This document shows, piece after piece, positions 1-64,000 of a stretch of DNA of 64,000 bases. Location of the stretch: positions 3,472,001 through 3,536,000 of the forward strand of contig NZ_JAGYHC010000001.1 of the NCBI RefSeq assembly GCF_019837165.1, given 5' to 3'. Below the pieces are notes generated by a model. That model saw nothing but the letters and a program-made list of their open reading frames with translations. It was not told the DNA's origin and ran no database searches. The position numbers and the translations under genes are program-made. This stretch comes from Virgibacillus sp. NKC19-3 (lineage in GTDB: Bacteria; Bacillota; Bacilli; Bacillales; Amphibacillaceae). The first letter of the stretch is position 1, and each line of letters opens with the position of its first letter.

Positions 1-641
1 ATGCACACGCACATGGTGGAACATCCGCAACCATTGACACGGTTGAAAATCTATTAGATATTCCAATCGATTATTATACGAAATTGAATTTTGAAGCATT
101 TGTCGATGTTGTTGATGCGATTGACGGTATAAATACAGAAGTGCCTTATGAATTAGAGGAACAAAATTCAAAAGATGAAGCGGGAGCCATTCATCTTCTT
201 CCCGGGGAGCAGGAATTAAACGGGGAAGAAGCACTTGCCTTAGCTCGTACCAGAAAACAGGATAATGACATTGAACGTGGAAAAAGACAACAAGAAATCA
301 TTAAGGCTGTCGTTGACAAAGCCATATCCTTGGATTCTGTGCTGAAATACGATGATATTATTGAGGCTATTGGAAGTAACATGACAACGAATATGACATT
401 TCCGGAAATGCGAAGCTTTATATCTTATGGAACAGGTGGAGCAAATCTAGACTTTGAAACAATAACACTGGAAGGTAGTGACTACCAGCCTGGAAGTGCT
501 TATTACTGGTTACTGGATGATTATGCACTTAGTGAGACACAATCAGAGTTAAAACGTCACCTGGACATTGCAGATACAAATACTGCTTCCGAATCGGAAG
601 AAACGTCCACAACATCAGGTAACCCCGAAAGCGCATATTAA
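1..641 (+). CDS. LytR-CpsA-Psr (LCP) family glycopolymer ligase, 5' truncated by window edge
   Basis: The frame is open from base 3, so the 5' part lies outside the window; the internal TTG at 84 is not the real start. The visible part begins inside the LCP domain (AHGGTSATIDTVENLLDIPI) and keeps the family's Arg/Asp signature ALARTRKQDNDIERGKRQQE. LCP proteins are membrane-anchored enzymes that move undecaprenyl-linked teichoic acid or capsule onto peptidoglycan on the outer face of the membrane. The C-terminal tail is Ser/Thr/Glu rich and probably disordered. It converges with tagO across a shared terminator, which suits a role in wall teichoic acid attachment (TagT/TagU/TagV class). The family call is firm; which paralogue it is cannot be decided. 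Confidence 0.9.
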   Translation, partial: AHAHGGTSATIDTVENLLDIPIDYYTKLNFEAFVDVVDAIDGINTEVPYELEEQNSKDEAGAIHLLPGEQELNGEEALALARTRKQDNDIERGKRQQEIIKAVVDKAISLDSVLKYDDIIEAIGSNMTTNMTFPEMRSFISYGTGGANLDFETITLEGSDYQPGSAYYWLLDDYALSETQSELKRHLDIADTNTASESEETSTTSGNPESAY

Positions 642-648
642 AAGAACG

Positions 649-682
649 AAAGCTGCTGACCGTTATAGTCAGCAGCTTTTTT
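649..682. terminator. Bidirectional rho-independent terminator between the LCP gene and tagO
   Basis: A perfect 10-bp stem (agctgctgac / gtcagcagct, 651-660 and 668-677) with a 7-nt loop is flanked by A-run and T-run, so it can stop transcription from both convergent genes. Confidence 0.85.
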
Positions 683-1736
683 ATGGCTTATGCCGCAGTG
701 CCCTGAAGAAATTCGTCAAAGGCTTAAAGTCACTGTTAATCATCTCTAGATTTTCAACCAAGAATTGTACTGCCAACAATACCACAGCAAAAATCAGGAT
801 CGAACCCCACATCGTTGTCATGGAGAAGAAGATAGCAGCGATACTAAACATTCCGCTCAATGTGTAGATAAATAAAACCGTCTGTTTATGCGTAAACCCA
901 AGTCTTATTAAGTTGTGATGCAAATGCGCACTATCCGGACGGGAAATAGGCTGTCTATTCATATACCTTCTTACCATCGCTATAAAAGTATCTAAAATCG
1001 GAACACCCAAAATAAATATTGGGATAATAAAGGAAATAAGGGTTACACTCTTAAATCCGAGTAATGCTAATACGGAGATCATATACCCTAAAAATAAAGC
1101 TCCTGTATCCCCCATGAAGATCTTTGCCGGATGAAAATTAAACGGCAGAAATCCAACCGTACTAAAAAATAATATAAGTGCCATGGTCGCTACATACACA
1201 TCACCCATCATCACTGCCAGTCCGGCAATCGTGAATAACGCTATTGATGAAACGCCTGCGGCAAGACCATCCAGGCCGTCAATGAAATTCATCGCATTGG
1301 TTACGCCTACAATCCAGAGAATCGTAATGATGGAACTAAGGAAACCAAATTCCAGCTGACCGCCAAATGGCAAGTTAATAAATTCAACTTGTAACCCGCC
1401 CCAAGACACAACGAGAATCGCTACCGCAATTTGTGTTAGAAATTTAACCTTAGGGGGTAAATCGTATATATCATCTACTATCCCCAATGTGATAATGATA
1501 AACCCACCGATCATGATAGCAATATGATATTCACTTACCGGTTGGAGAATCAAGACCCCAAATATAAAACTAGCAAAAATAGCTAGTCCACCTAATGTTG
1601 GTGTTGGATCATCATGCACTTTACGAAAATTTGGCTTATCCGTTATGTGTAACTTTTTGGAATATTTTATTACAATTTGCGTCAAGATTACTGCAAGTAG
1701 CAGACTTAAACAGGCTAAAAACGCAATGTTAACCAC
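681..1736 (-). CDS. tagO: TagO-like undecaprenyl-phosphate N-acetylglucosaminyl-1-phosphate transferase
   Basis: Polytopic membrane protein of the MraY/WecA family that loads GlcNAc-1-P from UDP-GlcNAc onto undecaprenyl phosphate, the first step of wall teichoic acid (and often other glycan) synthesis. Visible family motifs are the N-terminal HDDPTPTLGG, the Asp pair in VDDIYDLPP, NAMNFIDGLDGLAAG, and the cytoplasmic HLHHNLIRLG loop, with about ten hydrophobic segments and a normal length of about 350 residues. The longest frame starts at GTG 1745, but that codon overlaps the gaggtgg Shine-Dalgarno; the GTG at 1736 lies a proper distance from it and is preferred. It is transcribed away from the glycosyltransferase gene upstream at 1778-2899. 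Confidence 0.92.
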   Translation of the reverse strand: MVNIAFLACLSLLLAVILTQIVIKYSKKLHITDKPNFRKVHDDPTPTLGGLAIFASFIFGVLILQPVSEYHIAIMIGGFIIITLGIVDDIYDLPPKVKFLTQIAVAILVVSWGGLQVEFINLPFGGQLEFGFLSSIITILWIVGVTNAMNFIDGLDGLAAGVSSIALFTIAGLAVMMGDVYVATMALILFFSTVGFLPFNFHPAKIFMGDTGALFLGYMISVLALLGFKSVTLISFIIPIFILGVPILDTFIAMVRRYMNRQPISRPDSAHLHHNLIRLGFTHKQTVLFIYTLSGMFSIAAIFFSMTTMWGSILIFAVVLLAVQFLVENLEMINSDFKPLTNFFRALRHKP

Positions 1737-1777
1737 GCTGCCCACCTCATTTTATATAAGACCTTGTTGGATAAAAT

Positions 1778-2899
1778 CTATTTGTCCATGCTTATGTATA
1801 TATTATAAACGTTTTCAGCAAATTTCTCCACTGTAAATTTATCAGAAGCATGGGTTTTTAGATTTTTTCCTATTGCGGATAACATTCCCTTCTTATATAA
1901 ACGTAATGCATCTTCCATCGCGGCGGTTAATTCCATGATATTCCCCGGCTGTACCTTCCACCCAATGGATCTATCCAAAATTAATTCTCTAACGCCTCCT
2001 ACATCCGTCGAAATAACCGGTGTATTCGCCCGGGCAGACTCCAATAACACAAGGGGAAAACTTTCACTAAATGAGGTGAGCATGGTTACATCAGCCATAT
2101 GATAAAAACGGTCTGCATCATTTCGATTCCCCATAAAATGTACCTGATTCGTTATTCCAAGCATCGTTGCATAATCCATTAGTGCCTTTTTCAGAGAACC
2201 ATCGCCAACCAGTAGGATATGGCATTTATGCTTTTTACTCAGAAATGCTGAAAAGGCCTCTAATGCGGTGTGATGCCCTTTCACATGTTCAAGACGCGCT
2301 ACCATTAAAATGATAAAATCATCTTCTGCAAAGCCAAAATCTGACTTCTCATAAGGACGATCGATTTGCTTATGGAAATCAATGCCATTTAATGCGGTTA
2401 TAATTCTCCCATCCTGCACCCCTGCATTTGTTAAACTGGTACGAAATGGCTCGGAGATAGCGATGACCCGATCTGCATGTTTTACAGCATGTATGTTTAA
2501 TTTGGATAATATATTTCCATATCTTCCTTTATGGATGAAATCATGTAGCGGATGACTATGAATGGTAACGACCCATTGAAATGGGATAAGTTTACGTAAT
2601 ATGTTGGCATATACATTCGCTCTTGGTCCATGTGTATGTACAACGCTTATCTTTTCTCGCTTGATATAAGCTATCATTTTGTATAGGAGTGGAATACTTA
2701 CTCTGGTGGCATTTGAAAAGTGGACGGTTTGTATGCCGGCGGCACTTGCCCGTTGAAATAATTCTCCTTCTTCCAATACACCCAGGACAAATTGTTCGCT
2801 TTGGTTTTGTTGGAACACCTGCAATAATCCAAGAATATGGTGCATCCCTCCTCCCGTTTCGTTTCCGGCATTTAAGTGCAATATTCTGATTATCTTCAC
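1778..2899 (-). CDS. Glycosyltransferase family 4 (group 1)
   Basis: GT-B fold retaining glycosyltransferase that transfers sugar from an activated donor, probably to a lipid-linked glycan in the cytoplasm. The start is typical (IIRILHLNAGNETGGG), followed by VHTHGPRANVYANIL, the central RLEHVKGH donor-site motif and the C-terminal E-x7-E region SESFPLVLLESARANTPVISTD. The open frame reaches 2983, but the first 28 residues are unlike the family and overlap the divergent polymerase gene; GTG at 2899 gives a normal 373-residue protein. No good Shine-Dalgarno decides it. It is close upstream of tagO on the same strand and may share its transcript. Sugar specificity cannot be read from sequence. 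Confidence 0.85.
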   Translation of the reverse strand: MKIIRILHLNAGNETGGGMHHILGLLQVFQQNQSEQFVLGVLEEGELFQRASAAGIQTVHFSNATRVSIPLLYKMIAYIKREKISVVHTHGPRANVYANILRKLIPFQWVVTIHSHPLHDFIHKGRYGNILSKLNIHAVKHADRVIAISEPFRTSLTNAGVQDGRIITALNGIDFHKQIDRPYEKSDFGFAEDDFIILMVARLEHVKGHHTALEAFSAFLSKKHKCHILLVGDGSLKKALMDYATMLGITNQVHFMGNRNDADRFYHMADVTMLTSFSESFPLVLLESARANTPVISTDVGGVRELILDRSIGWKVQPGNIMELTAAMEDALRLYKKGMLSAIGKNLKTHASDKFTVEKFAENVYNIYISMDK

Positions 2900-3029
2900 C
2901 CTCTTGTTTACATGTTGTAGTACATCAATATGGACAAGAAAAAGGTGAAATATAATCGCATTTTGAATAGATGTGCGAAACATGTCAATAATTGTGATGA
3001 ATTATTCATCACAGAAAGTGGCTAAATTC

Positions 3030-4262
3030 ATGACAAAAACGCATAAGATTCTTGTTCTATTTATCATCATGCAGCCAATTATCGATATTCTAACCTCTCT
3101 ATCAAGCATGTATACAACATTTCCCGTTTCCATTGGCGCAGTATGCAGAGCAATGATGATCATCGTTTTATTTTTTCTGTTGCTTGGATACTTTTGGAAA
3201 ACAAATCATCGCATAATGTTGCTTTACATTGCTTCATTTGCAGCTATATTCCTCATGGTCATGGTGAATATAGTCTTCAAGCAAAATATGGACTGGTTTG
3301 CGGAAATGAATTTCGCCCTAAAGACTAGCTACTATCTAACCATGATTTTCGTAGCAATGGTATGGATGGATAAACGCATAAGTAATAGCATTCTATACCA
3401 AGCGTCTGTCCTCGTTAGTCTTATTGTTGGAGGAAGTTTCTGGCTGGCTATCATTACGGATACCAGTATGCACAGCTATGCTTATACAGAAATCGGTTAT
3501 ACCGGTTGGTTCTTTGCGGCAAATGAATTAAGTGTGACGATCGTTATTCTGTTGGGGATCATGACAGCAAAGCTCCATCATGACAAACAATGGTCTTCCT
3601 GGCTGGGGTTTATGCTGATGCTAAGTATCGTGCCCATAATCGGAACAAAGACCGCATTTTGGGGTGGCATGCTTATTGTCTTGTTTTACATGCTTTACGT
3701 ACTATGGACATGTAAGTTACGGATATGGAACGATAAACACAGCTTGCTGTTATTTAGTATTGTCATTATTTTTATATGCTTCCTACCTCTATCATCCAAT
3801 AGTACGCGGGGAGCTGAAGCCATTTCGAATCAAGCGCAAACTCATGTCGAGGAAACGCAAGGAAGTCATTCCTTTCTGCAGAAACTAGTAAGCTCCAGAG
3901 ATCTCTATTTTCAGAATATAAAAGCGGATTTCTCCGATGCCAATGGTGTACGAAAAGTCTTTGGCCTGGGATACGCTGGTGATTACAAAGATTCACCCAA
4001 AGTCATCGAAATGGACTTCTTTGATTTGTTTTTTAGCTATGGAATTATGGGGAGTATCTTATTGCTGCTCCCCTTGTTGTATGTAGGGGTTCAAATCATG
4101 AAAACAGCATTCCCGCTGCATATGGAAAAGGCATTATTACTATTTGTAATCAGCCTCTGCTTTGGTATCGGATTGATAGCGGGACATGTTTTATTTGCAC
4201 CATCTGTCATGACATACATGGCTATTCTCTTTTGTTTATCGGGGGTGGATACGTATGGATAA
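3030..4262 (+). CDS. O-antigen ligase/Wzy-like polysaccharide polymerase, membrane protein
   Basis: About 410 residues with 10-12 hydrophobic segments and one large extracytoplasmic loop in the C-terminal half (about residues 265-340), the layout of Wzy polymerases and O-antigen ligases. Hallmark patches are GTKTAFWGG and FGLGYAGDYKDSPKVIEMDFFDLFFSYGI, the latter resembling the usual GxGxG...H/E-D-F region before the last helices. Such proteins polymerise lipid-linked repeat units outside the membrane. Possible starts are GTG 2973 and ATG 2982, 2997 and 3030; 3030 has the only plausible Shine-Dalgarno (gaaagtgg) and sits just before the first helix. The 8-nt overlap with the next glycosyltransferase shows translational coupling in a +-strand operon to about 9844. 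Confidence 0.8.
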   Translation: MTKTHKILVLFIIMQPIIDILTSLSSMYTTFPVSIGAVCRAMMIIVLFFLLLGYFWKTNHRIMLLYIASFAAIFLMVMVNIVFKQNMDWFAEMNFALKTSYYLTMIFVAMVWMDKRISNSILYQASVLVSLIVGGSFWLAIITDTSMHSYAYTEIGYTGWFFAANELSVTIVILLGIMTAKLHHDKQWSSWLGFMLMLSIVPIIGTKTAFWGGMLIVLFYMLYVLWTCKLRIWNDKHSLLLFSIVIIFICFLPLSSNSTRGAEAISNQAQTHVEETQGSHSFLQKLVSSRDLYFQNIKADFSDANGVRKVFGLGYAGDYKDSPKVIEMDFFDLFFSYGIMGSILLLLPLLYVGVQIMKTAFPLHMEKALLLFVISLCFGIGLIAGHVLFAPSVMTYMAILFCLSGVDTYG

Positions 4263-5307
4263 GTTGGTCAGTATCATCGTACCTGTATATAACGTAGAAA
4301 TACAGCTTCACGATTGCATCCATAGCATTTTAAACCAAACATATACATATATTGAAGTTATCCTAGTTAATGACGGATCGACTGATTCCAGTGGGTCTAT
4401 TTGCGATGATTTTGCTAAAGGCGATAATCGTGTAAACGTCATTCACCAGAAAAATGCCGGGCCGTCAGCTGCCAGGAACGCAGGAATAGATGCTGCGCTT
4501 GGTGATTATATTCAATTTGTAGACTCGGATGATTATATGGAACCTACAATGACAGAAACCCTACTTAAAGCAATGATCAGTGACGTTCAACTTGTCCTAT
4601 GCGGGTATCAAACCATTAATCGGGATAACCATCACACCAAAGACTATATACCATCGAGGAAGGGTGTGTTTCAATATGTTCCTTTGATGAAACATATTGG
4701 CGAGCTTTATAAAGATGTTCTCCTCCCCTCTCCCTGTAATAAATTATATCGAGCTGCATGTATAAATCAGAAAACGATACGATTTATGGAGGGTCTTTCC
4801 GTGGGTGAAGATCTGTTATTTAATCTGGATTATCTCCAGATATGTAACAAGGTTCATGTCATTAACAATCGACTGTATTACTATTCCATTGCTGACCATA
4901 GCTCCCTATCACGCCGGTTTAATAAGGATTTATTTAAAGAACAACAGCTTATTTTCCAAAAAATGAAGGCATTTTTAATCGCGCATAATTGTTACCAAGA
5001 CGAAAACAAACACTTCATCCACAGCACCCATACCAACAACATCATCCATGCGCTTGGAAACTTATTTCATGCAAATAGCACACTTACCTCGAAGGAGAAA
5101 AAGGAAAGGATACGGACGATTGTGACAGATGATTCTCTCAAGGAACATATGGCTTATTTTAACGATACGCTACAAAAACGTATCATTGGTCTGTTCATCA
5201 GAATCGAGTCCATCAACGGTATTTATATTTTTTTTAAAACAAAAAACACCATACAACAAAAGATGCATCCCCTATTTCAGGCGTTAAAAACGATCAATAA
5301 CAACTAA
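4255..5307 (+). CDS. Glycosyltransferase family 2
   Basis: GT-A fold inverting glycosyltransferase. The N-terminal domain reads SIIVPVYNVE, VNDGSTDSSGSICD, GPSAARNAGI and the metal-binding DSDD of FVDSDDYME; the family's later NKLYR and GEDLLFNLDY follow. About 350 residues, with a basic C-terminal tail. It overlaps the polymerase gene by 8 nt and precedes a pyruvyl transferase, so it probably builds the oligosaccharide repeat unit of the locus. Donor and acceptor are not predictable. Confidence 0.88.
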   Translation: MDKLVSIIVPVYNVEIQLHDCIHSILNQTYTYIEVILVNDGSTDSSGSICDDFAKGDNRVNVIHQKNAGPSAARNAGIDAALGDYIQFVDSDDYMEPTMTETLLKAMISDVQLVLCGYQTINRDNHHTKDYIPSRKGVFQYVPLMKHIGELYKDVLLPSPCNKLYRAACINQKTIRFMEGLSVGEDLLFNLDYLQICNKVHVINNRLYYYSIADHSSLSRRFNKDLFKEQQLIFQKMKAFLIAHNCYQDENKHFIHSTHTNNIIHALGNLFHANSTLTSKEKKERIRTIVTDDSLKEHMAYFNDTLQKRIIGLFIRIESINGIYIFFKTKNTIQQKMHPLFQALKTINNN

Positions 5308-5398
5308 CATTCGCAAGAAGTCGTTTTCCCACGTCTAAATCCGGTTGTTTTGTGTCATCCTGCATAATAAGAGTGTCATGGAAAGAAGGGTTTCCAAC

Positions 5399-6490
5399 AT
5401 GAAAAACGTCATGCTTTATGCGTATACCTATTTCAATCTGGGTGATGATTTATTTATTAAACTCATCGCTGAGCGATATCCGGATACCCAGTTTATGTTA
5501 GTCGCACCAAAGGCATACAAACATGCCTTTAAAGAACGACACAATATTCGGATCCTACCTAGCGATACCATCATCCGTAGAGGAATCCATTTTATGTTCA
5601 AAACGATGGGCATCCTTCGTTTTTCCCGGCCATACATATCCAAAAACTGTGATGCTGCCGTTCTTATTGGCGGATCCTTGTTTATCCAGGGGCAAAATTG
5701 GAGAGAAACTATGAAAATGACCAAAGCGATGCCAATCAAAGGAAAGCCTTTTTTTCTGTTAGGTGCCAATTTCGGTCCTTTTCATGAACAAGAATTTTAT
5801 CAGGAACATAAATATTTATTTCAACATTATACGGATATATGCTTTCGAGATACGTATTCCTATGAGCTATTTAACGATTTAAACCATGTTCGAGTAGCTG
5901 ACGATATTGTATTTCACCTGCAAAAGCAAACAACTCAGAAAAGTCAGGACGATGGATATATTGTCATCACTGTCATCAAGCCATCCATAAGAGAAAATTT
6001 ATCCGGTTATGATGCGATGTATTACACGAAGATAAAAGATATCGCGATCTATTTCATGGACAAAGGCTATCCGGTTACATTCATGTCTTTTTGTGCATTC
6101 GAGGCGGATGAGGAGGCCATCATAGAAATAATGCAGAAAATCTCTCCGAATTATGCAAGTAGAATAACAACATATGCTTATAAATATCATATAGACGAAG
6201 CATTACGCATCATTGCTCGTTCCACTTTTGTTATCGCGAGTCGATTCCATGCCATGATTCTAGGATGGGTATACCAAAAACCCGTATTCCCTATCGTTTA
6301 TAGTGACAAAATGAAACACGTCATGGTAGATCTCGATTTCAACGGAAGTTATATAGACATGGATAATGTGCAGAAACTCACCGCCGAACAAGTCTACATG
6401 AGCATGGAAACCAATTCACAAGCTGTTCGTGCACAAGTTAAAAATGCAGAAAAACAGTTTGAAAAGCTGGACGCTTATCTATTGCAATAG
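5399..6490 (+). CDS. Polysaccharide pyruvyl transferase family protein (CsaB/WcaK-like)
   Basis: GT-B-like enzyme family that places pyruvate ketals on sugars of exopolysaccharides or secondary cell-wall polymers, using phosphoenolpyruvate. The order of patches matches: YTYFNLGDDLFIKLIAERYP, VLIGGSLFIQG, LLGANFGPFH, CFRDTYSYELF and the conserved ASRFHAMILGW near the C-terminus. The frame opens at 5345, but ATG at 5399 follows gaaagaaggg at 8 nt and begins MKNVMLYAYTYFNLGDD as the family does, giving 363 residues. It lies between a GT2 and a PP-loop ATPase gene in one operon, so the surface polymer may be pyruvylated and acidic. Confidence 0.85.
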   Translation: MKNVMLYAYTYFNLGDDLFIKLIAERYPDTQFMLVAPKAYKHAFKERHNIRILPSDTIIRRGIHFMFKTMGILRFSRPYISKNCDAAVLIGGSLFIQGQNWRETMKMTKAMPIKGKPFFLLGANFGPFHEQEFYQEHKYLFQHYTDICFRDTYSYELFNDLNHVRVADDIVFHLQKQTTQKSQDDGYIVITVIKPSIRENLSGYDAMYYTKIKDIAIYFMDKGYPVTFMSFCAFEADEEAIIEIMQKISPNYASRITTYAYKYHIDEALRIIARSTFVIASRFHAMILGWVYQKPVFPIVYSDKMKHVMVDLDFNGSYIDMDNVQKLTAEQVYMSMETNSQAVRAQVKNAEKQFEKLDAYLLQ

Positions 6491-6505
6491 AAAGAGGAGA
6501 ATGCA

Positions 6506-7678
6506 TTGATTATTATTTACGAACCTGAATGGATCAAGGACGGAGAAACAGGAACTTTGCGCGCTTTATTTGAGATAGATGGACATCAAGATTATTTATG
6601 GTTCGCTGTTCCAGCAGCTTATCAGGAGTACGTAACCTATGAAAGAGGGGACGCCTTTTTGGTAGGGTTACTGCTTCTAGCAATGAAAAAGGGGCAGGAT
6701 ATCAAGTTGCAATTCCCTGTTTCTGCACGCCTGTATTATACACTAACCCATTATCTAATCAACGCTTTACATATAGCTATGCCGAGTTTAAAGCCCATTT
6801 CAATCCTAGCTCAGGATTTGGAAAGTTCCCCAATAACAAACAGTGGAGCGGTTGGTACAGGTTTTTCCGGTGGTGTGGATTCATTTCACACCGTATATGA
6901 ACACCTGCATGGCAACTGTCCGGAGCCTTTCAAATTAACACATTTTGTTTTTCATAATATTGGATCACATGGTGATTTTGGTGGGGAGGATGCCAGAAAG
7001 CTTTTTAAAGAAAGACTGCAAGCGGTAAAACCTTTTGCGGATGAGATGAAAATCGACACCATACCGATCGATTCCAATTTAAGTGAAGTTTTACATATGA
7101 ACTTTGCACAAACACATACCATAAGAAATGCTGCTGCTATTCTAACCCTGCAAAAGTTATTTCGCTATTATTATTATTCATCCGGTCGGCAATTGAAGCA
7201 CTTTGCGTTAAGTCCGATAAGTGGCTCCTATGACATCTTGAGTTTACCTATGCTGTCCACAGAATCGTTAACCTTTTTCTCAGCGGGATCCGGGTATAGC
7301 CGAATGGAAAAAACAGCGGAAATTTCTGGCTATGTGCCTACATACCGCTATCTCAATGTATGCACAAACGACAGCTCAATGAATTGCTCCGTATGCGTAA
7401 AATGTTTGCGTACCATGCTGACATTGGAGGTATTAGGTAAACTGCCTCTCTATAAGCACGTGTTTGATCGAAGAAAATACCAAACAAAGCGGACCAAATA
7501 TATCGCTCAGGTTGTAGCCATGCGTAACAAGGATACCTATTCGAATGAAATCTACCGGAAAATGAAGGAAAACCAATTCCCCATTCCTGCTTTGTCCATC
7601 CTGTTGTCAGCCCTTTATCGGCTTAAATTTACCGGGGAGAAAATCGCACAACAAGTATGGAGCCGAAATTCGATATAA
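6506..7678 (+). CDS. PP-loop ATP-pyrophosphatase-like protein with C-terminal Cys cluster, function unknown
   Basis: 390 residues, TTG start at a good distance from agaggag. Residues 118-126 read GFSGGVDSF, the SGGxDS pyrophosphate-binding loop of N-type ATP pyrophosphatases (QueC/ExsB, asparagine synthetase, NAD synthetase, ThiI), enzymes that adenylate a carboxylate or carbonyl before amidation or thiolation. Near residue 300 a cluster NCSVCVKCLRTM (CxxCxxC) resembles the zinc site at the end of QueC. The first 110 residues are unlike QueC and may be a substrate domain. Queuosine biosynthesis is an unlikely role because the gene lies between a pyruvyl transferase and a flippase in a glycan operon. 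Inference: it may modify a sugar acid or sugar amide of the repeat unit. Not recognised as a named family. Confidence 0.7.
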   Translation: MIIIYEPEWIKDGETGTLRALFEIDGHQDYLWFAVPAAYQEYVTYERGDAFLVGLLLLAMKKGQDIKLQFPVSARLYYTLTHYLINALHIAMPSLKPISILAQDLESSPITNSGAVGTGFSGGVDSFHTVYEHLHGNCPEPFKLTHFVFHNIGSHGDFGGEDARKLFKERLQAVKPFADEMKIDTIPIDSNLSEVLHMNFAQTHTIRNAAAILTLQKLFRYYYYSSGRQLKHFALSPISGSYDILSLPMLSTESLTFFSAGSGYSRMEKTAEISGYVPTYRYLNVCTNDSSMNCSVCVKCLRTMLTLEVLGKLPLYKHVFDRRKYQTKRTKYIAQVVAMRNKDTYSNEIYRKMKENQFPIPALSILLSALYRLKFTGEKIAQQVWSRNSI

Positions 7679-7693
7679 AAAGGATAGACCATT

Positions 7694-9097
7694 ATGGCAA
7701 ATGAAAATAAATTAGTAAAGAATACCTTACTCTACGCAATAGCCAACTTTGGGTCTAAATTTCTAACGTTTCTCATGCTGCCTTTATACACCCATTATTT
7801 CACTACTTCTGAATATGGGCTATGGGATCTGATTGTAACTACGTCGACGTTACTCACTCCCTTTATTACGTTTGAGTTGGTTGCTGCCGTTTACCGATGG
7901 TTGCTTGATGAAGAAAGGGAAGAGAGTAGAAAAAGTATCATAACGACCGGTGCGATAGCCATTCTTAGAAACCTTCTTATCTTTAACTTGCTCGGAGTTA
8001 TCATCATCATAACGTTTCCCATTCCGTATGGCATAGAGGCACTTATTTTCATCAATGTTACCGTCGCCAGTAGTTTTTTGCAACAATGCGCACGAGGATT
8101 GGGGTATAATAAACTATTTGCCGCTTCAGGTATGATTCAAGCGGCAGTAACTGTTATTTCCATCCTCTTTTTTATATTTGTTTTAGAACTGAGGCTGGAG
8201 GCATTTTTCTATGCGTCTATTCTTGCAGGGATTAGTGTCGTAACCATTGCTTGGAAAGTCATGGGTTTTGGCAGGTATCTATCTAGTAAAACCTATTCGA
8301 AAAAAATGCTTACATCCTTTCTTCTCTATTCTGTCCCCATTATTCCAGGGGCAGTTAGCTGGTGGATCATGAGTATGTCCGATCGTTATTTTATCATTGC
8401 CTATTTAGGCATGGAGTACAATGGAATATATGCCGTCGCAAATAAAATTCCTGCCCTTCTATTGATGGTTCATACGGTTTTTTCATTGGCTTGGAAAGAC
8501 AGCGCTATTGTTGCCTTTCATTCGGATGATAAGAATGAATATTATTCAACTGTTTTCCGGTACTTTTTTAGATTGATGACAACTTCTGTCATTTGTATAA
8601 CCTTACTGGCAAAGCCCATTTTGGATATTGTCGTAGCTGATGCATTTTTTGATTCATGGAAATTTATCGGCATACTCTTACTGGGAACTTTATTCAGCGC
8701 TTTCTCCCAATTCTGGGGAGCGGGTTTTCACGGTGCTAAGAAAACAAACATTATATTCACAACGACCTTCGTAGGAGCTGGCATTAATGTTTTGTTTAAT
8801 CTCATCTTTATAAATGTTTTGGGGTTATATACCGTCGCCATCTCCACATTCCTCGCTTTCTTTACAATGTGGGTCATTCGCGTCTTCGCCTCTACCCATT
8901 ACTTTAAAATAACCATGAATAAGCGGGATCTATTCGTATTATTTCTCCTTATCATCGGTGCGACTGTAGCACCATTTGTTTTAAGTCACACGGGTGTGTT
9001 GATCAGTATTGTTATTGGCATTGCATTGTTTTTCGTCTATAATAAAGATGCGATTACACTGATACGACAAGCATCACGTAGCTTTCTACATAAATGA
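7694..9097 (+). CDS. Wzx-like oligosaccharide flippase (MOP superfamily)
   Basis: 467 residues with about 12-14 hydrophobic segments from residue 12 to the end and little soluble sequence, typical of polysaccharide flippases. N-terminal NTLLYAIANFGSKFLTFLML and the later SMSDRYFIIAYLGMEYNGIYAVANK are classic for the Wzx/RfbX group (Asp-Arg and Gly-Ile-Tyr patches). It moves undecaprenyl-linked repeat units to the outer leaflet, where the Wzy-like polymerase encoded upstream would act. Start ATG follows aaaaggat. Immediately followed by a glycerophosphodiesterase gene. Confidence 0.88.
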   Translation: MANENKLVKNTLLYAIANFGSKFLTFLMLPLYTHYFTTSEYGLWDLIVTTSTLLTPFITFELVAAVYRWLLDEEREESRKSIITTGAIAILRNLLIFNLLGVIIIITFPIPYGIEALIFINVTVASSFLQQCARGLGYNKLFAASGMIQAAVTVISILFFIFVLELRLEAFFYASILAGISVVTIAWKVMGFGRYLSSKTYSKKMLTSFLLYSVPIIPGAVSWWIMSMSDRYFIIAYLGMEYNGIYAVANKIPALLLMVHTVFSLAWKDSAIVAFHSDDKNEYYSTVFRYFFRLMTTSVICITLLAKPILDIVVADAFFDSWKFIGILLLGTLFSAFSQFWGAGFHGAKKTNIIFTTTFVGAGINVLFNLIFINVLGLYTVAISTFLAFFTMWVIRVFASTHYFKITMNKRDLFVLFLLIIGATVAPFVLSHTGVLISIVIGIALFFVYNKDAITLIRQASRSFLHK

Positions 9098-9127
9098 AGA
9101 TTGCTGTTATTGATTGGAGATGATAAT

Positions 9128-9844
9128 TTGGTACTAAATTTTGCCCACAGGGGGTCACTAACCGAAGCACCGGAAAATACAATACCCGCATTTGAAAAAG
9201 CCATTGATCGTGGTGCAAAAGGACTTGAATTGGACGTGCAGCTGACAAAAGATGATAAACTAGTTGTCAGCCATGATCATACATTCAAGCGACATAATAA
9301 AGATGTGGAAGGACGTATTAGGGATTTCAGCTTGGAGGAAATCAGGCAGATAGATGTCGGTTCATCCTTTGGTAAGCAATTCGCTGGCCTTACACTGCCT
9401 ACCCTCGATGAAGTTCTCGCCATCGCACCGAACGACTTGCATCTCAATATCGAGATCAAAAATATCCCTGTCATTTATGATGGTATTGAGGAAATATTAC
9501 TCGCATGTCTATCGGATAACCATCGTTTGGATCATGTTATTATATCTTCGTTTGACCATGTTGCATTAAAAAAGGTTCAAGATCAAAATGCGGATATTCC
9601 ACTTGGCATGCTGTTTTATTATCGCCCTTTGAATGCTTGGGACTACGTGACACGTAGCGGACTGAACATCCGTAGTATTCATCCGCACCATGTTTATACT
9701 GATAGAAACTTTGTGGAAAATTGTAAAGCCCTGGGTTATGAAGTGTATCCGTTTACGGTGAATGCAACGGAGAGATATGCAGAGTTGCTGGATTATGGCG
9801 TGGATGGCGTGTTTTCCAATAATCCGGAGATATTTGATAAATAA
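9128..9844 (+). CDS. Glycerophosphodiester phosphodiesterase
   Basis: TIM-barrel GDPD that hydrolyses glycerophosphodiesters to glycerol-3-phosphate and an alcohol. Catalytic signatures are visible: AHRGSLTEAPENT, LELDVQLTKDDKLVVSHD (general acid/base His pair and metal-binding Glu/Asp), IEIKN and DGVFSNNP. There is no signal peptide, so it is cytoplasmic. The frame is open from 9101, but TTG at 9128 is 8 nt from ggag and begins directly before the first strand, giving 238 residues. It is the last gene of the glycan operon; its substrate could be glycerophosphoryl groups from lipid or polymer turnover. Its stop codon abuts a dispersed repeat. Confidence 0.9.
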   Translation: MVLNFAHRGSLTEAPENTIPAFEKAIDRGAKGLELDVQLTKDDKLVVSHDHTFKRHNKDVEGRIRDFSLEEIRQIDVGSSFGKQFAGLTLPTLDEVLAIAPNDLHLNIEIKNIPVIYDGIEEILLACLSDNHRLDHVIISSFDHVALKKVQDQNADIPLGMLFYYRPLNAWDYVTRSGLNIRSIHPHHVYTDRNFVENCKALGYEVYPFTVNATERYAELLDYGVDGVFSNNPEIFDK

Positions 9845-9849
9845 AGGAG

Positions 9850-10115
9850 CTGGGACAAAGGTGTTTTTAACGAATAGATTCCGAATATGCATCGCTTCTA
9901 AAAATATACTTCGCGCACCTTAGGGCGGCTGGTGAGCCTCCTTGTGCGCTTCGTGTTGCAAGTGGCTTCGAGGGGCAGCACTCCTCGCAAAAAAGATTGC
10001 TATTGCACTACGGTGTCTCACCTATGCCTTCCCTCCCGCTGGAGTCTCCGCATATTTCCTACGCTAATTTTGATAATGTTCGTCTTTTTAATAAAACACT
10101 TTTGTTTTGTCCCAG
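9850..10115 (+). repeat. 266-bp dispersed non-coding repeat, copy 1
   Basis: Bounded by perfect 10-bp terminal inverted repeats ctgggacaaa / tttgtcccag and almost identical along its length to 18501-18766, also 266 bp. Outside the ends the flanks remain roughly complementary (gataaataaag... on the left against ctttatttatc on the right), so the transcript could close into a long hairpin between two convergent genes. It contains no sensible ORF. I recall related GC-richer repeats in several Bacillaceae genomes but cannot verify the match here. Confidence 0.85.
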
Positions 10116-10228
10116 ACTCTTTATTTATCATCAAATTCATCTTCGATTCATGGTAGTTTGTTAGCCTTCCTTATAGATGCTTTACTTCCTTTCCATCTAT
10201 CGATAACGCATCCCTTACCGCATAGTTT

Positions 10229-10447
10229 CTAAGCTCCATTTTCCTCCGTTTTCTGGTTATCGTTCGTATTTTGATTATCTTCATTTTCTGCATCATCGCT
10301 AACCAAATCGTTGGCAGAGTTTTTGAATTCATGTAATGTTTTCCCGGCAGCTCTTCCAATTTCCGGAAGTTTCTTAGGCCCAAAGATAATTAAGGCCAAT
10401 ACAATTATTAGGATTAATCCGGGGATACCAATATTTGCTATACCCAC
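10229..10447 (-). CDS. tatA: Twin-arginine translocase subunit TatA
   Basis: 72 residues: short N-terminal transmembrane helix ([18 protein letters not shown]), the conserved [11 protein letters not shown] hinge and amphipathic helix ([11 protein letters not shown]), then an acidic Asn/Asp/Glu tail. TatA oligomers form the pore for folded proteins with twin-arginine signals. The GTG start is 9 nt from aaggagg. No tatC is in the window, so this copy works with a TatC encoded elsewhere, unless lost. The nearest upstream gene on the same strand encodes an exported metallophosphoesterase with an RRTFLKR signal, a pairing like phoD-tatAd in Bacillus subtilis. Confidence 0.95.
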
Positions 10448-10527
10448 TTTATTTATCCTCCTTTTTCAATAGCATAGTTAGGTAAACTTTTTTTACCTTA
10501 GTGCTAATGTCGAATATCGAGCTATTT

Positions 10528-10612
10528 CTCATCATTGTTTGTGATTCAGAAACAATGATGAGATTTCATTTCTTAATCTATCTACTTTAAGGTTAATGTC
10601 TCAAAGTAGATA
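10528..10612. other. Two adjacent perfect hairpins in the 308-bp gap between tatA and the phosphoesterase gene
   Basis: A 13-bp perfect stem (10528-10540 with 10550-10562, 9-nt loop) and a 10-bp perfect stem (10579-10588 with 10603-10612) lie between the phosphoesterase stop and the tatA start. Neither has a convincing T-tract on the minus strand, so they could be weak terminators, processing sites or an operator. The rest of 10448-10755 holds only the tatA ribosome binding site. Confidence 0.5.
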
Positions 10613-10755
10613 AAAAGGTTTTCTAGTATGTTGTATGATGCGCTTTCTTCATAACCAACCCAATTTATTTGGACGTCCGCATGTTTTTCAACCGTGACTC
10701 TATTTTATCCTGAATATCTGACAACTTATCTTCCTCCAATGCAATTATAGGCTAT

Positions 10756-12161
10756 TCATCGGATGGTTTTGCCCATGGTTGAAATCGAACGTTCACTCTC
10801 ATTTCCAAACGCATCCAGAGCGTAAACATCAAATTCATATATCGTGTTTGGCTCTAAATCACTAACTGTTATGCTTACTGGATCAGGAACAGGATCTTTA
10901 TAAAACTCAGAGAAAGCAAGATATTCTTTTTCCTCCCCACCTACAGCTCGAGCGACGATTCGGTAATCATGAACAAGCAGGTTGTCCTTTGCTTGTGTTA
11001 ACAAAAGTGTCAAAGTTGAATTGGTCGTCTTTGCTTTATCGACGGCAACCATTGCATTGTCTGTAAAATATGGCGGTGTTTGATCTCGATCATCTGTATA
11101 AGTATGATAATATTCGTCATAAGGCGGATATCTTAGATGGAATGGATCTCCTGTCCAATCATCTTGATGGATGTCGCGACGATAAATAATAACATCGTGA
11201 TCATGCACTTCCACAATTAAAGCTTGATTTAAATAATCCCCACCGACAGGATGGTCTCCCTGAATTCTGCCGTCCTCAAGCCATAAGTCATGGCCTGTTG
11301 ATGTTCCAATGGCAGTAAAATCTTTTTGGTGAATGATTCTGGGATCATCCAGAGGGTAGTGGGTATGCCCTGAGAACGAAATTGCCCGCGGGTATTTACT
11401 TAGCGTCTCATAAATAAGATCTCTGTTTTCATCGAATCCCCATTCACTTCCATATATGGTGTCTTTAATTGGTTGATGGTGAAAAACAAAAATAGGTTTA
11501 TAGGGATCATCATCATGAGCTATTTGCAATTGTTCATCCAGCCATTTAATTTGCTTTTCACTGAAAGTACCTTCCGTTAATTCATCCTCCGTAGCAAGGA
11601 TAATAAAGTGGTAGCCTTTGACTTTTTTATGATAATATATTGACTCCATTCCCGTTTTTGAAGAAAAAGCTCTTGGGCTTCAGGTGCAGATAACCCATTC
11701 CAATAGTCATGATTTCCTATTGCAAACATCGATACAGCCTGCGATTGTTTATTTTTATCGTATACGCTCTTGAACCGATTGTATTCCTCTTCATACCCAT
11801 TATCAGTCAGATCTCCAACAGTTATAAGAGCATCCTGATTTGGTACCATCCTGTTTAATTGTTGCATCGTTTCGGTAAACTTATTCAATGTATGATCAGA
11901 GTCGCCTTGTATATGAACGTCGCTGATGACTGGAAATATTAAGTTATATGCATTCTGATTGGTATCTTGATTTGCATTCTTCCCTTTGGATGTAAGCGCT
12001 GATACCGGAATAGCATTTAATGAGCCTGTTGCTGTAACCACAAGCGCAGTACCGGCAACTTGTGATGTTCGCTTTAGAAATGTTCGACGATCTACAGTTT
12101 TATCTGCCTTTTCTAAATGAAATGGTTCTTGTGATTTTTTATGTTGAGAATCTTTTGTCAT
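10756..12161 (-). pseudogene. Tat-exported metallophosphoesterase with fibronectin-like C-terminus, interrupted by a frameshift
   Basis: Two overlapping frames (12161-11577 and 11649-10756) together make one calcineurin-like phosphoesterase of about 468 residues. The N-terminus has a twin-arginine signal (RRTFLKRTSQVAG). Metal-site motifs run across both frames in family order: SDVH, GDLTDNG, GNHDYWNG, FHHQP and SGHTHYPLDD. The C-terminal 90 residues look like a fibronectin type III module (SDLEPNTIYEFDVYALDAFG). The break is at five T on the plus strand (11655-11659); one extra T would give FLQKTGMESIYYHKK and restore the frame. It is either a recent inactivating mutation, a sequencing error, or slippage. 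It is the last gene of the DeoR-HAD-ABC cluster and precedes tatA, its likely export partner. Confidence 0.85.
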
Positions 12162-12276
12162 ATTTATGATTCCTCCTCTATAAAATTTACATACTTGTGA
12201 AAAAACTTGTTTTACCCATTATTAGATAGCAAATGTGAATTTTTATATATTCAAACATGGTCAACTACTCTTATAC

Positions 12277-13356
12277 CTAATTGTTTTTTTCATTAATCAT
12301 ATGCGGTGCTTTCGGAAGTTCGATCCCCATTTCCTCATCTTTCTGATATTTTTTGCTATTAAACGAATTAAAATCATCGACCTTCACTTCTTCATTTTCT
12401 ACATCAATAAAATAACGCGTAAAATTTCCGTTATAAATAATGTTGGTTACCTTTCCCTTTAATGAGCTGGATGCATTGATTTTAATCTGCTCCGGCCGAA
12501 CAAGGACGGTTGCTTCTTCTCCTGTATTCACCATTTCGCCATGTTCTTTGGTTAGCCTGTCAACTGGAAAGCGTATCGTACCTGTATCCAAATAAACCCC
12601 GTTCTCATTCTCCTGTACACGCCCGGTGAAAAAGTTTGCTTGTCCGACAAATGTCGAAACAAATTTGTTGCGGGGGTAATTGTATATCATATCGGAGCTA
12701 TCAAGCTGGTGAATCACTCCTCCATTTAGAACCGCAATCCGGTCGGAAATGCTTAACGCTTCCTCCTGATCGTGGGTGACAAAAATAACCGTTAAATTAA
12801 GCTTATCCTTTATTTTTCGTATTTCTTCACGAAGCGAAATACGTAAATTGGCATCAAGATTGGATAATGGTTCATCCAGTAATAACACTTTCGGCTCAAG
12901 AACAAGACAACGTGCAATGGCTACGCGTTGCTGCTGTCCGCCACTTAATTCTGCCGGTTTCCGTTCGCCATAACCATCCAGCTCTACTTGAGATAGTGCG
13001 GTCCTAATTCGCGCATCCCGGTCTTTTTTCGGTATCTTCATTTGCTTTAATCCATAACCAACATTATCGTATACCGTCATATGGGGGAAAAGGGCATAAT
13101 TTTGAAATACCATACCCGTTGACCGCTTTTCAGGCGGTTCTGCATCGATTTTTTCATTATCTAAAATAATCTCACCTGCATCCTGTTTATTGAATCCGCC
13201 TATCGTTCGTAATAGGGTTGTTTTCCCACAACCGCTGGGACCAATAAATGAAACAAGCTCACCTTGCTTGATCGAAATGGAAATATTATCTACTGCTTTC
13301 ACATCATCAAAGTATTTGCATACATTTTTTAATTCCAGAAAGTTGTTTTCTGACAT
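12277..13356 (-). CDS. ABC transporter ATP-binding protein (PotA/FbpC/PhnT-like)
   Basis: Walker A GPSGCGKTTLL, Q-loop FQNYALFPH, signature LSGGQQQRVAIARCL, Walker B VLLLDEPLSNLD, H-loop VTHDQEEAL, then a C-terminal TOBE-like regulatory domain (about residues 240-355, with VLVRPEQIKI). This is the importer ATPase class of the CUT1/POPT and iron(III)/aminoethylphosphonate group. The frame opens at 13371, but ATG 13356 is 5 nt from gggagggg and gives 359 residues. It couples to the fused permease encoded 25 bp upstream and the binding lipoprotein before that. Confidence 0.93.
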   Translation of the reverse strand: MSENNFLELKNVCKYFDDVKAVDNISISIKQGELVSFIGPSGCGKTTLLRTIGGFNKQDAGEIILDNEKIDAEPPEKRSTGMVFQNYALFPHMTVYDNVGYGLKQMKIPKKDRDARIRTALSQVELDGYGERKPAELSGGQQQRVAIARCLVLEPKVLLLDEPLSNLDANLRISLREEIRKIKDKLNLTVIFVTHDQEEALSISDRIAVLNGGVIHQLDSSDMIYNYPRNKFVSTFVGQANFFTGRVQENENGVYLDTGTIRFPVDRLTKEHGEMVNTGEEATVLVRPEQIKINASSSLKGKVTNIIYNGNFTRYFIDVENEEVKVDDFNSFNSKKYQKDEEMGIELPKAPHMINEKNN

Positions 13357-13381
13357 GTATACCCCTCCCACTTAGTAAACA

Positions 13382-15064
13382 TTAAATACGAATTCCTGTC
13401 TTCTTTTCAACAAACTTCAACAAAGCCAGGCAAGCTAATACAATCACGATCATGATGAACGACATGGCAGATGCTAAGCCAATCTTTGCCTGTTCCGCTA
13501 AATTCAGAATATATATCGCCACAAGATTGGTGTTTGGTGAAATTAAGAAAACAACAGAACTGATGGAAACCATTGCCGTCATAAACGCATAGATAAACCC
13601 TGCTGTAAATGGCGGAACCATTAAGGGCACAATAACCTTCCAAAATGTTTTATACGGCCCTGCTCCAAGATCATTTGACGCCTCTTCCATGGACGTGTCA
13701 ATCTGGTGCATTTTACTGATTGCCGCTTCCAGTCCAACACCAATTTTTCGAAATGTCATATTCAACACAAGAATCATGACCGTTCCTGTTAGGAAAAATG
13801 GCGGGCCATTGAAAATTAATACATAACCAATACCCATAACCGTCCCGGGAACTGCTAAACCGAACAACGTTAGAAACTCCAATAATTTCTTACCTGGTAT
13901 TGGCTTTCTTGCAAACAAAAAGCCTTGTAGAATTCCGATTCCAGCTGCAAGTAGTGCACTGATGAACGAAACAATTAAACTTGTATAAAGCGAATCCCAA
14001 CCTGTTCGATTATTAAAATGTTCAAGTGTAAACGTATTGTTTATTCCAATGATCTTTACAAATGCACCTAACACCACCATGACAAACATCAATAAGATGA
14101 AGGCAGTAAATAGACCACTAATCGTTCCAACAAAAGATTTAACCGATTTGGAAAGGGGGACACTATGTGATCCCGATTCCCCACTGATTGTGCCAACACT
14201 GCTATCTTTTAGAAAATACGTTTGAAAAATAAAAATCAATAAGCTTGGTATGATTAGGAATACCCCAAGCACCGCAGCCAACTCTAAATTATGTTGTCCA
14301 ACAACAAGCAAGTAAGCTTCTGATGCCAGAAAGCGAGTTCCCCCGCCTATAATAAGAGGGTTGGAAAAATCCGCCAATGCCATTACAAAAACGAGCAAAC
14401 CTGCTTTTATGATCCCGGACTTTGCTAACGGGAGCGTAATACCTCCAATTGTTCTCCACTGATTTGCGCCAAGATCCTGTGCGGCGTATTCTAAATCGGC
14501 ATTCATATTCCTCATTGTACTTTCAACCAGCATATATCCAATTGGGAAATATCCAATAATTTGCGCTAATACAACTCCCCAAAACCCATAAATGCTAAAC
14601 TGTCCACCAAACAATTGACTAACGTAATCCGTCACAATACCGCTTCTACCAAATAATATAATCAATGCCAATGAAAATATAAATGGCGGCGCAACCAAGG
14701 GTAATAACGCAATACCCTGAAAAGATTTTGACAAAAAACTTTTTGAGCGTGTTACATAAAGCGCGATATTGATACTTAAAAACAACACGATAACGGTTGA
14801 GATAACTGCGGATAATATACTGTTCAGCAGAGCATCCCAATAGTAGGATGCCTGGAAAAACTGTTTATAATAATCCAATGTTAATTGACCCGTTCCAATC
14901 CCAAAACTTTTTAACAAAACAGCAAATACTGGAGCAACAATAAATACTATGATTGCAACAGCAAGTATTATCGTGGCAATTGCAAACCACGGCTCGGCCC
15001 AGAATCTTCCCCAAATCGTTGAAGAAGATTTAAGCCGATTGTTTACTGGCTGTGTAGCATCCAC
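13382..15064 (-). CDS. ABC importer permease, two fused transmembrane domains (FbpB/PhnU-V-like)
   Basis: 560 residues with about 12 hydrophobic segments forming two homologous halves. Each half has a binding-protein-dependent permease EAA loop: EYAAQDLGANQWRTIGGITLPL in the first and EEASNDLGAGPYKTFWKVIVPL in the second, the contact sites for the ATPase. The fusion is usual for iron(III), sulfate-like and 2-aminoethylphosphonate importers. GTG start, 8 nt from aaaggagg. It is separated from the binding-protein gene by an unusual 236-bp structured intergenic segment, while the ATPase gene follows closely. Confidence 0.93.
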   Translation of the reverse strand: MDATQPVNNRLKSSSTIWGRFWAEPWFAIATIILAVAIIVFIVAPVFAVLLKSFGIGTGQLTLDYYKQFFQASYYWDALLNSILSAVISTVIVLFLSINIALYVTRSKSFLSKSFQGIALLPLVAPPFIFSLALIILFGRSGIVTDYVSQLFGGQFSIYGFWGVVLAQIIGYFPIGYMLVESTMRNMNADLEYAAQDLGANQWRTIGGITLPLAKSGIIKAGLLVFVMALADFSNPLIIGGGTRFLASEAYLLVVGQHNLELAAVLGVFLIIPSLLIFIFQTYFLKDSSVGTISGESGSHSVPLSKSVKSFVGTISGLFTAFILLMFVMVVLGAFVKIIGINNTFTLEHFNNRTGWDSLYTSLIVSFISALLAAGIGILQGFLFARKPIPGKKLLEFLTLFGLAVPGTVMGIGYVLIFNGPPFFLTGTVMILVLNMTFRKIGVGLEAAISKMHQIDTSMEEASNDLGAGPYKTFWKVIVPLMVPPFTAGFIYAFMTAMVSISSVVFLISPNTNLVAIYILNLAEQAKIGLASAMSFIMIVIVLACLALLKFVEKKTGIRI

Positions 15065-15077
15065 TCATAACGCCTCC

Positions 15078-15298
15078 TTTTAGTGGAAATTCAAAAATTC
15101 CGGTAAAAATGACACTTCGAATTTCTTCGTTGACTTGTTTCTCCGCTGCTCGGAAAAGAAGTGCACTTTTCCTTCGTGCGATGCAGATTCAGGGAAGCAT
15201 TACTTGTGCTCATGTATCTAAATGCATATATTCCGCTGCTCGAAACTGCATCGCCTCGAACTTCTCGGTCCTTTTTATCCTCCTTTTTGAACGCGCTC
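15078..15298 (-). repeat. Structured intergenic element inside the ABC operon
   Basis: This 236-bp non-coding gap within an otherwise tight operon holds nested inverted repeats: gcgatgcag (15178-15186) with ctgcatcgc (15246-15254), a 7-bp hairpin ggaaaag/cttttcc (15152-15172) around the palindrome aagtgcactt, and the direct repeat cgctgctcg at 15144-15152 and 15234-15242. It also carries ggagg-like runs near 15280. The organisation suggests an inserted, folded repeat element or an mRNA processing site that sets the binding-protein to permease ratio. I recall similar sequences as dispersed repeats in Bacillaceae but cannot confirm. Confidence 0.55.
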
Positions 15299-15300
15299 TT

Positions 15301-16308
15301 TTATGAAAAATTTTCCCGCCATTCCTTCATGATTCGATCACGATTTTCCTCGGCCCAAACCGCATCATAATCAATCAGGTAGTCTTCTATTTCTTCTGCC
15401 GTTCCTTCTATATTTGGATTTGTTACCATCGAACGATGCTCAGCAGATTTTTTCATCCCTTCTTCGGAACCGATATAATCAATGGCTTCTTCGACCAACT
15501 CCTTATTTTTTGTATCTTTGAACATCCATACCACATCCAAGTCATAGCCTACCCCTTCATTCGGTATAACAGCTTCTAATGGATATCCTTCATCAACCCG
15601 GTTGTAAACAGCTTGGTCCCAGGTTATACCAATTGCGTATTCGCCTTGAGCAGTCATTTGTGCAGGTGCATCACCTGATTTTGCGTATTGTCCAACGTTT
15701 TCATCCAGCTTTTCTAAATAGTCCCATCCTTCATCTTCTCCCATAATTTGCATAATAGTGGAGACGAACAAGTAGGATGTTCCCGATGTACCGGGGTCTG
15801 GTAGCACAATTTCGCCTTTATATTGAGGATCCAATAAATCCTCCCATGATTCCGGCTTGTCTAGCCCTTTCTCTTCCAAAATATCTGTATTGATTGCCAG
15901 CAAATTAAACCAATAAGACCATCCATACCATTTTCCGTCTTCATCTTTAAATTCATCAGGGACGTCTTCCCATGTTGGGGAATCATACGGTTCTAAATAA
16001 TCTTCGTTTTCCGCTTTTAGCGCGATACTGTGCAGCATCCCCCATTGCATATCGGCTCCGAAATCGGGGGCCTCCGAATTCATCCGGCTCCATCCTTCTC
16101 CACTGGATAACCGTAATACATTCACACCAATACCCGTTTCATCTTCTAATCCTTTCACTAAATCCTGCATTTCTTCCGAATCATTATGGGTATAAACATC
16201 AATTTCGCCTTTTGCACCATTTGCTTCAGTTGCATCTTCAGAATCGCCGCATGCCGTAAGAATCAAACCGATGGTAAGAAATACAAATAGCAATAGATAT
16301 TTTTTCAT
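15301..16308 (-). CDS. Extracellular solute-binding lipoprotein, FbpA/PhnS-like
   Basis: Lipoprotein signal with lipobox LTAC (cleavage before Cys20), then a mature acidic two-lobe binding protein of about 315 residues beginning GEIDVYTHNDSEEMQDLV, the usual strand of the iron/phosphonate/thiamine binding family. Hinge and ligand-side patches include GWSYWFNLLAINTDIL and DPGTSGTSYLFVSTI. The ATG follows aggagagg. Ligand choice between iron(III), phosphonate, polyamine or a phosphate ester is not readable. The neighbouring HAD phosphatase and exported phosphoesterase favour a phosphorus compound. Confidence 0.88.
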   Translation of the reverse strand: MKKYLLLFVFLTIGLILTACGDSEDATEANGAKGEIDVYTHNDSEEMQDLVKGLEDETGIGVNVLRLSSGEGWSRMNSEAPDFGADMQWGMLHSIALKAENEDYLEPYDSPTWEDVPDEFKDEDGKWYGWSYWFNLLAINTDILEEKGLDKPESWEDLLDPQYKGEIVLPDPGTSGTSYLFVSTIMQIMGEDEGWDYLEKLDENVGQYAKSGDAPAQMTAQGEYAIGITWDQAVYNRVDEGYPLEAVIPNEGVGYDLDVVWMFKDTKNKELVEEAIDYIGSEEGMKKSAEHRSMVTNPNIEGTAEEIEDYLIDYDAVWAEENRDRIMKEWRENFS

Positions 16309-16350
16309 CCTTGATAACCTCTCCTTTTCCTATTCATAAAAATCACTTTT

Positions 16351-17097
16351 TTAAGCTTCTTGCAATGTAATAGCTTGATAGTCGTTTATAATATAATCCG
16401 CATCTTGTAAATGTCCCGTTTGCATCGCAGGTACCGAAACAATACCAATGCGAATCTTAACCCCGCTGTTCTTGCCAAGCATCATATCTCCATTCGAATC
16501 ACCAATAATTAGCGTCTTTCGAGGATCGACATGTAACTGCTCACAAGCGTAGTCAACCATTTCCGGATATGGCTTACCTCGTTGGACAAGATCATGCCCA
16601 ACAATAGTTAAAAAATAGTCCGTAATCCCTAATGCATTCAAATGCTGGACAGCCTTTTCGTAATTATCCGATGTGACGATGCCCATTTTCATTCCATGTT
16701 TTTTCGCCTGTTCCAAGAAATGGATGAGTCCTTTAATCGGTTTGACATGGTTATGAATGGGAAATGACTCCTCCAACGCTTGATGGGCATCATTGACTAC
16801 CTGGTACGCTTGATTCCAAGGAACACCTTGTTGATAAAGCCCCAAAGATAGAATAGATAATAGATCTTGCAGAGATCCGATAGCTAGTGGTCCTTTCGGA
16901 TCCCATGATCGATTCTCGTAAGAAAATCCCAGCGAACGGGCCAATAAACCTTTGTTACAGGAGACCTGATCGTCAATCAAATCAATAAATGCTTCTGCCC
17001 AGTGAACCCACAGTGTAAAATCAATGATCGTTCCATCTTTATCAAATAAAATACAGTCAATTTCATACGTATTTCCGTTTATCGCAACAACACTCAT
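16351..17097 (-). CDS. HAD superfamily hydrolase (phosphoglycolate phosphatase/phosphonatase-like)
   Basis: Motif I LFDKDGTI with the nucleophile and acid/base Asp pair, motif II IVTSDN, motif III Lys in RGKPYPEM, motif IV IGDSNGDMMLGKNSGV. A helical cap lies between motifs I and II (about residues 25-95), as in phosphoglycolate phosphatase, PpaX and phosphonoacetaldehyde hydrolase. It probably dephosphorylates a small metabolite in the cytoplasm. ATG 17097 (or 17100) follows aaaggggg; the longer frame to 17133 has no site. First gene of the importer operon, directly behind the promoter and presumed DeoR operator, so its substrate is probably derived from the imported compound. Confidence 0.9.
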   Translation of the reverse strand: MSVVAINGNTYEIDCILFDKDGTIIDFTLWVHWAEAFIDLIDDQVSCNKGLLARSLGFSYENRSWDPKGPLAIGSLQDLLSILSLGLYQQGVPWNQAYQVVNDAHQALEESFPIHNHVKPIKGLIHFLEQAKKHGMKMGIVTSDNYEKAVQHLNALGITDYFLTIVGHDLVQRGKPYPEMVDYACEQLHVDPRKTLIIGDSNGDMMLGKNSGVKIRIGIVSVPAMQTGHLQDADYIINDYQAITLQEA

Positions 17098-17115
17098 CAT
17101 CTCGCCCCCTTTCTT

Positions 17116-17195
17116 AACACAAGTGTTTGTCACCCACCAATAATCATGTGCATTTGATTGGGTTATAAGTTGTGTTAATTTGTGTTTATGTGTCT
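17116..17195 (-). promoter_or_regulatory. Candidate DeoR operator: phased TGTGTT repeats and an AACAC-AA-GTGTT palindrome
   Basis: tgtgtt at 17171-17176 and 17181-17186, then tgtgtc at 17189-17194, give roughly one-turn phasing directly downstream of the -10 box, over the transcription start. A perfect palindrome aacacaagtgtt follows at 17116-17127 before the ribosome binding site. DeoR-type repressors often use spaced direct repeats, and a deoR gene is divergently adjacent in position, so repression of the importer operon is a reasonable inference. Confidence 0.5.
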
Positions 17196-17205
17196 ATGTT
17201 TGAAT

Positions 17206-17233
17206 ATTATAAAGCAAATTACAATGAAGTCAA
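17206..17233 (-). promoter_or_regulatory. Sigma-A promoter of the HAD-ABC operon
   Basis: On the minus strand TTGACT (17233-17228) and a perfect TATAAT (17211-17206) are separated by 16 bp, with the first gene start about 110 bp downstream. Five of six and six of six consensus matches. Confidence 0.8.
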
Positions 17234-17267
17234 AATTCAAATTTATTTATTTTGCTTGATAAGTCAT

Positions 17268-17302
17268 TAAAAAAGCTTAGGTAAAGCACCTAAGCTAAAA
17301 AA
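17268..17302. terminator. Rho-independent terminator after the DeoR gene
   Basis: Perfect 9-bp stem agcttaggt / acctaagct (17274-17282, 17288-17296) with a 5-nt loop and A/T runs on both sides. It ends the deoR transcript before the HAD operon promoter, so the two units are separately controlled. Confidence 0.85.
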
Positions 17303-17353
17303 TACTTGATTTTACTCTGTTATCCTGTCGAAAGTAATCGATGATGGAACATC

Positions 17354-18112
17354 TTACAGGATTTCAACGCCCGTATTTCGGTATTTTTCCAATACACTTT
17401 CACTGATTTTGGAATCTGTAATAATTCGATTAACCTCATCAAACGTACACGCATTTAACAGGGAGACAACATCAAATTTACTGCTGTCAGCCAACACAAT
17501 TTTGCGTTGTGCGATTTCCATCATTTTCTTTTTCACCTGTAATTCACCAGCACCATAATCCGTTAACCCTTTTGTAAGGGAGACGCCACTAATACTCATA
17601 AAAAATGTATCAATATGGAATTGCGTAATAAAATCTTCCGTAAAATCCCCCACTGTACAAAGCTCCTGATTTCGTAAAATCCCCCCAGCAAAGATGATAG
17701 TGTAGTCAGGCATCTCCGACAGTTCGTTGGCTATCGTCATGGAATTGGTAAGAACCGTTAAACGCGAAAACTGTTTTTTCAGCTCTTTCGCGAATTCCGT
17801 ATTGGTTGTACTGACATCCATCGCTATTGATTGCCCTTCAATGACATAGTCAATCGCCTTTTTGGCAATTTCTTGTTTTTCCTTTAAATATTTTGATTCA
17901 CGTACGGTAAAGGATAATTCTCTACTGTTTATTTCCTCCAGCACGGCACCTCCATGCACACGTGTCAAAAAGCCTTGTTTTTCCAAGAACTCCAAATCTC
18001 TTCGTATTGTCTCAAATGATACATGAAAATAATTCATTAAATGAGATACTTTAACCGACTTATCCTTTCTAACCATCTTAACAATTTCGTTATGTCTCTC
18101 TTTGGCAAACAA
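17354..18112 (-). CDS. DeoR family transcriptional regulator
   Basis: N-terminal winged helix-turn-helix (ERHNEIVKMV ... FHVSFETIRRDLEFLEKQGFLTRVHGGA, the family signature) followed by a DeoR C-terminal sensor domain of the phosphosugar-isomerase fold (AMDVSTTN, VLTNSM, AGGILRN, GVSLTKGLTDYG, LADSSKFD). Such regulators usually respond to a phosphorylated sugar or polyol. The frame opens at GTG 18121, which overlaps the aaagagg site; TTG 18112 has an 8-nt spacer and begins at the usual point, giving 252 residues. It lies upstream of the HAD-ABC operon on the same strand and likely represses it. Confidence 0.9.
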   Translation of the reverse strand: MFAKERHNEIVKMVRKDKSVKVSHLMNYFHVSFETIRRDLEFLEKQGFLTRVHGGAVLEEINSRELSFTVRESKYLKEKQEIAKKAIDYVIEGQSIAMDVSTTNTEFAKELKKQFSRLTVLTNSMTIANELSEMPDYTIIFAGGILRNQELCTVGDFTEDFITQFHIDTFFMSISGVSLTKGLTDYGAGELQVKKKMMEIAQRKIVLADSSKFDVVSLLNACTFDEVNRIITDSKISESVLEKYRNTGVEIL

Positions 18113-18269
18113 CAGCGACACCTCTTTGGAAAAGTAATGATGTTACAAGTAATACGATTAAATACAACTAAATGCAACTTATACACATTGTATACCATCC
18201 ATTTATATTTTTCATCCCTTATGGAATTTTTTCATTAAAATGTAAAGAATATTTCAATATGGGGGAAAG

Positions 18270-18450
18270 GAGAACTTACGTGAAGAAATAGAAGAAGATG
18301 CGGGGTTACCAGAAGACCACGACGAATGGCTGAGTAAGATTGGCGGGAATCTAGCTGATATATCACAACCATAGGTGAACATTTACCCTAAATATGGTTA
18401 TGATTCCTATGATCCACTTACGAAACTCCATGTGGATGACTGGCACTGTT
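18270..18450 (+). pseudogene. Possible gene remnant
   Basis: One frame reads about 30 residues including EDAGLPEDHDEWLSKIGG and LADISQP, meets TAG at 18372-18374, and continues in the same frame with IYPKYGYDSYDPLTKLHVDDW. The composition is protein-like and there is no start or ribosome site, so this may be the decayed end of a gene. The family is not recognised. The rest of 18122-18842 holds the deoR upstream region and the second 266-bp repeat. Confidence 0.3.
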
Positions 18451-18500
18451 TCCCGGTAGTAGCTACCGCTATATATTTTATCATCAATGGGAAAAGGAGA

Positions 18501-18766
18501 CTGGGACAAAAGTGTTTTTAACAAATAAATTCCGAACATATATCGCTTCTAAAAATATACTTCGCGCACCTTAGGGCGGCTGGTGAGCCCCCTTGTGCGC
18601 TTCGTGTTGCAAGTGACTTCGAGGGGCAGCACTCCTCGCAAAAAAGATTGCTATTGCACTTCGGTGTCTCACCTATGCCTTCCCTCCCGTTGGAGTCTCC
18701 GCATATTTCCTACGCTAAGTTTGATAATGTTCGTCTTTTTTATTAAACACGTTTGTTTTGTCCCAG
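18501..18766 (+). repeat. 266-bp dispersed non-coding repeat, copy 2
   Basis: Same length and orientation as 9850-10115, same perfect terminal inverted repeats (ctgggacaaa / tttgtcccag), with only scattered single-base differences (for example tgaataga against aaataaat near the left end). Located after a probable gene remnant and before the end of mnaA. Confidence 0.85.
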
Positions 18767-18842
18767 CCTCATGATTATTCATTGTTCTTACATTGTCTCG
18801 CATACAGTAATAGCTACAAGCCCAATAATAAAAATTCAAGCT

Positions 18843-19967
18843 CTAGCCCTTCTCAAAATACGCTAAAATCCCATCTACGATTCTTTGCGATGCATGACCG
18901 TCCCCATACGGATTTGACGCTTTTGCCATTTTCTCATATGCTTCGTCATCTGAAAGAAGTTCGTTTGCTAAATGAAAGATGTCTTCTTCATTCGTTCCAG
19001 CTAATTTTAATGTACCAGCATCCACTCCCTCAGGACGCTCTGTCGTATCCCGTAAAACCAATACCGGTACACCTAGTGATGGCGCCTCTTCTTGCACGCC
19101 TCCGGAATCCGTTAAAATAATATGCGCTTGAGCTGCAAAATTGTGAAAATCTACAGCACCCAATGGATCAATTAACGTAACTTTTTCATTATCACCTAAT
19201 ATGTTGTTGGCTGCTTGTTGTACAACCGGATTTAGATGAACAGGATAAATGACTTGAATATCCTCGTGCTCCTGGGTTAAACGTTTGATTGCGCGGAATA
19301 TTTGATTCATGTTCTGCCCCAAGTTCTCACGTCGATGTGCCGTCATGAGAACCAAGCGCTTATCGCCTAATTCATCCAGAACCCGACTGGAATATGTATC
19401 CGTAATTGTTGTGTTTAATGCATCAATTGCTGTATTACCAGTTACATAAATCGTTTCTTCGGCTTTATTTTCATTTAAAAGGTTTTGCTTCGCTTTATCT
19501 GTTGGGGCAAAATGCAAGTCCGCAATGACACCTGTTAGTTGCCTATTCATCTCTTCTGGATAAGGGGAGTATTTATTCCATGTACGCAGCCCCGCTTCCA
19601 CATGACCAACGATAATCTGATTATAGAAGGCAGCAAGTGAAGCGGCAAACGTTGTACTTGTATCACCGTGGACCAGTACAACATCCGGTTTTGTTTCTTT
19701 CATTATTTCATCAAGGCCGTTTAACGTACGATTCGTAATTTGAGCCAGGGTTTGATTTTGTTTCATAATGTCCAAATCATAATCCGGTTTTATACGAAAG
19801 ATATCCAAGACTTGATCAAGCATTTCACGATGCTGTGCAGTCACTGTAACAATGGATTCAAATCGCTCGGATCGTTTGTTTAATTCTTTGACAAGTGGAG
19901 CCATTTTAATTGCTTCAGGTCTTGTGCCAAATACAGTCATTACTTTGATTCGTTTGATGTTCCTCAC
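18843..19967 (-). CDS. mnaA: UDP-N-acetylglucosamine 2-epimerase (non-hydrolysing)
   Basis: 374 residues, matching the MnaA/WecB family in full: VMTVFGTRPEAIKMAPLV, TAQHREMLDQVL, VHGDTSTTFAASLAAFYNQI, GHVEAGLRTWNKYSPYPEEMNRQ, TAHRRENLG and SDSGGVQEEAPSLGVPVLVLRDTTERPEG. It makes UDP-ManNAc from UDP-GlcNAc in the cytoplasm, needed by TagA for the wall teichoic acid linkage unit. GTG start at 19967 matches the usual N-terminal length, although its ribosome site is crowded. Stands alone on the minus strand, separate from the plus-strand genes that follow. Confidence 0.95.
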   Translation of the reverse strand: MRNIKRIKVMTVFGTRPEAIKMAPLVKELNKRSERFESIVTVTAQHREMLDQVLDIFRIKPDYDLDIMKQNQTLAQITNRTLNGLDEIMKETKPDVVLVHGDTSTTFAASLAAFYNQIIVGHVEAGLRTWNKYSPYPEEMNRQLTGVIADLHFAPTDKAKQNLLNENKAEETIYVTGNTAIDALNTTITDTYSSRVLDELGDKRLVLMTAHRRENLGQNMNQIFRAIKRLTQEHEDIQVIYPVHLNPVVQQAANNILGDNEKVTLIDPLGAVDFHNFAAQAHIILTDSGGVQEEAPSLGVPVLVLRDTTERPEGVDAGTLKLAGTNEEDIFHLANELLSDDEAYEKMAKASNPYGDGHASQRIVDGILAYFEKG

Positions 19968-20197
19968 TCCCTTGCTTTTAGGTTAGAGAACAGTTTTTCT
20001 CAAGTCTATATACAGTGTAATGAATGCAAAGAACCAATGTCAATTTCTTACTAATTATAAACATTTTAATTATTTCAAGCGATTTTTAATTTTTTTAAGA
20101 TAATTAGACAAAATATATGGTAAAACGTCAGGAAAGATGAATAACTAACGAATATTTATGATATCAATGTGAGATGGAACTCTGATTGGGTGATAAG

Positions 20198-21250
20198 ATG
20201 ACAGCAGTTAGTAAAGATGTAAAAATCAGTAACCTAAAAGGGATATTAATATTTTTAGTAGTTTTTGGCCATTTAATTGAAATATACAAAGATGATTACT
20301 TCGAGTTATTTGTTTTTATTTATGCTTTTCATATGCCGCTATTTATCTTCATTAGCGGATATTTAGCGAAACGAATGCGTATTAGTAAAGTTGTCAACTT
20401 CATTCTGCTTTATTTGATATTTCAAACATTTTTCAATTGGGTGTTGCACTTAACCGGGGATTATCCAAACCTACAATTTACATACGGAGAACCACATTTT
20501 CATTTATGGTATATTGTCAGTATGGGGTTTTGGTATGGTATTATTTTAATAATTACGAAACTCAATTTGAATACAGCAGGAAAATGGATAACGTTTATCA
20601 TTATCTTTATCATTGGCTTTATGTCACGCTGGTATACAGATGACGTTGTCGATTTCGTACAAAAATACTATGGAAACTTTTCATCTTATACACTAAGCTA
20701 TCAAAGAACTTTATCATTTTTGCCTTTCTTTTTCTTGGGATATTTTATGAATAAACAATGGCTCTCATCTATTTATCATTCTTTAAATCATAGAATTACT
20801 ACAATCATGTTATTGATTATCACAATGCTTTTTACATTTTTGTATGTACAAAATGCTGATGGGTTTGAGTCTATTTTTAGAGGGAGTCATGGTATTAACA
20901 AATTCCTTGACGATAACGATGGTTTTTCAATGTATTTTCCAAAAATCATCTTTTCTTATGCTCTATCTTTTTGGCTATGCTACTTAATCATAAACTTAAT
21001 ACCAAATAAAGCAAGTATTTTTACAAAGTGGGGAGACAACTCATTAACTATATTTTTGTTTCACCCTATTATTGTTTTTGTTATACGTAGCACGGAATAT
21101 ATGACAGAGTGGGAACCAGATACAAAACTCATTGCTTTCTTGTTGGTAACGATTATTGTCACGTTTATATTGGGGTCTAACTTTTTTGAGAGGGCGACAA
21201 GATATATGTGTAATCCGTATTACTTTATTAAAAAGGTAATGAATAAATAA
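20198..21250 (+). CDS. Acyltransferase 3 family membrane protein (surface sugar O-acetylase-like)
   Basis: About 10 hydrophobic segments in 350 residues. Starts with the family pattern: ISNLKGILIFLVVFGHLIEI (conserved His at the first helix), FHMPLFIFISGYLAKR and the later HLWYIVSMGFWYG. Members move acetyl or other acyl groups onto sugars of exported glycans. The frame opens at TTG 20186; ATG 20198 after gggtgat is preferred. Located between mnaA and an autolysin, it may decorate teichoic acid or another surface glycan; its acceptor is unknown. Confidence 0.82.
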   Translation: MTAVSKDVKISNLKGILIFLVVFGHLIEIYKDDYFELFVFIYAFHMPLFIFISGYLAKRMRISKVVNFILLYLIFQTFFNWVLHLTGDYPNLQFTYGEPHFHLWYIVSMGFWYGIILIITKLNLNTAGKWITFIIIFIIGFMSRWYTDDVVDFVQKYYGNFSSYTLSYQRTLSFLPFFFLGYFMNKQWLSSIYHSLNHRITTIMLLIITMLFTFLYVQNADGFESIFRGSHGINKFLDDNDGFSMYFPKIIFSYALSFWLCYLIINLIPNKASIFTKWGDNSLTIFLFHPIIVFVIRSTEYMTEWEPDTKLIAFLLVTIIVTFILGSNFFERATRYMCNPYYFIKKVMNK

Positions 21251-21307
21251 AATTTTCATGTGGCATAAACACTCCGAACTTTCATACTCGAAGTAAATAA
21301 AAAGAAA

Positions 21308-21341
21308 ACCGCACCTTATTATCACATAATCAAGGTGCGGT
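21308..21341 (-). terminator. Terminator of the autolysin gene
   Basis: Perfect 10-bp stem accgcacctt / aaggtgcggt (21308-21317, 21332-21341) just beyond the stop; the minus strand continues into tttctttttattt. Confidence 0.85.
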
Positions 21342-21349
21342 AGAAAAAG

Positions 21350-24300
21350 CTATTTATAGGATGGTATATCTAAATACATTAAGGATAAGTCGAATTGTTG
21401 ATAAAGATTATACATCGTGTCTATTTGTTTAGAAGCCCATCCGATATCTGTAGCATACTGATGAGACGCTTGACCATTTAAATCCATGCTTTCTGGATTC
21501 CAACGCATTTTGTAAATTGTGTTTTGACCAGACTTCACATAATTATTCCCAATAAATTTGGCACCACCCACAATTGCTTTGCGAGGTGTTGTCCAACCTT
21601 CATCATATGCCCTTTTTGCGCCACATTCTACGGCACAACCATCAAATGCTCCGACTCCATACATATTATAGACAGTTGTTCCGTTATACTTGACTCCTTG
21701 GGCTAGCTCGGATGTTCCGTTTCCAGTCTCCAGTAAAGAATGAGAGATCAAGTAAAGGTCATTCATATTATTTTTTTCACCTGCATCAATAAATGCTTGA
21801 GCTTGACCTTGTAGTGTTCCTTTTCCCTTTAAATACTTGTTTATTTCCTTAGCTGGTGTAGCACTTGGCTTTGTGAGATCAAGGAACTGAAAAATTTGTC
21901 TCGAATCATTTATGAAATTGTCCGGATCTAAATAATATAAAACATCCGACCGACTAGCATCAACCCATTGACCACTATTATATTCAATTTGATTCCATCC
22001 ATTGGCTTCGTCGATAACCTTTACTTTTGTGCCCTTAGTTAGCTGTCCTACGACCTTCTTTGAAGCGTTAGGGCCAGATCGAACATTTAACACATCTGCA
22101 GTTACTTTTCCATTGTTTATATAGGCTCCAGAAACATAAGCATATGAACTATCTGTTTGTGGAGTGGTATTCATTTGGATATTCATCGCATCATTAAGTG
22201 TCAAATTGTAATCCGTATTTTTCACGATGTCATTGTCAAAAGTAATACCATCAACGTGTATATAGCCAGTTTTTGCATCCCCATTTAAAATTACAATGGC
22301 TTCATACCAGTTTTTGGTAAATTTCTTAAATTGTAATTTGCTTCCATAAGTATAACTTTTTAATACTTTTGAATCCCTGGAAGCTGAACTATAAACTCTA
22401 GTTTGGGAATCAGCCGCATATCCGTTCATAGATTTTTGTTCAGGATCTACAATTTCAACATCCTTTGTTTGGAAATAACCTGTACGTTTTTCCCCATTAA
22501 CATACACGATCGCTTCAAACCATTTATCAGAATATGTTCTAAGCTGTAATATGTCTCCTTTAGAATAAGACTTAATCTTTTTAGAACTTGTTGATGTTGA
22601 TTCATAGACATTCGTTGCATTTTTCAATCCAATAGCTCGCAAATGTGTCTGATTATCAGGATCTATATCGGCAACATCGTTTTTATGAATGTATCCCGTA
22701 ACGGATTCTCCATTTATGATTACAATAGCCTCATACCAGTCAGAAGTAAGTGATTTATACTGCAATATATGCCCTTGCTTATAAGACTTCAAAACTTTCG
22801 AACTGGTGGAAGCACTCGAATATACATTGGTTTGATTTTTCAATGCGATACCTTTGTAGCTCGTTTGATCCTCCGGAAAGTTTTCAACATCATTTTTATG
22901 AATGTAACCCGTAATGGATTCTCCATCTATGATTACAATAGCCTCATACCAGTCAGAAGTAAGTGATCTATACTGCAATATATGCCCTTGCTTATAAGAC
23001 TTCAAAACTTTCGAACTGGTGGAAGCACTCGAATATACATTAGTTTGATTTTTCGATGCGATACCTTTGTAACTCGTTTGATCCTCCGGAAAATTTTCAA
23101 CATCGTTTTTATGAATGTATCCCGTAATGGATTCTCCATTTATGATTACAATGGCCTCGTACCAGTCAGAAGTAAGTGATCTATACTGCAATATATGTCC
23201 TTGTTTATAAGACTTCAAAACTTTCGAACTAGTGGAAGCACTCGAATATACATTGGTTTGATTTTTCAATGCGATACCTTTGTAACTCGTTTGATCCTCC
23301 GGAAAGTTTTCAACATCGTTTTTATGAATGTATCCCGTAATGGATTCTCCATTTATGATTACAATGGCTTCATTCCAGTTTGAATCTAGGGAACGATACA
23401 ACAAAATATGTCCCTTTTTATAAGACTTTAAGATATCTGAATCAGTAGATGTATCAGAATAAACGTTAGTTGAGCTCTTTTGAGCAATACCGTTAATAAA
23501 CGTTTTTCCTGAGCTTTTCTGAAGACTGTGCGTCTTTGTTTCTTCTGATTCCTCATCAGAATTATGGCTATGTTCTTCGGTGCTCCTTTTTGCATCCACA
23601 CTATCGTTTGAATTTGCCCTATGTGAACCTTCATTTTCATCATCTTGTTCAGAGGTATCTGTTTCGTCAGATTGGTTTAACTGTTTATCCTCTTCTTCAT
23701 CCATAATAAATTCATTAGAAACATAACCTTTTAGGGTTTCCTCATGATCTTCATCATGGTAGGAGACGTAAGAATATTCCTCGTTCTCATTCAGTACAGT
23801 AACAGATTCTCCATCTTTCATTAAATATAATATATCACTTGATTCCGAAGCTGTTGTCAATAGTTCTACCGTATCTTCCGGATCATCGGCTTGTACTACA
23901 GCGTCTTTTTCAAGCTTTTCTTCCGTATTATCTCTATCTTCTTCCTCTTCATCCACAATAAATTCGTTAGAAACATAACCTTTTAGGGTTTCCTCATGAT
24001 CTTTATCATGATAGGAGACGTAAGAATATTCCTCGTCCTCATTCAGTACAGTAACAGATTCTCCATCTTCCATTAAGTATAATATATCACTTGATTCCGA
24101 AGCTGTTGCCAATAGTTCTACCGTATCTTCCGGATCATCGGCTTGTACTACAGCGTCTTTTTTAAGCTTTTCTTCCGTATTATCTCTATCTTCTTCCTCT
24201 TCATCCATAATAAATTCATTAGAAACATAGCCTTTTAAGGTTTCCTCGTGATCTTCATCATGGTAGGAGACGTAAGAATATTCCTCGTCCTCATTCAGTA

Positions 24301-24535
24301 CAGTAACAGGTTCTCCATCTTCCATTAAGTATAATATATCACTTGATTCCGAAGCTGTTGCCAATAGTTCTATCGTACCTTCCCCATCATCGGAATGCAC
24401 TACAACATCTTTAATATCCTTTTCTTTTGTGTCATCAGATGTTGCCGCCTTTATGGTAGTAGGTGCATACATTGACTGAGAAAAAACAATAAAGAAGACT
24501 AAAAAAATAAAACTAACTTTTTTAAAATTACTCAC
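21350..24535 (-). CDS. Secreted N-acetylglucosaminidase autolysin with ten SH3-like repeats
   Basis: GTG at 24535, 5 nt from ggaggagt, gives 1061 residues with a signal peptide (KKVSFIFLVFFIVFSQ, cleavage near the KAA site). Domain order (approximate residues from the longer frame): three SH3-like units of 84 residues each in very acidic linkers (47-290); an acidic Ser/Asp/Glu stretch (290-345); six 71-residue SH3-like units (353-780), four nearly identical; an SH3b unit with LNVRSGPN (815-885); and a C-terminal GH73-type glucosaminidase (905-1060) with SHSLLETGNGTSELAQG containing the catalytic Glu and KYNGTTVYNMYGVGAFD. It resembles LytD of Bacillus subtilis. The repeats should bind cell wall or teichoic acid. 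Placement beside teichoic acid genes suggests coordinated wall turnover. Confidence 0.92.
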   Translation of the reverse strand: MSNFKKVSFIFLVFFIVFSQSMYAPTTIKAATSDDTKEKDIKDVVVHSDDGEGTIELLATASESSDILYLMEDGEPVTVLNEDEEYSYVSYHDEDHEETLKGYVSNEFIMDEEEEDRDNTEEKLKKDAVVQADDPEDTVELLATASESSDILYLMEDGESVTVLNEDEEYSYVSYHDKDHEETLKGYVSNEFIVDEEEEDRDNTEEKLEKDAVVQADDPEDTVELLTTASESSDILYLMKDGESVTVLNENEEYSYVSYHDEDHEETLKGYVSNEFIMDEEEDKQLNQSDETDTSEQDDENEGSHRANSNDSVDAKRSTEEHSHNSDEESEETKTHSLQKSSGKTFINGIAQKSSTNVYSDTSTDSDILKSYKKGHILLYRSLDSNWNEAIVIINGESITGYIHKNDVENFPEDQTSYKGIALKNQTNVYSSASTSSKVLKSYKQGHILQYRSLTSDWYEAIVIINGESITGYIHKNDVENFPEDQTSYKGIASKNQTNVYSSASTSSKVLKSYKQGHILQYRSLTSDWYEAIVIIDGESITGYIHKNDVENFPEDQTSYKGIALKNQTNVYSSASTSSKVLKSYKQGHILQYKSLTSDWYEAIVIINGESVTGYIHKNDVADIDPDNQTHLRAIGLKNATNVYESTSTSSKKIKSYSKGDILQLRTYSDKWFEAIVYVNGEKRTGYFQTKDVEIVDPEQKSMNGYAADSQTRVYSSASRDSKVLKSYTYGSKLQFKKFTKNWYEAIVILNGDAKTGYIHVDGITFDNDIVKNTDYNLTLNDAMNIQMNTTPQTDSSYAYVSGAYINNGKVTADVLNVRSGPNASKKVVGQLTKGTKVKVIDEANGWNQIEYNSGQWVDASRSDVLYYLDPDNFINDSRQIFQFLDLTKPSATPAKEINKYLKGKGTLQGQAQAFIDAGEKNNMNDLYLISHSLLETGNGTSELAQGVKYNGTTVYNMYGVGAFDGCAVECGAKRAYDEGWTTPRKAIVGGAKFIGNNYVKSGQNTIYKMRWNPESMDLNGQASHQYATDIGWASKQIDTMYNLYQQFDLSLMYLDIPSYK
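22755..23393 (-). repeat. Three near-identical 213-bp tandem units within the autolysin gene
   Basis: Units repeat at exactly 213 bp (71 codons) with only a few substitutions (for example INGES/IDGES, ALKNQ/ASKNQ), signs of recent duplication or gene conversion. Diverged units extend the array on both sides. Confidence 0.9.
23690..24445 (-). repeat. Three near-identical 252-bp tandem units within the autolysin gene
   Basis: Units of 252 bp (84 codons) each encode an acidic linker plus one SH3-like fold (ELLATASESSDILYLMEDGE ... LKGYVSNEFI). The nucleotide identity among units is high enough to predict copy-number variation. Confidence 0.88.
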
Positions 24536-24550
24536 AAACCACTCCTCCAT

Positions 24551-24908
24551 TACATTATCATTCTTAAACTACTCAGATTCCGTTTGAAGACCCTCCTCCC
24601 TAGAATTATACATACGGAGTAGATAAATAGATCTCAGATATATAATATTTCTTATACTTATCTGACTCTATAAATTGACCCGTTATTATATTATCGTATA
24701 AAACTGTAAAATTGTTAACCCTTGATACAAGGTTTTTCGACAAATAATTAACAATGAACGTATAAAATCACTATTACTGTTGATAAAATATGATATAGAA
24801 GAAAATTAAAAAGAAATAAAAGCGATTTTTTGTCGAAAATTGTTTCATTCTCGTATATAATATAAATGCTCAAAAGTGTCTTTAAAAAAGTTGAGGGGTT
24901 ATTAAGCA
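24551..24908. promoter_or_regulatory. Divergent AT-rich intergenic region between the autolysin and the polymerase genes
   Basis: 358 bp without a gene. For the plus-strand gene, TTGTCG near 24831 and a TATATA/TATAAT run at about 24855-24864 form a loose promoter. For the autolysin, TATAAT on the minus strand near 24605 precedes the gggagg-containing leader. Neither has strong consensus at both boxes. Confidence 0.4.
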
Positions 24909-24920
24909 GTGAGGGATTTA

Positions 24921-26114
24921 ATGAAAAATGAATACCAGTCTGAAACTAATTATTCGATTCAGATATTAACATTATTTGTTTTATTGATCGTGAATACAAT
25001 GGTGCGGTCTCAATTCGATATATTAAGTACTATCGGAAATCTCAGTATAAATTTAACGTTAATTTTAATGTTTATTTATTTAATAAAGGGGGTTATTAAC
25101 AAAAATACATTTAATGTTAGACTGACTAATATTTACATAAGCATTTTTTTGTTTGTCGTTATTTTTAGCATTAGTTTCTTCGTTTATGATCGAGTTGATA
25201 TTATATACTTCTTGAAACTAATTTTATTTTTAATGTTTATTTTAGGAACTGTAAGAATTAGGTGGAGTCCAAAATATATTAAAATAGCAGCACATCTTTT
25301 TGGAATTACATTGTTTTTTGTATTTTTGCATTGGGTTCATTTAGACTTCACAGATCATAGATTTAAAAGTATTTTCCACAACCCAAATTATCTAGGGGTT
25401 TTTCTATTTGTGATGTTGTATTTTAAAATTCTTGCTGTTAAGTACGGTAGTAAACTTGAACGTTTATATTTCTTAATTCTTATAGCTCTAAACTTTATTT
25501 TAATTTATTGCACAAATTCACGGGCTGTAATGGTAGCAGTTGCAGTGGTATTACTAGCTTGGATTTTCCTGAAGGAGTTCAGAAAATTTTTTCCATATCT
25601 ATTTTTTGTGGTAGTAACTTTAAATATCGTATTTTTGATTACTTATGTTAAGTTGCATAATACAAGCTTAGGGATGTTTCTGAATGAAATTAGCCTCAAA
25701 ATTATAGGTAAATCCTTTTATTCAGGAAGAAGCGTTCTGTGGGAAGAGATCTTACAAAAAGTAGAAGAAAAACCTCTTTTTGGCTATGGTTTAGGCGTAA
25801 AAGCAAGTGATATAACGTCATTCTCATTAACTGCTCATAATCAGTATCTTCAATTCATGATTGAGGAGGGAATTTTAGGGTTAGTGATCTTTTTGCTTTT
25901 ATTGTATAGTATATGGAAGTTACTTATTAAAAGACTAGATCATTATCCAAGTAAGCTTTCAGCCTGCTTTTTTCTTGGTATTTTAATATACGTGAACTTC
26001 GAGTTAACATTATTTCAAAACAACTACCCCATCGCGTTCATTCAGTGGTTGATAATAGTCATTGGCATTAACTTTGAGTCAAAGACTAGAAGCGATGTCG
26101 CAGTAGAGAGTTAA
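24921..26114 (+). CDS. O-antigen ligase/Wzy-like polymerase, membrane protein
   Basis: About 397 residues, 10-11 hydrophobic segments, and a Wzy_C-type region: FHNPNYLGVFLFVML, YCTNSRAVMVAVAVVLLAW, then the periplasmic-side SGRSVLWEEILQKVEEKPLFGYGLG and AHNQYLQFMIEEGILGLVIF. These motifs are the classic polymerase/ligase catalytic loop. ATG 24921 with gtgaggga 5-6 nt upstream is preferred over GTG 24909. It is unrelated in sequence to the other polymerase at 3030-4262, so the window encodes two polymerisation systems. Its partner flippase and glycosyltransferases are not adjacent. Confidence 0.85.
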   Translation: MKNEYQSETNYSIQILTLFVLLIVNTMVRSQFDILSTIGNLSINLTLILMFIYLIKGVINKNTFNVRLTNIYISIFLFVVIFSISFFVYDRVDIIYFLKLILFLMFILGTVRIRWSPKYIKIAAHLFGITLFFVFLHWVHLDFTDHRFKSIFHNPNYLGVFLFVMLYFKILAVKYGSKLERLYFLILIALNFILIYCTNSRAVMVAVAVVLLAWIFLKEFRKFFPYLFFVVVTLNIVFLITYVKLHNTSLGMFLNEISLKIIGKSFYSGRSVLWEEILQKVEEKPLFGYGLGVKASDITSFSLTAHNQYLQFMIEEGILGLVIFLLLLYSIWKLLIKRLDHYPSKLSACFFLGILIYVNFELTLFQNNYPIAFIQWLIIVIGINFESKTRSDVAVES

Positions 26115-26347
26115 GCAATAATGAAAATGATTTCTCAAAATATTTCATCGGGTAGCCTTCAATTGGTAAAATAAATAAAATGAACAGGAATAGTTGGATA
26201 TTGTCAGAAACTAATTCATTCCTGCGAATGATATATTAGTTCGTATAGTATAAAATGCAAAGAGGACTTGATGCAACTAAAAGTCTGGAAAAGAACTGGT
26301 TTTTAAAAAACAATATTTTTCTAAATCAGAACCGAAAGGATTAAAAA

Positions 26348-28780
26348 ATGTCTAATGACCTAAATAAGAGCAAAAGAATGGGATATGAGATTATTGTAAC
26401 TAAAGTAAGCATGAAACAAAGTACCTTGACTTTAACAGGTGAAACCAATTTAACAACAGATTCTGCAAAAAATATGTTCCTAATGGTTAAAAAGAGGGGG
26501 ACAAAGTTAATTTACCATTACCCAGTTGTCTTTAATAAAAACAATAACTGGACCGTAGAAATTGATTATAATACACATGAGTTTACCAAAGGTATTTGGG
26601 ATTACTATTTAGAAATGGATGGACAAAAATTTCGCTTAAAAGTGAGCCAACCGCAAATACTGGAGAATTGTAATACATTGGTTTACATTAATCATGGTAG
26701 ATCCCATGAAGCGATATGTTATGTTACAACAAAAGGCTCTTTCTCTACGAAAAATAAACCAGCCGTTATGATGTTAAACGATGTGAATGGTGAATCTGAT
26801 CACCGTGGTAATGTAGTGTTACAGGGACTGATTAATCCTGAATTCAAATTTAAACATCACTTGGCTAGCTCATTAGTTTTTGTTTTGGTGGATAGAAAAA
26901 AAGGTGAAACGCACGAGCTTCCATTTCAATTAATTGATAAATACGGCGACCATTCTGCACGTATGCTTCGAGTAAACTTGAATTTTAAAGACCCCATTTT
27001 TCAGGGTAATATGGAAACAAAACGTTGGAATTGCTATGTAAAGTTAGTTATTGATGATGTAATACATCTATTACGAGTTAAAGTAACAAACCAAGATATC
27101 AAATATTCTACAAGAGTAGATGGTGAAAGTAGTACCATTTTTCAGGTTTATTTTTATCCAACTACTTACAACAATTTGTCCATTGCTTCTACACCTTTAA
27201 AAGTAATACGAAACCTAGAACACTTTTGTTTTAATAATGAGACATTACAATTAAGTGGATACGCATATTTTGATTCTATTAACTTTGACTCTGAAAATAG
27301 CGTGGAAAGGTGTATTGAAATACGGGAAAAGGCCTCTAATAAAACAATTCGGTTTCCATTAGGTAATATGCAAAAGCCTGATTTAGTTAATAAATTTAAC
27401 GATTATAGCTACTCCGGCTTCAAAGTACAAATCTCATTAAATGATATTTTGTTTCTAGGAGATGACAAGGAAAAGTCTTATGAATTTTATGTGGTTTTGA
27501 AATACGGCAACTATATAAAAACAAAGCGTTTGGGATGTGAAGATCGTACATTTTTCGTAGATAAAGCGTATGATATAGATTCCGTCAAATGTAAGAATAA
27601 AATGATTAGGAGTTATCTTTTATTTTCACGAAAAAGTAATTTAATAATGGAAACTTATACTTATTCTAAAAGAAAAAACAAATTCCTGGAAAAACAAAGA
27701 AGAGTAGAAATGATGCCTTCATCAGCCAATCATGACGTTTGGTTAATTGGCGAACTAACTGGAACGGCACAAGAGAATGGATATCATTTTTTCAAATTTT
27801 GTCGAAAGCACTACCCAGACAAAAATATTTATTACGTTATTAAAAAAGATTCACCCGACCTTCATAGAGTAAAGAAATTGGGCAACGTTATTATTTATGG
27901 TTCAATGAAGCACTTTCGAAAAGCTTCTATTGCAACAACCTTTATTGGTTCTCACGATCTCGCAAACATTTTACCAACACCTGGGATTGATTGGCCAAGT
28001 TATCAAACAGGAAAACGAATCTTTTTGCAACATGGAATACTTGGAAGAAAAAATGTACATTACTATAAGCAAAATTATCAATATCCATTTTCTATGGTTT
28101 GCGTAAGTTCCAATTCCGAATTTGAATTAGTTAAAACTAAATTAGGTTATAACGATGATGAAGTCAAAATTACTGGATTGCCACGTTTTGATTCGTTGCT
28201 AAATCGTCCGAGCGAGCAAAATTCTATCTTACTCATACCGACTTGGAGAAATTGGATAAAAGATGATGAGTCATTTTTGGAATCTGATTTTTATAAGTAT
28301 TATAGGGATTTTTTAAGTGATGAAAAATTGCTAGGACTACTGAAAGAATATAATGTAACGCTAAATTTCTATATTCATTATCTGATGAATCACTTCACAA
28401 GTCATTTTGAAATAATGAATTCGAAACGTATCAATATTATTAAATTTGGCCAACAGAGTGTCCAAGATTTATTGAAACAATCGAAGTTGATGATCACGGA
28501 TTATTCCTCTGTATCGTTTGATTTTAATTATATGGAAAAACCCGTTATTTTTTATCACTTCGACGTTGATAAATTTTTCAGGAGTGGGTCTCTACGACCG
28601 CTTAACGAAACATTTGTTGGAGATATTTGCGAAAATAAAAATCAATTAATTAGTACTATAGAATACTATTTTAAAAATAAATTTCGAGAAAAAGAGGTAT
28701 TTAAGGATAAGAAAAAACACTTTATTTCCAAAATAGACAGTAATAATTGTAAACGAATTTATGATGCCATTAACAAGTAG
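26348..28780 (+). CDS. CDP-glycerol/polyol-phosphate transferase (TagF-like) with long beta-rich N-terminus
   Basis: 810 residues. The C-terminal ~370 residues form the GT-B polyol-phosphate polymerase domain: IFLQHGILGRKN (acceptor-site His-Gly), ITGLPRFDSLL, LLIPTWRNW, KFGQQSVQDLL and the signature LMITDYSSVSFDFNYMEKP. The first ~430 residues contain repeated beta-rich segments that are not part of the catalytic domain. Such enzymes are peripheral membrane proteins transferring glycerol-P or ribitol-P from the CDP-polyol to the growing chain. TagF of Bacillus subtilis is of similar size (about 750 residues). The QHG form rather than WHA/WHG sets it apart from the other paralogues here. Start ATG follows gaaagga. 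The substrate cannot be fixed. Confidence 0.85.
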   Translation: MSNDLNKSKRMGYEIIVTKVSMKQSTLTLTGETNLTTDSAKNMFLMVKKRGTKLIYHYPVVFNKNNNWTVEIDYNTHEFTKGIWDYYLEMDGQKFRLKVSQPQILENCNTLVYINHGRSHEAICYVTTKGSFSTKNKPAVMMLNDVNGESDHRGNVVLQGLINPEFKFKHHLASSLVFVLVDRKKGETHELPFQLIDKYGDHSARMLRVNLNFKDPIFQGNMETKRWNCYVKLVIDDVIHLLRVKVTNQDIKYSTRVDGESSTIFQVYFYPTTYNNLSIASTPLKVIRNLEHFCFNNETLQLSGYAYFDSINFDSENSVERCIEIREKASNKTIRFPLGNMQKPDLVNKFNDYSYSGFKVQISLNDILFLGDDKEKSYEFYVVLKYGNYIKTKRLGCEDRTFFVDKAYDIDSVKCKNKMIRSYLLFSRKSNLIMETYTYSKRKNKFLEKQRRVEMMPSSANHDVWLIGELTGTAQENGYHFFKFCRKHYPDKNIYYVIKKDSPDLHRVKKLGNVIIYGSMKHFRKASIATTFIGSHDLANILPTPGIDWPSYQTGKRIFLQHGILGRKNVHYYKQNYQYPFSMVCVSSNSEFELVKTKLGYNDDEVKITGLPRFDSLLNRPSEQNSILLIPTWRNWIKDDESFLESDFYKYYRDFLSDEKLLGLLKEYNVTLNFYIHYLMNHFTSHFEIMNSKRINIIKFGQQSVQDLLKQSKLMITDYSSVSFDFNYMEKPVIFYHFDVDKFFRSGSLRPLNETFVGDICENKNQLISTIEYYFKNKFREKEVFKDKKKHFISKIDSNNCKRIYDAINK

Positions 28781-28982
28781 ATTGAATTATAGACTACAAA
28801 AGGGAATTCTTATATGTTTAATTTTTAGGTCGTTAAGGGGATAATGTACCTAAATAAACATTAACCGAAAAGAAGAATTATAAAGCACAGGCACCTCTAT
28901 TTAGTATTGCAAAGATTATTTTCAAATAAAAGATCTTATTTCTAACTAAAAATGTTTTCCGTATAGAAAGGGATGTATTCTC

Positions 28983-31706
28983 ATGAAAAGTGAAACTAAA
29001 AATATAAAAAAAGGTCATTTAAATGAATTTTTTGACTTATTACCTCGATTTTTTGCTTTAAAAGTATATACCAAACGTAATAATATAGAAGGTATATATC
29101 GCAACCTTCAAAAATTAAAACCTCTTTATAAGAGAAAAACAGCTTATTATCTTCGTTTGGCAGAGCTTGCCTATGAGTTAAAAAAATGGGAACAGTCTTT
29201 AGATTATATTAATATCGCTATTCAACTAGAAGACGACCATACATCTAAACAATATTACCTACTTAAAGCCGACTGTTTGATTCGTTTAGATGAGTCAGCT
29301 CAAGCGGCAGCAAGTTTAAACGAATATTTGTCGGCTAACCCCAATGATGCTAAAGCTTGGCATAAGTTAGCCGATCAATATAGTATACTTCACCAATGGA
29401 AGGAAGCAGCTAATAGCTTTGAATCTTATCTCAAGCAAAATCCAAAAGACTCAAGTGCCAATTTCCAATTAGCAGAAAGTTATCGTAAATTAAGGGATTG
29501 GCAGGAAGCTGAAATTAATTATAGACAATCTACGAAAAACCTTGATAACAGGCGCAATGGGCAGCCACTCGCAATTTCCTATTACAGACTGGGGTTAATG
29601 CAGCTAAAAAATAATAAGGATGAACAGGCTTTTAAATCATTTAATGAGGTTATAAGTTTAGATAAAGAATTAAACAGTGAACGTTTTGGTATAGGTGTTT
29701 TTCACGAACACTATAAACAGTGGGAATACGCTATTAAGGCATATAAAAGTCAATTACAAGAAGATGATACAGATGCAGAACTATATTTTAAATTAGCTTC
29801 ATTATTAGATAAATTATACAGACCGGAACAAGCTTTACAGTATTATGAAAAGGCTTTGGAGTTAGATAAGGTTCGATCACCATGGCATTTCGCACTAGCT
29901 AGTTGTTATGAACAATTAAAGGACTATAAAAATGCGGCCAAATGGTATGAAAGTGCAATCGCTCGACAAGAAAAACATCGCCCAGGGAATTATAGACGAT
30001 TGGGATTTGTTCTCGACAAACTGGGAAGGAATAAAGAATCCTTAGAGGCGTATAAAGAGGCCGAACTATTTCGTAGGCCAAGCACAATTAATGAAAAGTT
30101 ATATAAGAAAAATATTACAAAACCCGAAGTTCGATATGCCACCTGTTACGAACATTATCCTTTGAATGAAAATATAATTTTATATAGAAGTTCCGGAGCT
30201 AGGTTAACAGATAACCCCTATGCGATTTTCAAATATATAATGAATGACATCAATTTTAAAGATTATATTCATGTATGGATTATAGATTCATTTAAAGTCA
30301 TACCTGATGAATTAAAATCTAAGGATAATATTATTTTTGTCAAAAAGGGGTCGGATGCTTCCCGAAAATATATGGCAAGTGCTAAATATCTAATTTGCAA
30401 TTCAAAATTTGAGGATTACTTTGTTCGAAGGCCTAATCAACTTTATCTTCAAACTAGTCACGGCATTTTTTACAAAACAATGGGACGTGACCAAGTGAGA
30501 TCATCAATCGGATCCGCGGGAGGCACTCACAACTTGCTCCAGGCAACTCATCTTATCATGCCTAATGACTATATGGTAAAAAAGCAGCCTAGATGTTATT
30601 CAACAGAGGGTATAAATTCTGGACAAATCGCAAAAATTGGATATCCACGGATAGATACAACACTCAATGCATCAAAGACTGCTAAGCGTCAAATGGCTGT
30701 TCAATTAGGTCTTGACCCATCGAAAAAAACTGTTTTTTATGCCCCAACTTGGCGCGGTTCCTTATCCAATAAAAAAATGGATTCAACTAAACTAATTGAG
30801 GATTTAAACATGTTGGCTAAACTTGATATAAACATGGTATTTCGTGGACACACCTTTTCAAACAAGTTACTAAAGGACATAGAACTACCTAGTAATATTA
30901 TCGTTCCTCCTGCAGAAATTCAGACAAACGAGCTATTAAGTATAGCTGATACACTTATTACTGATTACTCTAGCGTATTCTTTGATTTTCTTGCTACGGA
31001 ACGACCAATTATTCATTACATCTATGATATAGAAGAATATAAAAAGGAACGCGGTCTAAATTTGGCAGAAAGTGAATTGCCTGGCAGCGTGGTAAAAACC
31101 AGTGATCAACTGGTTGCTGGTGTTGCGGACAGTCTTAAAAATAATAAACCCGACTCACATTACTTGGCTGCCAAAAGAAGGTTTTGTCCATATGATGATG
31201 GAAATTCAACTCAAAGAATTATAAACTGGTTCTTCTATGGAAATAGTCAAGACATCAATATTGTTAATCAGAAAGATAATACTGAATCCTGGTTGTATCT
31301 AGGTGGGATGTTGAACAATAAATCGGGAATTTTCGATCTGGTTACCAAACTAAATGAACTCAAGAAAAATGGAAATACTGTGTCTATAATATTAGAGAAA
31401 AAATTAACAAAAAATAAGGACAAACTTTCTATGTTAAAAGAACTAAGACCAGATATTAATCTTGTTCCCCATGATGGGAAAATGCTAAAAACGTTAGAAG
31501 AAGTTGCAGCAATTAATTTTTATCAACAAAATGGTTCTTTTGCCAATAAGGAGATGGAGATAACATACAAAAATTTGTTTATACGCGAAGCTAGACGTTT
31601 ATTTGGAAGTAGTAAATTTGATCAAATCATTAACTTTGAAGACGACTCTTATTATTGGAGTGCATTGAATGATGTATTTCAAAACTATAATGACCAAAGA
31701 GTTTAG
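28983..31706 (+). CDS. TPR-repeat protein fused to a TagF-like polyol-phosphate transferase
   Basis: 907 residues in three parts. Residues about 40-365 carry eight or nine tetratricopeptide repeats (units such as AKAWHKLADQYSILHQWKEA, AELYFKLASLLDKLYRPEQA). Residues about 370-755 are a TagF-type catalytic domain with QTSHGIFYKTMGRD, IGYPRIDTTL, VFYAPTWRGS, FRGHTFSN and TLITDYSSVFFDFLATERP. The last ~150 residues (SWLYLGGMLNNKSGIFDLV ... FDQIINFEDDSYYWS) look like part of a GT4-type fold without a complete donor site. The start has aaaggga 8 nt upstream. TPRs suggest binding to a partner or to the biosynthetic complex. I know of no characterised enzyme with this architecture. Confidence 0.85.
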   Translation: MKSETKNIKKGHLNEFFDLLPRFFALKVYTKRNNIEGIYRNLQKLKPLYKRKTAYYLRLAELAYELKKWEQSLDYINIAIQLEDDHTSKQYYLLKADCLIRLDESAQAAASLNEYLSANPNDAKAWHKLADQYSILHQWKEAANSFESYLKQNPKDSSANFQLAESYRKLRDWQEAEINYRQSTKNLDNRRNGQPLAISYYRLGLMQLKNNKDEQAFKSFNEVISLDKELNSERFGIGVFHEHYKQWEYAIKAYKSQLQEDDTDAELYFKLASLLDKLYRPEQALQYYEKALELDKVRSPWHFALASCYEQLKDYKNAAKWYESAIARQEKHRPGNYRRLGFVLDKLGRNKESLEAYKEAELFRRPSTINEKLYKKNITKPEVRYATCYEHYPLNENIILYRSSGARLTDNPYAIFKYIMNDINFKDYIHVWIIDSFKVIPDELKSKDNIIFVKKGSDASRKYMASAKYLICNSKFEDYFVRRPNQLYLQTSHGIFYKTMGRDQVRSSIGSAGGTHNLLQATHLIMPNDYMVKKQPRCYSTEGINSGQIAKIGYPRIDTTLNASKTAKRQMAVQLGLDPSKKTVFYAPTWRGSLSNKKMDSTKLIEDLNMLAKLDINMVFRGHTFSNKLLKDIELPSNIIVPPAEIQTNELLSIADTLITDYSSVFFDFLATERPIIHYIYDIEEYKKERGLNLAESELPGSVVKTSDQLVAGVADSLKNNKPDSHYLAAKRRFCPYDDGNSTQRIINWFFYGNSQDINIVNQKDNTESWLYLGGMLNNKSGIFDLVTKLNELKKNGNTVSIILEKKLTKNKDKLSMLKELRPDINLVPHDGKMLKTLEEVAAINFYQQNGSFANKEMEITYKNLFIREARRLFGSSKFDQIINFEDDSYYWSALNDVFQNYNDQRV

Positions 31707-31809
31707 AAATGTAAATTAGGTATATGTTGCATATCAGTGCACAAAGTACACCTGAATTAGATTTGAAAAACATGAATACAGCCATTTTACCAGTTAGAAA
31801 GAATATTAA

Positions 31810-31860
31810 CCCCTTAAAGGAAAACCATCTAACTAAATAGTATGGTTTTCCTTTAAGGGG
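31810..31860 (+). terminator. Perfect 19-bp inverted repeat downstream of the TPR-TagF gene
   Basis: Arms 31810-31828 and 31842-31860 pair without mismatch around a 13-nt loop, about 100 bp after the stop. The T-tract that follows is poor (ttgcttc), so termination is likely but not certain. The remainder of 31707-32111 holds no gene. Confidence 0.6.
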
Positions 31861-32037
31861 TTGCTTCAGTAATATCAATAAAAATGAATTTAAGAGAAAA
31901 GAAAAAAGGCGGAAACTCGGAAATTATATCATAGTTGTCGTTAAACTTGTATGTATCCGCCACCGTGTTTTCGCACATATTCATTCGACCAATACAAAGG
32001 CTATTTCCTTGTAACAACTGATGGATTTTAAACAAAA

Positions 32038-32072
32038 TAAAAAATAGGAGTTTTTTTAGTAAATCCTCCTAT
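32038..32072 (-). terminator. Terminator of the minus-strand teichoic acid gene group
   Basis: On the minus strand ataggag (32072-32066) pairs with ctcctat (32050-32044), followed by ttttttattttg. Lies 40 bp beyond the stop of the gene at 32112. Confidence 0.7.
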
Positions 32073-32111
32073 AAGATAACATCAGTTTAATTTAGCCATA
32101 AAATAACCCAT

Positions 32112-33269
32112 TTATTCCGTTCCTTTATTTTCTAGACTAGGAATAATTACTTTGTCCACTACATTTTTGGATGATTGTCCTAAGTTATCATCAAAGAAAA
32201 ACTTTACAAAAGGTGGTATCTTTTCCATTTCAAACTGCTCTTTCTTAATTGCACTAACAAGGCCTTTGCTGGTTTGAACCAAAGGTCCAGGTATAAAATT
32301 GAAATAATCATAATAAAAGTTACGTTCTTTCGTGTATGTTTCTAAATCAAACGCAAAAAAAAGCATAGGTCTGTTCAATATAGCGAATTCAAAACATACC
32401 GAGGAATAATCGGTAATTAATATATCCGTTACAAATAGTAAATCGTTTATTTCTCGATAATCGCTAAAATCAAAAAAGAAATCTGAGTATTCATAGGGAA
32501 TGTTTACTTTATTTTTTACAAATGGATGAATTTTAAATAAAAATACGTAATCATCATGCAGAGCTTCATATAATGTGTCAAGCTCTAAATTCTCATAAGG
32601 ATAATATGCTGTAGTTTGGCCATACCCACGAAATGTAGGAGCAAATAAAATTATTTTTTTATTTCTTAAAAAGGAGTACTTAGAATAGAAAGTTTCTTTG
32701 ATGTACGATTTATATGAATCATCAAAGAAGATATCTGAACGTGGTGTTCCTGCTGCGTATACTTTATCTATGGCAATGCCAAAGCCTTCCGCGTATTTTT
32801 CTCGAACACATTCACTGCTAACAACAACTTTGGTATAATTTTTATGATCCTTGGATCTTAAAGGCAGGTTATTCAGTTTCCCCTCCCGGCTATAGCCAAA
32901 TGTTTTAAATGCACCTGCTGCGTGCCAAACTTGAATTAAATCTGCCTTTTTGCGTATACGTAAAGGATATATCAGAGGGTAAAAATCATCTAGTAGAATA
33001 ATCTTGGACGTAGCAAAATGATATGCCATGCGGATTAAATAAAGACAAGATTTTTTATTATCAACTCGTTTGTTTAAAAAAAGATTAATTTTTAAATTTA
33101 AGTGTCGACTTTGTAATTCGTTATACACAAAAAGCAAATTCCCATTTAATTCAGATCGGCTATCAGAGGCAAAGGATATCTTCTTTTTATTCATAGGCAT
33201 AATACAAAAAAACATATAACTTAATTTAAAAAGGCGCCTTTTTAAACCAGCAATATACCGAGCGTACAT
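32112..33269 (-). CDS. CDP-glycerol glycerophosphotransferase family protein (TagB/TarF/TarL catalytic domain only)
   Basis: 385 residues, catalytic GT-B domain with little extra. Motifs: SDSRSELNGNLLFVYNEL, LIQVWHAAGAFKTFGYSREGK (acceptor site), AAGTPRSDIFF, ILFAPTFRGYG, LFKIHPFVKN and ILITDYSSVCFEFAILNRPMLFFAFD. The N-terminus is basic and aromatic, fitting peripheral membrane attachment. It shares the KTFGYS form with the 545-residue protein at 35676-37313, its closest relative in the window. Good ribosome site (gaaggaggg). It adds polyol-phosphate to teichoic acid, either priming or polymerising. Confidence 0.88.
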   Translation of the reverse strand: MYARYIAGLKRRLFKLSYMFFCIMPMNKKKISFASDSRSELNGNLLFVYNELQSRHLNLKINLFLNKRVDNKKSCLYLIRMAYHFATSKIILLDDFYPLIYPLRIRKKADLIQVWHAAGAFKTFGYSREGKLNNLPLRSKDHKNYTKVVVSSECVREKYAEGFGIAIDKVYAAGTPRSDIFFDDSYKSYIKETFYSKYSFLRNKKIILFAPTFRGYGQTTAYYPYENLELDTLYEALHDDYVFLFKIHPFVKNKVNIPYEYSDFFFDFSDYREINDLLFVTDILITDYSSVCFEFAILNRPMLFFAFDLETYTKERNFYYDYFNFIPGPLVQTSKGLVSAIKKEQFEMEKIPPFVKFFFDDNLGQSSKNVVDKVIIPSLENKGTE

Positions 33270-33554
33270 AAGCTACCCTCCTTCCTCAATTAAATATCTA
33301 CATCAGGATGTTGAATTAACTCATTTTTATGAAGCACGGAATCACAGCATAGCTATCCTCTCCCTCATAGACAATAGCGGGTATTTTAGTAGTCAGATCG
33401 TAACTGATAAAATAGCTGTCCGCGTTCATCTATACAGGGATGCATAGCTGTAATAAGTAATGTTATGGAGTAGTATGCGACATAATTAATATCCTTGTTT
33501 GAATGATCAATTTATAAAATAGCATCAATCCCGAAGTAATAATGTTTTATTGAT

Positions 33555-35534
33555 CTATTCGTTCTGAAGCTTTCGCTCTAGTCTAATCAGTTCTTCTTTT
33601 TCCGGAATAAATCTTCCAATTTTAAAACTCAAATTATTATCCTTTGTGGTAAAATAAGGTGTTATCATTCGATTATTTACTATCTTAGCTTCTAAATTAT
33701 CGCTAAAATCCTTCATATTTGTATTTTCCAAACTCCCTTGTAAAAAGCTATTTTCCCACTCTACGTTTATAAAAATTTTCCAAGTACCTTCAGAGAGATC
33801 CAAGTGTGAAAAGTCTATAAAAAAAGATGGCTCGTATACAAGACGGTTTACTTGGTTTATTTCACCGTAAACAAAGGATTGATTTTTGTGTTTCTGGTTT
33901 TGTAAAATCATGTAAATAGTTGGTTGGCTTGACTGATTAGGTTCTCCATCAAAAACTAGTCTGCTCTCAATATAATAGGATTGATTGCTTATCCATTTAC
34001 AGTCTAACATATGGCTTGTCATATCTTTCAGTAACGTTCGTTTACTACGATTGCGTAGTATAGTTAACATCATAGAAGACCAGTTCTCTAAATAATTATC
34101 TTCACTGTACTTTTTTGAGGTAACGTAAGCGTTATAACTCATATCTTCTAATAGTGATGGTTCGGTTAACATTTTTACCATCGCATCACTTAAATCACTT
34201 ATGGACCCATTATCGATAATCAAACCATTATTATTTGCAATCATTTCATTCACTAGATAGCTTGAGTCAAAAGATAAAACTGGACAACCTTTCGACAGAC
34301 TTTGAAGAACATCTAAACCGTTGTTTTCATCTGCATCTAGTAATATCGAAAAAACGGATGATTGGTACTCTATCTCCATTTCCGGAACAACCCCGGTGAA
34401 TTCGATATTATTTGCGAGATCTAAAGTTCTAATTAAATCCATATTTTTATGATCTATAATATCAGTTCCACAGATATTTAATAGAGCATTGGGGGTTTTG
34501 TCTACTGCTATTCTAAACGCTCGTATAACTTGCTCTAGAAGAATCATTTCATTTTGATTAACTTTTACAGTAATCTGCATTCGGTCATTTTTCATTTTTT
34601 TGTCGTAATTATTAGTGTCATTACTTTTTAAAAAAGGAGGTATTATAAAATAGTTATTACGATTACCATATTTTTCAACTGCTTCTTCCTTCTCCAAATC
34701 GGTAGAGAAAATTAATCCATCAAGTAAGGTTGGGTTTAAAAAATTGCTACTTAAGTCACGCTTTAAACATTGATTAATAAAATGAATTTTATAAGCGTAA
34801 TTGTTATTGAATTCTTCTATAATTTTATATGTCTCTATCTGGTTTGTTACTATAACCGTATTCACTTTATTCACTAATAGTTCTAAAAAATATTGCCGTA
34901 ACTCCTGCGAACCGGAAAAATTACCAACAACTTTCTCACTTCTATCAAATAGTAAATAAACTGGTTCATGTAATAACTCCCCTGAATTTCTTATGTTAAC
35001 TTTAGAAAGATAACAACTACCATCTACACGATAGTAAATTTCATTGGATATAACACCCGACTTCAAAAAAACCCTTCGATGTAAGTAACCCTCGTTATCC
35101 AGTTCTTCAAATTTGATAAGTGATAAACTTTCATCAAAATATTCAACTAATCTTAGTACATTATTTTCATCAAATGTATATTGTTTTTTATATTTTTTTG
35201 TGAAATAGGGAGAGTGGGTTTCATCTTCCCCTTTTATTAGTGTGTAATCCTTGTTTTCCGAAGCTAGGTAAAAATTTTTTTCTTTTCCACCGTTCACATT
35301 ATTGCTTCTAAAAAAATGAAACATATTCACAAAAATGTTGCTTAAACTTTCACCACAATCACCTTCAAGAACAGAAATTTTGTGGTCAAAATCATTGTCG
35401 AAATCAAAAAAAGCCACTTTTGTTTCAAACTTGCTTTTTTGTAAAAGAATTCGTCTGAATTGTGGTTCCGTCAAGTTTTCCATGTCTTCGAAAATAGATA
35501 AACATTGATCGATTAAAAAAACGTCCTTAACCAT
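33555..35534 (-). CDS. Glycosyltransferase family 4, TagE-like, with C-terminal extension
   Basis: 659 residues. The N-terminal half contains the teichoic-acid glucosyltransferase style segment YFDESLSLIKFEELDNEGYLHRRVFL and YYRVDGSCYLSKV; the GT4 C-terminal Rossmann half follows (about residues 270-480) with LLNICGTDI, NIEFTGVVPEMEIEYQSSVF and DADENNGLDVLQSLSKGCPVLSFD. TagE enzymes add glucose to glycerol phosphate units; the family is about 500-670 residues. The last ~150 residues are a beta-rich module of unknown role. It lies between two polyol-phosphate transferases on the same strand, supporting a decorating role on that polymer. Confidence 0.8.
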   Translation of the reverse strand: MVKDVFLIDQCLSIFEDMENLTEPQFRRILLQKSKFETKVAFFDFDNDFDHKISVLEGDCGESLSNIFVNMFHFFRSNNVNGGKEKNFYLASENKDYTLIKGEDETHSPYFTKKYKKQYTFDENNVLRLVEYFDESLSLIKFEELDNEGYLHRRVFLKSGVISNEIYYRVDGSCYLSKVNIRNSGELLHEPVYLLFDRSEKVVGNFSGSQELRQYFLELLVNKVNTVIVTNQIETYKIIEEFNNNYAYKIHFINQCLKRDLSSNFLNPTLLDGLIFSTDLEKEEAVEKYGNRNNYFIIPPFLKSNDTNNYDKKMKNDRMQITVKVNQNEMILLEQVIRAFRIAVDKTPNALLNICGTDIIDHKNMDLIRTLDLANNIEFTGVVPEMEIEYQSSVFSILLDADENNGLDVLQSLSKGCPVLSFDSSYLVNEMIANNNGLIIDNGSISDLSDAMVKMLTEPSLLEDMSYNAYVTSKKYSEDNYLENWSSMMLTILRNRSKRTLLKDMTSHMLDCKWISNQSYYIESRLVFDGEPNQSSQPTIYMILQNQKHKNQSFVYGEINQVNRLVYEPSFFIDFSHLDLSEGTWKIFINVEWENSFLQGSLENTNMKDFSDNLEAKIVNNRMITPYFTTKDNNLSFKIGRFIPEKEELIRLERKLQNE

Positions 35535-35675
35535 AATTAATTCTTCCTTTTAATTTATTGATAATGATTCAAGATCTGTTCCTTTTTTATTCGGTAATTA
35601 TAACGAATCAAAGTGAACACATCCCATCTTTTACTCCTCTATGAAAACAAGAAGTACAGTTTCTTAAATAAAACA

Positions 35676-37313
35676 TTATCTTTTATCCAAAATTAACCAG
35701 TCAATCACTCTGTCCGAAGCTCTCCCATCTAAAAATTCAAAGTTCAGTTCCCTGAATTTCTTAACCTTTTCAAATTCATAATCCTCTTTTTCAAGAGCCG
35801 TAATTAATTCATCAAAATTTCTTGTGATTTTTCCCGGTACAAAAGATTCAAATTCATCGTAAAAATCTCGTGCCGATATATATTCTTCTAAATCAAAAGC
35901 ATAAAATATCATGGGAATATTTAATAATGAGCTTTCATAAATAGTTGATGAATAATCAGTTATCAAAACATCTGCTACAAAAAGAAGATCGTTAATTTCT
36001 CTGTAATCGGTAGCGTCTATAAGTACATCAGTAAATTCTGCTGGTATTTCCAATGCATTTTTAACCAAAAAGTGCATCTTGAATAAGATAATAGAATTGG
36101 TTTCTCTGCAATACTCAGCTAAAGCTTGAAAATTGATTTTTTGCATCGGATAATAGGCCGTTTTTGGTCCACCGCCTCTAAAAGTCGGTCCAAATACAAT
36201 TACTTTTTTTACATTTTTTATTTTAGGATAAGTACCAGTAACCTTTCTTTTGGTTTTTTCCTTATATTCTTCATCAAAAAATATATCAGTTTTCGGTATT
36301 CCAGTAGCGATTACTTTATTTTCATCTATTGCAAATGCTTCAGCGTAGTAAGGTATCACATGCTTTGAACTTGTAATCGCATTTGTATAAATTCTATGAT
36401 TTGTACTATCGATTTTAGGTGAAGCTGGTTTGCCAAGTCGACTATAGCCAAAGGTTTTAAAAGCTCCATTTGCATGCCAAAGTTGGATGACCTCTGTATC
36501 ATCATCAAAAATTAAATCATTTACCATAGGTTGGTAATCCTCTATGAAGATTTTATCAAATGATCCCAAAAAGAAAGGCAATTTAAACTTATCAAGAAAA
36601 TGGCTGCGGGACCATATGTTGGGCTTAAAAACTTTTTTTATAGTATATTCTTTATCTAGACCGCGTTCTATCATTCGATCATAAACAAATTTAAGATTTC
36701 CTCCAATTGAAGAACGAGATGCTGAGGTAAATAAGATCCTTTTGCCATTTTTTTTAACGTGGTTTTTGGCAAAAGTAAAGATACGCTCAAACAAACTAGT
36801 TCTGAAGTCAGCAAACTTTTTCTTAAAAGAAGTGCGCTTTCGTTTGTGTGAAGCTTTAGAATTGGGCGCTTGAAAAAACACATCTAGATATAGATTGTTA
36901 TCTTGATTCAACTCCGTATGTACTTTGTATACTCTTTTAGGTCCGCTTTTAAAGTCTTTGCTAAATCTTTTGGGAAAAGACTTTTCTTCATAAGCTAATA
37001 AGTTATTTGCTATTGTTACATTATGTTTTTCTTCAAGAGAATTCTCTACTATTACCCACCACTTCCCATCAGGGATACGATCTCCATTATAAAGAGTAGA
37101 GACATTAATAGAGGCTGAAAATAAATGATTATCCTGTGTATATTTCACAATTGGAATTATTCTCTGATCTACATTGTTTAACAAATAAAGTTTGTAACTC
37201 TCATTTATATCTCCGGAAATTAGTCCTTCTAGTTTCAAATTAATCCTTTCCCAATTCAGTTCATGGATTGTAACCGCGAAAGAGGGAGAAGGGGTATCCA
37301 TATAATTCTTCAT
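35676..37313 (-). CDS. TarL-like teichoic acid polyol-phosphate polymerase
   Basis: 545 residues: an N-terminal beta-rich domain (about 1-130, with LNWERINLKLEGLISGD) and a C-terminal catalytic domain with TSASRSSIGGNLKFVYDRM, VIQLWHANGAFKTFGYSRLG, ATGIPKTDIFF, VFGPTFRGGGPKTAYYP, LFKMHFLVKN and VLITDYSSTIYESSLLN. The two-domain design and length match TarL/TarK ribitol-phosphate polymerases of Staphylococcus, and tarI-tarJ start 440 bp away on the other strand, so ribitol phosphate is the likely substrate. First gene of a three-gene minus-strand group, behind a near-consensus promoter. The symbol tarL is not assigned because TarF and TarK are close relatives. Confidence 0.82.
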   Translation of the reverse strand: MKNYMDTPSPSFAVTIHELNWERINLKLEGLISGDINESYKLYLLNNVDQRIIPIVKYTQDNHLFSASINVSTLYNGDRIPDGKWWVIVENSLEEKHNVTIANNLLAYEEKSFPKRFSKDFKSGPKRVYKVHTELNQDNNLYLDVFFQAPNSKASHKRKRTSFKKKFADFRTSLFERIFTFAKNHVKKNGKRILFTSASRSSIGGNLKFVYDRMIERGLDKEYTIKKVFKPNIWSRSHFLDKFKLPFFLGSFDKIFIEDYQPMVNDLIFDDDTEVIQLWHANGAFKTFGYSRLGKPASPKIDSTNHRIYTNAITSSKHVIPYYAEAFAIDENKVIATGIPKTDIFFDEEYKEKTKRKVTGTYPKIKNVKKVIVFGPTFRGGGPKTAYYPMQKINFQALAEYCRETNSIILFKMHFLVKNALEIPAEFTDVLIDATDYREINDLLFVADVLITDYSSTIYESSLLNIPMIFYAFDLEEYISARDFYDEFESFVPGKITRNFDELITALEKEDYEFEKVKKFRELNFEFLDGRASDRVIDWLILDKR

Positions 37314-37372
37314 ATTATCAAATCACCTTAAGACAAAGATTGAAAAAATATAATCTTTAGTTATACAAAAGA

Positions 37373-37401
37373 ATTATATGCACAGTTTTTACGCAAGTCA
37401 A
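37373..37401 (-). promoter_or_regulatory. Sigma-A promoter for the minus-strand polyol-phosphate transferase group
   Basis: TTGACT (37401-37396) and TATAAT (37378-37373) on the minus strand with an ideal 17-bp spacer, 60 bp before the ATG at 37313. The 439-bp divergent gap otherwise holds no gene. Confidence 0.85.
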
Positions 37402-37680
37402 GTCTTTAGAGTTATCCACAATTTAAAAAATTTTCTACTATTAACTTATTTTTCAAAACAAACCAATGAAAAGCATAAAAATATGGATAATATAGTCTCA
37501 CATGATTCTACAATTTCTCAGCTAATTTTCAATTTTCGAGGCTGATTTTTTATGTTTTCGTTGCTAAAAGTGTTAAATTATTTTATGATTAATACGAATA
37601 AGGTCTAATTGACGTGCAAGATGAGAACACTCTGTCTTGGATAAACGTGCATTTTTCCATATTCTATCAATTATAAGTGT

Positions 37681-37722
37681 ATCTTACTACATCTTACTAC
37701 AATCGACAGGATATGTTATAGT
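37681..37722 (+). promoter_or_regulatory. Upstream region of tarI with a 10-bp tandem repeat
   Basis: The decamer atcttactac is directly repeated (37681-37690, 37691-37700) just upstream of a TATAGT -10 candidate (37717-37722). The -35 is poor, so activation by a regulator bound to the repeat is possible. This resembles response-regulator half-site pairs but matches no consensus exactly. Confidence 0.4.
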
Positions 37723-37752
37723 AATACATATTAAATGATGAGGTGAATAAAA

Positions 37753-38466
37753 TTGATTTACGCAGGTATTCTGGCAGGAGGAATAGGAAAACGTATGGGA
37801 AACGTGCCTATGCCTAAGCAGTTTTTACTGCTTAATGACAAGCCAATTATTGTTCATACGGTAGAAAAATTCGTTTTAAATAATAGCTTTGAAAAAATTA
37901 TTGTAGCTACTCCAAAGGAATGGATGAATCATACCAGTGACATCTTAAAGAAATATCAGCTGGATCTTCCTAAAATTAAGGTTGTTGAAGGCGGTAACGA
38001 ACGTAATGAAACGATTATGAACATTATTCACTTTATTGAAGAAGACCATTCCCTTCATGAAGAAGACATTTTGGTGACTCATGATGCAGTGCGCCCGTTT
38101 TTGACACATCGTATTATTCAGGACAATATTGATCAGGGACTTCAAAACACTGCGGTTGATACGGTAATCGAAGCAACAGATACTATTGTGGAATCAACTG
38201 ACCATGATTCTATTTCCTCGATTCCTAAACGTGATCACATGTATCAAGGGCAAACTCCGCAGACATTCAATATAAAAAAAATAAAAGAAGCATATAATCT
38301 GTTAACTGAGAATGAAAAAGAGATTTTGACAGATGCTTGTAAGATCTTCTCGATTAAAGGTGAAAAAGTAAAATTAGTTTTTGGTGAAATATTCAATGTG
38401 AAAGTCACCACTCCGTATGATTTAAATGTTGCTAATGCCATCATTAAGGGGAGCTTAGATCAATGA
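37753..38466 (+). CDS. tarI: Ribitol-5-phosphate cytidylyltransferase TarI
   Basis: 237 residues of the IspD/TarI nucleotidyltransferase family: [21 protein letters not shown] (CTP-binding loop), [20 protein letters not shown] and the C-terminal [14 protein letters not shown]. It makes CDP-ribitol from ribitol-5-phosphate and CTP. IspD would be alternative, but the overlap with tarJ (ATGA) identifies TarI. TTG start 7 nt after gatgaggtg. Confidence 0.93.
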
Positions 38467-39488
38467 TTAATCCAGTATATCGGCTTGTTTCGCCAAGACA
38501 ATTCGAAATTACGTACAAGGACAGTTCGATTATATCCGACGATGTGGTTATCAGACCGACCCACCTTTCTATTTGCGCAGCTGACCAGCGTTATTATACC
38601 GGATCTCGCGGGAAAGAAGCCATGAAAAAGAAGCTACCGATGGCTTTAATTCATGAAGCCGTTGGTGAAGTTGTTTTTGATGCTCAAGGTGAAATGCCAG
38701 TTGGTACGAAGGTAGTTATGGTTCCTAATGAACCAAGGGTCTCTGATGCGATAATTGCGGAAAATTACCTACGATCAAGCAAATTTAGGTCAAGCGGATA
38801 CGATGGGTTTATGCAAGACTATGTATTCTTGAAGCGTAACCGTCTGATTGAGTTACCGGAAAGTATTGACTTAAATGTTGCTGCTTTTACAGAATTAGTT
38901 ACTATTGCTGTGCATTCTTTAAGCCGCTTTGAGACAAAAGCTCATAATCGTCGAGAAACATTTGGTGTTTGGGGCGACGGAAACCTAGGGTATATCTCTT
39001 GTCTTATTCTAAAATATCTTTATCCAAACAGTAAAGTTATTATCTTCGGGAAAACGGATTACAAATTGAATCATTTTTCTTTTGTGGATGATACCGTGAA
39101 AATTGATGAAATCCCGGAAGATTTGACTATCGATCACGCGGTTGAATGCGCAGGTGGTAAAGGCAGTCAATATGCAATTGATCAAATGATTGATCATGTT
39201 AATCCTGAAGGAGCCATTTGTCTTTTGGGAGTTAGTGAATATCCGATTGAGATAAATACAAGAATGGTGTTGGAAAAAGGGCTCACTATTTTGGGAAGTA
39301 GCCGAAGTGGCAGTAGTGATTTTCAGCGTACAATTGATCTTTATAAAGAGCACCCAGATATTGTCAACTATTTGAGCATGTTGATCGGTGCCGTGCATGA
39401 TGTGAAGACGATCAAAGATGTGACACAGGCATTTGAGAGTGATTTGTCAAGCTCCTGGGGTAAAACTGTCATGAGATGGATCATTTAA
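38463..39488 (+). CDS. tarJ: Ribulose-5-phosphate reductase TarJ
   Basis: 341 residues, zinc-type medium-chain dehydrogenase reducing D-ribulose-5-phosphate to ribitol-5-phosphate with NADPH, upstream of TarI in the CDP-ribitol pathway. Visible: [18 protein letters not shown] (catalytic Cys region), [11 protein letters not shown], the nucleotide-binding stretch [20 protein letters not shown], and [10 protein letters not shown]. Overlaps tarI by 4 nt and is followed within 2 nt by a polyol-phosphate transferase, so all three are one translational unit. Confidence 0.93.
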
Positions 39489-39489
39489 G

Positions 39490-40641
39490 ATGGACGTTGT
39501 ACGAAATGTGAAGTTGAATTATTTTAAATGGTATAAAGCACTGTTTAGAATGGTCTTTCGCCTTTCATCATTCTTTAGAAAACAGGACAAGCATAAAGTT
39601 ATAATTTCGTTATATCGGTCTAAAGAATTGGAAGGTAATTTAAAGTTTGTTTCAGATGAATTAACAAAACAAATGCCAGACGCTAAGATTCATCTTATTT
39701 CTGCGGAAAATAAGATGAATCTTAGGTTACTGAAAGAGGCGATCTCCCTCTCCAATGCAAGCTACTTAATTTTGGATGACTATTACTTACCAGTTTACCT
39801 AGCTTATCCCAAGATGAACTTGAAAGTAATACAACTCTGGCATGCAGCGGGAGCATTCAAAAAATTCGGCTATAGCGCAGTTGGCACAAAGTTTGGTGCT
39901 GATTCCCGTTATCTGAAAATTGTTCCCGTACATTCTAATTATACACATGTGTATGTATCATCGACAAAAGTAGTCCCATATTATGCAGAGGCATTTCATA
40001 TGCATGTAAAAAATATTATACCAATTGGAGTGCCACGAACAGATTTGTTTCAACAAGAGGAAAAGTGTGCCTCTATTGTAGCTTCTATATATCAAGATTT
40101 TCCCATGCTAAAAGACAAAATTGTAAACATTTTAATTGCACCCACTTATCGAGCAAAGGGCCCTCAGGGTGAGTCTGCAATCAATACAATTGAGCTTATA
40201 ATCAAAGTTGCCGCGAGTATTGACTGTAATAAAAGGATTATTTTTAAACCACATCCATATATGAATTCTAATGAATTAGATGTATTACGGGAATACAACA
40301 ATGTTGTGTTAGCATCAATATATTCCATCAACGAGTGGATGCTACTGGCAGATGCTTTTATTACGGATTATTCTTCTTCAGTGTTTGAATTTGCCTTATT
40401 AAAAAAGCCTATTGCTCACTTTATTCCCGATATAAAACAATACAAAGAAAACCGAGGCTTCTACCAAGATATAGAGGATATTTCCGATGGCGTCCAGCTA
40501 TTCGATGTCAAACAAGTAGTGAAGTGGATAAATGAAAGGGAGAGGAACGAGTCATTTGATACTTCTCGAATGGTGCATTACAATTTTGACAGTATTGATC
40601 ATGTATCTGCAAAAGTCGTTCACCATTTCCTTAATAATTAA
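39490..40641 (+). CDS. CDP-glycerol/CDP-ribitol phosphotransferase family protein (TarB/TarF/TarK group)
   Basis: 383 residues with SLYRSKELEGNLKFVSDEL, VIQLWHAAGAFKKFGYSAVGTKFG, IPIGVPRTDLF, ILIAPTYRAKGP, IFKPHPYMNS and AFITDYSSSVFEFALLKKPIAHF. Peripheral membrane GT-B enzyme of wall teichoic acid assembly. It is fused by position to tarI-tarJ, as in Staphylococcus and Bacillus subtilis W23 tar loci, so it probably acts on the CDP-ribitol made by them or primes the chain. No strong ribosome site, suggesting translation coupled to tarJ. Confidence 0.87.
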   Translation: MDVVRNVKLNYFKWYKALFRMVFRLSSFFRKQDKHKVIISLYRSKELEGNLKFVSDELTKQMPDAKIHLISAENKMNLRLLKEAISLSNASYLILDDYYLPVYLAYPKMNLKVIQLWHAAGAFKKFGYSAVGTKFGADSRYLKIVPVHSNYTHVYVSSTKVVPYYAEAFHMHVKNIIPIGVPRTDLFQQEEKCASIVASIYQDFPMLKDKIVNILIAPTYRAKGPQGESAINTIELIIKVAASIDCNKRIIFKPHPYMNSNELDVLREYNNVVLASIYSINEWMLLADAFITDYSSSVFEFALLKKPIAHFIPDIKQYKENRGFYQDIEDISDGVQLFDVKQVVKWINERERNESFDTSRMVHYNFDSIDHVSAKVVHHFLNN

Positions 40642-40932
40642 TAGGGAAATGGTATATCGATTATTACACAAGACAATATATACCTGATACCTTTATGTAA
40701 AATATTGAAATATACACCTAAGAGATGGTAATTACTATTTAAAAAAATTGACTTGGTTAGAGTTGTTTAATCTAGCTAGTTGCATCGTGATAATATAAAT
40801 GAAGGTGAAAGCCTTCTTTTTATTGTTTTTTATCATTGTTATTTGTATAATTTGTTAAGTGTTATAAGCATAATAATTTTAGATAAGCTGAAATGTAACT
40901 CGGTACAGTTTTCAAGTCTGAGAGGATATATC

Positions 40933-41757
40933 ATGAAATCTGCAATAACAGTTTTAAAAGAACAATTTAAATACTTTTATTTAATAAGACGTCTATCGTT
41001 GTATGAATTAAAAAGCAGAAACCGTAGCAATTATTTAGGCATGGTTTGGGAATTCCTCAATCCATCCTTCCAATTATTAATTTATTGGTTTGTATTTGGT
41101 ACAATAAGACATCGGGATCCAGTTGAAGTAGGCGGAGAAGACATAACGTTCTTTTTCTGGTTAATAGCAGCTTTTTTTCTATGGACCTTCTTTTATAAAT
41201 CAACGATTGAAGGGTCCAAGTCGATCTATACGAAGTTACGCATGTTAACAAAAATGAATTTCCCGATGAGTGTTATTCCGAGTTATACTATTTTTTCACA
41301 ATTCTATGTACATCTGATTATGTTGTTAATTACAATTGTGATCTTGCAGTTTAACGGGTTTTATGTGAATATCTATTATTTACAATTGATCTATTATATA
41401 TTTGGTGCACTTTGTTTATTTTTTGCCATTTCACTTATCACATCAACACTATCCACTATCATAAGGGATATACATATGCTGATAAACTCAACATTGCGTA
41501 TGTTCCTCTATGTTTCTGGTGTGTTGTGGCCACTAACGATTTTAACAGATCAATTTCCTAACATCATGAAAATGTTAAAGCTAAATCCATTGCTATACTT
41601 GATAGAAGGATATCGATCATCGTTTTTCGGTACAGAGTGGTACTTTATCGAGCATTGGCAATACACTCTTTATTTCTGGGGATTAGTCATTGTTCTGTTC
41701 CTTTTCGGTTCCGTACTGCACGTAAAATTCCGCAGACACTTTATTGATTATTTGTAA
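40933..41757 (+). CDS. tagG: Teichoic acid ABC exporter permease TagG
   Basis: 274 residues, six hydrophobic segments, ABC-2 type polysaccharide exporter: YELKSRNRSNYLGMVWEFLNPSFQLLIYW, FFWLIAAFFLWTFF and NPLLYLIEGYRSSFFG. With TagH it flips lipid-linked teichoic acid across the membrane. The frame is open from 40780, but the first 51 residues are unlike the family; ATG 40933 behind gagaggat matches TagG starts and length. Seven nucleotides separate it from tagH. The 290 bp before it contain no gene. Confidence 0.93.
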   Translation: MKSAITVLKEQFKYFYLIRRLSLYELKSRNRSNYLGMVWEFLNPSFQLLIYWFVFGTIRHRDPVEVGGEDITFFFWLIAAFFLWTFFYKSTIEGSKSIYTKLRMLTKMNFPMSVIPSYTIFSQFYVHLIMLLITIVILQFNGFYVNIYYLQLIYYIFGALCLFFAISLITSTLSTIIRDIHMLINSTLRMFLYVSGVLWPLTILTDQFPNIMKMLKLNPLLYLIEGYRSSFFGTEWYFIEHWQYTLYFWGLVIVLFLFGSVLHVKFRRHFIDYL

Positions 41758-41766
41758 GGGTTCGTG

Positions 41767-43062
41767 ATGATAATGAAAAAAGCAATAATTGCCAAACATA
41801 TTACAAAAAAGTATAAGCTATATCAGGGTAATAAAGAACGTTTATTAGATTTGGTTACGCCAAAGAGTTATGGAGAAGCCTTTTACGCATTGACAGATGT
41901 CAACTTTGAAGCTGAAAAGGGAGATATTATTGGCTTTGTAGGAATAAATGGGTCTGGAAAATCTACATTATCCAATATTATTGCAGGCATTGTTCCTGAA
42001 ACATCAGGATCCGTTAAATTGAATGGAGAAGCATCTTTGATTGCAGTTTCGGCCGGATTAAAGAATGATTTAACTGGAAGAGATAATATTGAATTAAAAT
42101 GTCTAATGTTAGGTTTTAATAAAGCTGAGATAAAAGAATTGGAACCGGCGATCATCGAATTTTCGGAATTAGGTCAGTTTATAGATCAACCTGTTAAATC
42201 ATATTCCAGTGGAATGAAATCTCGACTCGGCTTTGCGATCTCGGTGAATGTAGACCCAAATATTTTGATTATCGATGAAGCTTTATCTGTAGGAGATAAA
42301 GCATTTGCTGAAAAAAGTCTTAATAAAATGAAGGAATTCAAGAGCCAAGGAAAAACCATGATATTTGTTAGCCATTCTATTAAGCAAATGAAGGAGTTTT
42401 GTGAAAAAATTCTATGGCTGGAATTTGGAAAAGTAAAGGAATACGGAGCCGTTGAGGATGTTCTACCAAAGTATGAAGCGTTTTTAAAACGGTGGAAACA
42501 AATGACGAAAAAAGAAAGAGAATTATACAGAGATGGAGCTTTTGATGATCAACCTGTTATAGAAGAAGACCTCTCCATTGATTATGAAAATAAATACACG
42601 GAAAAAGTTGAAAGTCGGCTAGGACGTATTAACTCAGAGGAGGAAGTCTATATTTTCTCACGGCCGAACAATGCGAACGATAAAAAAGCTGCAAAGCGAT
42701 ATAAGCACTATGTTTATTATATTAAGCGTAAAGCTGTTTACAATAATGAATTGTTTTATTTGTTAAGTGAATTACCAAGTGCTGAAAACGGTGTTATTGG
42801 TTGGATAGAGGCAGCGAACGTGAAAAGTTTTAAAAACACGGTTATCGACCAAGATCCTAAAACATTTTATCTAACCGGAGATGGGATGGCCTTTAATCGA
42901 CCTTGGGGAGCAAAAAAGAACTGCATTTACAAAGATCTATCCCCTTTTAGAGACTGGCAGTTCAAAGTAGATAGGACAGAAACCGTCGGTAAAGCTACTT
43001 GGTATCATGGAAAGCTAGATGATGAGCAGGTATGGGTGCGGCGAAAGTTTGTAAAAGAATGA
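41767..43062 (+). CDS. tagH: Teichoic acid ABC exporter ATPase TagH
   Basis: 431 residues. The ATPase domain (1-245) has Walker A GINGSGKST, signature SYSSGMKSRLGFA, Walker B ILIIDEALSVGD and H-loop FVSHS. A C-terminal extension (about 285-431) holds SH3-like units (VYIFSRPNN, VYYIKRKAVYNNELFYLLSE, GWIEAANVKSF), as known for TagH proteins, which are longer than ordinary ATPases; whether it is cytoplasmic or exposed here is not clear. Aaggg lies 6 nt before ATG 41767; GTG 41764 and ATG 41773 are alternatives. Confidence 0.93.
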   Translation: MIMKKAIIAKHITKKYKLYQGNKERLLDLVTPKSYGEAFYALTDVNFEAEKGDIIGFVGINGSGKSTLSNIIAGIVPETSGSVKLNGEASLIAVSAGLKNDLTGRDNIELKCLMLGFNKAEIKELEPAIIEFSELGQFIDQPVKSYSSGMKSRLGFAISVNVDPNILIIDEALSVGDKAFAEKSLNKMKEFKSQGKTMIFVSHSIKQMKEFCEKILWLEFGKVKEYGAVEDVLPKYEAFLKRWKQMTKKERELYRDGAFDDQPVIEEDLSIDYENKYTEKVESRLGRINSEEEVYIFSRPNNANDKKAAKRYKHYVYYIKRKAVYNNELFYLLSELPSAENGVIGWIEAANVKSFKNTVIDQDPKTFYLTGDGMAFNRPWGAKKNCIYKDLSPFRDWQFKVDRTETVGKATWYHGKLDDEQVWVRRKFVKE

Positions 43063-43719
43063 AAATATAAAAGTATTACAGGATAAGAATGAGGTATCTA
43101 AAGTAATTTCCTGAAGAACTATTAAAAGTCTTTACGTCGCCCTACAGGTTCTTGACAAATAGTCTTTTTTATTTATCAACTGCAAAAAAGTAAAAAGAAA
43201 GGGTTTATGTATATATATTTGTTTTAAGCCAATAATATAGGTAGTTACTTACTTTTTTCCTTTTATTGTGCCATAACTTGAATCTTTAGATTAATCTTAT
43301 TTCGTCTACCCTAATTCTTCTCTTAACTTGCTACTTGGAAAAATTTGAAATGGCTGGCTCCGTTTAACTTATGTCCCTGTTTATTGAGCAATTTACAAGC
43401 AGCGAGAGTGAGCGGTGGTTAGCCAGATTATTCCATATTTAATTATTAGATGCTGCTACTTATCGTTTCTCTCTTTTTTATTCTTTTAATGCCTCTATAT
43501 ATGTCACCCGATTTACTCTCTACATAACTATAAATAATCCCTATTATTGATAAAGAATTTGTTTTCAGTATTGATGTACGCAAATAACCTTAAGCCTAAG
43601 AGAGAAATACAGTTTCTACATTTTCTTTCAATATCCAACCTTTTTTTACAAAAAATTCATTTTTAAAATACATGTTTCTATTCTTCAAGTTTTATAGTAT
43701 AATAAAGATGTAGATTTTT
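43063..43719. other. Long AT-rich intergenic region before tagD
   Basis: No convincing gene or strong terminator was found. A second possible -10 (TATAAT, 43698-43703) stands upstream of the regulatory repeats that precede tagD. The length is unusual for this dense locus and could reflect a lost gene. Confidence 0.5.
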
Positions 43720-43758
43720 TGTTAAGTGTTTGTTAAACAAATGTAAAGCATATATAGT
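43720..43758 (+). promoter_or_regulatory. tagD promoter with three WalR-type half-sites
   Basis: TGTTAA (43720-43725), TGTTAA (43731-43736) and TGTAAA (43742-43747) are separated by exactly 5 nt each, fitting the WalR (YycF) consensus TGTWAH-N5-TGTWAH. They overlap a promoter with TTGTTA (43730-43735), 17-bp spacer and TATAGT (43753-43758). Bacillus subtilis tagAB and tagDEF are reported WalRK targets, so the same control is expected here. Confidence 0.75.
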
Positions 43759-43799
43759 AATATTAGGATACAGGAATTAAATGACGGAGGTTTTTCAAG

Positions 43800-44204
43800 A
43801 TGAAAAAAGTAATCACCTACGGAACATTCGATTTACTTCATACTGGTCATATTAATATACTACGCCGTGCTAAGCAATGTGGAGATTATTTGATTGTCGC
43901 TATTTCAGCAGATGAATTTAATGCCATTAAAGGTAAGGAAGCATATTATTCATTTGAACAGCGTAAGGCAATACTTGAAGCGATTCGTTATGTGGATGAA
44001 GTAATTCCGGAGTATACGTGGGAACAAAAGAAAGATGATGTAGAAAAGCATGACGTTGATGTTTTTGTAATGGGAGATGACTGGGAAGGTGAGTTCGATT
44101 TCCTAAAAGATCAATGCGAAGTTGTTTATTTACCTCGGACAGTCGGTATCTCAACTACAAAAATTAAAACAGACTTAAACCTGAATAAGGCTAATAATGG
44201 CTAG
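43800..44204 (+). CDS. tagD: Glycerol-3-phosphate cytidylyltransferase TagD
   Basis: 134 residues, full length. The cytidylyltransferase motifs are complete: VITYGTFDLLHTGHINILRRA (HxGH), GDYLIVAISADEFN, YSFEQRKAILEAIRYVDEV, FVMGDDWEGEFDFL, and RTxxISTTKIK. It makes CDP-glycerol for linkage-unit priming and glycerol-phosphate chains. ATG after ggagg at 8 nt. Overlaps tagB by 8 nt. Confidence 0.96.
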   Translation: MKKVITYGTFDLLHTGHINILRRAKQCGDYLIVAISADEFNAIKGKEAYYSFEQRKAILEAIRYVDEVIPEYTWEQKKDDVEKHDVDVFVMGDDWEGEFDFLKDQCEVVYLPRTVGISTTKIKTDLNLNKANNG

Positions 44205-45384
44205 AGAAGTCATCGTTTCTGTGTATCTTTTTGTTTTCCGTATACTCTTTAGTTCATTCAAACTATTTCCTCAAAAGGAGAAAACAGTCGGTGTTGCTTC
44301 ATTTGGGGATAATATTTTTTATGCAACCCGTTCTTTGCGAAATATATCCAATGAAGAAATTGTTATTTTGAAAGATAAATCTTGTCGATATGACTTTGAT
44401 GAATCAATTAGTGATGTAGTCATGTTTGACCTGAAGCATCCCATTGATTATTTGAAATCTATTTATCACTTAGCTACAGCTAGCAATGTTTTGGTAGATA
44501 CCTATTATGGTTTTTTAGCTGCCGTGAACTTTAGACATGGGACAACTTGTATTCAGCTTTGGCATGCGGCTGGAGCGATTAAACAGTTTGGCCTGTTGGA
44601 TCCATCGAATGAACATCGCAATGAAAAGGCAATCGACCGTTTTAAACAAGTGTATCGTCGTTTTGATTATACCGTCGTTGGCTCTGAAGCAATGGCGAAT
44701 ACGTTTAACAAAAGCTTTGGATTGACGAATGATCGGATTTTACGAACAGGAATACCGCGTACAGATATCTTAATAAACAATAAAGAAAAACAGCGGATCT
44801 ACCAGGAGTTGAAACGGAGCTTTCCAATCATTGCGCGTAAAAAAGTACTATTATATGCACCAACGTATCGTAATGAAGAACTCTCTGCATACCAACTAAA
44901 TCTGGATATTGAAAAGCTCTATCATGAGCTTTCCGAGGAATATGTATTATTTATCAAACTCCACCCTGCTATTTCCAATAAACTTAGAGAATTTTACAGT
45001 GATTTTATATATGATGTATCCGATTTTGATGACACCAATGATTTATTGTTAATTTCGGACTTATTGATCACCGATTATTCATCGATTCCATTTGAATATG
45101 CATTGCTTCGTAAACCAATGATATTCTATGCTTATGATATGGATGAATATAAAGTGACGAGTGGACTGATAGAAGATTACGAGAATCAGATGCCCGGTCC
45201 TGTTGTTACTTCTACTGATGCGATCATACAAGTGATTAAAGAAGACGATTTCGATCGCAATCAGATAAATGCATTTGCAGCAGAATGGAATGAATATTCT
45301 GATGGCAATTCCAGTATAAGATTAGCTCGATTTCTAACAGGTACAGAAGAAGAGGAAAAAGAAAGAGAAGAAGCCCTTATTTAA
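44197..45384 (+). CDS. tagB: Teichoic acid glycerol-phosphate primase TagB
   Basis: 395 residues. Hydrophobic N-terminus (VSVYLFVFRILFSSFKLF) for membrane contact, then FGDNIFYATRSLR, TTCIQLWHAAGAIKQFGLLDPSNEHRN, TGIPRTDILI, LLYAPTYRNEE, FIKLHPAISN and LLITDYSSIPFEYALLRKP. The acceptor-site wording LWHAAGAIKQFG followed by long RFKQVYRRFDY is that of TagB rather than TagF. It adds the first glycerol phosphate to the GlcNAc-ManNAc lipid. Coupled to tagD by overlap, so CDP-glycerol supply and use are one operon. Acidic C-terminal tail. Confidence 0.85.
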   Translation: MAREVIVSVYLFVFRILFSSFKLFPQKEKTVGVASFGDNIFYATRSLRNISNEEIVILKDKSCRYDFDESISDVVMFDLKHPIDYLKSIYHLATASNVLVDTYYGFLAAVNFRHGTTCIQLWHAAGAIKQFGLLDPSNEHRNEKAIDRFKQVYRRFDYTVVGSEAMANTFNKSFGLTNDRILRTGIPRTDILINNKEKQRIYQELKRSFPIIARKKVLLYAPTYRNEELSAYQLNLDIEKLYHELSEEYVLFIKLHPAISNKLREFYSDFIYDVSDFDDTNDLLLISDLLITDYSSIPFEYALLRKPMIFYAYDMDEYKVTSGLIEDYENQMPGPVVTSTDAIIQVIKEDDFDRNQINAFAAEWNEYSDGNSSIRLARFLTGTEEEEKEREEALI

Positions 45385-45385
45385 A

Positions 45386-45430
45386 GCGCCCTTTTTTGAA
45401 AGATAATACTTTCTAAAAAGGGTATTTTTC
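45386..45430 (+). terminator. Terminator of the tagD-tagB operon
   Basis: cccttttttgaaag / ctttctaaaaaggg pair with one bulge around ataata, followed by tatttttc, directly after the stop. Confidence 0.8.
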
Positions 45431-45653
45431 ATTTGGACTTTTTGCCATTTCCCTGTCATTATTTGTGATATTTTCCTTATTTATACGAATATTAACTGAA
45501 AATTATGTTCTTCCATGGAAAATGGAAATATAATTTCTATAGTTCGTATTTTGAATCCGATCCTATTTATGAAATAAACATCCGGACAAAATAGAGGTTT
45601 CTCACCAAATCTATGATAAAATATACATAGATTGGAATTTACAAGGAGGAGAT

Positions 45654-46412
45654 ATGATGTTTGATTTAACAGGGAACATTGCCTTAGTCACTGGTGGAGC
45701 GAATGGTATTGGACAAGGAATCGTGAAAACATTAGCGAAAGCAGGCGCAAACGTGATGATTTGTGACATCGATGAGGCGGCAGGCGAAGCAACTGCAAAG
45801 GAAGTTGGTGGTGAATTTCATAAGTTGGACGTTACGGATAAGCATAATGCTGAACAAGTTGTACAAGATATCGTAGCAAAACATGACAGCATTGATATTT
45901 TAGCTGCAAATGCAGGTATTTTTCCGGAAGTGTTAATTGAAGACATGGAAGAAGAAGATTGGGAAACCATTCAAAGCATTAATTTAAAAGGAATCTTCTT
46001 CATTGTAAAACCAGTATTGAACGTGATGAAAAAGCAAAATTACGGTCGTGTTATTCTTACATCGTCTATTACAGGAGACATAACCGGATATCCTGGAGGT
46101 TCTATTTATGGTGCAACAAAAGCTGGAATCCTTGGGTTTATGAGAAGTGCCGCATTAGAATATGCTAAATATGGGGTGACAGTAAATTCTATCCAACCTG
46201 GAATGATTGCTACAGAAGGCTTAAAAGAACAATTAGGCGTTTTAAGTGAAAAAGGTGCAGAAGCTGTTCCAATGAAAAGGTTAGGAGAACCGGAGGATAT
46301 TGGTGTAACAGTTTGCTTCTTTGCGTCAGAAGAAGCTAAATATGTTACTGGTCAATCCCTCGTAGTAGATGGTGGTCAGATCATGCCTGAAACCCCTGAT
46401 GTCATTTCCTAA
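45654..46412 (+). CDS. Short-chain dehydrogenase/reductase (FabG-like SDR)
   Basis: 252 residues: VTGGANGIGQGI cofactor loop, ANAGIFP, catalytic Ser-Tyr-Lys (TSSITG, YGATKAG), NSIQPGMIATEG and C-terminal QSLVVDGGQIMPE. NAD(P)(H)-dependent oxidoreductase of the classical SDR type; close to FabG, UcpA and sugar-alcohol dehydrogenases, with the substrate not readable. Strong ribosome site aaggaggagat before ATGATG. Single gene with its own leader. Confidence 0.9.
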   Translation: MMFDLTGNIALVTGGANGIGQGIVKTLAKAGANVMICDIDEAAGEATAKEVGGEFHKLDVTDKHNAEQVVQDIVAKHDSIDILAANAGIFPEVLIEDMEEEDWETIQSINLKGIFFIVKPVLNVMKKQNYGRVILTSSITGDITGYPGGSIYGATKAGILGFMRSAALEYAKYGVTVNSIQPGMIATEGLKEQLGVLSEKGAEAVPMKRLGEPEDIGVTVCFFASEEAKYVTGQSLVVDGGQIMPETPDVIS

Positions 46413-46630
46413 AGGGACATTTATGCAGTGGGATTTTTCGTTGCATCCCGCAGAATATTAGTTGAACGAAATGGATCATTATTGGTTGTTTGGGTGCCAC
46501 CATCGAAATAACAACAGTGAAAATGATGCCAACATATGGTGTGTTGCATGTTGGATGCAGCTTTAAAAATACTTCCGGTGAAATTTTTGCACGGGACATG
46601 AGGCAGTTAACTACTGTAACCATTTCTTTT

Positions 46631-46662
46631 TATTGAAAATGATTCTCATTTAGACGTATACT
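46631..46662 (+). promoter_or_regulatory. Flavodoxin promoter overlapped by a Fur box
   Basis: TTGAAA (46633-46638) and TATACT (46657-46662) are 18 bp apart. Overlapping them, gaaaatgattctcattta matches the Fur 7-1-7 box closely (tGAaAATGATTcTCATT). Repression by Fe-Fur would give flavodoxin only under iron limitation, when ferredoxin is scarce. Confidence 0.75.
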
Positions 46663-46698
46663 ATAGATAGGTTTTCAGTTTAAGGAGATGGTTATAAA

Positions 46699-47145
46699 AT
46701 GGCTAGAATTCTAGTACTATACGCAAGCTTGACAGGCAGCACAGAAATGATGGCAGAAGCAATCGTGGAGCACATCCAAGAACGTCACGATACAGTAGTA
46801 AAAACATTTGATTTCGACCCAATCGAAGCAAAGGAATTGAAGAACTTTGATGGCATATTAATTGGCTCCTACTCATGGGATGACGATATTCCAATCGAAG
46901 TGGATGGATTCCATGATGATATGGATGACGTTGACTTAACCGGAAAGCTAATTGGGGTTTTCGGCTCCTGTGACTCCTACTATGATGTATACGGCCCAGC
47001 ACTTGAAACCATGGCGATGAAAGCAGAAAAGCAAAACGGAAAAGTCTATGACGAAAAATTAAAGATTGAACTTGAGCCTGATCAGAAGGATATCGAGCAT
47101 TGCAAACGTTTTGTGGACGAATTTTTGAATGAATTGAATAAGTGA
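46699..47145 (+). CDS. Flavodoxin
   Basis: 148 residues, short-chain flavodoxin. FMN phosphate loop LYASLTGSTEMMAEAI (T/S-rich), central IGSYSWDDDIPIE (aromatic isoalloxazine contact) and FGSCDSYYDVYGPAL. Low-potential one-electron carrier that can replace ferredoxin. Start ATG 8 nt from aaggagatgg. Very acidic, as usual for flavodoxins. The Fur box in the promoter supports iron-responsive induction. Confidence 0.95.
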   Translation: MARILVLYASLTGSTEMMAEAIVEHIQERHDTVVKTFDFDPIEAKELKNFDGILIGSYSWDDDIPIEVDGFHDDMDDVDLTGKLIGVFGSCDSYYDVYGPALETMAMKAEKQNGKVYDEKLKIELEPDQKDIEHCKRFVDEFLNELNK

Positions 47146-47164
47146 TGCAAGTGTGTTGCTACCA

Positions 47165-47269
47165 CTCGATCGGTTTGAGTGCCTGCTCGATCAATTCGGG
47201 TTGCCTCTCGATCGAGTTGAACTTGCACTCGATCGATTTGCAGTGCTACTCGATCGGAATTATAAAGAT
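47165..47269 (+). repeat. 21-bp direct repeat array A (five units)
   Basis: CTCGATC occurs at 47165, 47186, 47207, 47228 and 47249, an exact 21-bp period, with a partly conserved tail (ATTTG..GTGC). The core TCGATCGA is palindromic. A matching array stands at 48620-48724. Units are too short and uneven for CRISPR; 21 bp equals two helical turns or seven codons. Confidence 0.85.
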
Positions 47270-47367
47270 AGGCAATACCAGATGAATTTTGGCACTCCCC
47301 TTTTCTGAAGGTCTGCCTTTATCATCGAGCTGGTCAACTCTTTTTTCTTATAGAGATTATTAAAAGG

Positions 47368-47869
47368 TCATAGACCCACATCTTCCAACAGCACTGTTTC
47401 AGCTCCATCGATGAGCGTCCGAATAGCAGTAACGACATCCACCGTCCCTCTTGAATAATCGAAAATCAGGCCCGCTAGTTTTTCGACATCGGGAAGATCT
47501 TTGGCTTCATCTAAGTATTCTTGTACATCATCGTATTCTCCCCTGCCGATGTAATTATTTGCATACAGCCATTTGATAAATAATTTGGCGCATACATATT
47601 GAGATAACCCTGAAACAATTCAATGGCACTTTCATAATCGCGGTATGTTTTTCCTTTCAGTCGGTCGGTCATGCTGTTCTTGCAGAAATTCGTCTAAAAT
47701 CGTATCACTTCTCCTTTTCAGCATTTGCTTGATCATTCTAACCACACATCTTGATGTAGCCTTCCCCGGCACGATGGGCATCTTTTCGGTTTTACAAATC
47801 CTTTTTGTTTATAAAATTGCTGTTCGCCTACGGTAAAAAGGAAGCGTCCCCGCATTCCCAACATTTTAG
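47368..47869 (-). pseudogene. Decayed gene(s): zinc-ribbon and helical segments broken by frameshifts
   Basis: Read on the minus strand directly after the stop at 47870. KCWECGDA and, after a one-base shift, FLFTVGEQQFYKQKGF plus PKRCPSCRG make a zf-Tbcl-like zinc ribbon (CxxC...CxxC). Further on, SDTILDEFLQEQHDRP, TYRDYESAIELFQGYLNMY, and in another frame AKLFIKWLYANNYIGRGEYD with KDLPDVEKLAGLIFDY, ending TGA at 47370-47368. These are protein-like pieces in three frames with stops between, so at least two frameshifts and probably an internal deletion. No intact product is possible. The zinc ribbon is in frame with the upstream RQC-minor gene except for one TGA (TGG to TGA would join them). 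Confidence 0.7.
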
Positions 47870-48493
47870 TCAAAGATCTTGGGGTTCGAATCCTCTTAGT
47901 GCTTTCTGGACCGACGCATTCCGTCCACGCGCAGCATTCAAATCGACCGGCTCATCTGATTTGAGTGCCTGGACTGTCTCCCTAATCACTGCTCTTACTT
48001 TCTTATAATCCATTTTTTTCCATTCCTTTAAGTAAGGAATATACTTTTCGTTATCGGTTTCTTTCACCTTATCGAGCAATAATAGAATCATGCCGCGGTT
48101 GCGATCTTTTAAATAGTGCATATCCGGACTTCGCTTCTCAGCTTCCAGCCAATCATCCCATTCTTGCAGAAGTTCATCAGCCATTTGATCACGTTCGATT
48201 TCCCATCCTCTTTCTGTAAAAATGATCATTGGCAATTTGCCGCTATATTCTATATCCAAAAAACCATAATCGAGCATCCAGTCAATTTTCTCAACGACGT
48301 CATCAAGTTTCACTCCTTTAAAATAACCATAGACCGGGCAATCATCCAGTTCCAGTTGCAGCACTTTTTTCTCACGTGAGCCTTTGAGAATTTTAGCAAG
48401 TAGCGTCCGGCCTCCTACGGCGATAAGCTCATCTGCCGCGCGCAAAATTGCCCGGATATCGGCCTCGGGCAACCGCTTTGTCTCTAGTGCCAT
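47870..48493 (-). CDS. RQC-minor-like (winged-helix) DNA-binding protein
   Basis: 207 residues from ATG 48493 (aaggagc upstream). Residues about 15-100 (LAKILKGSREKKVLQLELDD, CPVYGYFKGVKLDDVVEKID, YGFLDIEYSGKLPMIIFTERGWE) match my recollection of the RQC-minor-1 winged-helix family of Bacilli, related to the RecQ C-terminal domain. A charged helical part follows (LKDRNRGMILLLLDKVKETD). The frame is open to 48565, but the extra residues include no family sequence. The protein may have been longer before the TGA at 47870. Flanked on both sides by the 21-bp repeat arrays. Molecular function unknown; nucleic-acid binding is inferred. Confidence 0.7.
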   Translation of the reverse strand: MALETKRLPEADIRAILRAADELIAVGGRTLLAKILKGSREKKVLQLELDDCPVYGYFKGVKLDDVVEKIDWMLDYGFLDIEYSGKLPMIIFTERGWEIERDQMADELLQEWDDWLEAEKRSPDMHYLKDRNRGMILLLLDKVKETDNEKYIPYLKEWKKMDYKKVRAVIRETVQALKSDEPVDLNAARGRNASVQKALRGFEPQDL

Positions 48494-48619
48494 AGGTAAA
48501 ACAGCTCCTTTTCCGAAATAGGTTTTACTGTCCGTTATTGGTCTTATTATCGAGTACAGTGCCAAACTTGCTGCGCTAATGTCGATGTAGGGTGCATTTC
48601 GTCCGTTGTTGCTTGGAGC

Positions 48620-48724
48620 TCGCTCGATTTGGATGCTTTCTCGATCGATTCTAGCAATTGATCGATCGGGTTTTCCTGCTGCTCGATCGATTCGACAATT
48701 CGTTCGATCGATTTAATTCCTTCG
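48620..48724 (+). repeat. 21-bp direct repeat array B (five units)
   Basis: Units start at 48620, 48641, 48662, 48683 and 48704, all 21 bp apart, each a variant of CTCGATCGATT (CTCGCTCG, CTCGATCG, ATCGATCG, CTCGATCG, TTCGATCG). Same orientation and period as array A 1.35 kb away. Confidence 0.85.
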
Positions 48725-48841
48725 TTCGTTCAAATCCTCATTTTGCATGTTGAATATCTCAACAACTTTATCCTTGTGAACAAGTCCATGCAAGTTTATA
48801 AGTGAAATAATGTAGCCCATCAATAAATCATTATAAACCAT
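48713..48841 (-). pseudogene. Possible 5' gene fragment truncated at repeat array B
   Basis: From ATG 48841 a frame reads LLMGYIISLINLHGLVHKDKV then VEIFNMQNEDLN before it ends in the array. A TATAAT lies upstream on the minus strand near 48870. The sequence looks like the N-terminus of a real helical protein, and the rest is missing. Family not identified. Confidence 0.35.
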
Positions 48842-48943
48842 CCTTTTCTGATTCGTATTCTTACTATTATAACATATTACATTTGCCATCATAGGCATAT
48901 ATCAATGTTGAGCTCGATTAAAACGCCCCCTCTTAAAAGAATG

Positions 48944-48973
48944 AGGGTGACGCCCGCGAAAAGGCATCACCCT
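48944..48973 (-). terminator. Terminator of the peptidase/binding-protein operon
   Basis: agggtgacgcc / ggcatcaccct pair with one mismatch around an 8-nt loop, immediately after the stop at 48978; the minus strand continues cattctttt. Confidence 0.75.
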
Positions 48974-48977
48974 ACTT

Positions 48978-50567
48978 TTATTCTTCAATATAAACGTCTT
49001 TCAGTTGCAGCAATTGATTCGGTAGCTGGGATAAACCTTTTACCTTGTCACTCACACCTAATAAATATTCTTCGTGATGGATCGGTACGATTGGAGCAAC
49101 TTCTACAAGCAATTCCTGTGCTTGACTATATAGGTTCAGTCGTTCTTGTTCATCCTTGGTTTGACGTGCTTCATCTAATAATTTATCCAATTCTTCGTTA
49201 TCTGTAAACGTTCGGTTTCCGCCGGATCCGAGATTATCCGAATGGAACAATGGATATAGCCCATTATCAGCATCTCCTGTCACAGTAGTCCATCCAAACA
49301 CGAACATATCATGATCCCCATTGGCCGTTTGGTCTAACATTGTACCCCATTCCACGGTTTCTATGCTTACATCAATTCCAATCTCGGAGAGCTGATCCTG
49401 TACATTCGTTGCAGTATCTAACCGTCCGCGCTCATCATTTGTCCAAATCGTTGTCGAAAAGCCGTCTTCATAACCCGCTTCGGCCAATAAGCTCCGCGCT
49501 TCCTCAACATCATAACCAAGTCCGGATACATCCTCGTCATATCCAAATACATTCGGCGCCAAAGGACCAGTCGCTGGTATGCCAACTCCGTCATGAATTC
49601 CTTCTATAATTTGTTCCTTGTCAATCGCCATCGATACAGCTTGGCGCACACGTTCATCGTCAAATGGTTCTTTTTCCATATTAAATCCAATATAGGATAA
49701 AGCTGAGCTTTCCTGTTTTTGAACATTCATTCCTTCTCTTTCCTCTACCTGATCCACATCAGAAGGACTAAGCGGATTGGTAATATGCGAATCTCCTGTT
49801 TCAAGTTCCGCGATACGTGTCATATCCTCGGACACAACGTTAAAGGTAACCGAATCAAGTAGTGCATTATCATCCCAGTAATCTTCATTCTTTACTAATT
49901 TGGTATATTGCCCTGGTTCCCATTCATCGAAAATGAAAGGACCTGTACCTTGGGGATTGGCACTAATGACACTACCAGCTTCTTCTCCTTCTTCCATTGC
50001 CGCATAATCGGCTTCAATTTGTTCCATGGAAATCATGACACCTCCGGGATGTGCCAAATGTGCCGGTAATGCTGCAAACGGGTACGCAGTAATAAATCGA
50101 ACGGTATGCTCATCGACCACCTCAATATCCGTGATCATGTTGTACATCATAGCACGGGGTGATCCGATATCCTCATCAAGCGTACGCTCCAAGTTTGCTT
50201 TGACCGCTTCTGCATTAAAGTCTGAGCCATCGTGAAATGTTACCCCTTCACGAAGTTCAAACTCCCATGTCGTATCATCTACCTGTTCCCAATTTGTTGC
50301 AAGCGAAGGCTGAATTTCCATATCCTCATCTTGTGTGACAAGCGTTTCGAACATATTTGCCTGCACATCACTGGATGGAGTATCGTTGGAGGCATCTGGA
50401 TCTAATGACACAACATCATCTTGCGTTGCAATGACAAGATCCCCTCCTTTATCTTGACTTCCTCCTTCGGCAGCGCCTCCTCCTTCTTCCGGTTCACTTG
50501 CACATGCTGCCAGTCCAATCGTAAGTAATAGTACAACGAACAACAATAACTTTGGACGTTTTTTCAT
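48978..50567 (-). CDS. Oligopeptide-type ABC substrate-binding lipoprotein (SBP_bac_5)
   Basis: 529 residues. Lipoprotein signal with lipobox LAAC (Cys22), a Glu/Gly-rich linker, then the DppA/OppA fold: DVVSLDPDASNDTPSSDV, SLATNWEQVDDTTWEFELRE, GVTFHDGSDFNAEAVKANLE, NPQGTGPFIFDEW, VRQAVSMAIDKEQIIEG and a C-terminal VPIHHEEYL. Captures peptides outside the membrane. No permease or ATPase genes are adjacent, so it serves a transporter encoded elsewhere. Only 24 bp after an M42 aminopeptidase gene, which suggests joint peptide use. Confidence 0.93.
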   Translation of the reverse strand: MKKRPKLLLFVVLLLTIGLAACASEPEEGGGAAEGGSQDKGGDLVIATQDDVVSLDPDASNDTPSSDVQANMFETLVTQDEDMEIQPSLATNWEQVDDTTWEFELREGVTFHDGSDFNAEAVKANLERTLDEDIGSPRAMMYNMITDIEVVDEHTVRFITAYPFAALPAHLAHPGGVMISMEQIEADYAAMEEGEEAGSVISANPQGTGPFIFDEWEPGQYTKLVKNEDYWDDNALLDSVTFNVVSEDMTRIAELETGDSHITNPLSPSDVDQVEEREGMNVQKQESSALSYIGFNMEKEPFDDERVRQAVSMAIDKEQIIEGIHDGVGIPATGPLAPNVFGYDEDVSGLGYDVEEARSLLAEAGYEDGFSTTIWTNDERGRLDTATNVQDQLSEIGIDVSIETVEWGTMLDQTANGDHDMFVFGWTTVTGDADNGLYPLFHSDNLGSGGNRTFTDNEELDKLLDEARQTKDEQERLNLYSQAQELLVEVAPIVPIHHEEYLLGVSDKVKGLSQLPNQLLQLKDVYIEE

Positions 50568-50591
50568 GATGTATATCTCCTATCTCCTTTA

Positions 50592-51653
50592 TTAAAAAGT
50601 TAAATCCGTCTTCTCATCAAGGTCTAAAATAAACGATGTCATTATACTTTTGGTTGCTTCAACATCTTTCATACTGATTAATTCTACAGGGGAGTGCGTG
50701 TAACGAGATGGAATAGAAAGTACACCTGTTGGAATTCCTTTATTGGAAAGCGCGACAGCTCCACCATCCGTTCCGATGCCTGGGAAAACTTCTAATTGAT
50801 AATCGATATGAGCTTCCTGGGCCTTTTTTATCAGTAAATCTTTCATTGTCTTCTGGACGATCAGGCTGAAGTCCATGACCTTGATACCTGCCCCTCCGGA
50901 TAACTGCAGGCTCTGATCCATGATATCTTCCGGGGTATCGCTGACTGCTGTTGTATCCACCGCTATTGCGGCGTCTACTTCCAATTGGTTGATCGCTGTC
51001 TGTGCACCTCGTAAGCCTACTTCCTCTTGAACGGTAAATAAGAAAATGATGTCGCCGGCAAATTCTTTATCTTGCAATTCATCTAAAACCGTCAGAAGAA
51101 CAGCACATCCAGATCGGTCATCCAGTGCCTTTCCGACCATCATTTCATTGCCCTCACTGCCAATTAACTTACTCTCGGTAGCCCATGTGACTGGTGTGCC
51201 AACTTCAACACCCATATCCCTTACCTCTTGGGCGGATGTTGCACCAATATCAATATATAAACTGGAATGAGGTCTAACCTTTTTCGGGTCATCAAACTTA
51301 ACAAAGTGGACAGACAATGTTCCAATGATGCCGCTAATTTCCTTTTTAGATCCAAGAACGTTGACCTGCTGTGCAAGGAGAATCCGATCATCGTGTCCAC
51401 CAAGTTTCTCAAAACGAAGCAATCCATTCGATTCTATTTTTTTAATGATGAACCCCACCTCATCCATATGAGCTGTTAATAAGGTAGTGGGACCAGTTTT
51501 TCCACCTTTTTTACTTGCGATCACATTCCCCATTCCATCTACCTGAACATGATCCACTTTTTCTTTCACATAATCCTCTATAAAATATGTAACATTCTGC
51601 TCATACCCACAAGGCCCATTTAGTTGGCTTAACTGTTTTAATAATTCCTCCAC
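50592..51653 (-). CDS. M42 family metallo-aminopeptidase (glutamyl aminopeptidase/FrvX-like)
   Basis: 353 residues from GTG 51653, 6-8 nt from agaggtg; the longer open frame to 51788 adds residues foreign to the family. Two-metal site residues are visible: TAHMDEVGF, KALDDRSGCAVL, VQEEVGLRGAQT (catalytic Glu-Glu), AVDTTAV and the late TDGGAVAL...RYTHSPVE His. Cytosolic, usually dodecameric, trimming imported peptides. Upstream of the peptide-binding lipoprotein in one operon. Confidence 0.92.
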   Translation of the reverse strand: MEELLKQLSQLNGPCGYEQNVTYFIEDYVKEKVDHVQVDGMGNVIASKKGGKTGPTTLLTAHMDEVGFIIKKIESNGLLRFEKLGGHDDRILLAQQVNVLGSKKEISGIIGTLSVHFVKFDDPKKVRPHSSLYIDIGATSAQEVRDMGVEVGTPVTWATESKLIGSEGNEMMVGKALDDRSGCAVLLTVLDELQDKEFAGDIIFLFTVQEEVGLRGAQTAINQLEVDAAIAVDTTAVSDTPEDIMDQSLQLSGGAGIKVMDFSLIVQKTMKDLLIKKAQEAHIDYQLEVFPGIGTDGGAVALSNKGIPTGVLSIPSRYTHSPVELISMKDVEATKSIMTSFILDLDEKTDLTF

Positions 51654-51874
51654 ATTGTGCACCTCTTTTTTTAAATAATATATAGTTTCTACGTATTCTA
51701 TTGTACTTAACATATTAAAGTAATTATTATATCGTAAAAAAGTATCTGAAATCAATGATTCTTTGAATCTATTTACAACATTCACCATAACTCATCGTAT
51801 GACAAGCTTTTTTTATTTGACAGCTTATGGATCAATTGGTAAACTAATTAAAAATTTAAGAAATATACATTTTT

Positions 51875-51888
51875 TGTAAACGTATGCG
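51875..51888 (+). promoter_or_regulatory. Weak candidate cre (CcpA) site upstream of the DASS transporter
   Basis: tgtaaacgtatgcg matches 12 of 14 positions of the TGWAANCGNTNNCA-type cre. Catabolite control of a dicarboxylate transporter would make sense, but one such match by chance is common. Confidence 0.3.
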
Positions 51889-51985
51889 GATGTGTCGCCG
51901 CCGGAATGGATTAATGAAAGCAAAACAACAATCTTACCTAACTTCAAATCATTGTTAGAATTACGGAGAGAGGGTGTAGTGGACA

Positions 51986-53413
51986 TTGCAATCACGGCAA
52001 AAAATAGGTCTCATACTTGGACCGCTTTTATTTTTAATCCTTTATTTTTTCCCTATGTTAACAGGGCTTGATGATGCACCAAGAGCAGTGCTGGCTGTTA
52101 CCGCTTGGGTTGCGTCCTGGTGGGTAACAGAGGCAATTCCCATCCCCGCAACTTCGCTACTGCCTATTTTCTTGCTTCCGATCACTGGCGGAGCGGAGGA
52201 GAATACGGCTACGATGGCGTATGGGGATCCCATTGTATTTATGTATATGGGTGGTTTCACTATTGCACTTGCGATTGAAAAGTGGAACTTACATAAGCGG
52301 ATTGCCATGACAATCATCGCCATGATAGGAACAAGCAGCCAACAGATCATACTAGGTGTCATTATCTCTACGGCCCTTTTATCGATGTGGATTTCCAACG
52401 CTGCTACAGCACTTATGATGCTACCAATCGCTTTGGCTTTGATTACCGAAGTGAAAAATAATCAATTTATGGATGAAGCATCACTGAACAAATTTGCCAA
52501 AGGACTGCTGCTAACAGTTGCATATTCAGCTTCCATTGGGGGACTTGCAACACTAATTGGTTCTGTGCCGAACGCTGTATTTGCTGGCGTTGCTTCCAGT
52601 ACCCTTGATCAGACGGTTACCTTCACGGACTGGTTTTTATTCGGTTTTCCGATTACCATTGTCTTATTAGTATTTTTATATGTTTATATTACGCGTATTC
52701 AATTTAAGGTAACGCAAAAAGGAAATATTTCCGATGACTTTGCGCGTAACCAACTGAGACAGCTTGGGACAATGTCTTTTGAAGAGAAAGCTGTACTTAC
52801 GATATTTAGTATAACTGGCGTACTATGGATATCCTCTGGCTTTTTACCAGAAGGATTACGATTAACGGATACGAGTATTTCTATTATTGGAGCCAGCGCG
52901 ATGTTTTTGCTACCAAGCCGGCAAGAAAAAGGCAATTTAATGCAATGGAAAGATATGAAAGAGCTTCCATGGGGGCTATTGTTGCTTTTCGGCGGTGGTT
53001 TATCACTCGCAGCCGCTTTTGAGGAATCTGGATTAACAGAATGGTTTGGGGAAATACTTGGTTCCCTTGAAGCACTTCCTTATGTGCTGTTATTAATTGT
53101 TCTTGCAGCTATTGTTTTATTTATGACGGAGATTATGTCTAATACGGCAATGGCTAACATGTTGATCCCAATCAGTATTGGACTCGCACTTGGTATTGGT
53201 ATAGAACCTTATAGCATTATGGCAGTCGTTGCCCTTACTGCTTCCTGCGCGTTCATGCTGCCCATCTCTACACCACCGAACGCTGCAGTGTTCAGTTCTG
53301 ACTATTTAACAATAGACGACATGGTCAAAGCTGGTTTTTGGATGAACATAATAGCAATCATTGTCATTGTTGGCTTTGTTTATTTCTGGCAGCCGGTTGT
53401 ACTTACGCCATAG
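51986..53413 (+). CDS. DASS (SLC13) family anion:sodium symporter, dicarboxylate type
   Basis: 475 residues with about 11-12 hydrophobic segments and the two repeat hairpins of the DASS fold: WISNAATALMMLPIALAL (first SNT-like motif), SIGGLATLIGSVPNAVFAG, then MSNTAMANMLIPISIGLAL (second SNT motif) and LPISTPPNAAVFSS. Sodium-coupled uptake of succinate, malate, fumarate or related anions. TTG start; TAG lies in frame just upstream so no longer start exists; agaggg site at about 11 nt. Single gene. Confidence 0.92.
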   Translation: MQSRQKIGLILGPLLFLILYFFPMLTGLDDAPRAVLAVTAWVASWWVTEAIPIPATSLLPIFLLPITGGAEENTATMAYGDPIVFMYMGGFTIALAIEKWNLHKRIAMTIIAMIGTSSQQIILGVIISTALLSMWISNAATALMMLPIALALITEVKNNQFMDEASLNKFAKGLLLTVAYSASIGGLATLIGSVPNAVFAGVASSTLDQTVTFTDWFLFGFPITIVLLVFLYVYITRIQFKVTQKGNISDDFARNQLRQLGTMSFEEKAVLTIFSITGVLWISSGFLPEGLRLTDTSISIIGASAMFLLPSRQEKGNLMQWKDMKELPWGLLLLFGGGLSLAAAFEESGLTEWFGEILGSLEALPYVLLLIVLAAIVLFMTEIMSNTAMANMLIPISIGLALGIGIEPYSIMAVVALTASCAFMLPISTPPNAAVFSSDYLTIDDMVKAGFWMNIIAIIVIVGFVYFWQPVVLTP

Positions 53414-53495
53414 TAGGAAAAAGTATGGGGGAGAGAGTGAATGGGAATAAGCGAAAAGCCACCAATCTAATATTTTAGATGTTGATACTAAAAGA

Positions 53496-53533
53496 AACCA
53501 TCCCCGCGATCAGTTTAAATCAAGGGGATGGTT
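53496..53533. terminator. Bidirectional terminator between the DASS transporter and the FIMAH enzyme cluster
   Basis: Perfect 10-bp stem aaccatcccc / ggggatggtt with an 18-nt loop, T-rich on the plus strand after it and tttcttttag on the minus strand. Confidence 0.8.
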
Positions 53534-53539
53534 CTTTCA

Positions 53540-56221
53540 TTATTGATCCAAATCACTCACCATAATCTCGTCAAATTGGATAATATTACTGCTGTCGTAG
53601 TCAAAGTTGATGACACTCATAAGCGCTTTGCCCGATGGATTGGCCAATTGTTCATCCTCAGAAAGTGTATGGACCATATCCCACGATTCCGGTTCTTCCA
53701 TACTATCATCCCAGAGACGAACCATCAGATCATCGTCTTTCGCACGCAATCGTAGCCAATGCCACTCATCGGTCATATTTGCATCCATCTGATTGAAGTT
53801 ATTGGAACTGTTGTCATATCTACCTCTAAGAATCAATTCATCCGTGTTGAAATTCAACTCAATACCTAAGCCGTTTACAGGCATTGAACTACCGGAGGAA
53901 AATGCATCAGACTGAACCCACAACCTCAACCGTTGATTATTTCCTATCTCATTAGCTCGGAACCGAACCAGCAATTCGCTATTTTCCGTCTCTTCCATAG
54001 CTGGAATTATACGACCGTAAGTGCTGCCATTACCCTGCTTACGGGTATCTACTTCCACTTTTCCAGTGTGTTCTTGGATCGTATATGTTACGCCATCCGG
54101 GTCCGACGGCCAAGAATGAAGGTTCACAAAATCAGATGAATCCCAGTTGCTTCCGTCTTTACCAATGAATCCTTGGTAAAAAACATTATCCAGATCCTTC
54201 AAGTAACTGTCAGCTTGTGGTTCAATCAGATTATAGGCTTCCGCTGTGATCAGGTCGTTTTCTGATTGATGATCAAGCAACTCCAATAAACTCTCCAGAT
54301 GTTTGATAACCTTCTCCGTCTCGTCCTGTTCTTCGAATTGACTAATCGCTGTCAAATGAAGATTTACAGAACGAGCAGCTTCGTCGTTCGCAAACTCTCC
54401 GTCTTCTTCAAAACGGTCAACTAGTATCTGCAAATTTGCCAAACTTGGTTCTCCAAGCGGCGGCTCCACCTCACTTGGGTCTGAACAATCATCCAATGGC
54501 AAGCCGTCCAACTCGTTATACTTTGCCTGTTCATCGAGCAGAAACGGGACTACCGTCATCATCGGCTGATTCATTGTAACCAATATACCGTTCTCACTGA
54601 CTTGTTCCGTTTGTAATGAAAATAAATCAATGTGCCGACGTAGTTCTTCTGCTTGTGAAGTATTTATAAGATAGCCACATGCAGCGGGATCTAACACTGC
54701 CCACTCTGGAGGTTCTCGATTGTCTGCTCCATCGAGATAGAACGGTTCCTGATTTGCGCCATCCCTTGCCCTGCGATCTGGAGCATCAGTCACAGCCTCC
54801 ACGACATCATCGAGCCGTTCCCGATAAAACCGCATTACTGACAATGCTGTTTCCATCTGCATCTCTACCCGAGCTTCCGGTTTTGCTCTACCTGCTGATT
54901 CCGTAATCAAACCTAGGCCATGCCGTAAGCCAAGCATATTTGACAATACGCGCTCGTTTCCGTTCGTGCTTGAATTAGGGGATCCATATATGCCCGTGGT
55001 AAATCCCGCTTCTTCAACGTCTGGCATCAAATAATCTTGTACCATTTCTTTACTTAACGCTTGTAATGATTGGTCAATATTTAAGTTACGTGGCCATACC
55101 ATCTCCATTTCCGGACTAGCTCCACTTGGACGTTCATGTGCATCAATCGTAATATCCGGTTGGAATTGATTCATGACTTCTGCTACTATCTGTATTTCAG
55201 GTGTAGCCAAGTTGAGATGGTCACGGTTGTTATCAATACCTAAACTGTTTCCTCTTTGATTAGCTTCTCGTCCATCCGGATTCGGTGTAGGCATGAAAAG
55301 AATTGTTGTTTCACGCATCTGCTCCAATAACTCAGGATCATCCGTAAAAGCTAAATCCCGCAATAATTGCAATGCCATTTCCTGTCCTGCAGGCTCGTTA
55401 CCGTGTGGTGTTCCTTGTATCAATATATTCCGCCCATTTGCAATTTCTTCATCCGATAGTGGCTCCGGATAACCAACACGTACTAAATGGATTGGCCTTC
55501 CCTCTATGGAAGTGCCCTCTTCCGTGTACGTGACCCTTTCTGACTCTGCAGCGATTTTTTCCAGGAAAGCGGCTTCCTCAGAAGGGACTGTCCATCCATT
55601 CCCATTTCGCTGCTCAAACCCTGTCTTCGTTGAATTCGGATCAAACTCATTTTGTATGAATACTTTTTCACCAACGTCTCCTACTTCTGCTTGTGTCTGT
55701 GGGCCATTCGGGCATGTTACTGGTTCTGCATCAGCTTCACCTAGTAATTGCAATCCAGCCGTGCGTGAAATGGATAACAATGGGATCGATGCAGATGTAG
55801 ACATGGTTGACGGAAAAGCATCGCAACCATCGTTGTCTGTACGCTGATCATTAAATATGAGTACCGCCGAGTAATCTTTTCCCTCTATGTTATCCATTTT
55901 CTCAACGAAAAGACAGTCGCCTCGTTCCACTAATGCTATATTGTCTTCCTTTGTAGCTTCAGGAACAGAAGCATGGTCATCACACGCCGAGCCAACGTAA
56001 ACAACTTCTCCATCAATGGGACCAACATCCTTAATATTTGGCGTTTCTTCTGACCAATAATAGTCAAAAGATGTGCCTGCTAATGGACCACTTGCAATCT
56101 CTGATATATACCCCTCTCTGTCCTCCCCTGATGCACCGATTCCGGATAATGATTCCATCGCAACAAATAGGAATAAAATCAACATGAAAGAAATGGTAAT
56201 CTTCCCATTCCGTTTTTGCAT
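53540..56221 (-). CDS. Secreted M14 carboxypeptidase-like protein with PA, FIMAH and C-terminal beta domain
   Basis: 893 residues from ATG 56221 (gggagg, 8 nt). Signal peptide, then a PA domain (about 75-200 of the longer frame; GSACDDHA, ALVERGDCLFVEKM). The M14 domain (about 225-490) has GTPHGNEPAG zinc His and Glu, PNPDGREAN, NNRDHLN, DAHERPSG zinc His and ITESAG with the catalytic Glu. A FIMAH helical domain (about 604-690: ILVDRFEEDGEFANDEAARS, HLTAISQFEEQ) precedes a beta-rich module (692-904) shared with the next two genes. FIMAH is a domain found on exported Bacilli enzymes; its role is unknown to me. The last gene of four tandem FIMAH enzymes. Probably cuts C-terminal residues of unusual peptides outside the cell. 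Confidence 0.9.
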   Translation of the reverse strand: MQKRNGKITISFMLILFLFVAMESLSGIGASGEDREGYISEIASGPLAGTSFDYYWSEETPNIKDVGPIDGEVVYVGSACDDHASVPEATKEDNIALVERGDCLFVEKMDNIEGKDYSAVLIFNDQRTDNDGCDAFPSTMSTSASIPLLSISRTAGLQLLGEADAEPVTCPNGPQTQAEVGDVGEKVFIQNEFDPNSTKTGFEQRNGNGWTVPSEEAAFLEKIAAESERVTYTEEGTSIEGRPIHLVRVGYPEPLSDEEIANGRNILIQGTPHGNEPAGQEMALQLLRDLAFTDDPELLEQMRETTILFMPTPNPDGREANQRGNSLGIDNNRDHLNLATPEIQIVAEVMNQFQPDITIDAHERPSGASPEMEMVWPRNLNIDQSLQALSKEMVQDYLMPDVEEAGFTTGIYGSPNSSTNGNERVLSNMLGLRHGLGLITESAGRAKPEARVEMQMETALSVMRFYRERLDDVVEAVTDAPDRRARDGANQEPFYLDGADNREPPEWAVLDPAACGYLINTSQAEELRRHIDLFSLQTEQVSENGILVTMNQPMMTVVPFLLDEQAKYNELDGLPLDDCSDPSEVEPPLGEPSLANLQILVDRFEEDGEFANDEAARSVNLHLTAISQFEEQDETEKVIKHLESLLELLDHQSENDLITAEAYNLIEPQADSYLKDLDNVFYQGFIGKDGSNWDSSDFVNLHSWPSDPDGVTYTIQEHTGKVEVDTRKQGNGSTYGRIIPAMEETENSELLVRFRANEIGNNQRLRLWVQSDAFSSGSSMPVNGLGIELNFNTDELILRGRYDNSSNNFNQMDANMTDEWHWLRLRAKDDDLMVRLWDDSMEEPESWDMVHTLSEDEQLANPSGKALMSVINFDYDSSNIIQFDEIMVSDLDQ

Positions 56222-56324
56222 TAGAGTTCCTCCCTTAAAAATGTCAAATTTCAACCCATAATAATCACCCCAGTGGCAAGCAAATACCTGCCACTAAGGT
56301 ATTATTCTTATAAAATCTGATATT

Positions 56325-59132
56325 CTATCGCCATTCCTCAAGCAAATTATCAGCATGTGATTTCAACGTACTGGATGCTTGTTCTGTAATCTGTTCATCT
56401 TCTTCCTGATGATCCAGTAGCGTTTTAAAGTTCTCCATATGCGTGATCGCTTTATCTATCTTGTTTTCCTTTTCATAATGTTCAATAGATGATAAGTGAG
56501 TGCTAAGCAACCTTGCTGCTTCCTCATTTACAATTTCACCACTGGATTCATATTGTTCAATAAGATCCATCATCAATTCAACATGTGATTCTTCGGGAGG
56601 AGGATCTTCTATCTCATCTCTATCAATGGCCATTGCGCTTCCTCCACCTCTTCTCTCCGGTTCTGCAGCAGCTCGAACTTTGCCATCTTCTAAAAATTCC
56701 AACCCTGTTGCCGCACTAATTCCTTGTACAGCTGTATCTGCGGTAAACGTATGCCCCATTTCTTCTAGTTCTGTTAAGAGTGATCCATACTCATCAAGAT
56801 AAATTTCTTCATATTGTGCATTTGCATGACTTAGGTTACGTTGTGATAACCGTGGCTCATTAATCGCCTCCGGTAAAGTCATACCAAAATCAAGCTGACC
56901 AAGGATGATCTGTGTTATTGTTGTTATAATCCGATTACTGGATGGTGCTCCTACCGTCATCACAGGGGCTCCATCTTTAGTCACAATAGTAGGAGACATC
57001 GCACTTAGCATCCGGAGTCCAGGTCTTGGAGCATTGGGATGATCCGGATCTTGCATTGGTGTCCGGCCTGAAAATCCATTATTTAATATAAACCCATAAC
57101 CAGGTACGACCATTCCATTTCCTGCAATGCTGTTAATCGTCTTCGTATAACTGACAACATTTCCATCCTTATCACTTACAGATAAATGAATGGTTTCTGT
57201 AGGTATTTCTTCCTCCGCTTCCTGAGAAGAAGCAGCATTCTGTTCCAGTGTTGTCAGTTGTTTATCGTCAGCCAAATCGTTTACGGTAATTTCGTCAAAG
57301 GAAATCGTGTTCTCACTGTCTTTATCAAAATTGATCATACTTATAAGCGCTTTCCCTAAGGCGTTATTTGCTTTTTCCTCTGCGGATAACTCATGCGAGA
57401 TATCCCAATCTTCTGGTTCGTTACGATCATCATTCCAAAGACGGGCACGAAGTTGATCACCTTCAGCTCTAAGCCGTAACCAGTGCCAATCTGTAGACAG
57501 ATCCGTATCGACTGTATCAAATGTCGTTGAGCTTCCTTCTTCTCTTCCGCGTAGCATTAACTGTTGGTTGTCTGCTCGCAATTCAATTCCATACCCATTT
57601 TCCGCCATGGAACTTCCGGAACTAAATCGATCCGCCTGTGTCCATAATCGCAAACGCTGATCATTCCCCAATTCATCAAATTTGAATTTCACCAAAACTT
57701 CACTCTCAGATAGGGCTCCCATATCCGGAGTAATCGCCCCGTAAGCACTTCCATTATCCTCCTGCCTCTTATCCATAGCGACTTGCCCAGTATTTCCCTG
57801 TATGCTGAAATCAGCACCGGGCGGGGTTTGCGGCCATGAATGGAGATTGGCAAATATAGTCGGATCCCATTGATCTCCATCATTTCCTTCAAAATTATGA
57901 TAGAAACCGATACCTTCATCTTCTGGTGATTCCGGCTCTTTATCCGGGTCTTCTTCATATGGTAATGGATCTCCTGGAGCCACCTGGCCAATAGAAGCAA
58001 CATCGTCCGATATCTTTTGCCTCCGCTCAGCCGCGTAACCCTTTGACATTAAACCATTTACCGGAACCATCGTATGTGCTGGATCTCCCATATACATGCT
58101 ACGGTCCGCAAATGCATACCTAGAAGCTTCAAGAAAATAATGATATCGCTGAACTTCAGACATGTTTTCAAGATCATAAGCTTCCAAGATATTTAGTATT
58201 TCACTGATTGTGACACCACTTGATGTTGGAGGTACACTATAAATATCATGACCGTGATATGTCGTATGCGTAGGCTCTTTCGAAAGCACTTCATAATTCT
58301 TAAGGTCATTCATCGACATATCCCCTGCCAACACCTCCCTGTCCGGGTTATCCACCGTAGGAGGATTGTGGATTGTGTCAATAATTGCCTCGGCAATCTC
58401 TCCATCATAAAATACAGAACTTCCGTGTTCAGCAATTAAACGATACGTATTAGCAATATCCGGATTTTTCATAATAGTACCTTCTTCCGGTACTTCTCCG
58501 TTTTCATCCAGATAAAGTTCTTTAGAGCTTTCAAAAAGCCGTAATTTATCGGCATTTTCCTCTGTTTCCCGAATAAAATTGGGGTCAGCTGCAAACCCTT
58601 CTTCGGCAACATCTATTGCTGGTTGCAACACGTCACTTAAGGACATTGTTCCGTGTTCCTCCAGTGCCTGCTCCCAACCTTTGACCATCCCTGGTATACC
58701 TGTTGCCATTCCGCTAGAACTACGAACAGCCGTAGGATAGAGCTCTCCTGTATCCGGGTTCACAAAGGAGTCCGGACCAAAATTTTCACTTGTTTCTATT
58801 ACATGGTCCAAAACAACAGAACGATCTTCCTCAGCTAAGTAAATATTCATAAAGCCTCCACCGCCAATCCCGCCGGAAAAGGGCCGTGTTACACCTTGCG
58901 TTGCAGATGCTGCCACAGCTGCATCAATTGCATTACCACCTTGTTTCAGGATCTCAGTCGCTGCGTCGGAGCTTTTCACATGCTCTGTTGCGACTGCCCC
59001 TCCGTCCCCAACAGCCGTTGGATTTTGTCTTGGGTCTCCTGTATCCCCTGCAAAACCGGTTATGGGAACAGTTACGGTTAAAAGAATAATTAGAAATACA
59101 GAAGTTAATGGCCTCATCCTTCTTTTGGTCAT
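56325..59132 (-). CDS. Secreted gamma-glutamyltransferase with domain insertion and FIMAH domain
   Basis: 935 residues against about 580 in normal GGT. Signal peptide; GGT large-subunit part at 35-405 (TEILKQGGNAIDAAVAA, GGIGGGGFMNIY, PPTSSGVTISEILNI); a beta-rich insert at about 409-625; then the small-subunit part beginning at the maturation Thr647 (ETIHLSVSDKDGNVVSYT), LSAMSPTIVTKDG and C-terminal FIMAH (850-935). The insert stands just before the self-cleavage site, where the linker of the large subunit ends. The oxyanion-hole sequence usually GG reads GAPSSNRI here, a notable change. It hydrolyses or transfers gamma-glutamyl groups (glutathione, gamma-peptides or poly-gamma-glutamate). 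ATG 7 nt from aaaggag; a hairpin terminator lies just upstream. Confidence 0.88.
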   Translation of the reverse strand: MTKRRMRPLTSVFLIILLTVTVPITGFAGDTGDPRQNPTAVGDGGAVATEHVKSSDAATEILKQGGNAIDAAVAASATQGVTRPFSGGIGGGGFMNIYLAEEDRSVVLDHVIETSENFGPDSFVNPDTGELYPTAVRSSSGMATGIPGMVKGWEQALEEHGTMSLSDVLQPAIDVAEEGFAADPNFIRETEENADKLRLFESSKELYLDENGEVPEEGTIMKNPDIANTYRLIAEHGSSVFYDGEIAEAIIDTIHNPPTVDNPDREVLAGDMSMNDLKNYEVLSKEPTHTTYHGHDIYSVPPTSSGVTISEILNILEAYDLENMSEVQRYHYFLEASRYAFADRSMYMGDPAHTMVPVNGLMSKGYAAERRQKISDDVASIGQVAPGDPLPYEEDPDKEPESPEDEGIGFYHNFEGNDGDQWDPTIFANLHSWPQTPPGADFSIQGNTGQVAMDKRQEDNGSAYGAITPDMGALSESEVLVKFKFDELGNDQRLRLWTQADRFSSGSSMAENGYGIELRADNQQLMLRGREEGSSTTFDTVDTDLSTDWHWLRLRAEGDQLRARLWNDDRNEPEDWDISHELSAEEKANNALGKALISMINFDKDSENTISFDEITVNDLADDKQLTTLEQNAASSQEAEEEIPTETIHLSVSDKDGNVVSYTKTINSIAGNGMVVPGYGFILNNGFSGRTPMQDPDHPNAPRPGLRMLSAMSPTIVTKDGAPVMTVGAPSSNRIITTITQIILGQLDFGMTLPEAINEPRLSQRNLSHANAQYEEIYLDEYGSLLTELEEMGHTFTADTAVQGISAATGLEFLEDGKVRAAAEPERRGGGSAMAIDRDEIEDPPPEESHVELMMDLIEQYESSGEIVNEEAARLLSTHLSSIEHYEKENKIDKAITHMENFKTLLDHQEEDEQITEQASSTLKSHADNLLEEWR

Positions 59133-59149
59133 ATTAATTCTCCTTTGCT

Positions 59150-59198
59150 TTATAAAAAATCTCCCTGTAACAAATCATTTGCTGTCTGTCACAGGGAG
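59150..59198 (-). terminator. Terminator or attenuator between the amidohydrolase and GGT genes
   Basis: On the minus strand ctccctgt (59198-59191) pairs with acagggag (59168-59161), followed by attttttat. It lies only 20-30 bp before the GGT ribosome site, leaving no room for a downstream promoter. Confidence 0.75.
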
Positions 59199-59245
59199 TT
59201 ACCCTTTGCGTCAAAGTTGCTTTCTACTATCCTGGAAAAGGAACT

Positions 59246-62119
59246 TTATTGCCAAGCTTCAAGAATATGATCGGCATGGGTTGCAAGCACAACAGCTGCC
59301 TCCTCAGAAATCTCCCCATTTGTTTCCTGGTAATCAAGTAATTGCTTAAAGCTATTTAAATGTCTAATAGCTTTATCCATGGAGCCGGTAGATTCATAGT
59401 GAGCAATGGTAGTTAAATGTGTTTGCAGTTTTCCGGCCGATTCATCGCTACCTATATCTTCATCACTCCTGAATTCATCTACAAGCGCTTTCATATCTTC
59501 AATACTTAATGGTTCTGCCTCACCCAAAAATCCTCTAATTTCATTCTCCCCTTCAATTTGAATCGTAACGGTTGGACGCTTATCTGTTGCCATCGTCTCA
59601 TTTTCATCGATGATCACCATGAACGTACGCTCTTCATTTTCATTTAATAAACCACGTCCGGTAAAGCTTGTCCACCCATCTGTCACCTGCACTTTTCCGA
59701 ATCCGGTTGCATTAAAATTCATCTCTGCATCCTCATCTTGAACAGTAAATGAGCCATCCGCATTTTTATCCGTTTCCCCCTGCTGAATAGACAACTCCAT
59801 TTCAACGCCTGTTAAGACATCCGATTCATCTATCTTGTAGAGGTGACCTTCTTCCTTTACATCAACAGATTCCGTAGTCATCGGTCGAGTTGGCATGTTC
59901 GCAGCTCGTTTCAAGGCCTTACCAGATTGCAAACCGGTCAATTCCCCATCTTCAAGTGCGAAGTCGCCATTGACTAGAACATAGTCTATTCCATCCGCAT
60001 ATTGCTTCGGCTCATCAAACGTTCCATTATCCACAATGGTATCCGGATCAAAAATCGTGATGTCTGCTGCCATGCCTTCAGCAATAAATCCTCGATCCGT
60101 CATTCCACTAATGGTTGCCGGTAACCCTGTCATTTTTTGAACCATTGTTTCCCAATCTGTAAGTCCTTCTTCCCTTACATATTGGCTAAGCGCTCGTGGC
60201 TGAGTTCCGTATCTTCTTGGATGAGTACTGCTTGATGTTGTTGCCCCTCCATCGGATGCAATAGCCGTAGTCGGATTTTGAAGAATCCGTGCAAAGTCTT
60301 CTTCATGGCCGAAACTATAAATAGATCTCAAACTTCCTTCTGTTTCCAAAATTCTCATGGTTGTTTCACCAGGTGTCAATTCTTCTTCCTCTCCATCCTC
60401 TTGTGGTGCAGGAATTTCCTGTACCATGTTCCACTCATCCGGTTCTTCTTCCTCGTCGTTCCATAGACGTACCATCAGTTGATCATCCTCAACCCGAATT
60501 CTCAATGACTGCCAATCTGTTGTCATGTTGGCATCTACACTGCCATAATTTGTTGAATTACCGTCTTCTCTTCCATATAAAGCAATAGTGTCAGTTCCAA
60601 GGTGTAATTCAATACCATAACCATTGACAGGGAAAGAACTTCCTGAACTAAAATCATCAGCTTGCAGCCAGAATCGGAGTCGCTGGTCGTTATCCACATC
60701 ACTAGCTCTAAAGCGCATATATGCTTCACTGTTATTTTCCAACTCTTCCATTACAGGTGTAATTTTTCCATAAGCACTGGCATTTCCTTGGGTTCTTTCG
60801 TCAATGTGAATTTTCCCTTTATTCTCCTCTACCAGATAGCTTACCGCATTGGATGGATAGGAAGACAATTGGTCAAATGCTTCAGATTCCCATTCATCAC
60901 TTCCGGCGAAATCATATGCAAATGCCGTATCGCCATCTGAGTCCTTCACGTTCACCTCATCAACATCAATGGTTATATCACTGTCATAATCGAAGTTGAG
61001 AACACTTAACAGCATTTGTCCATTTCTGTCATAGTTGAAACCTTCTTCCATATAATCAGCAAGGGTCATTTGCTTAGTAGGGAAATAGACATCTTCTGGG
61101 CCCTCTACCCGGCTATGCATAATTTCTTCAATTTCTTCGGCAATCTGTGGACGAAGCTCTGGATCAGAAAAACGTTCCAGCATCGCATCTCGCCCTCCAT
61201 CTTCTACCCATGGCGGGACAATTGCCGTTAGACCTGTTTGACTGCGAATATATGGATAGACATCGGCTGTCGCATAGGTTCCACGTGCATTTGCTTCCTC
61301 AATCATTCCAACTGTTTCTGCCGATTTTCCCCAGTTATCCGGACCCATCACCTTCATATGAGTAATATGAGGTACAAGCCCTGCTTCTTCTCCGATTTCA
61401 ATTGTTTCAGCCGTTGCCTCTACAACTTCATTGTTTTCATTGCGAATGTGGTGTTGAAAATATGTCCGCCATTGATCTGCTACACTAACGACATCGATGA
61501 CTTCTTCCGTTGTTGCATAATAAGCAGGTCTGTAGAATAATCCGGCCGAAACCCCAAAACCGCCATCCTCCATGCCTTGAATGATCAATTTCTGCATCTC
61601 ATTGATTTCTTCTTCCGTTGCTTCTCGATCTTCTTCACCAATGACTTCTTCCCAAACCGAATTAAATCCAATATGGGCACCAATGTTTATACCCAGCCCT
61701 GCATCTTCAAGTGCAAAACGTTCTTGAAGATCTGTTGGTCCCCCTCCATCAACATTTAACATCTCTGTCGTGACCCCTTGCGTAAGGGAGCTCTGTGCTT
61801 CTTGCAGTGCTGAGGTTGACGCGTGACTGTGAAGATCAATAAAACCGGGGGATACAAATAGACCATTTGCATCCACTTCTTTTTCTGCAACATAATCTCT
61901 CAAATCGCCGATATGGGCGATAATGCCATTTCGTATCCCAATGTCGGCTTCATATTTCGACAGACCAGAACCATCGATGATCGTTCCATTTCTAATAATT
62001 TTGTCAAAGTCCACTTCATCCTGAGATTGCGCAGCAATTCCAACGGAACCCTGTAAGAATGTACCTAATAGGAACACAATCATTGCCACTATGATCGACG
62101 TTTGGCGCACCCTAAACAT
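59246..62119 (-). CDS. Secreted D-aminoacylase/dihydroorotase-like amidohydrolase with permuted beta-domain insertion and FIMAH
   Basis: 957 residues from ATG 62119 (gaggagg, 7 nt). Signal peptide; amidohydrolase start DFDKIIRNGTIIDGSG; zinc motif FIDLHSHAST; GVSAGLFYRPAYYATTEEV; PHITHMKVMG; then after an insert (about 368-580) the domain resumes with ARILQNPTTAIASDGG (catalytic Asp), RGFIAEGMAADITIFDP and YVLVNG. N-acyl-D-amino-acid deacylases have this plan without the insert. A short beta segment follows (750-865), then FIMAH (870-957). In the insert the final strand of the shared beta module (NGQMLLSVLNFDYDSDI) precedes its core rather than following it. It probably deacylates N-acyl-D-amino acids outside the cell. 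Confidence 0.88.
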   Translation of the reverse strand: MFRVRQTSIIVAMIVFLLGTFLQGSVGIAAQSQDEVDFDKIIRNGTIIDGSGLSKYEADIGIRNGIIAHIGDLRDYVAEKEVDANGLFVSPGFIDLHSHASTSALQEAQSSLTQGVTTEMLNVDGGGPTDLQERFALEDAGLGINIGAHIGFNSVWEEVIGEEDREATEEEINEMQKLIIQGMEDGGFGVSAGLFYRPAYYATTEEVIDVVSVADQWRTYFQHHIRNENNEVVEATAETIEIGEEAGLVPHITHMKVMGPDNWGKSAETVGMIEEANARGTYATADVYPYIRSQTGLTAIVPPWVEDGGRDAMLERFSDPELRPQIAEEIEEIMHSRVEGPEDVYFPTKQMTLADYMEEGFNYDRNGQMLLSVLNFDYDSDITIDVDEVNVKDSDGDTAFAYDFAGSDEWESEAFDQLSSYPSNAVSYLVEENKGKIHIDERTQGNASAYGKITPVMEELENNSEAYMRFRASDVDNDQRLRFWLQADDFSSGSSFPVNGYGIELHLGTDTIALYGREDGNSTNYGSVDANMTTDWQSLRIRVEDDQLMVRLWNDEEEEPDEWNMVQEIPAPQEDGEEEELTPGETTMRILETEGSLRSIYSFGHEEDFARILQNPTTAIASDGGATTSSSTHPRRYGTQPRALSQYVREEGLTDWETMVQKMTGLPATISGMTDRGFIAEGMAADITIFDPDTIVDNGTFDEPKQYADGIDYVLVNGDFALEDGELTGLQSGKALKRAANMPTRPMTTESVDVKEEGHLYKIDESDVLTGVEMELSIQQGETDKNADGSFTVQDEDAEMNFNATGFGKVQVTDGWTSFTGRGLLNENEERTFMVIIDENETMATDKRPTVTIQIEGENEIRGFLGEAEPLSIEDMKALVDEFRSDEDIGSDESAGKLQTHLTTIAHYESTGSMDKAIRHLNSFKQLLDYQETNGEISEEAAVVLATHADHILEAWQ

Positions 62120-62171
62120 GAGCATTCCTCCTCATTAATCCGTACTGATTCTTTGTCTACGAAGTGAGTAT

Positions 62172-62267
62172 GGCTGGGATAAGGCAAAAGCGTTTAACGA
62201 AAAAATGCACGTTTCCGAAGCGATGTATATTCGGAATTTATTTGTTCAAAACACTTTTGTGCCAACC
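62172..62267 (-). repeat. Short (about 96-bp) internally deleted relative of the 266-bp repeat
   Basis: On the minus strand it begins ggttggcacaaaagtgtttt, then gaacaaataaattccgaata and tacatcgcttc, the left end of the 266-bp repeat (compare 18501-18553), then jumps to a right end with ctgggataag reading inward. It holds only the two ends, like a deletion derivative. Located between two FIMAH enzyme genes. Confidence 0.65.
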
Positions 62268-62317
62268 TCTTTGGGTGTCTTCATCGTATTTTTCACTTCA
62301 AACCTACAGAAAAAATA

Positions 62318-63715
62318 TTACCACTTGTCAATCAAATAATCAGCATCATCCTTGAGCCTATTATAGGCCTCATCCGTAATCAACGCGTTCTCTTTCTGAT
62401 CCTCAAGTAATAGTTTAAAGCTTTCCGTATGTTTAAGGACCTTTTCTTCGAGTTCCTTATCTTCGTAATAACTCATAGCGGATAAATGAGTCATTAAGGA
62501 TTGCGCAACATTATCATCCTCAAGCTCGCCTTCGTTCTCGAAACGCTCAACAAGTATTTTCATATCAGATGCACGTTCGGTCCAATACTTAGGCAGATTA
62601 AGGAAGTCATCACCATTGAGATCGTCGATAGAGTCATCTGCCATACGACTGGCAATCCCCCATAGACCATTCTCCACACGATCTATCAATGCTTGATCAT
62701 AGCCATATTCAGGTTGTTGACCAGGCATTTCAAATAGTACGGTCGCAGTACCATTAAGCGCAAATGAAGACCTAGCCTGACCGGGTAAATCACGCTCCTC
62801 TGGGTGTAAATAACGGGCCACACCGGGTTCCTCATTATCGGAAAGTTCTTTTACGCCAAGTGCAGCTGCCAGCGAATAGCGCATAGACTTGTCTTGATCC
62901 AATTTCAACCAATCATCGTATTTTGGACTATCGTCAGGTCCTAATGGTGGGTAGTCTATTGCAATCGTGACATCTTCACCCGTTTCGTTGGTCTTTGGGG
63001 TTCCCATGTGATGAAGATCAACGAAAGCTTCTACTTCACTAAACTCAGCTTGCAGGTCCAAGTACAAGTCTCTGAGAATTTGAGATTCATTTGTCAGGAA
63101 AAACCCAGGGTCATCTCCCGTGCCTGGTAAATCTTCCAGCTGTGGTTCATAGTTCAAATTCGGATTAAAGTCCCGGTTAATATCAAAGCCTCCATTACTT
63201 TCGCTATAGTGCCAGGCAGGCGCTGCACCTTCAAGATGGGGGTAGTTCATAATGACGTCTTCCCACGAGAAAACGTTCTGCCGTTGGGTTATCGCGGCAC
63301 CGTCAACGTTTAGACGTGGCACGGCAACTATTGTAACCTCCTCACGAACCGCTTGTGCACGTGAACTATCGCTAGTTCCAAGTATTTCAAGCATCTGGAT
63401 CAATGCCTCAGGGCCGCTCTTCTCATTACCGTGTATATTACCATTAATTAACAACACTTGATCACCTTCACCCACACGAGCAGCGTAAATTTCACGATCT
63501 TGGTGTGAGTGACCTATGACGTCGACCTCAACCTTGCCAGAACTCTCCTCTTTAATTTCTTCTAACTTTTGCTCCAGTTCCTCGTTGCTCATCCAATCGG
63601 CAACCACATTTTCACTATTACCTTGAGCTTGAGCACTTAATGTAGAAAATGGACTCCATAATAACAGTAAAATCGCAGTAAAAGAGACAATGGATTTCCA
63701 ACGTTTTGTTTGCAT
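62318..63715 (-). CDS. Secreted M14 family zinc carboxypeptidase with C-terminal FIMAH domain
   Basis: 465 residues from ATG 63715 (aaggagg, 6 nt). Signal peptide ending LSAQAQG. M14 domain: VIGHSHQDREIYAARVG, NGNIHGNEKSGPEAL (zinc His and Glu), VPRLNVDGA, FDINRDFNPN, FVDLHHMGTP (third zinc ligand) and LFEMPGQ (catalytic Glu). FIMAH at about 385-465 (MKILVERFENEGELEDDNVA, HLSAMSYYEDKEL). It has no beta insertion. First gene of the four-enzyme minus-strand cluster. Substrate may be a dipeptide or tripeptide end, as in gamma-D-glutamyl-meso-diaminopimelate peptidases, which share this family; this is inference. Confidence 0.9.
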   Translation of the reverse strand: MQTKRWKSIVSFTAILLLLWSPFSTLSAQAQGNSENVVADWMSNEELEQKLEEIKEESSGKVEVDVIGHSHQDREIYAARVGEGDQVLLINGNIHGNEKSGPEALIQMLEILGTSDSSRAQAVREEVTIVAVPRLNVDGAAITQRQNVFSWEDVIMNYPHLEGAAPAWHYSESNGGFDINRDFNPNLNYEPQLEDLPGTGDDPGFFLTNESQILRDLYLDLQAEFSEVEAFVDLHHMGTPKTNETGEDVTIAIDYPPLGPDDSPKYDDWLKLDQDKSMRYSLAAALGVKELSDNEEPGVARYLHPEERDLPGQARSSFALNGTATVLFEMPGQQPEYGYDQALIDRVENGLWGIASRMADDSIDDLNGDDFLNLPKYWTERASDMKILVERFENEGELEDDNVAQSLMTHLSAMSYYEDKELEEKVLKHTESFKLLLEDQKENALITDEAYNRLKDDADYLIDKW

Positions 63716-63858
63716 AATATCCTCCTTATCATGCATTTGAATTAACTAACAGTTACACTGTAGTTTAATAGGTTTTACTCCCCCTCCCTTTCGTAGAAAA
63801 AAATCTACAAATATAGGAAGAACCACATTTTCGAAATGAAACAAAAATGAAGGGGGGA

Positions 63859-64000
63859 CTGAGACAAAACAAACGTGTTTCATTAAAAAGGCGAACATTA
63901 TCAAAATTAGCGTAGGAAATATGCGGAGACTCCAGCGGGAGGGAAGGCATAGGTGAGACACCGAAGCGCGATAGCGCAAGGGGCTCACCAGCCGCCCGCG
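63859..64000 (-). repeat. 266-bp dispersed repeat, copy 3 in inverse orientation, cut by window end
   Basis: Reading into the window edge, ctgagacaaa followed by gcggagactccagcgggagg and ggctcaccagccgcc is the reverse complement of the right half of copies 1 and 2. The terminal repeat has one mismatch, and the sequence differs more than copies 1 and 2 do from each other. Confidence 0.85.

Follow-up and report, generated by a model that had tools for sequence, protein, structure and literature searches.

A jellyroll 1,3-1,4-beta-glucanase of Fibrobacter succinogenes, reportedly described by Tsai in 2003, is said to be naturally permuted. Natural circular permutation within the concanavalin A-like (ConA-like) lectin/glucanase fold is also represented by concanavalin A as compared with favin, according to the available portions of a review (PMC3320104). 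The same portions describe permutation by duplication for saposin/swaposin and for DNA methyltransferases, in which a gene is duplicated and then trimmed and tandem forms survive in relatives, and they present the choice between duplication and fission-fusion models for the origin of natural circular permutants as still debated (PMC3320104). The locus described here lies in a stretch of 64,000 nucleotides from Virgibacillus sp. NKC19-3 that was analysed as a whole and is referred to as the window. It encodes a D-aminoacylase-type amidohydrolase (AH) with an inserted beta module, and the module also occurs in two neighbouring enzymes with its segments in a different order.

Gene neighbourhood and parts of the locus

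Four adjacent genes on the minus strand of the window (53540-63736) encode an M14 carboxypeptidase, a gamma-glutamyltranspeptidase (GGT1), AH and a second M14 protein. All four enzymes carry a FIMAH domain and have N-termini that resemble signal peptides by eye, and a beta module of approximately 210 residues is common to the first three. The module consists of a body and a two-strand hairpin, which is C-terminal in the normal order. Promoter-like sites were no more frequent than in shuffles (21 versus a mean of 23.7). The features are as follows.

53540..56254, minus strand: M14 zinc carboxypeptidase, 904 aa, with PA, M14 and FIMAH followed by a C-terminal normal-order module
53543..54181, minus strand: normal-order module of M14, residues 692-904, with the hairpin at 874-903
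56325..59132, minus strand: GGT1, gamma-glutamyltranspeptidase, 935 aa, with the module between the large and small subunits, and FIMAH
57273..57905, minus strand: normal-order module of GGT1, residues 410-620, body then hairpin
59246..62125, minus strand: AH, amidohydrolase of the D-aminoacylase type (959 aa), carrying the inserted permuted module and, at its C-terminus, FIMAH
59258..59503, minus strand: FIMAH domain of AH (PF22888), residues 875-956, found also in the three neighbouring enzyme genes
60380..61042, minus strand: whole AH insert, approximately residues 362-582, delimited by comparison with insert-free AH relatives
60395..60922, minus strand: module body in AH, residues 402-577, 3' of the hairpin
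60935..61024, minus strand: C-terminal hairpin of the module, placed first in AH, residues 368-397

The best solved relatives of the AH host core are D-aminoacylase 1m7j (E 1.5e-40; chain residues 8-93 and 133-293 aligned, with AH residues 37-360 as query) and N-acyl-D-glutamate deacylase 3gip (E 1.1e-34). The host catalytic domain is the same as in these enzymes, from which AH differs in having approximately 220 extra residues, the module, between the core and the C-terminal part, and in having a FIMAH domain. The insert is preceded by 'LADYMEE' and followed by 'LTPGETTM', and the corresponding site in an empty relative (G486) reads 'LADVAERED-VSPGEATM'. No Pfam match was found in the module region of whole proteins; when 29 module bodies were scanned alone, two matched 3keto-disac_hyd at E<=1, the better of them at 0.0024.

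Segment order and predicted fold of the module

In BLASTP comparisons of whole proteins, AH residues 368-397 aligned with the C-terminal part of the module in M14 at 53 % over 30 residues (E 6e-6), and the AH body matched the bodies of M14 (E 5e-55) and GGT (E 2e-45). A hairpin profile trained solely on 16 normal-order copies, all near relatives, matched AH at residues 369-393 (30.5 bits, i-E 1e-11 in a one-sequence search), upstream of the body at 402-575, and gave no match above 1.5 bits elsewhere in AH; the four other single-copy AH proteins then collected scored 20.3-25.9 bits with the same profile. A DNA repeat search of 53500-63800 returned a hairpin repeat of 85 nt starting at 53548, 57272 and 60937 (the second and third being 71 % and 61 % identical to the first), as well as a body-end repeat of 40 nt starting at 53659, 57383 and 60409. 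Read along the minus strand, the body end precedes the hairpin in M14 and GGT, and the hairpin precedes the body end in AH. BLASTP, hairpin profile and DNA repeats therefore agree with the preliminary description, which had placed the C-terminal segment ahead of the rest of the module in AH, and the AH module consists of the homologous segments of the M14/GGT1 module in rotated order. The range of residues 368-396 given there for the segment fits, although the 17 letters quoted for it cover only residues 368-384.

The AH insert was modelled with seven permuted sequences and gave a confident beta-sandwich (pLDDT 83.5, pTM 0.83), and the M14 module was modelled with nine normal-order sequences (pLDDT 76.1, pTM 0.79, with pLDDT <50 for residues 1-28). 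Strands were mapped by sequence alignment, by eye, and 14 of the 15 AH-insert strands had a partner, in rotated order, in the M14 model, which has 14 strands. AH-insert strands 7-14 and 21-31 correspond to M14-model strands 187-194 and 200-212, and AH from 37 on corresponds to M14 from 4 on; AH-insert strand 54-60 is partnerless and faces the low-confidence N-terminal stretch of the M14 model. The predicted models thus show the permuted strand order with the fold kept that the preliminary description had proposed to look for.

The normal-order model aligned end to end with ConA-like structures, giving Z 16.0 and an rmsd of 2.7 over 175 aligned residues with ERGIC-53 (3wht), and Z 15.2 with CBM66 4b1m (chain 523-677, 11 % identity). 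The permuted model aligned with the same CBM66 at Z 10.7 over chain 518-654 only, the last hairpin being missing from the alignment. CBM66 and L-type lectins such as ERGIC-53 thus share fold and strand order with the normal-order module at Z 15-16, but with just 11-12 % identity in those alignments and with no Pfam family above the cut-off for the module. On the evidence of the models, the normal-order module is a predicted ConA-like lectin/glucanase beta-sandwich across the whole domain, and the same predicted fold is kept in the AH insert with different strand connectivity. From the ConA-like fold, the natural ends of the module are expected to adjoin in space, so that a chain in rotated order could complete one and the same sandwich, with new ends that would fit a host loop. 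Domain searches that depend on strand order can miss such permutants: Foldseek returned 259 PDB matches at E<=0.001 for the normal-order model, including ERGIC-53 at E 4e-7, and none at that threshold for the permuted AH model.

Second permuted host, tandem arrays and distribution

The preliminary description was correct that AH is permuted and missed the same permutation, at the same loop, in a second enzyme. This enzyme, GGT2, has GGT 4y23 as its best solved relative and was found in 33 family genomes, in nine of which a permuted module is inserted at approximately residue 126; a tenth filled GGT2 (G821) was obtained from the class search. The hairpin precedes the body in 10/10 filled GGT2 proteins, and the AH and GGT2 modules are cut at the same loop, which connects the 'EPxxW' and 'GKxLLS' strands. 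The 16-copy hairpin profile matched none of nine GGT2 copies, and in G074 AH2 and the G156 remnant it missed the second hairpin; a broader profile, built from all normal copies then collected, found the GGT2 hairpin in 9/9 (7.6-30.6 bits). The empty GGT2 site, PDMFLDEDG-NVIPFQERV or close variants, was read at 15 of the 20 loci scanned (the first 3 and 12 of 17 further), the 20 being part of all GGT2 matches, and the text pattern was unmatched at the remaining five. The genome of the window has a GGT2 with an empty site approximately 2.4 kb outside the window.

Several other GGT2 loci were recorded. The match of an 882-aa GGT2 (G112:C83:2336-4207) breaks at residue 388/389, which suggests a different insert between the subunits, and a GGT2 adjoining AH (G053:C1:2628217-2630193) has 20 stop codons in the match and is apparently a decayed gene. 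One cluster in another family of the class (L153, genome G821) contains a permuted GGT2 and AH, a normal GGT1 and an AH remnant, and its close sequences suggest a transfer between families.

Relatives with tandem copies, which had been proposed as a check, exist in both phases. Normal-order modules are in tandem in the GGT1 of G068 (three copies), G677 and G696 (two copies each), and permuted modules, in the order hairpin-body-hairpin-body, are in tandem in the two-copy AH of G156 and G074 and in the AH remnants of G156 and G821. A junction profile of 208 positions was built solely from four hairpin-linker-body junctions of normal arrays. It spanned positions 1-3 to 201-207 in 10/10 GGT2 and 6/6 single-copy AH modules, and in 20/20 single-copy normal-order proteins its match began only at position 30-38. 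Coverage began only at position 21-34 in the two-copy AH modules and at 2-15 in the AH remnants, and the hairpins of these two groups therefore fit poorly or partly. The junctions in permuted GGT2 and single-copy AH modules are collinear with those between the copies of normal arrays. Half-way forms (body-hairpin-body or hairpin-body-hairpin) were absent from the 51 copies, a small sample.

The AH remnants, of 666 aa (L053:3609-5609, G156) and 656 aa (L153:14752-16722, G821), keep two permuted modules and FIMAH but have lost most of the catalytic domain, approximately 75 enzyme residues being left ahead of the module pair and a short AH piece behind it. They fit a module that would be useful by itself, and each is perhaps an enzyme turned binding protein. 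Polymer binding is suggested by the fold and by the attachment of the module to FIMAH-bearing enzymes. As a putative polymer- or cell-wall-binding accessory domain, the module would hold enzymes for gamma-glutamyl, peptide and N-acyl-D-amino-acid substrates near the polymer.

In the module search, 16 of 159 family genomes matched at E<=0.01, one of them (G078) with a stop-broken fragment; the order sample gave 9 matching genomes out of 397 and the class sample 5 out of 398. The order and class counts include the genome of the window, the class count also includes G192 from the order sample, and both samples were drawn from larger groups. The module-carrying Bacillus relatives are presumably halophiles. 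The 51 copies comprise 27 in normal order (21 in GGT1 and 6 in M14) and 24 permuted, of which 10 are in GGT2 and 14 are AH-type (6 single-copy AH, 4 two-copy AH and 4 in AH remnants). Three distant part-matches of 28-30 bits (L071, L100 and the 673-aa ORF of L058) and stop-broken matches in G078 and in G074 at 2050499 were excluded. Two of the part-matches, L071:2649-4763 (in the genome of the window, contig 1 near 1.864 Mb) and L100:3991-6126, are M14-like proteins with a distant match of 28 bits, and the former also carries FIMAH; the G074 fragment (G074:C1:2050499-2050642) lies just downstream of GGT1 and is perhaps a relic of another copy. A mobile element or phage was considered as the source of the module and was rejected, with no viral contig confirmed as encoding a relative (21 stretches fitted the pattern and 0 were confirmed) and no plasmid match found.

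All 14 AH-hosted copies collected are already permuted and no normal-order AH copy was seen, which does not bear out the proposal that the permutation happened inside the TIM-barrel enzyme. For this reason the cut may instead have arisen in a tandem array outside AH and reached AH by transfer.

Origin of the permuted order and known systems

In the body trees (42 and 51 copies), the GGT2 modules fall together with those of tandem GGT1 (100/98), and the AH modules with those of M14 and near GGT1 (96/91 and 99/91). The AU test rejected a single permuted clade in all but one of six data sets (p 0.0012, 0.0044, 0.0046, 0.0035 and 0.00024); the sixth, from which G068, two-copy AH and long rows were left out, gave p 0.056. 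A single clade of all GGT1 modules was rejected as well (p 0.0019), and the modules therefore do not simply follow their host enzymes. Two order changes are needed with the hairpin included and three in body-only trees. All AH-hosted copies as one clade were tolerated, with weak support (62/86) in the full set and p 0.305 in the body tree. In the AH host tree, which was made without the later-found G821, the seven filled AH enzymes form one clade (100/99) apart from the five empty ones; in the GGT2 host tree, the filled enzymes form no resolved group, with three changes in the best tree and at least one of them forced. A weakly supported split of the AH-type copies, in which the single AH copies fall into a copy-1 group as opposed to a copy-2 group, hints at a two-copy AH ancestor, and the trees rejected no alternative for the tandem source (copy 1 or copy 2) of the AH single copy.

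The AH insert is best explained, with a probability of roughly 0.7, as a natural circular permutant of a ConA-like beta-sandwich module that arose via duplication, probably twice. A normal-order module (body-hairpin) would have been duplicated in tandem, as it still is in the GGT1 of three relatives, and an out-of-phase stretch one period long (hairpin-linker-body) would have been retained in, or transferred to, a surface loop in a different exoenzyme. The last two-strand hairpin would thereby be moved to the front, and the old ends would be joined by a short linker like the inter-copy linker of the arrays. The two events, one in the AH line and one in the GGT2 line, would both have fallen at the 'EPxxW'/'GKxLLS' loop. 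The normal order is assumed to be ancestral, since the wider fold has it and so do all full modules in the eight other genomes of the order sample. More tentatively, and with somewhat less than an even chance, tandem arrays may be the source from which out-of-phase periods are drawn as the module moves from one exoenzyme gene to its neighbours, with permuted loop insertions as a repeatable outcome. In that case the permutation would have occurred independently two or more times at a single structural cut point, while arrays, permuted copies, empty sites and catalytically stripped forms survived side by side, and the family would document permutation by duplication in nature at the level of a domain.

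Of the alternatives, the least probable, and close to negligible, is that the upstream AH segment is an unrelated look-alike beta-hairpin or a relic that has ceased to fold with the body. Its shortness (30 residues) and modest pairwise E (6e-6) would allow this, but the profile match in AH reaches E 1e-11, the segment precedes the body in 6/6 single-copy AH and 10/10 GGT2 proteins, and the AH model is a confident single domain. AH homologues with the short segment and without the rest of the module, named in the preliminary description as a sign of independent origin, were not seen; all five close insert-free AH relatives, whose empty sites were read directly, lack the segment too, and independent origin was rejected on that ground. 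It is also very improbable that the permuted order is ancestral and the GGT1/M14 order derived. The three order changes in body-only trees leave room for a reversal, but ConA-like lectins and CBM66 have the normal order, and all full modules among the 397 genomes of the order sample, the genome of the window aside, are in normal order in GGT1 (8 genomes, including G182).

Rather more weight, within what is still unlikely, falls on a single permutation in AH or GGT2 that was then copied to the other enzyme. The cut loop is the same in both hosts, AH and GGT2 lie in one gene cluster in G156 and G821, the reduced data set gave p 0.056, and gene conversion after transfer could blur the split in the trees; against this stand the rejections in the other five data sets (p 0.00024-0.0046) and the grouping of each permuted set with normal-order copies, GGT2 with tandem GGT1, and AH with M14 and near GGT1. 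A comparably small chance is given to direct permutation without a lasting tandem stage, whether by insertion of a module-sized DNA circle into the host gene or by fission and swapped re-fusion. Such a route would account for the lack of partial-duplication intermediates among the 51 copies, and both cuts would be expected in one loop if it were the sole loop tolerating new ends, but tandem arrays are present in both lineages and the collinearity of the permuted and normal-array junctions in GGT2 and single-copy AH likewise speaks against it.

The module family offers a direct test of the duplication model because normal, tandem (in both phases), permuted and empty forms coexist in it, several of them in one cluster, and whether one loop is the only tolerated cut can also be tested on it. 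Literature searches returned nothing on the FIMAH domain and nothing joining permutation, duplication, CBM and concanavalin, and the matches listed, in the portions available, held nothing on this module. As far as the available portions of the sources describe them, concanavalin A/favin, the F. succinogenes glucanase and AH are all natural permutations in the ConA-like lectin/glucanase fold. Concanavalin A is permuted after translation and AH at the gene level, and unlike either concanavalin A or the glucanase, the permuted domain here lies within other enzymes, and relatives with tandem copies or empty sites survive alongside it. With saposin/swaposin and the DNA methyltransferases, again as described in the portions available, the module shares the duplicate-then-trim model and the tandem forms in relatives; it differs from both in being permuted at the domain level inside host proteins, apparently twice and at the same loop, with 0 half-trimmed forms among 51 copies. 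The kind of event is thus already known, and the case of AH and GGT2 is new.
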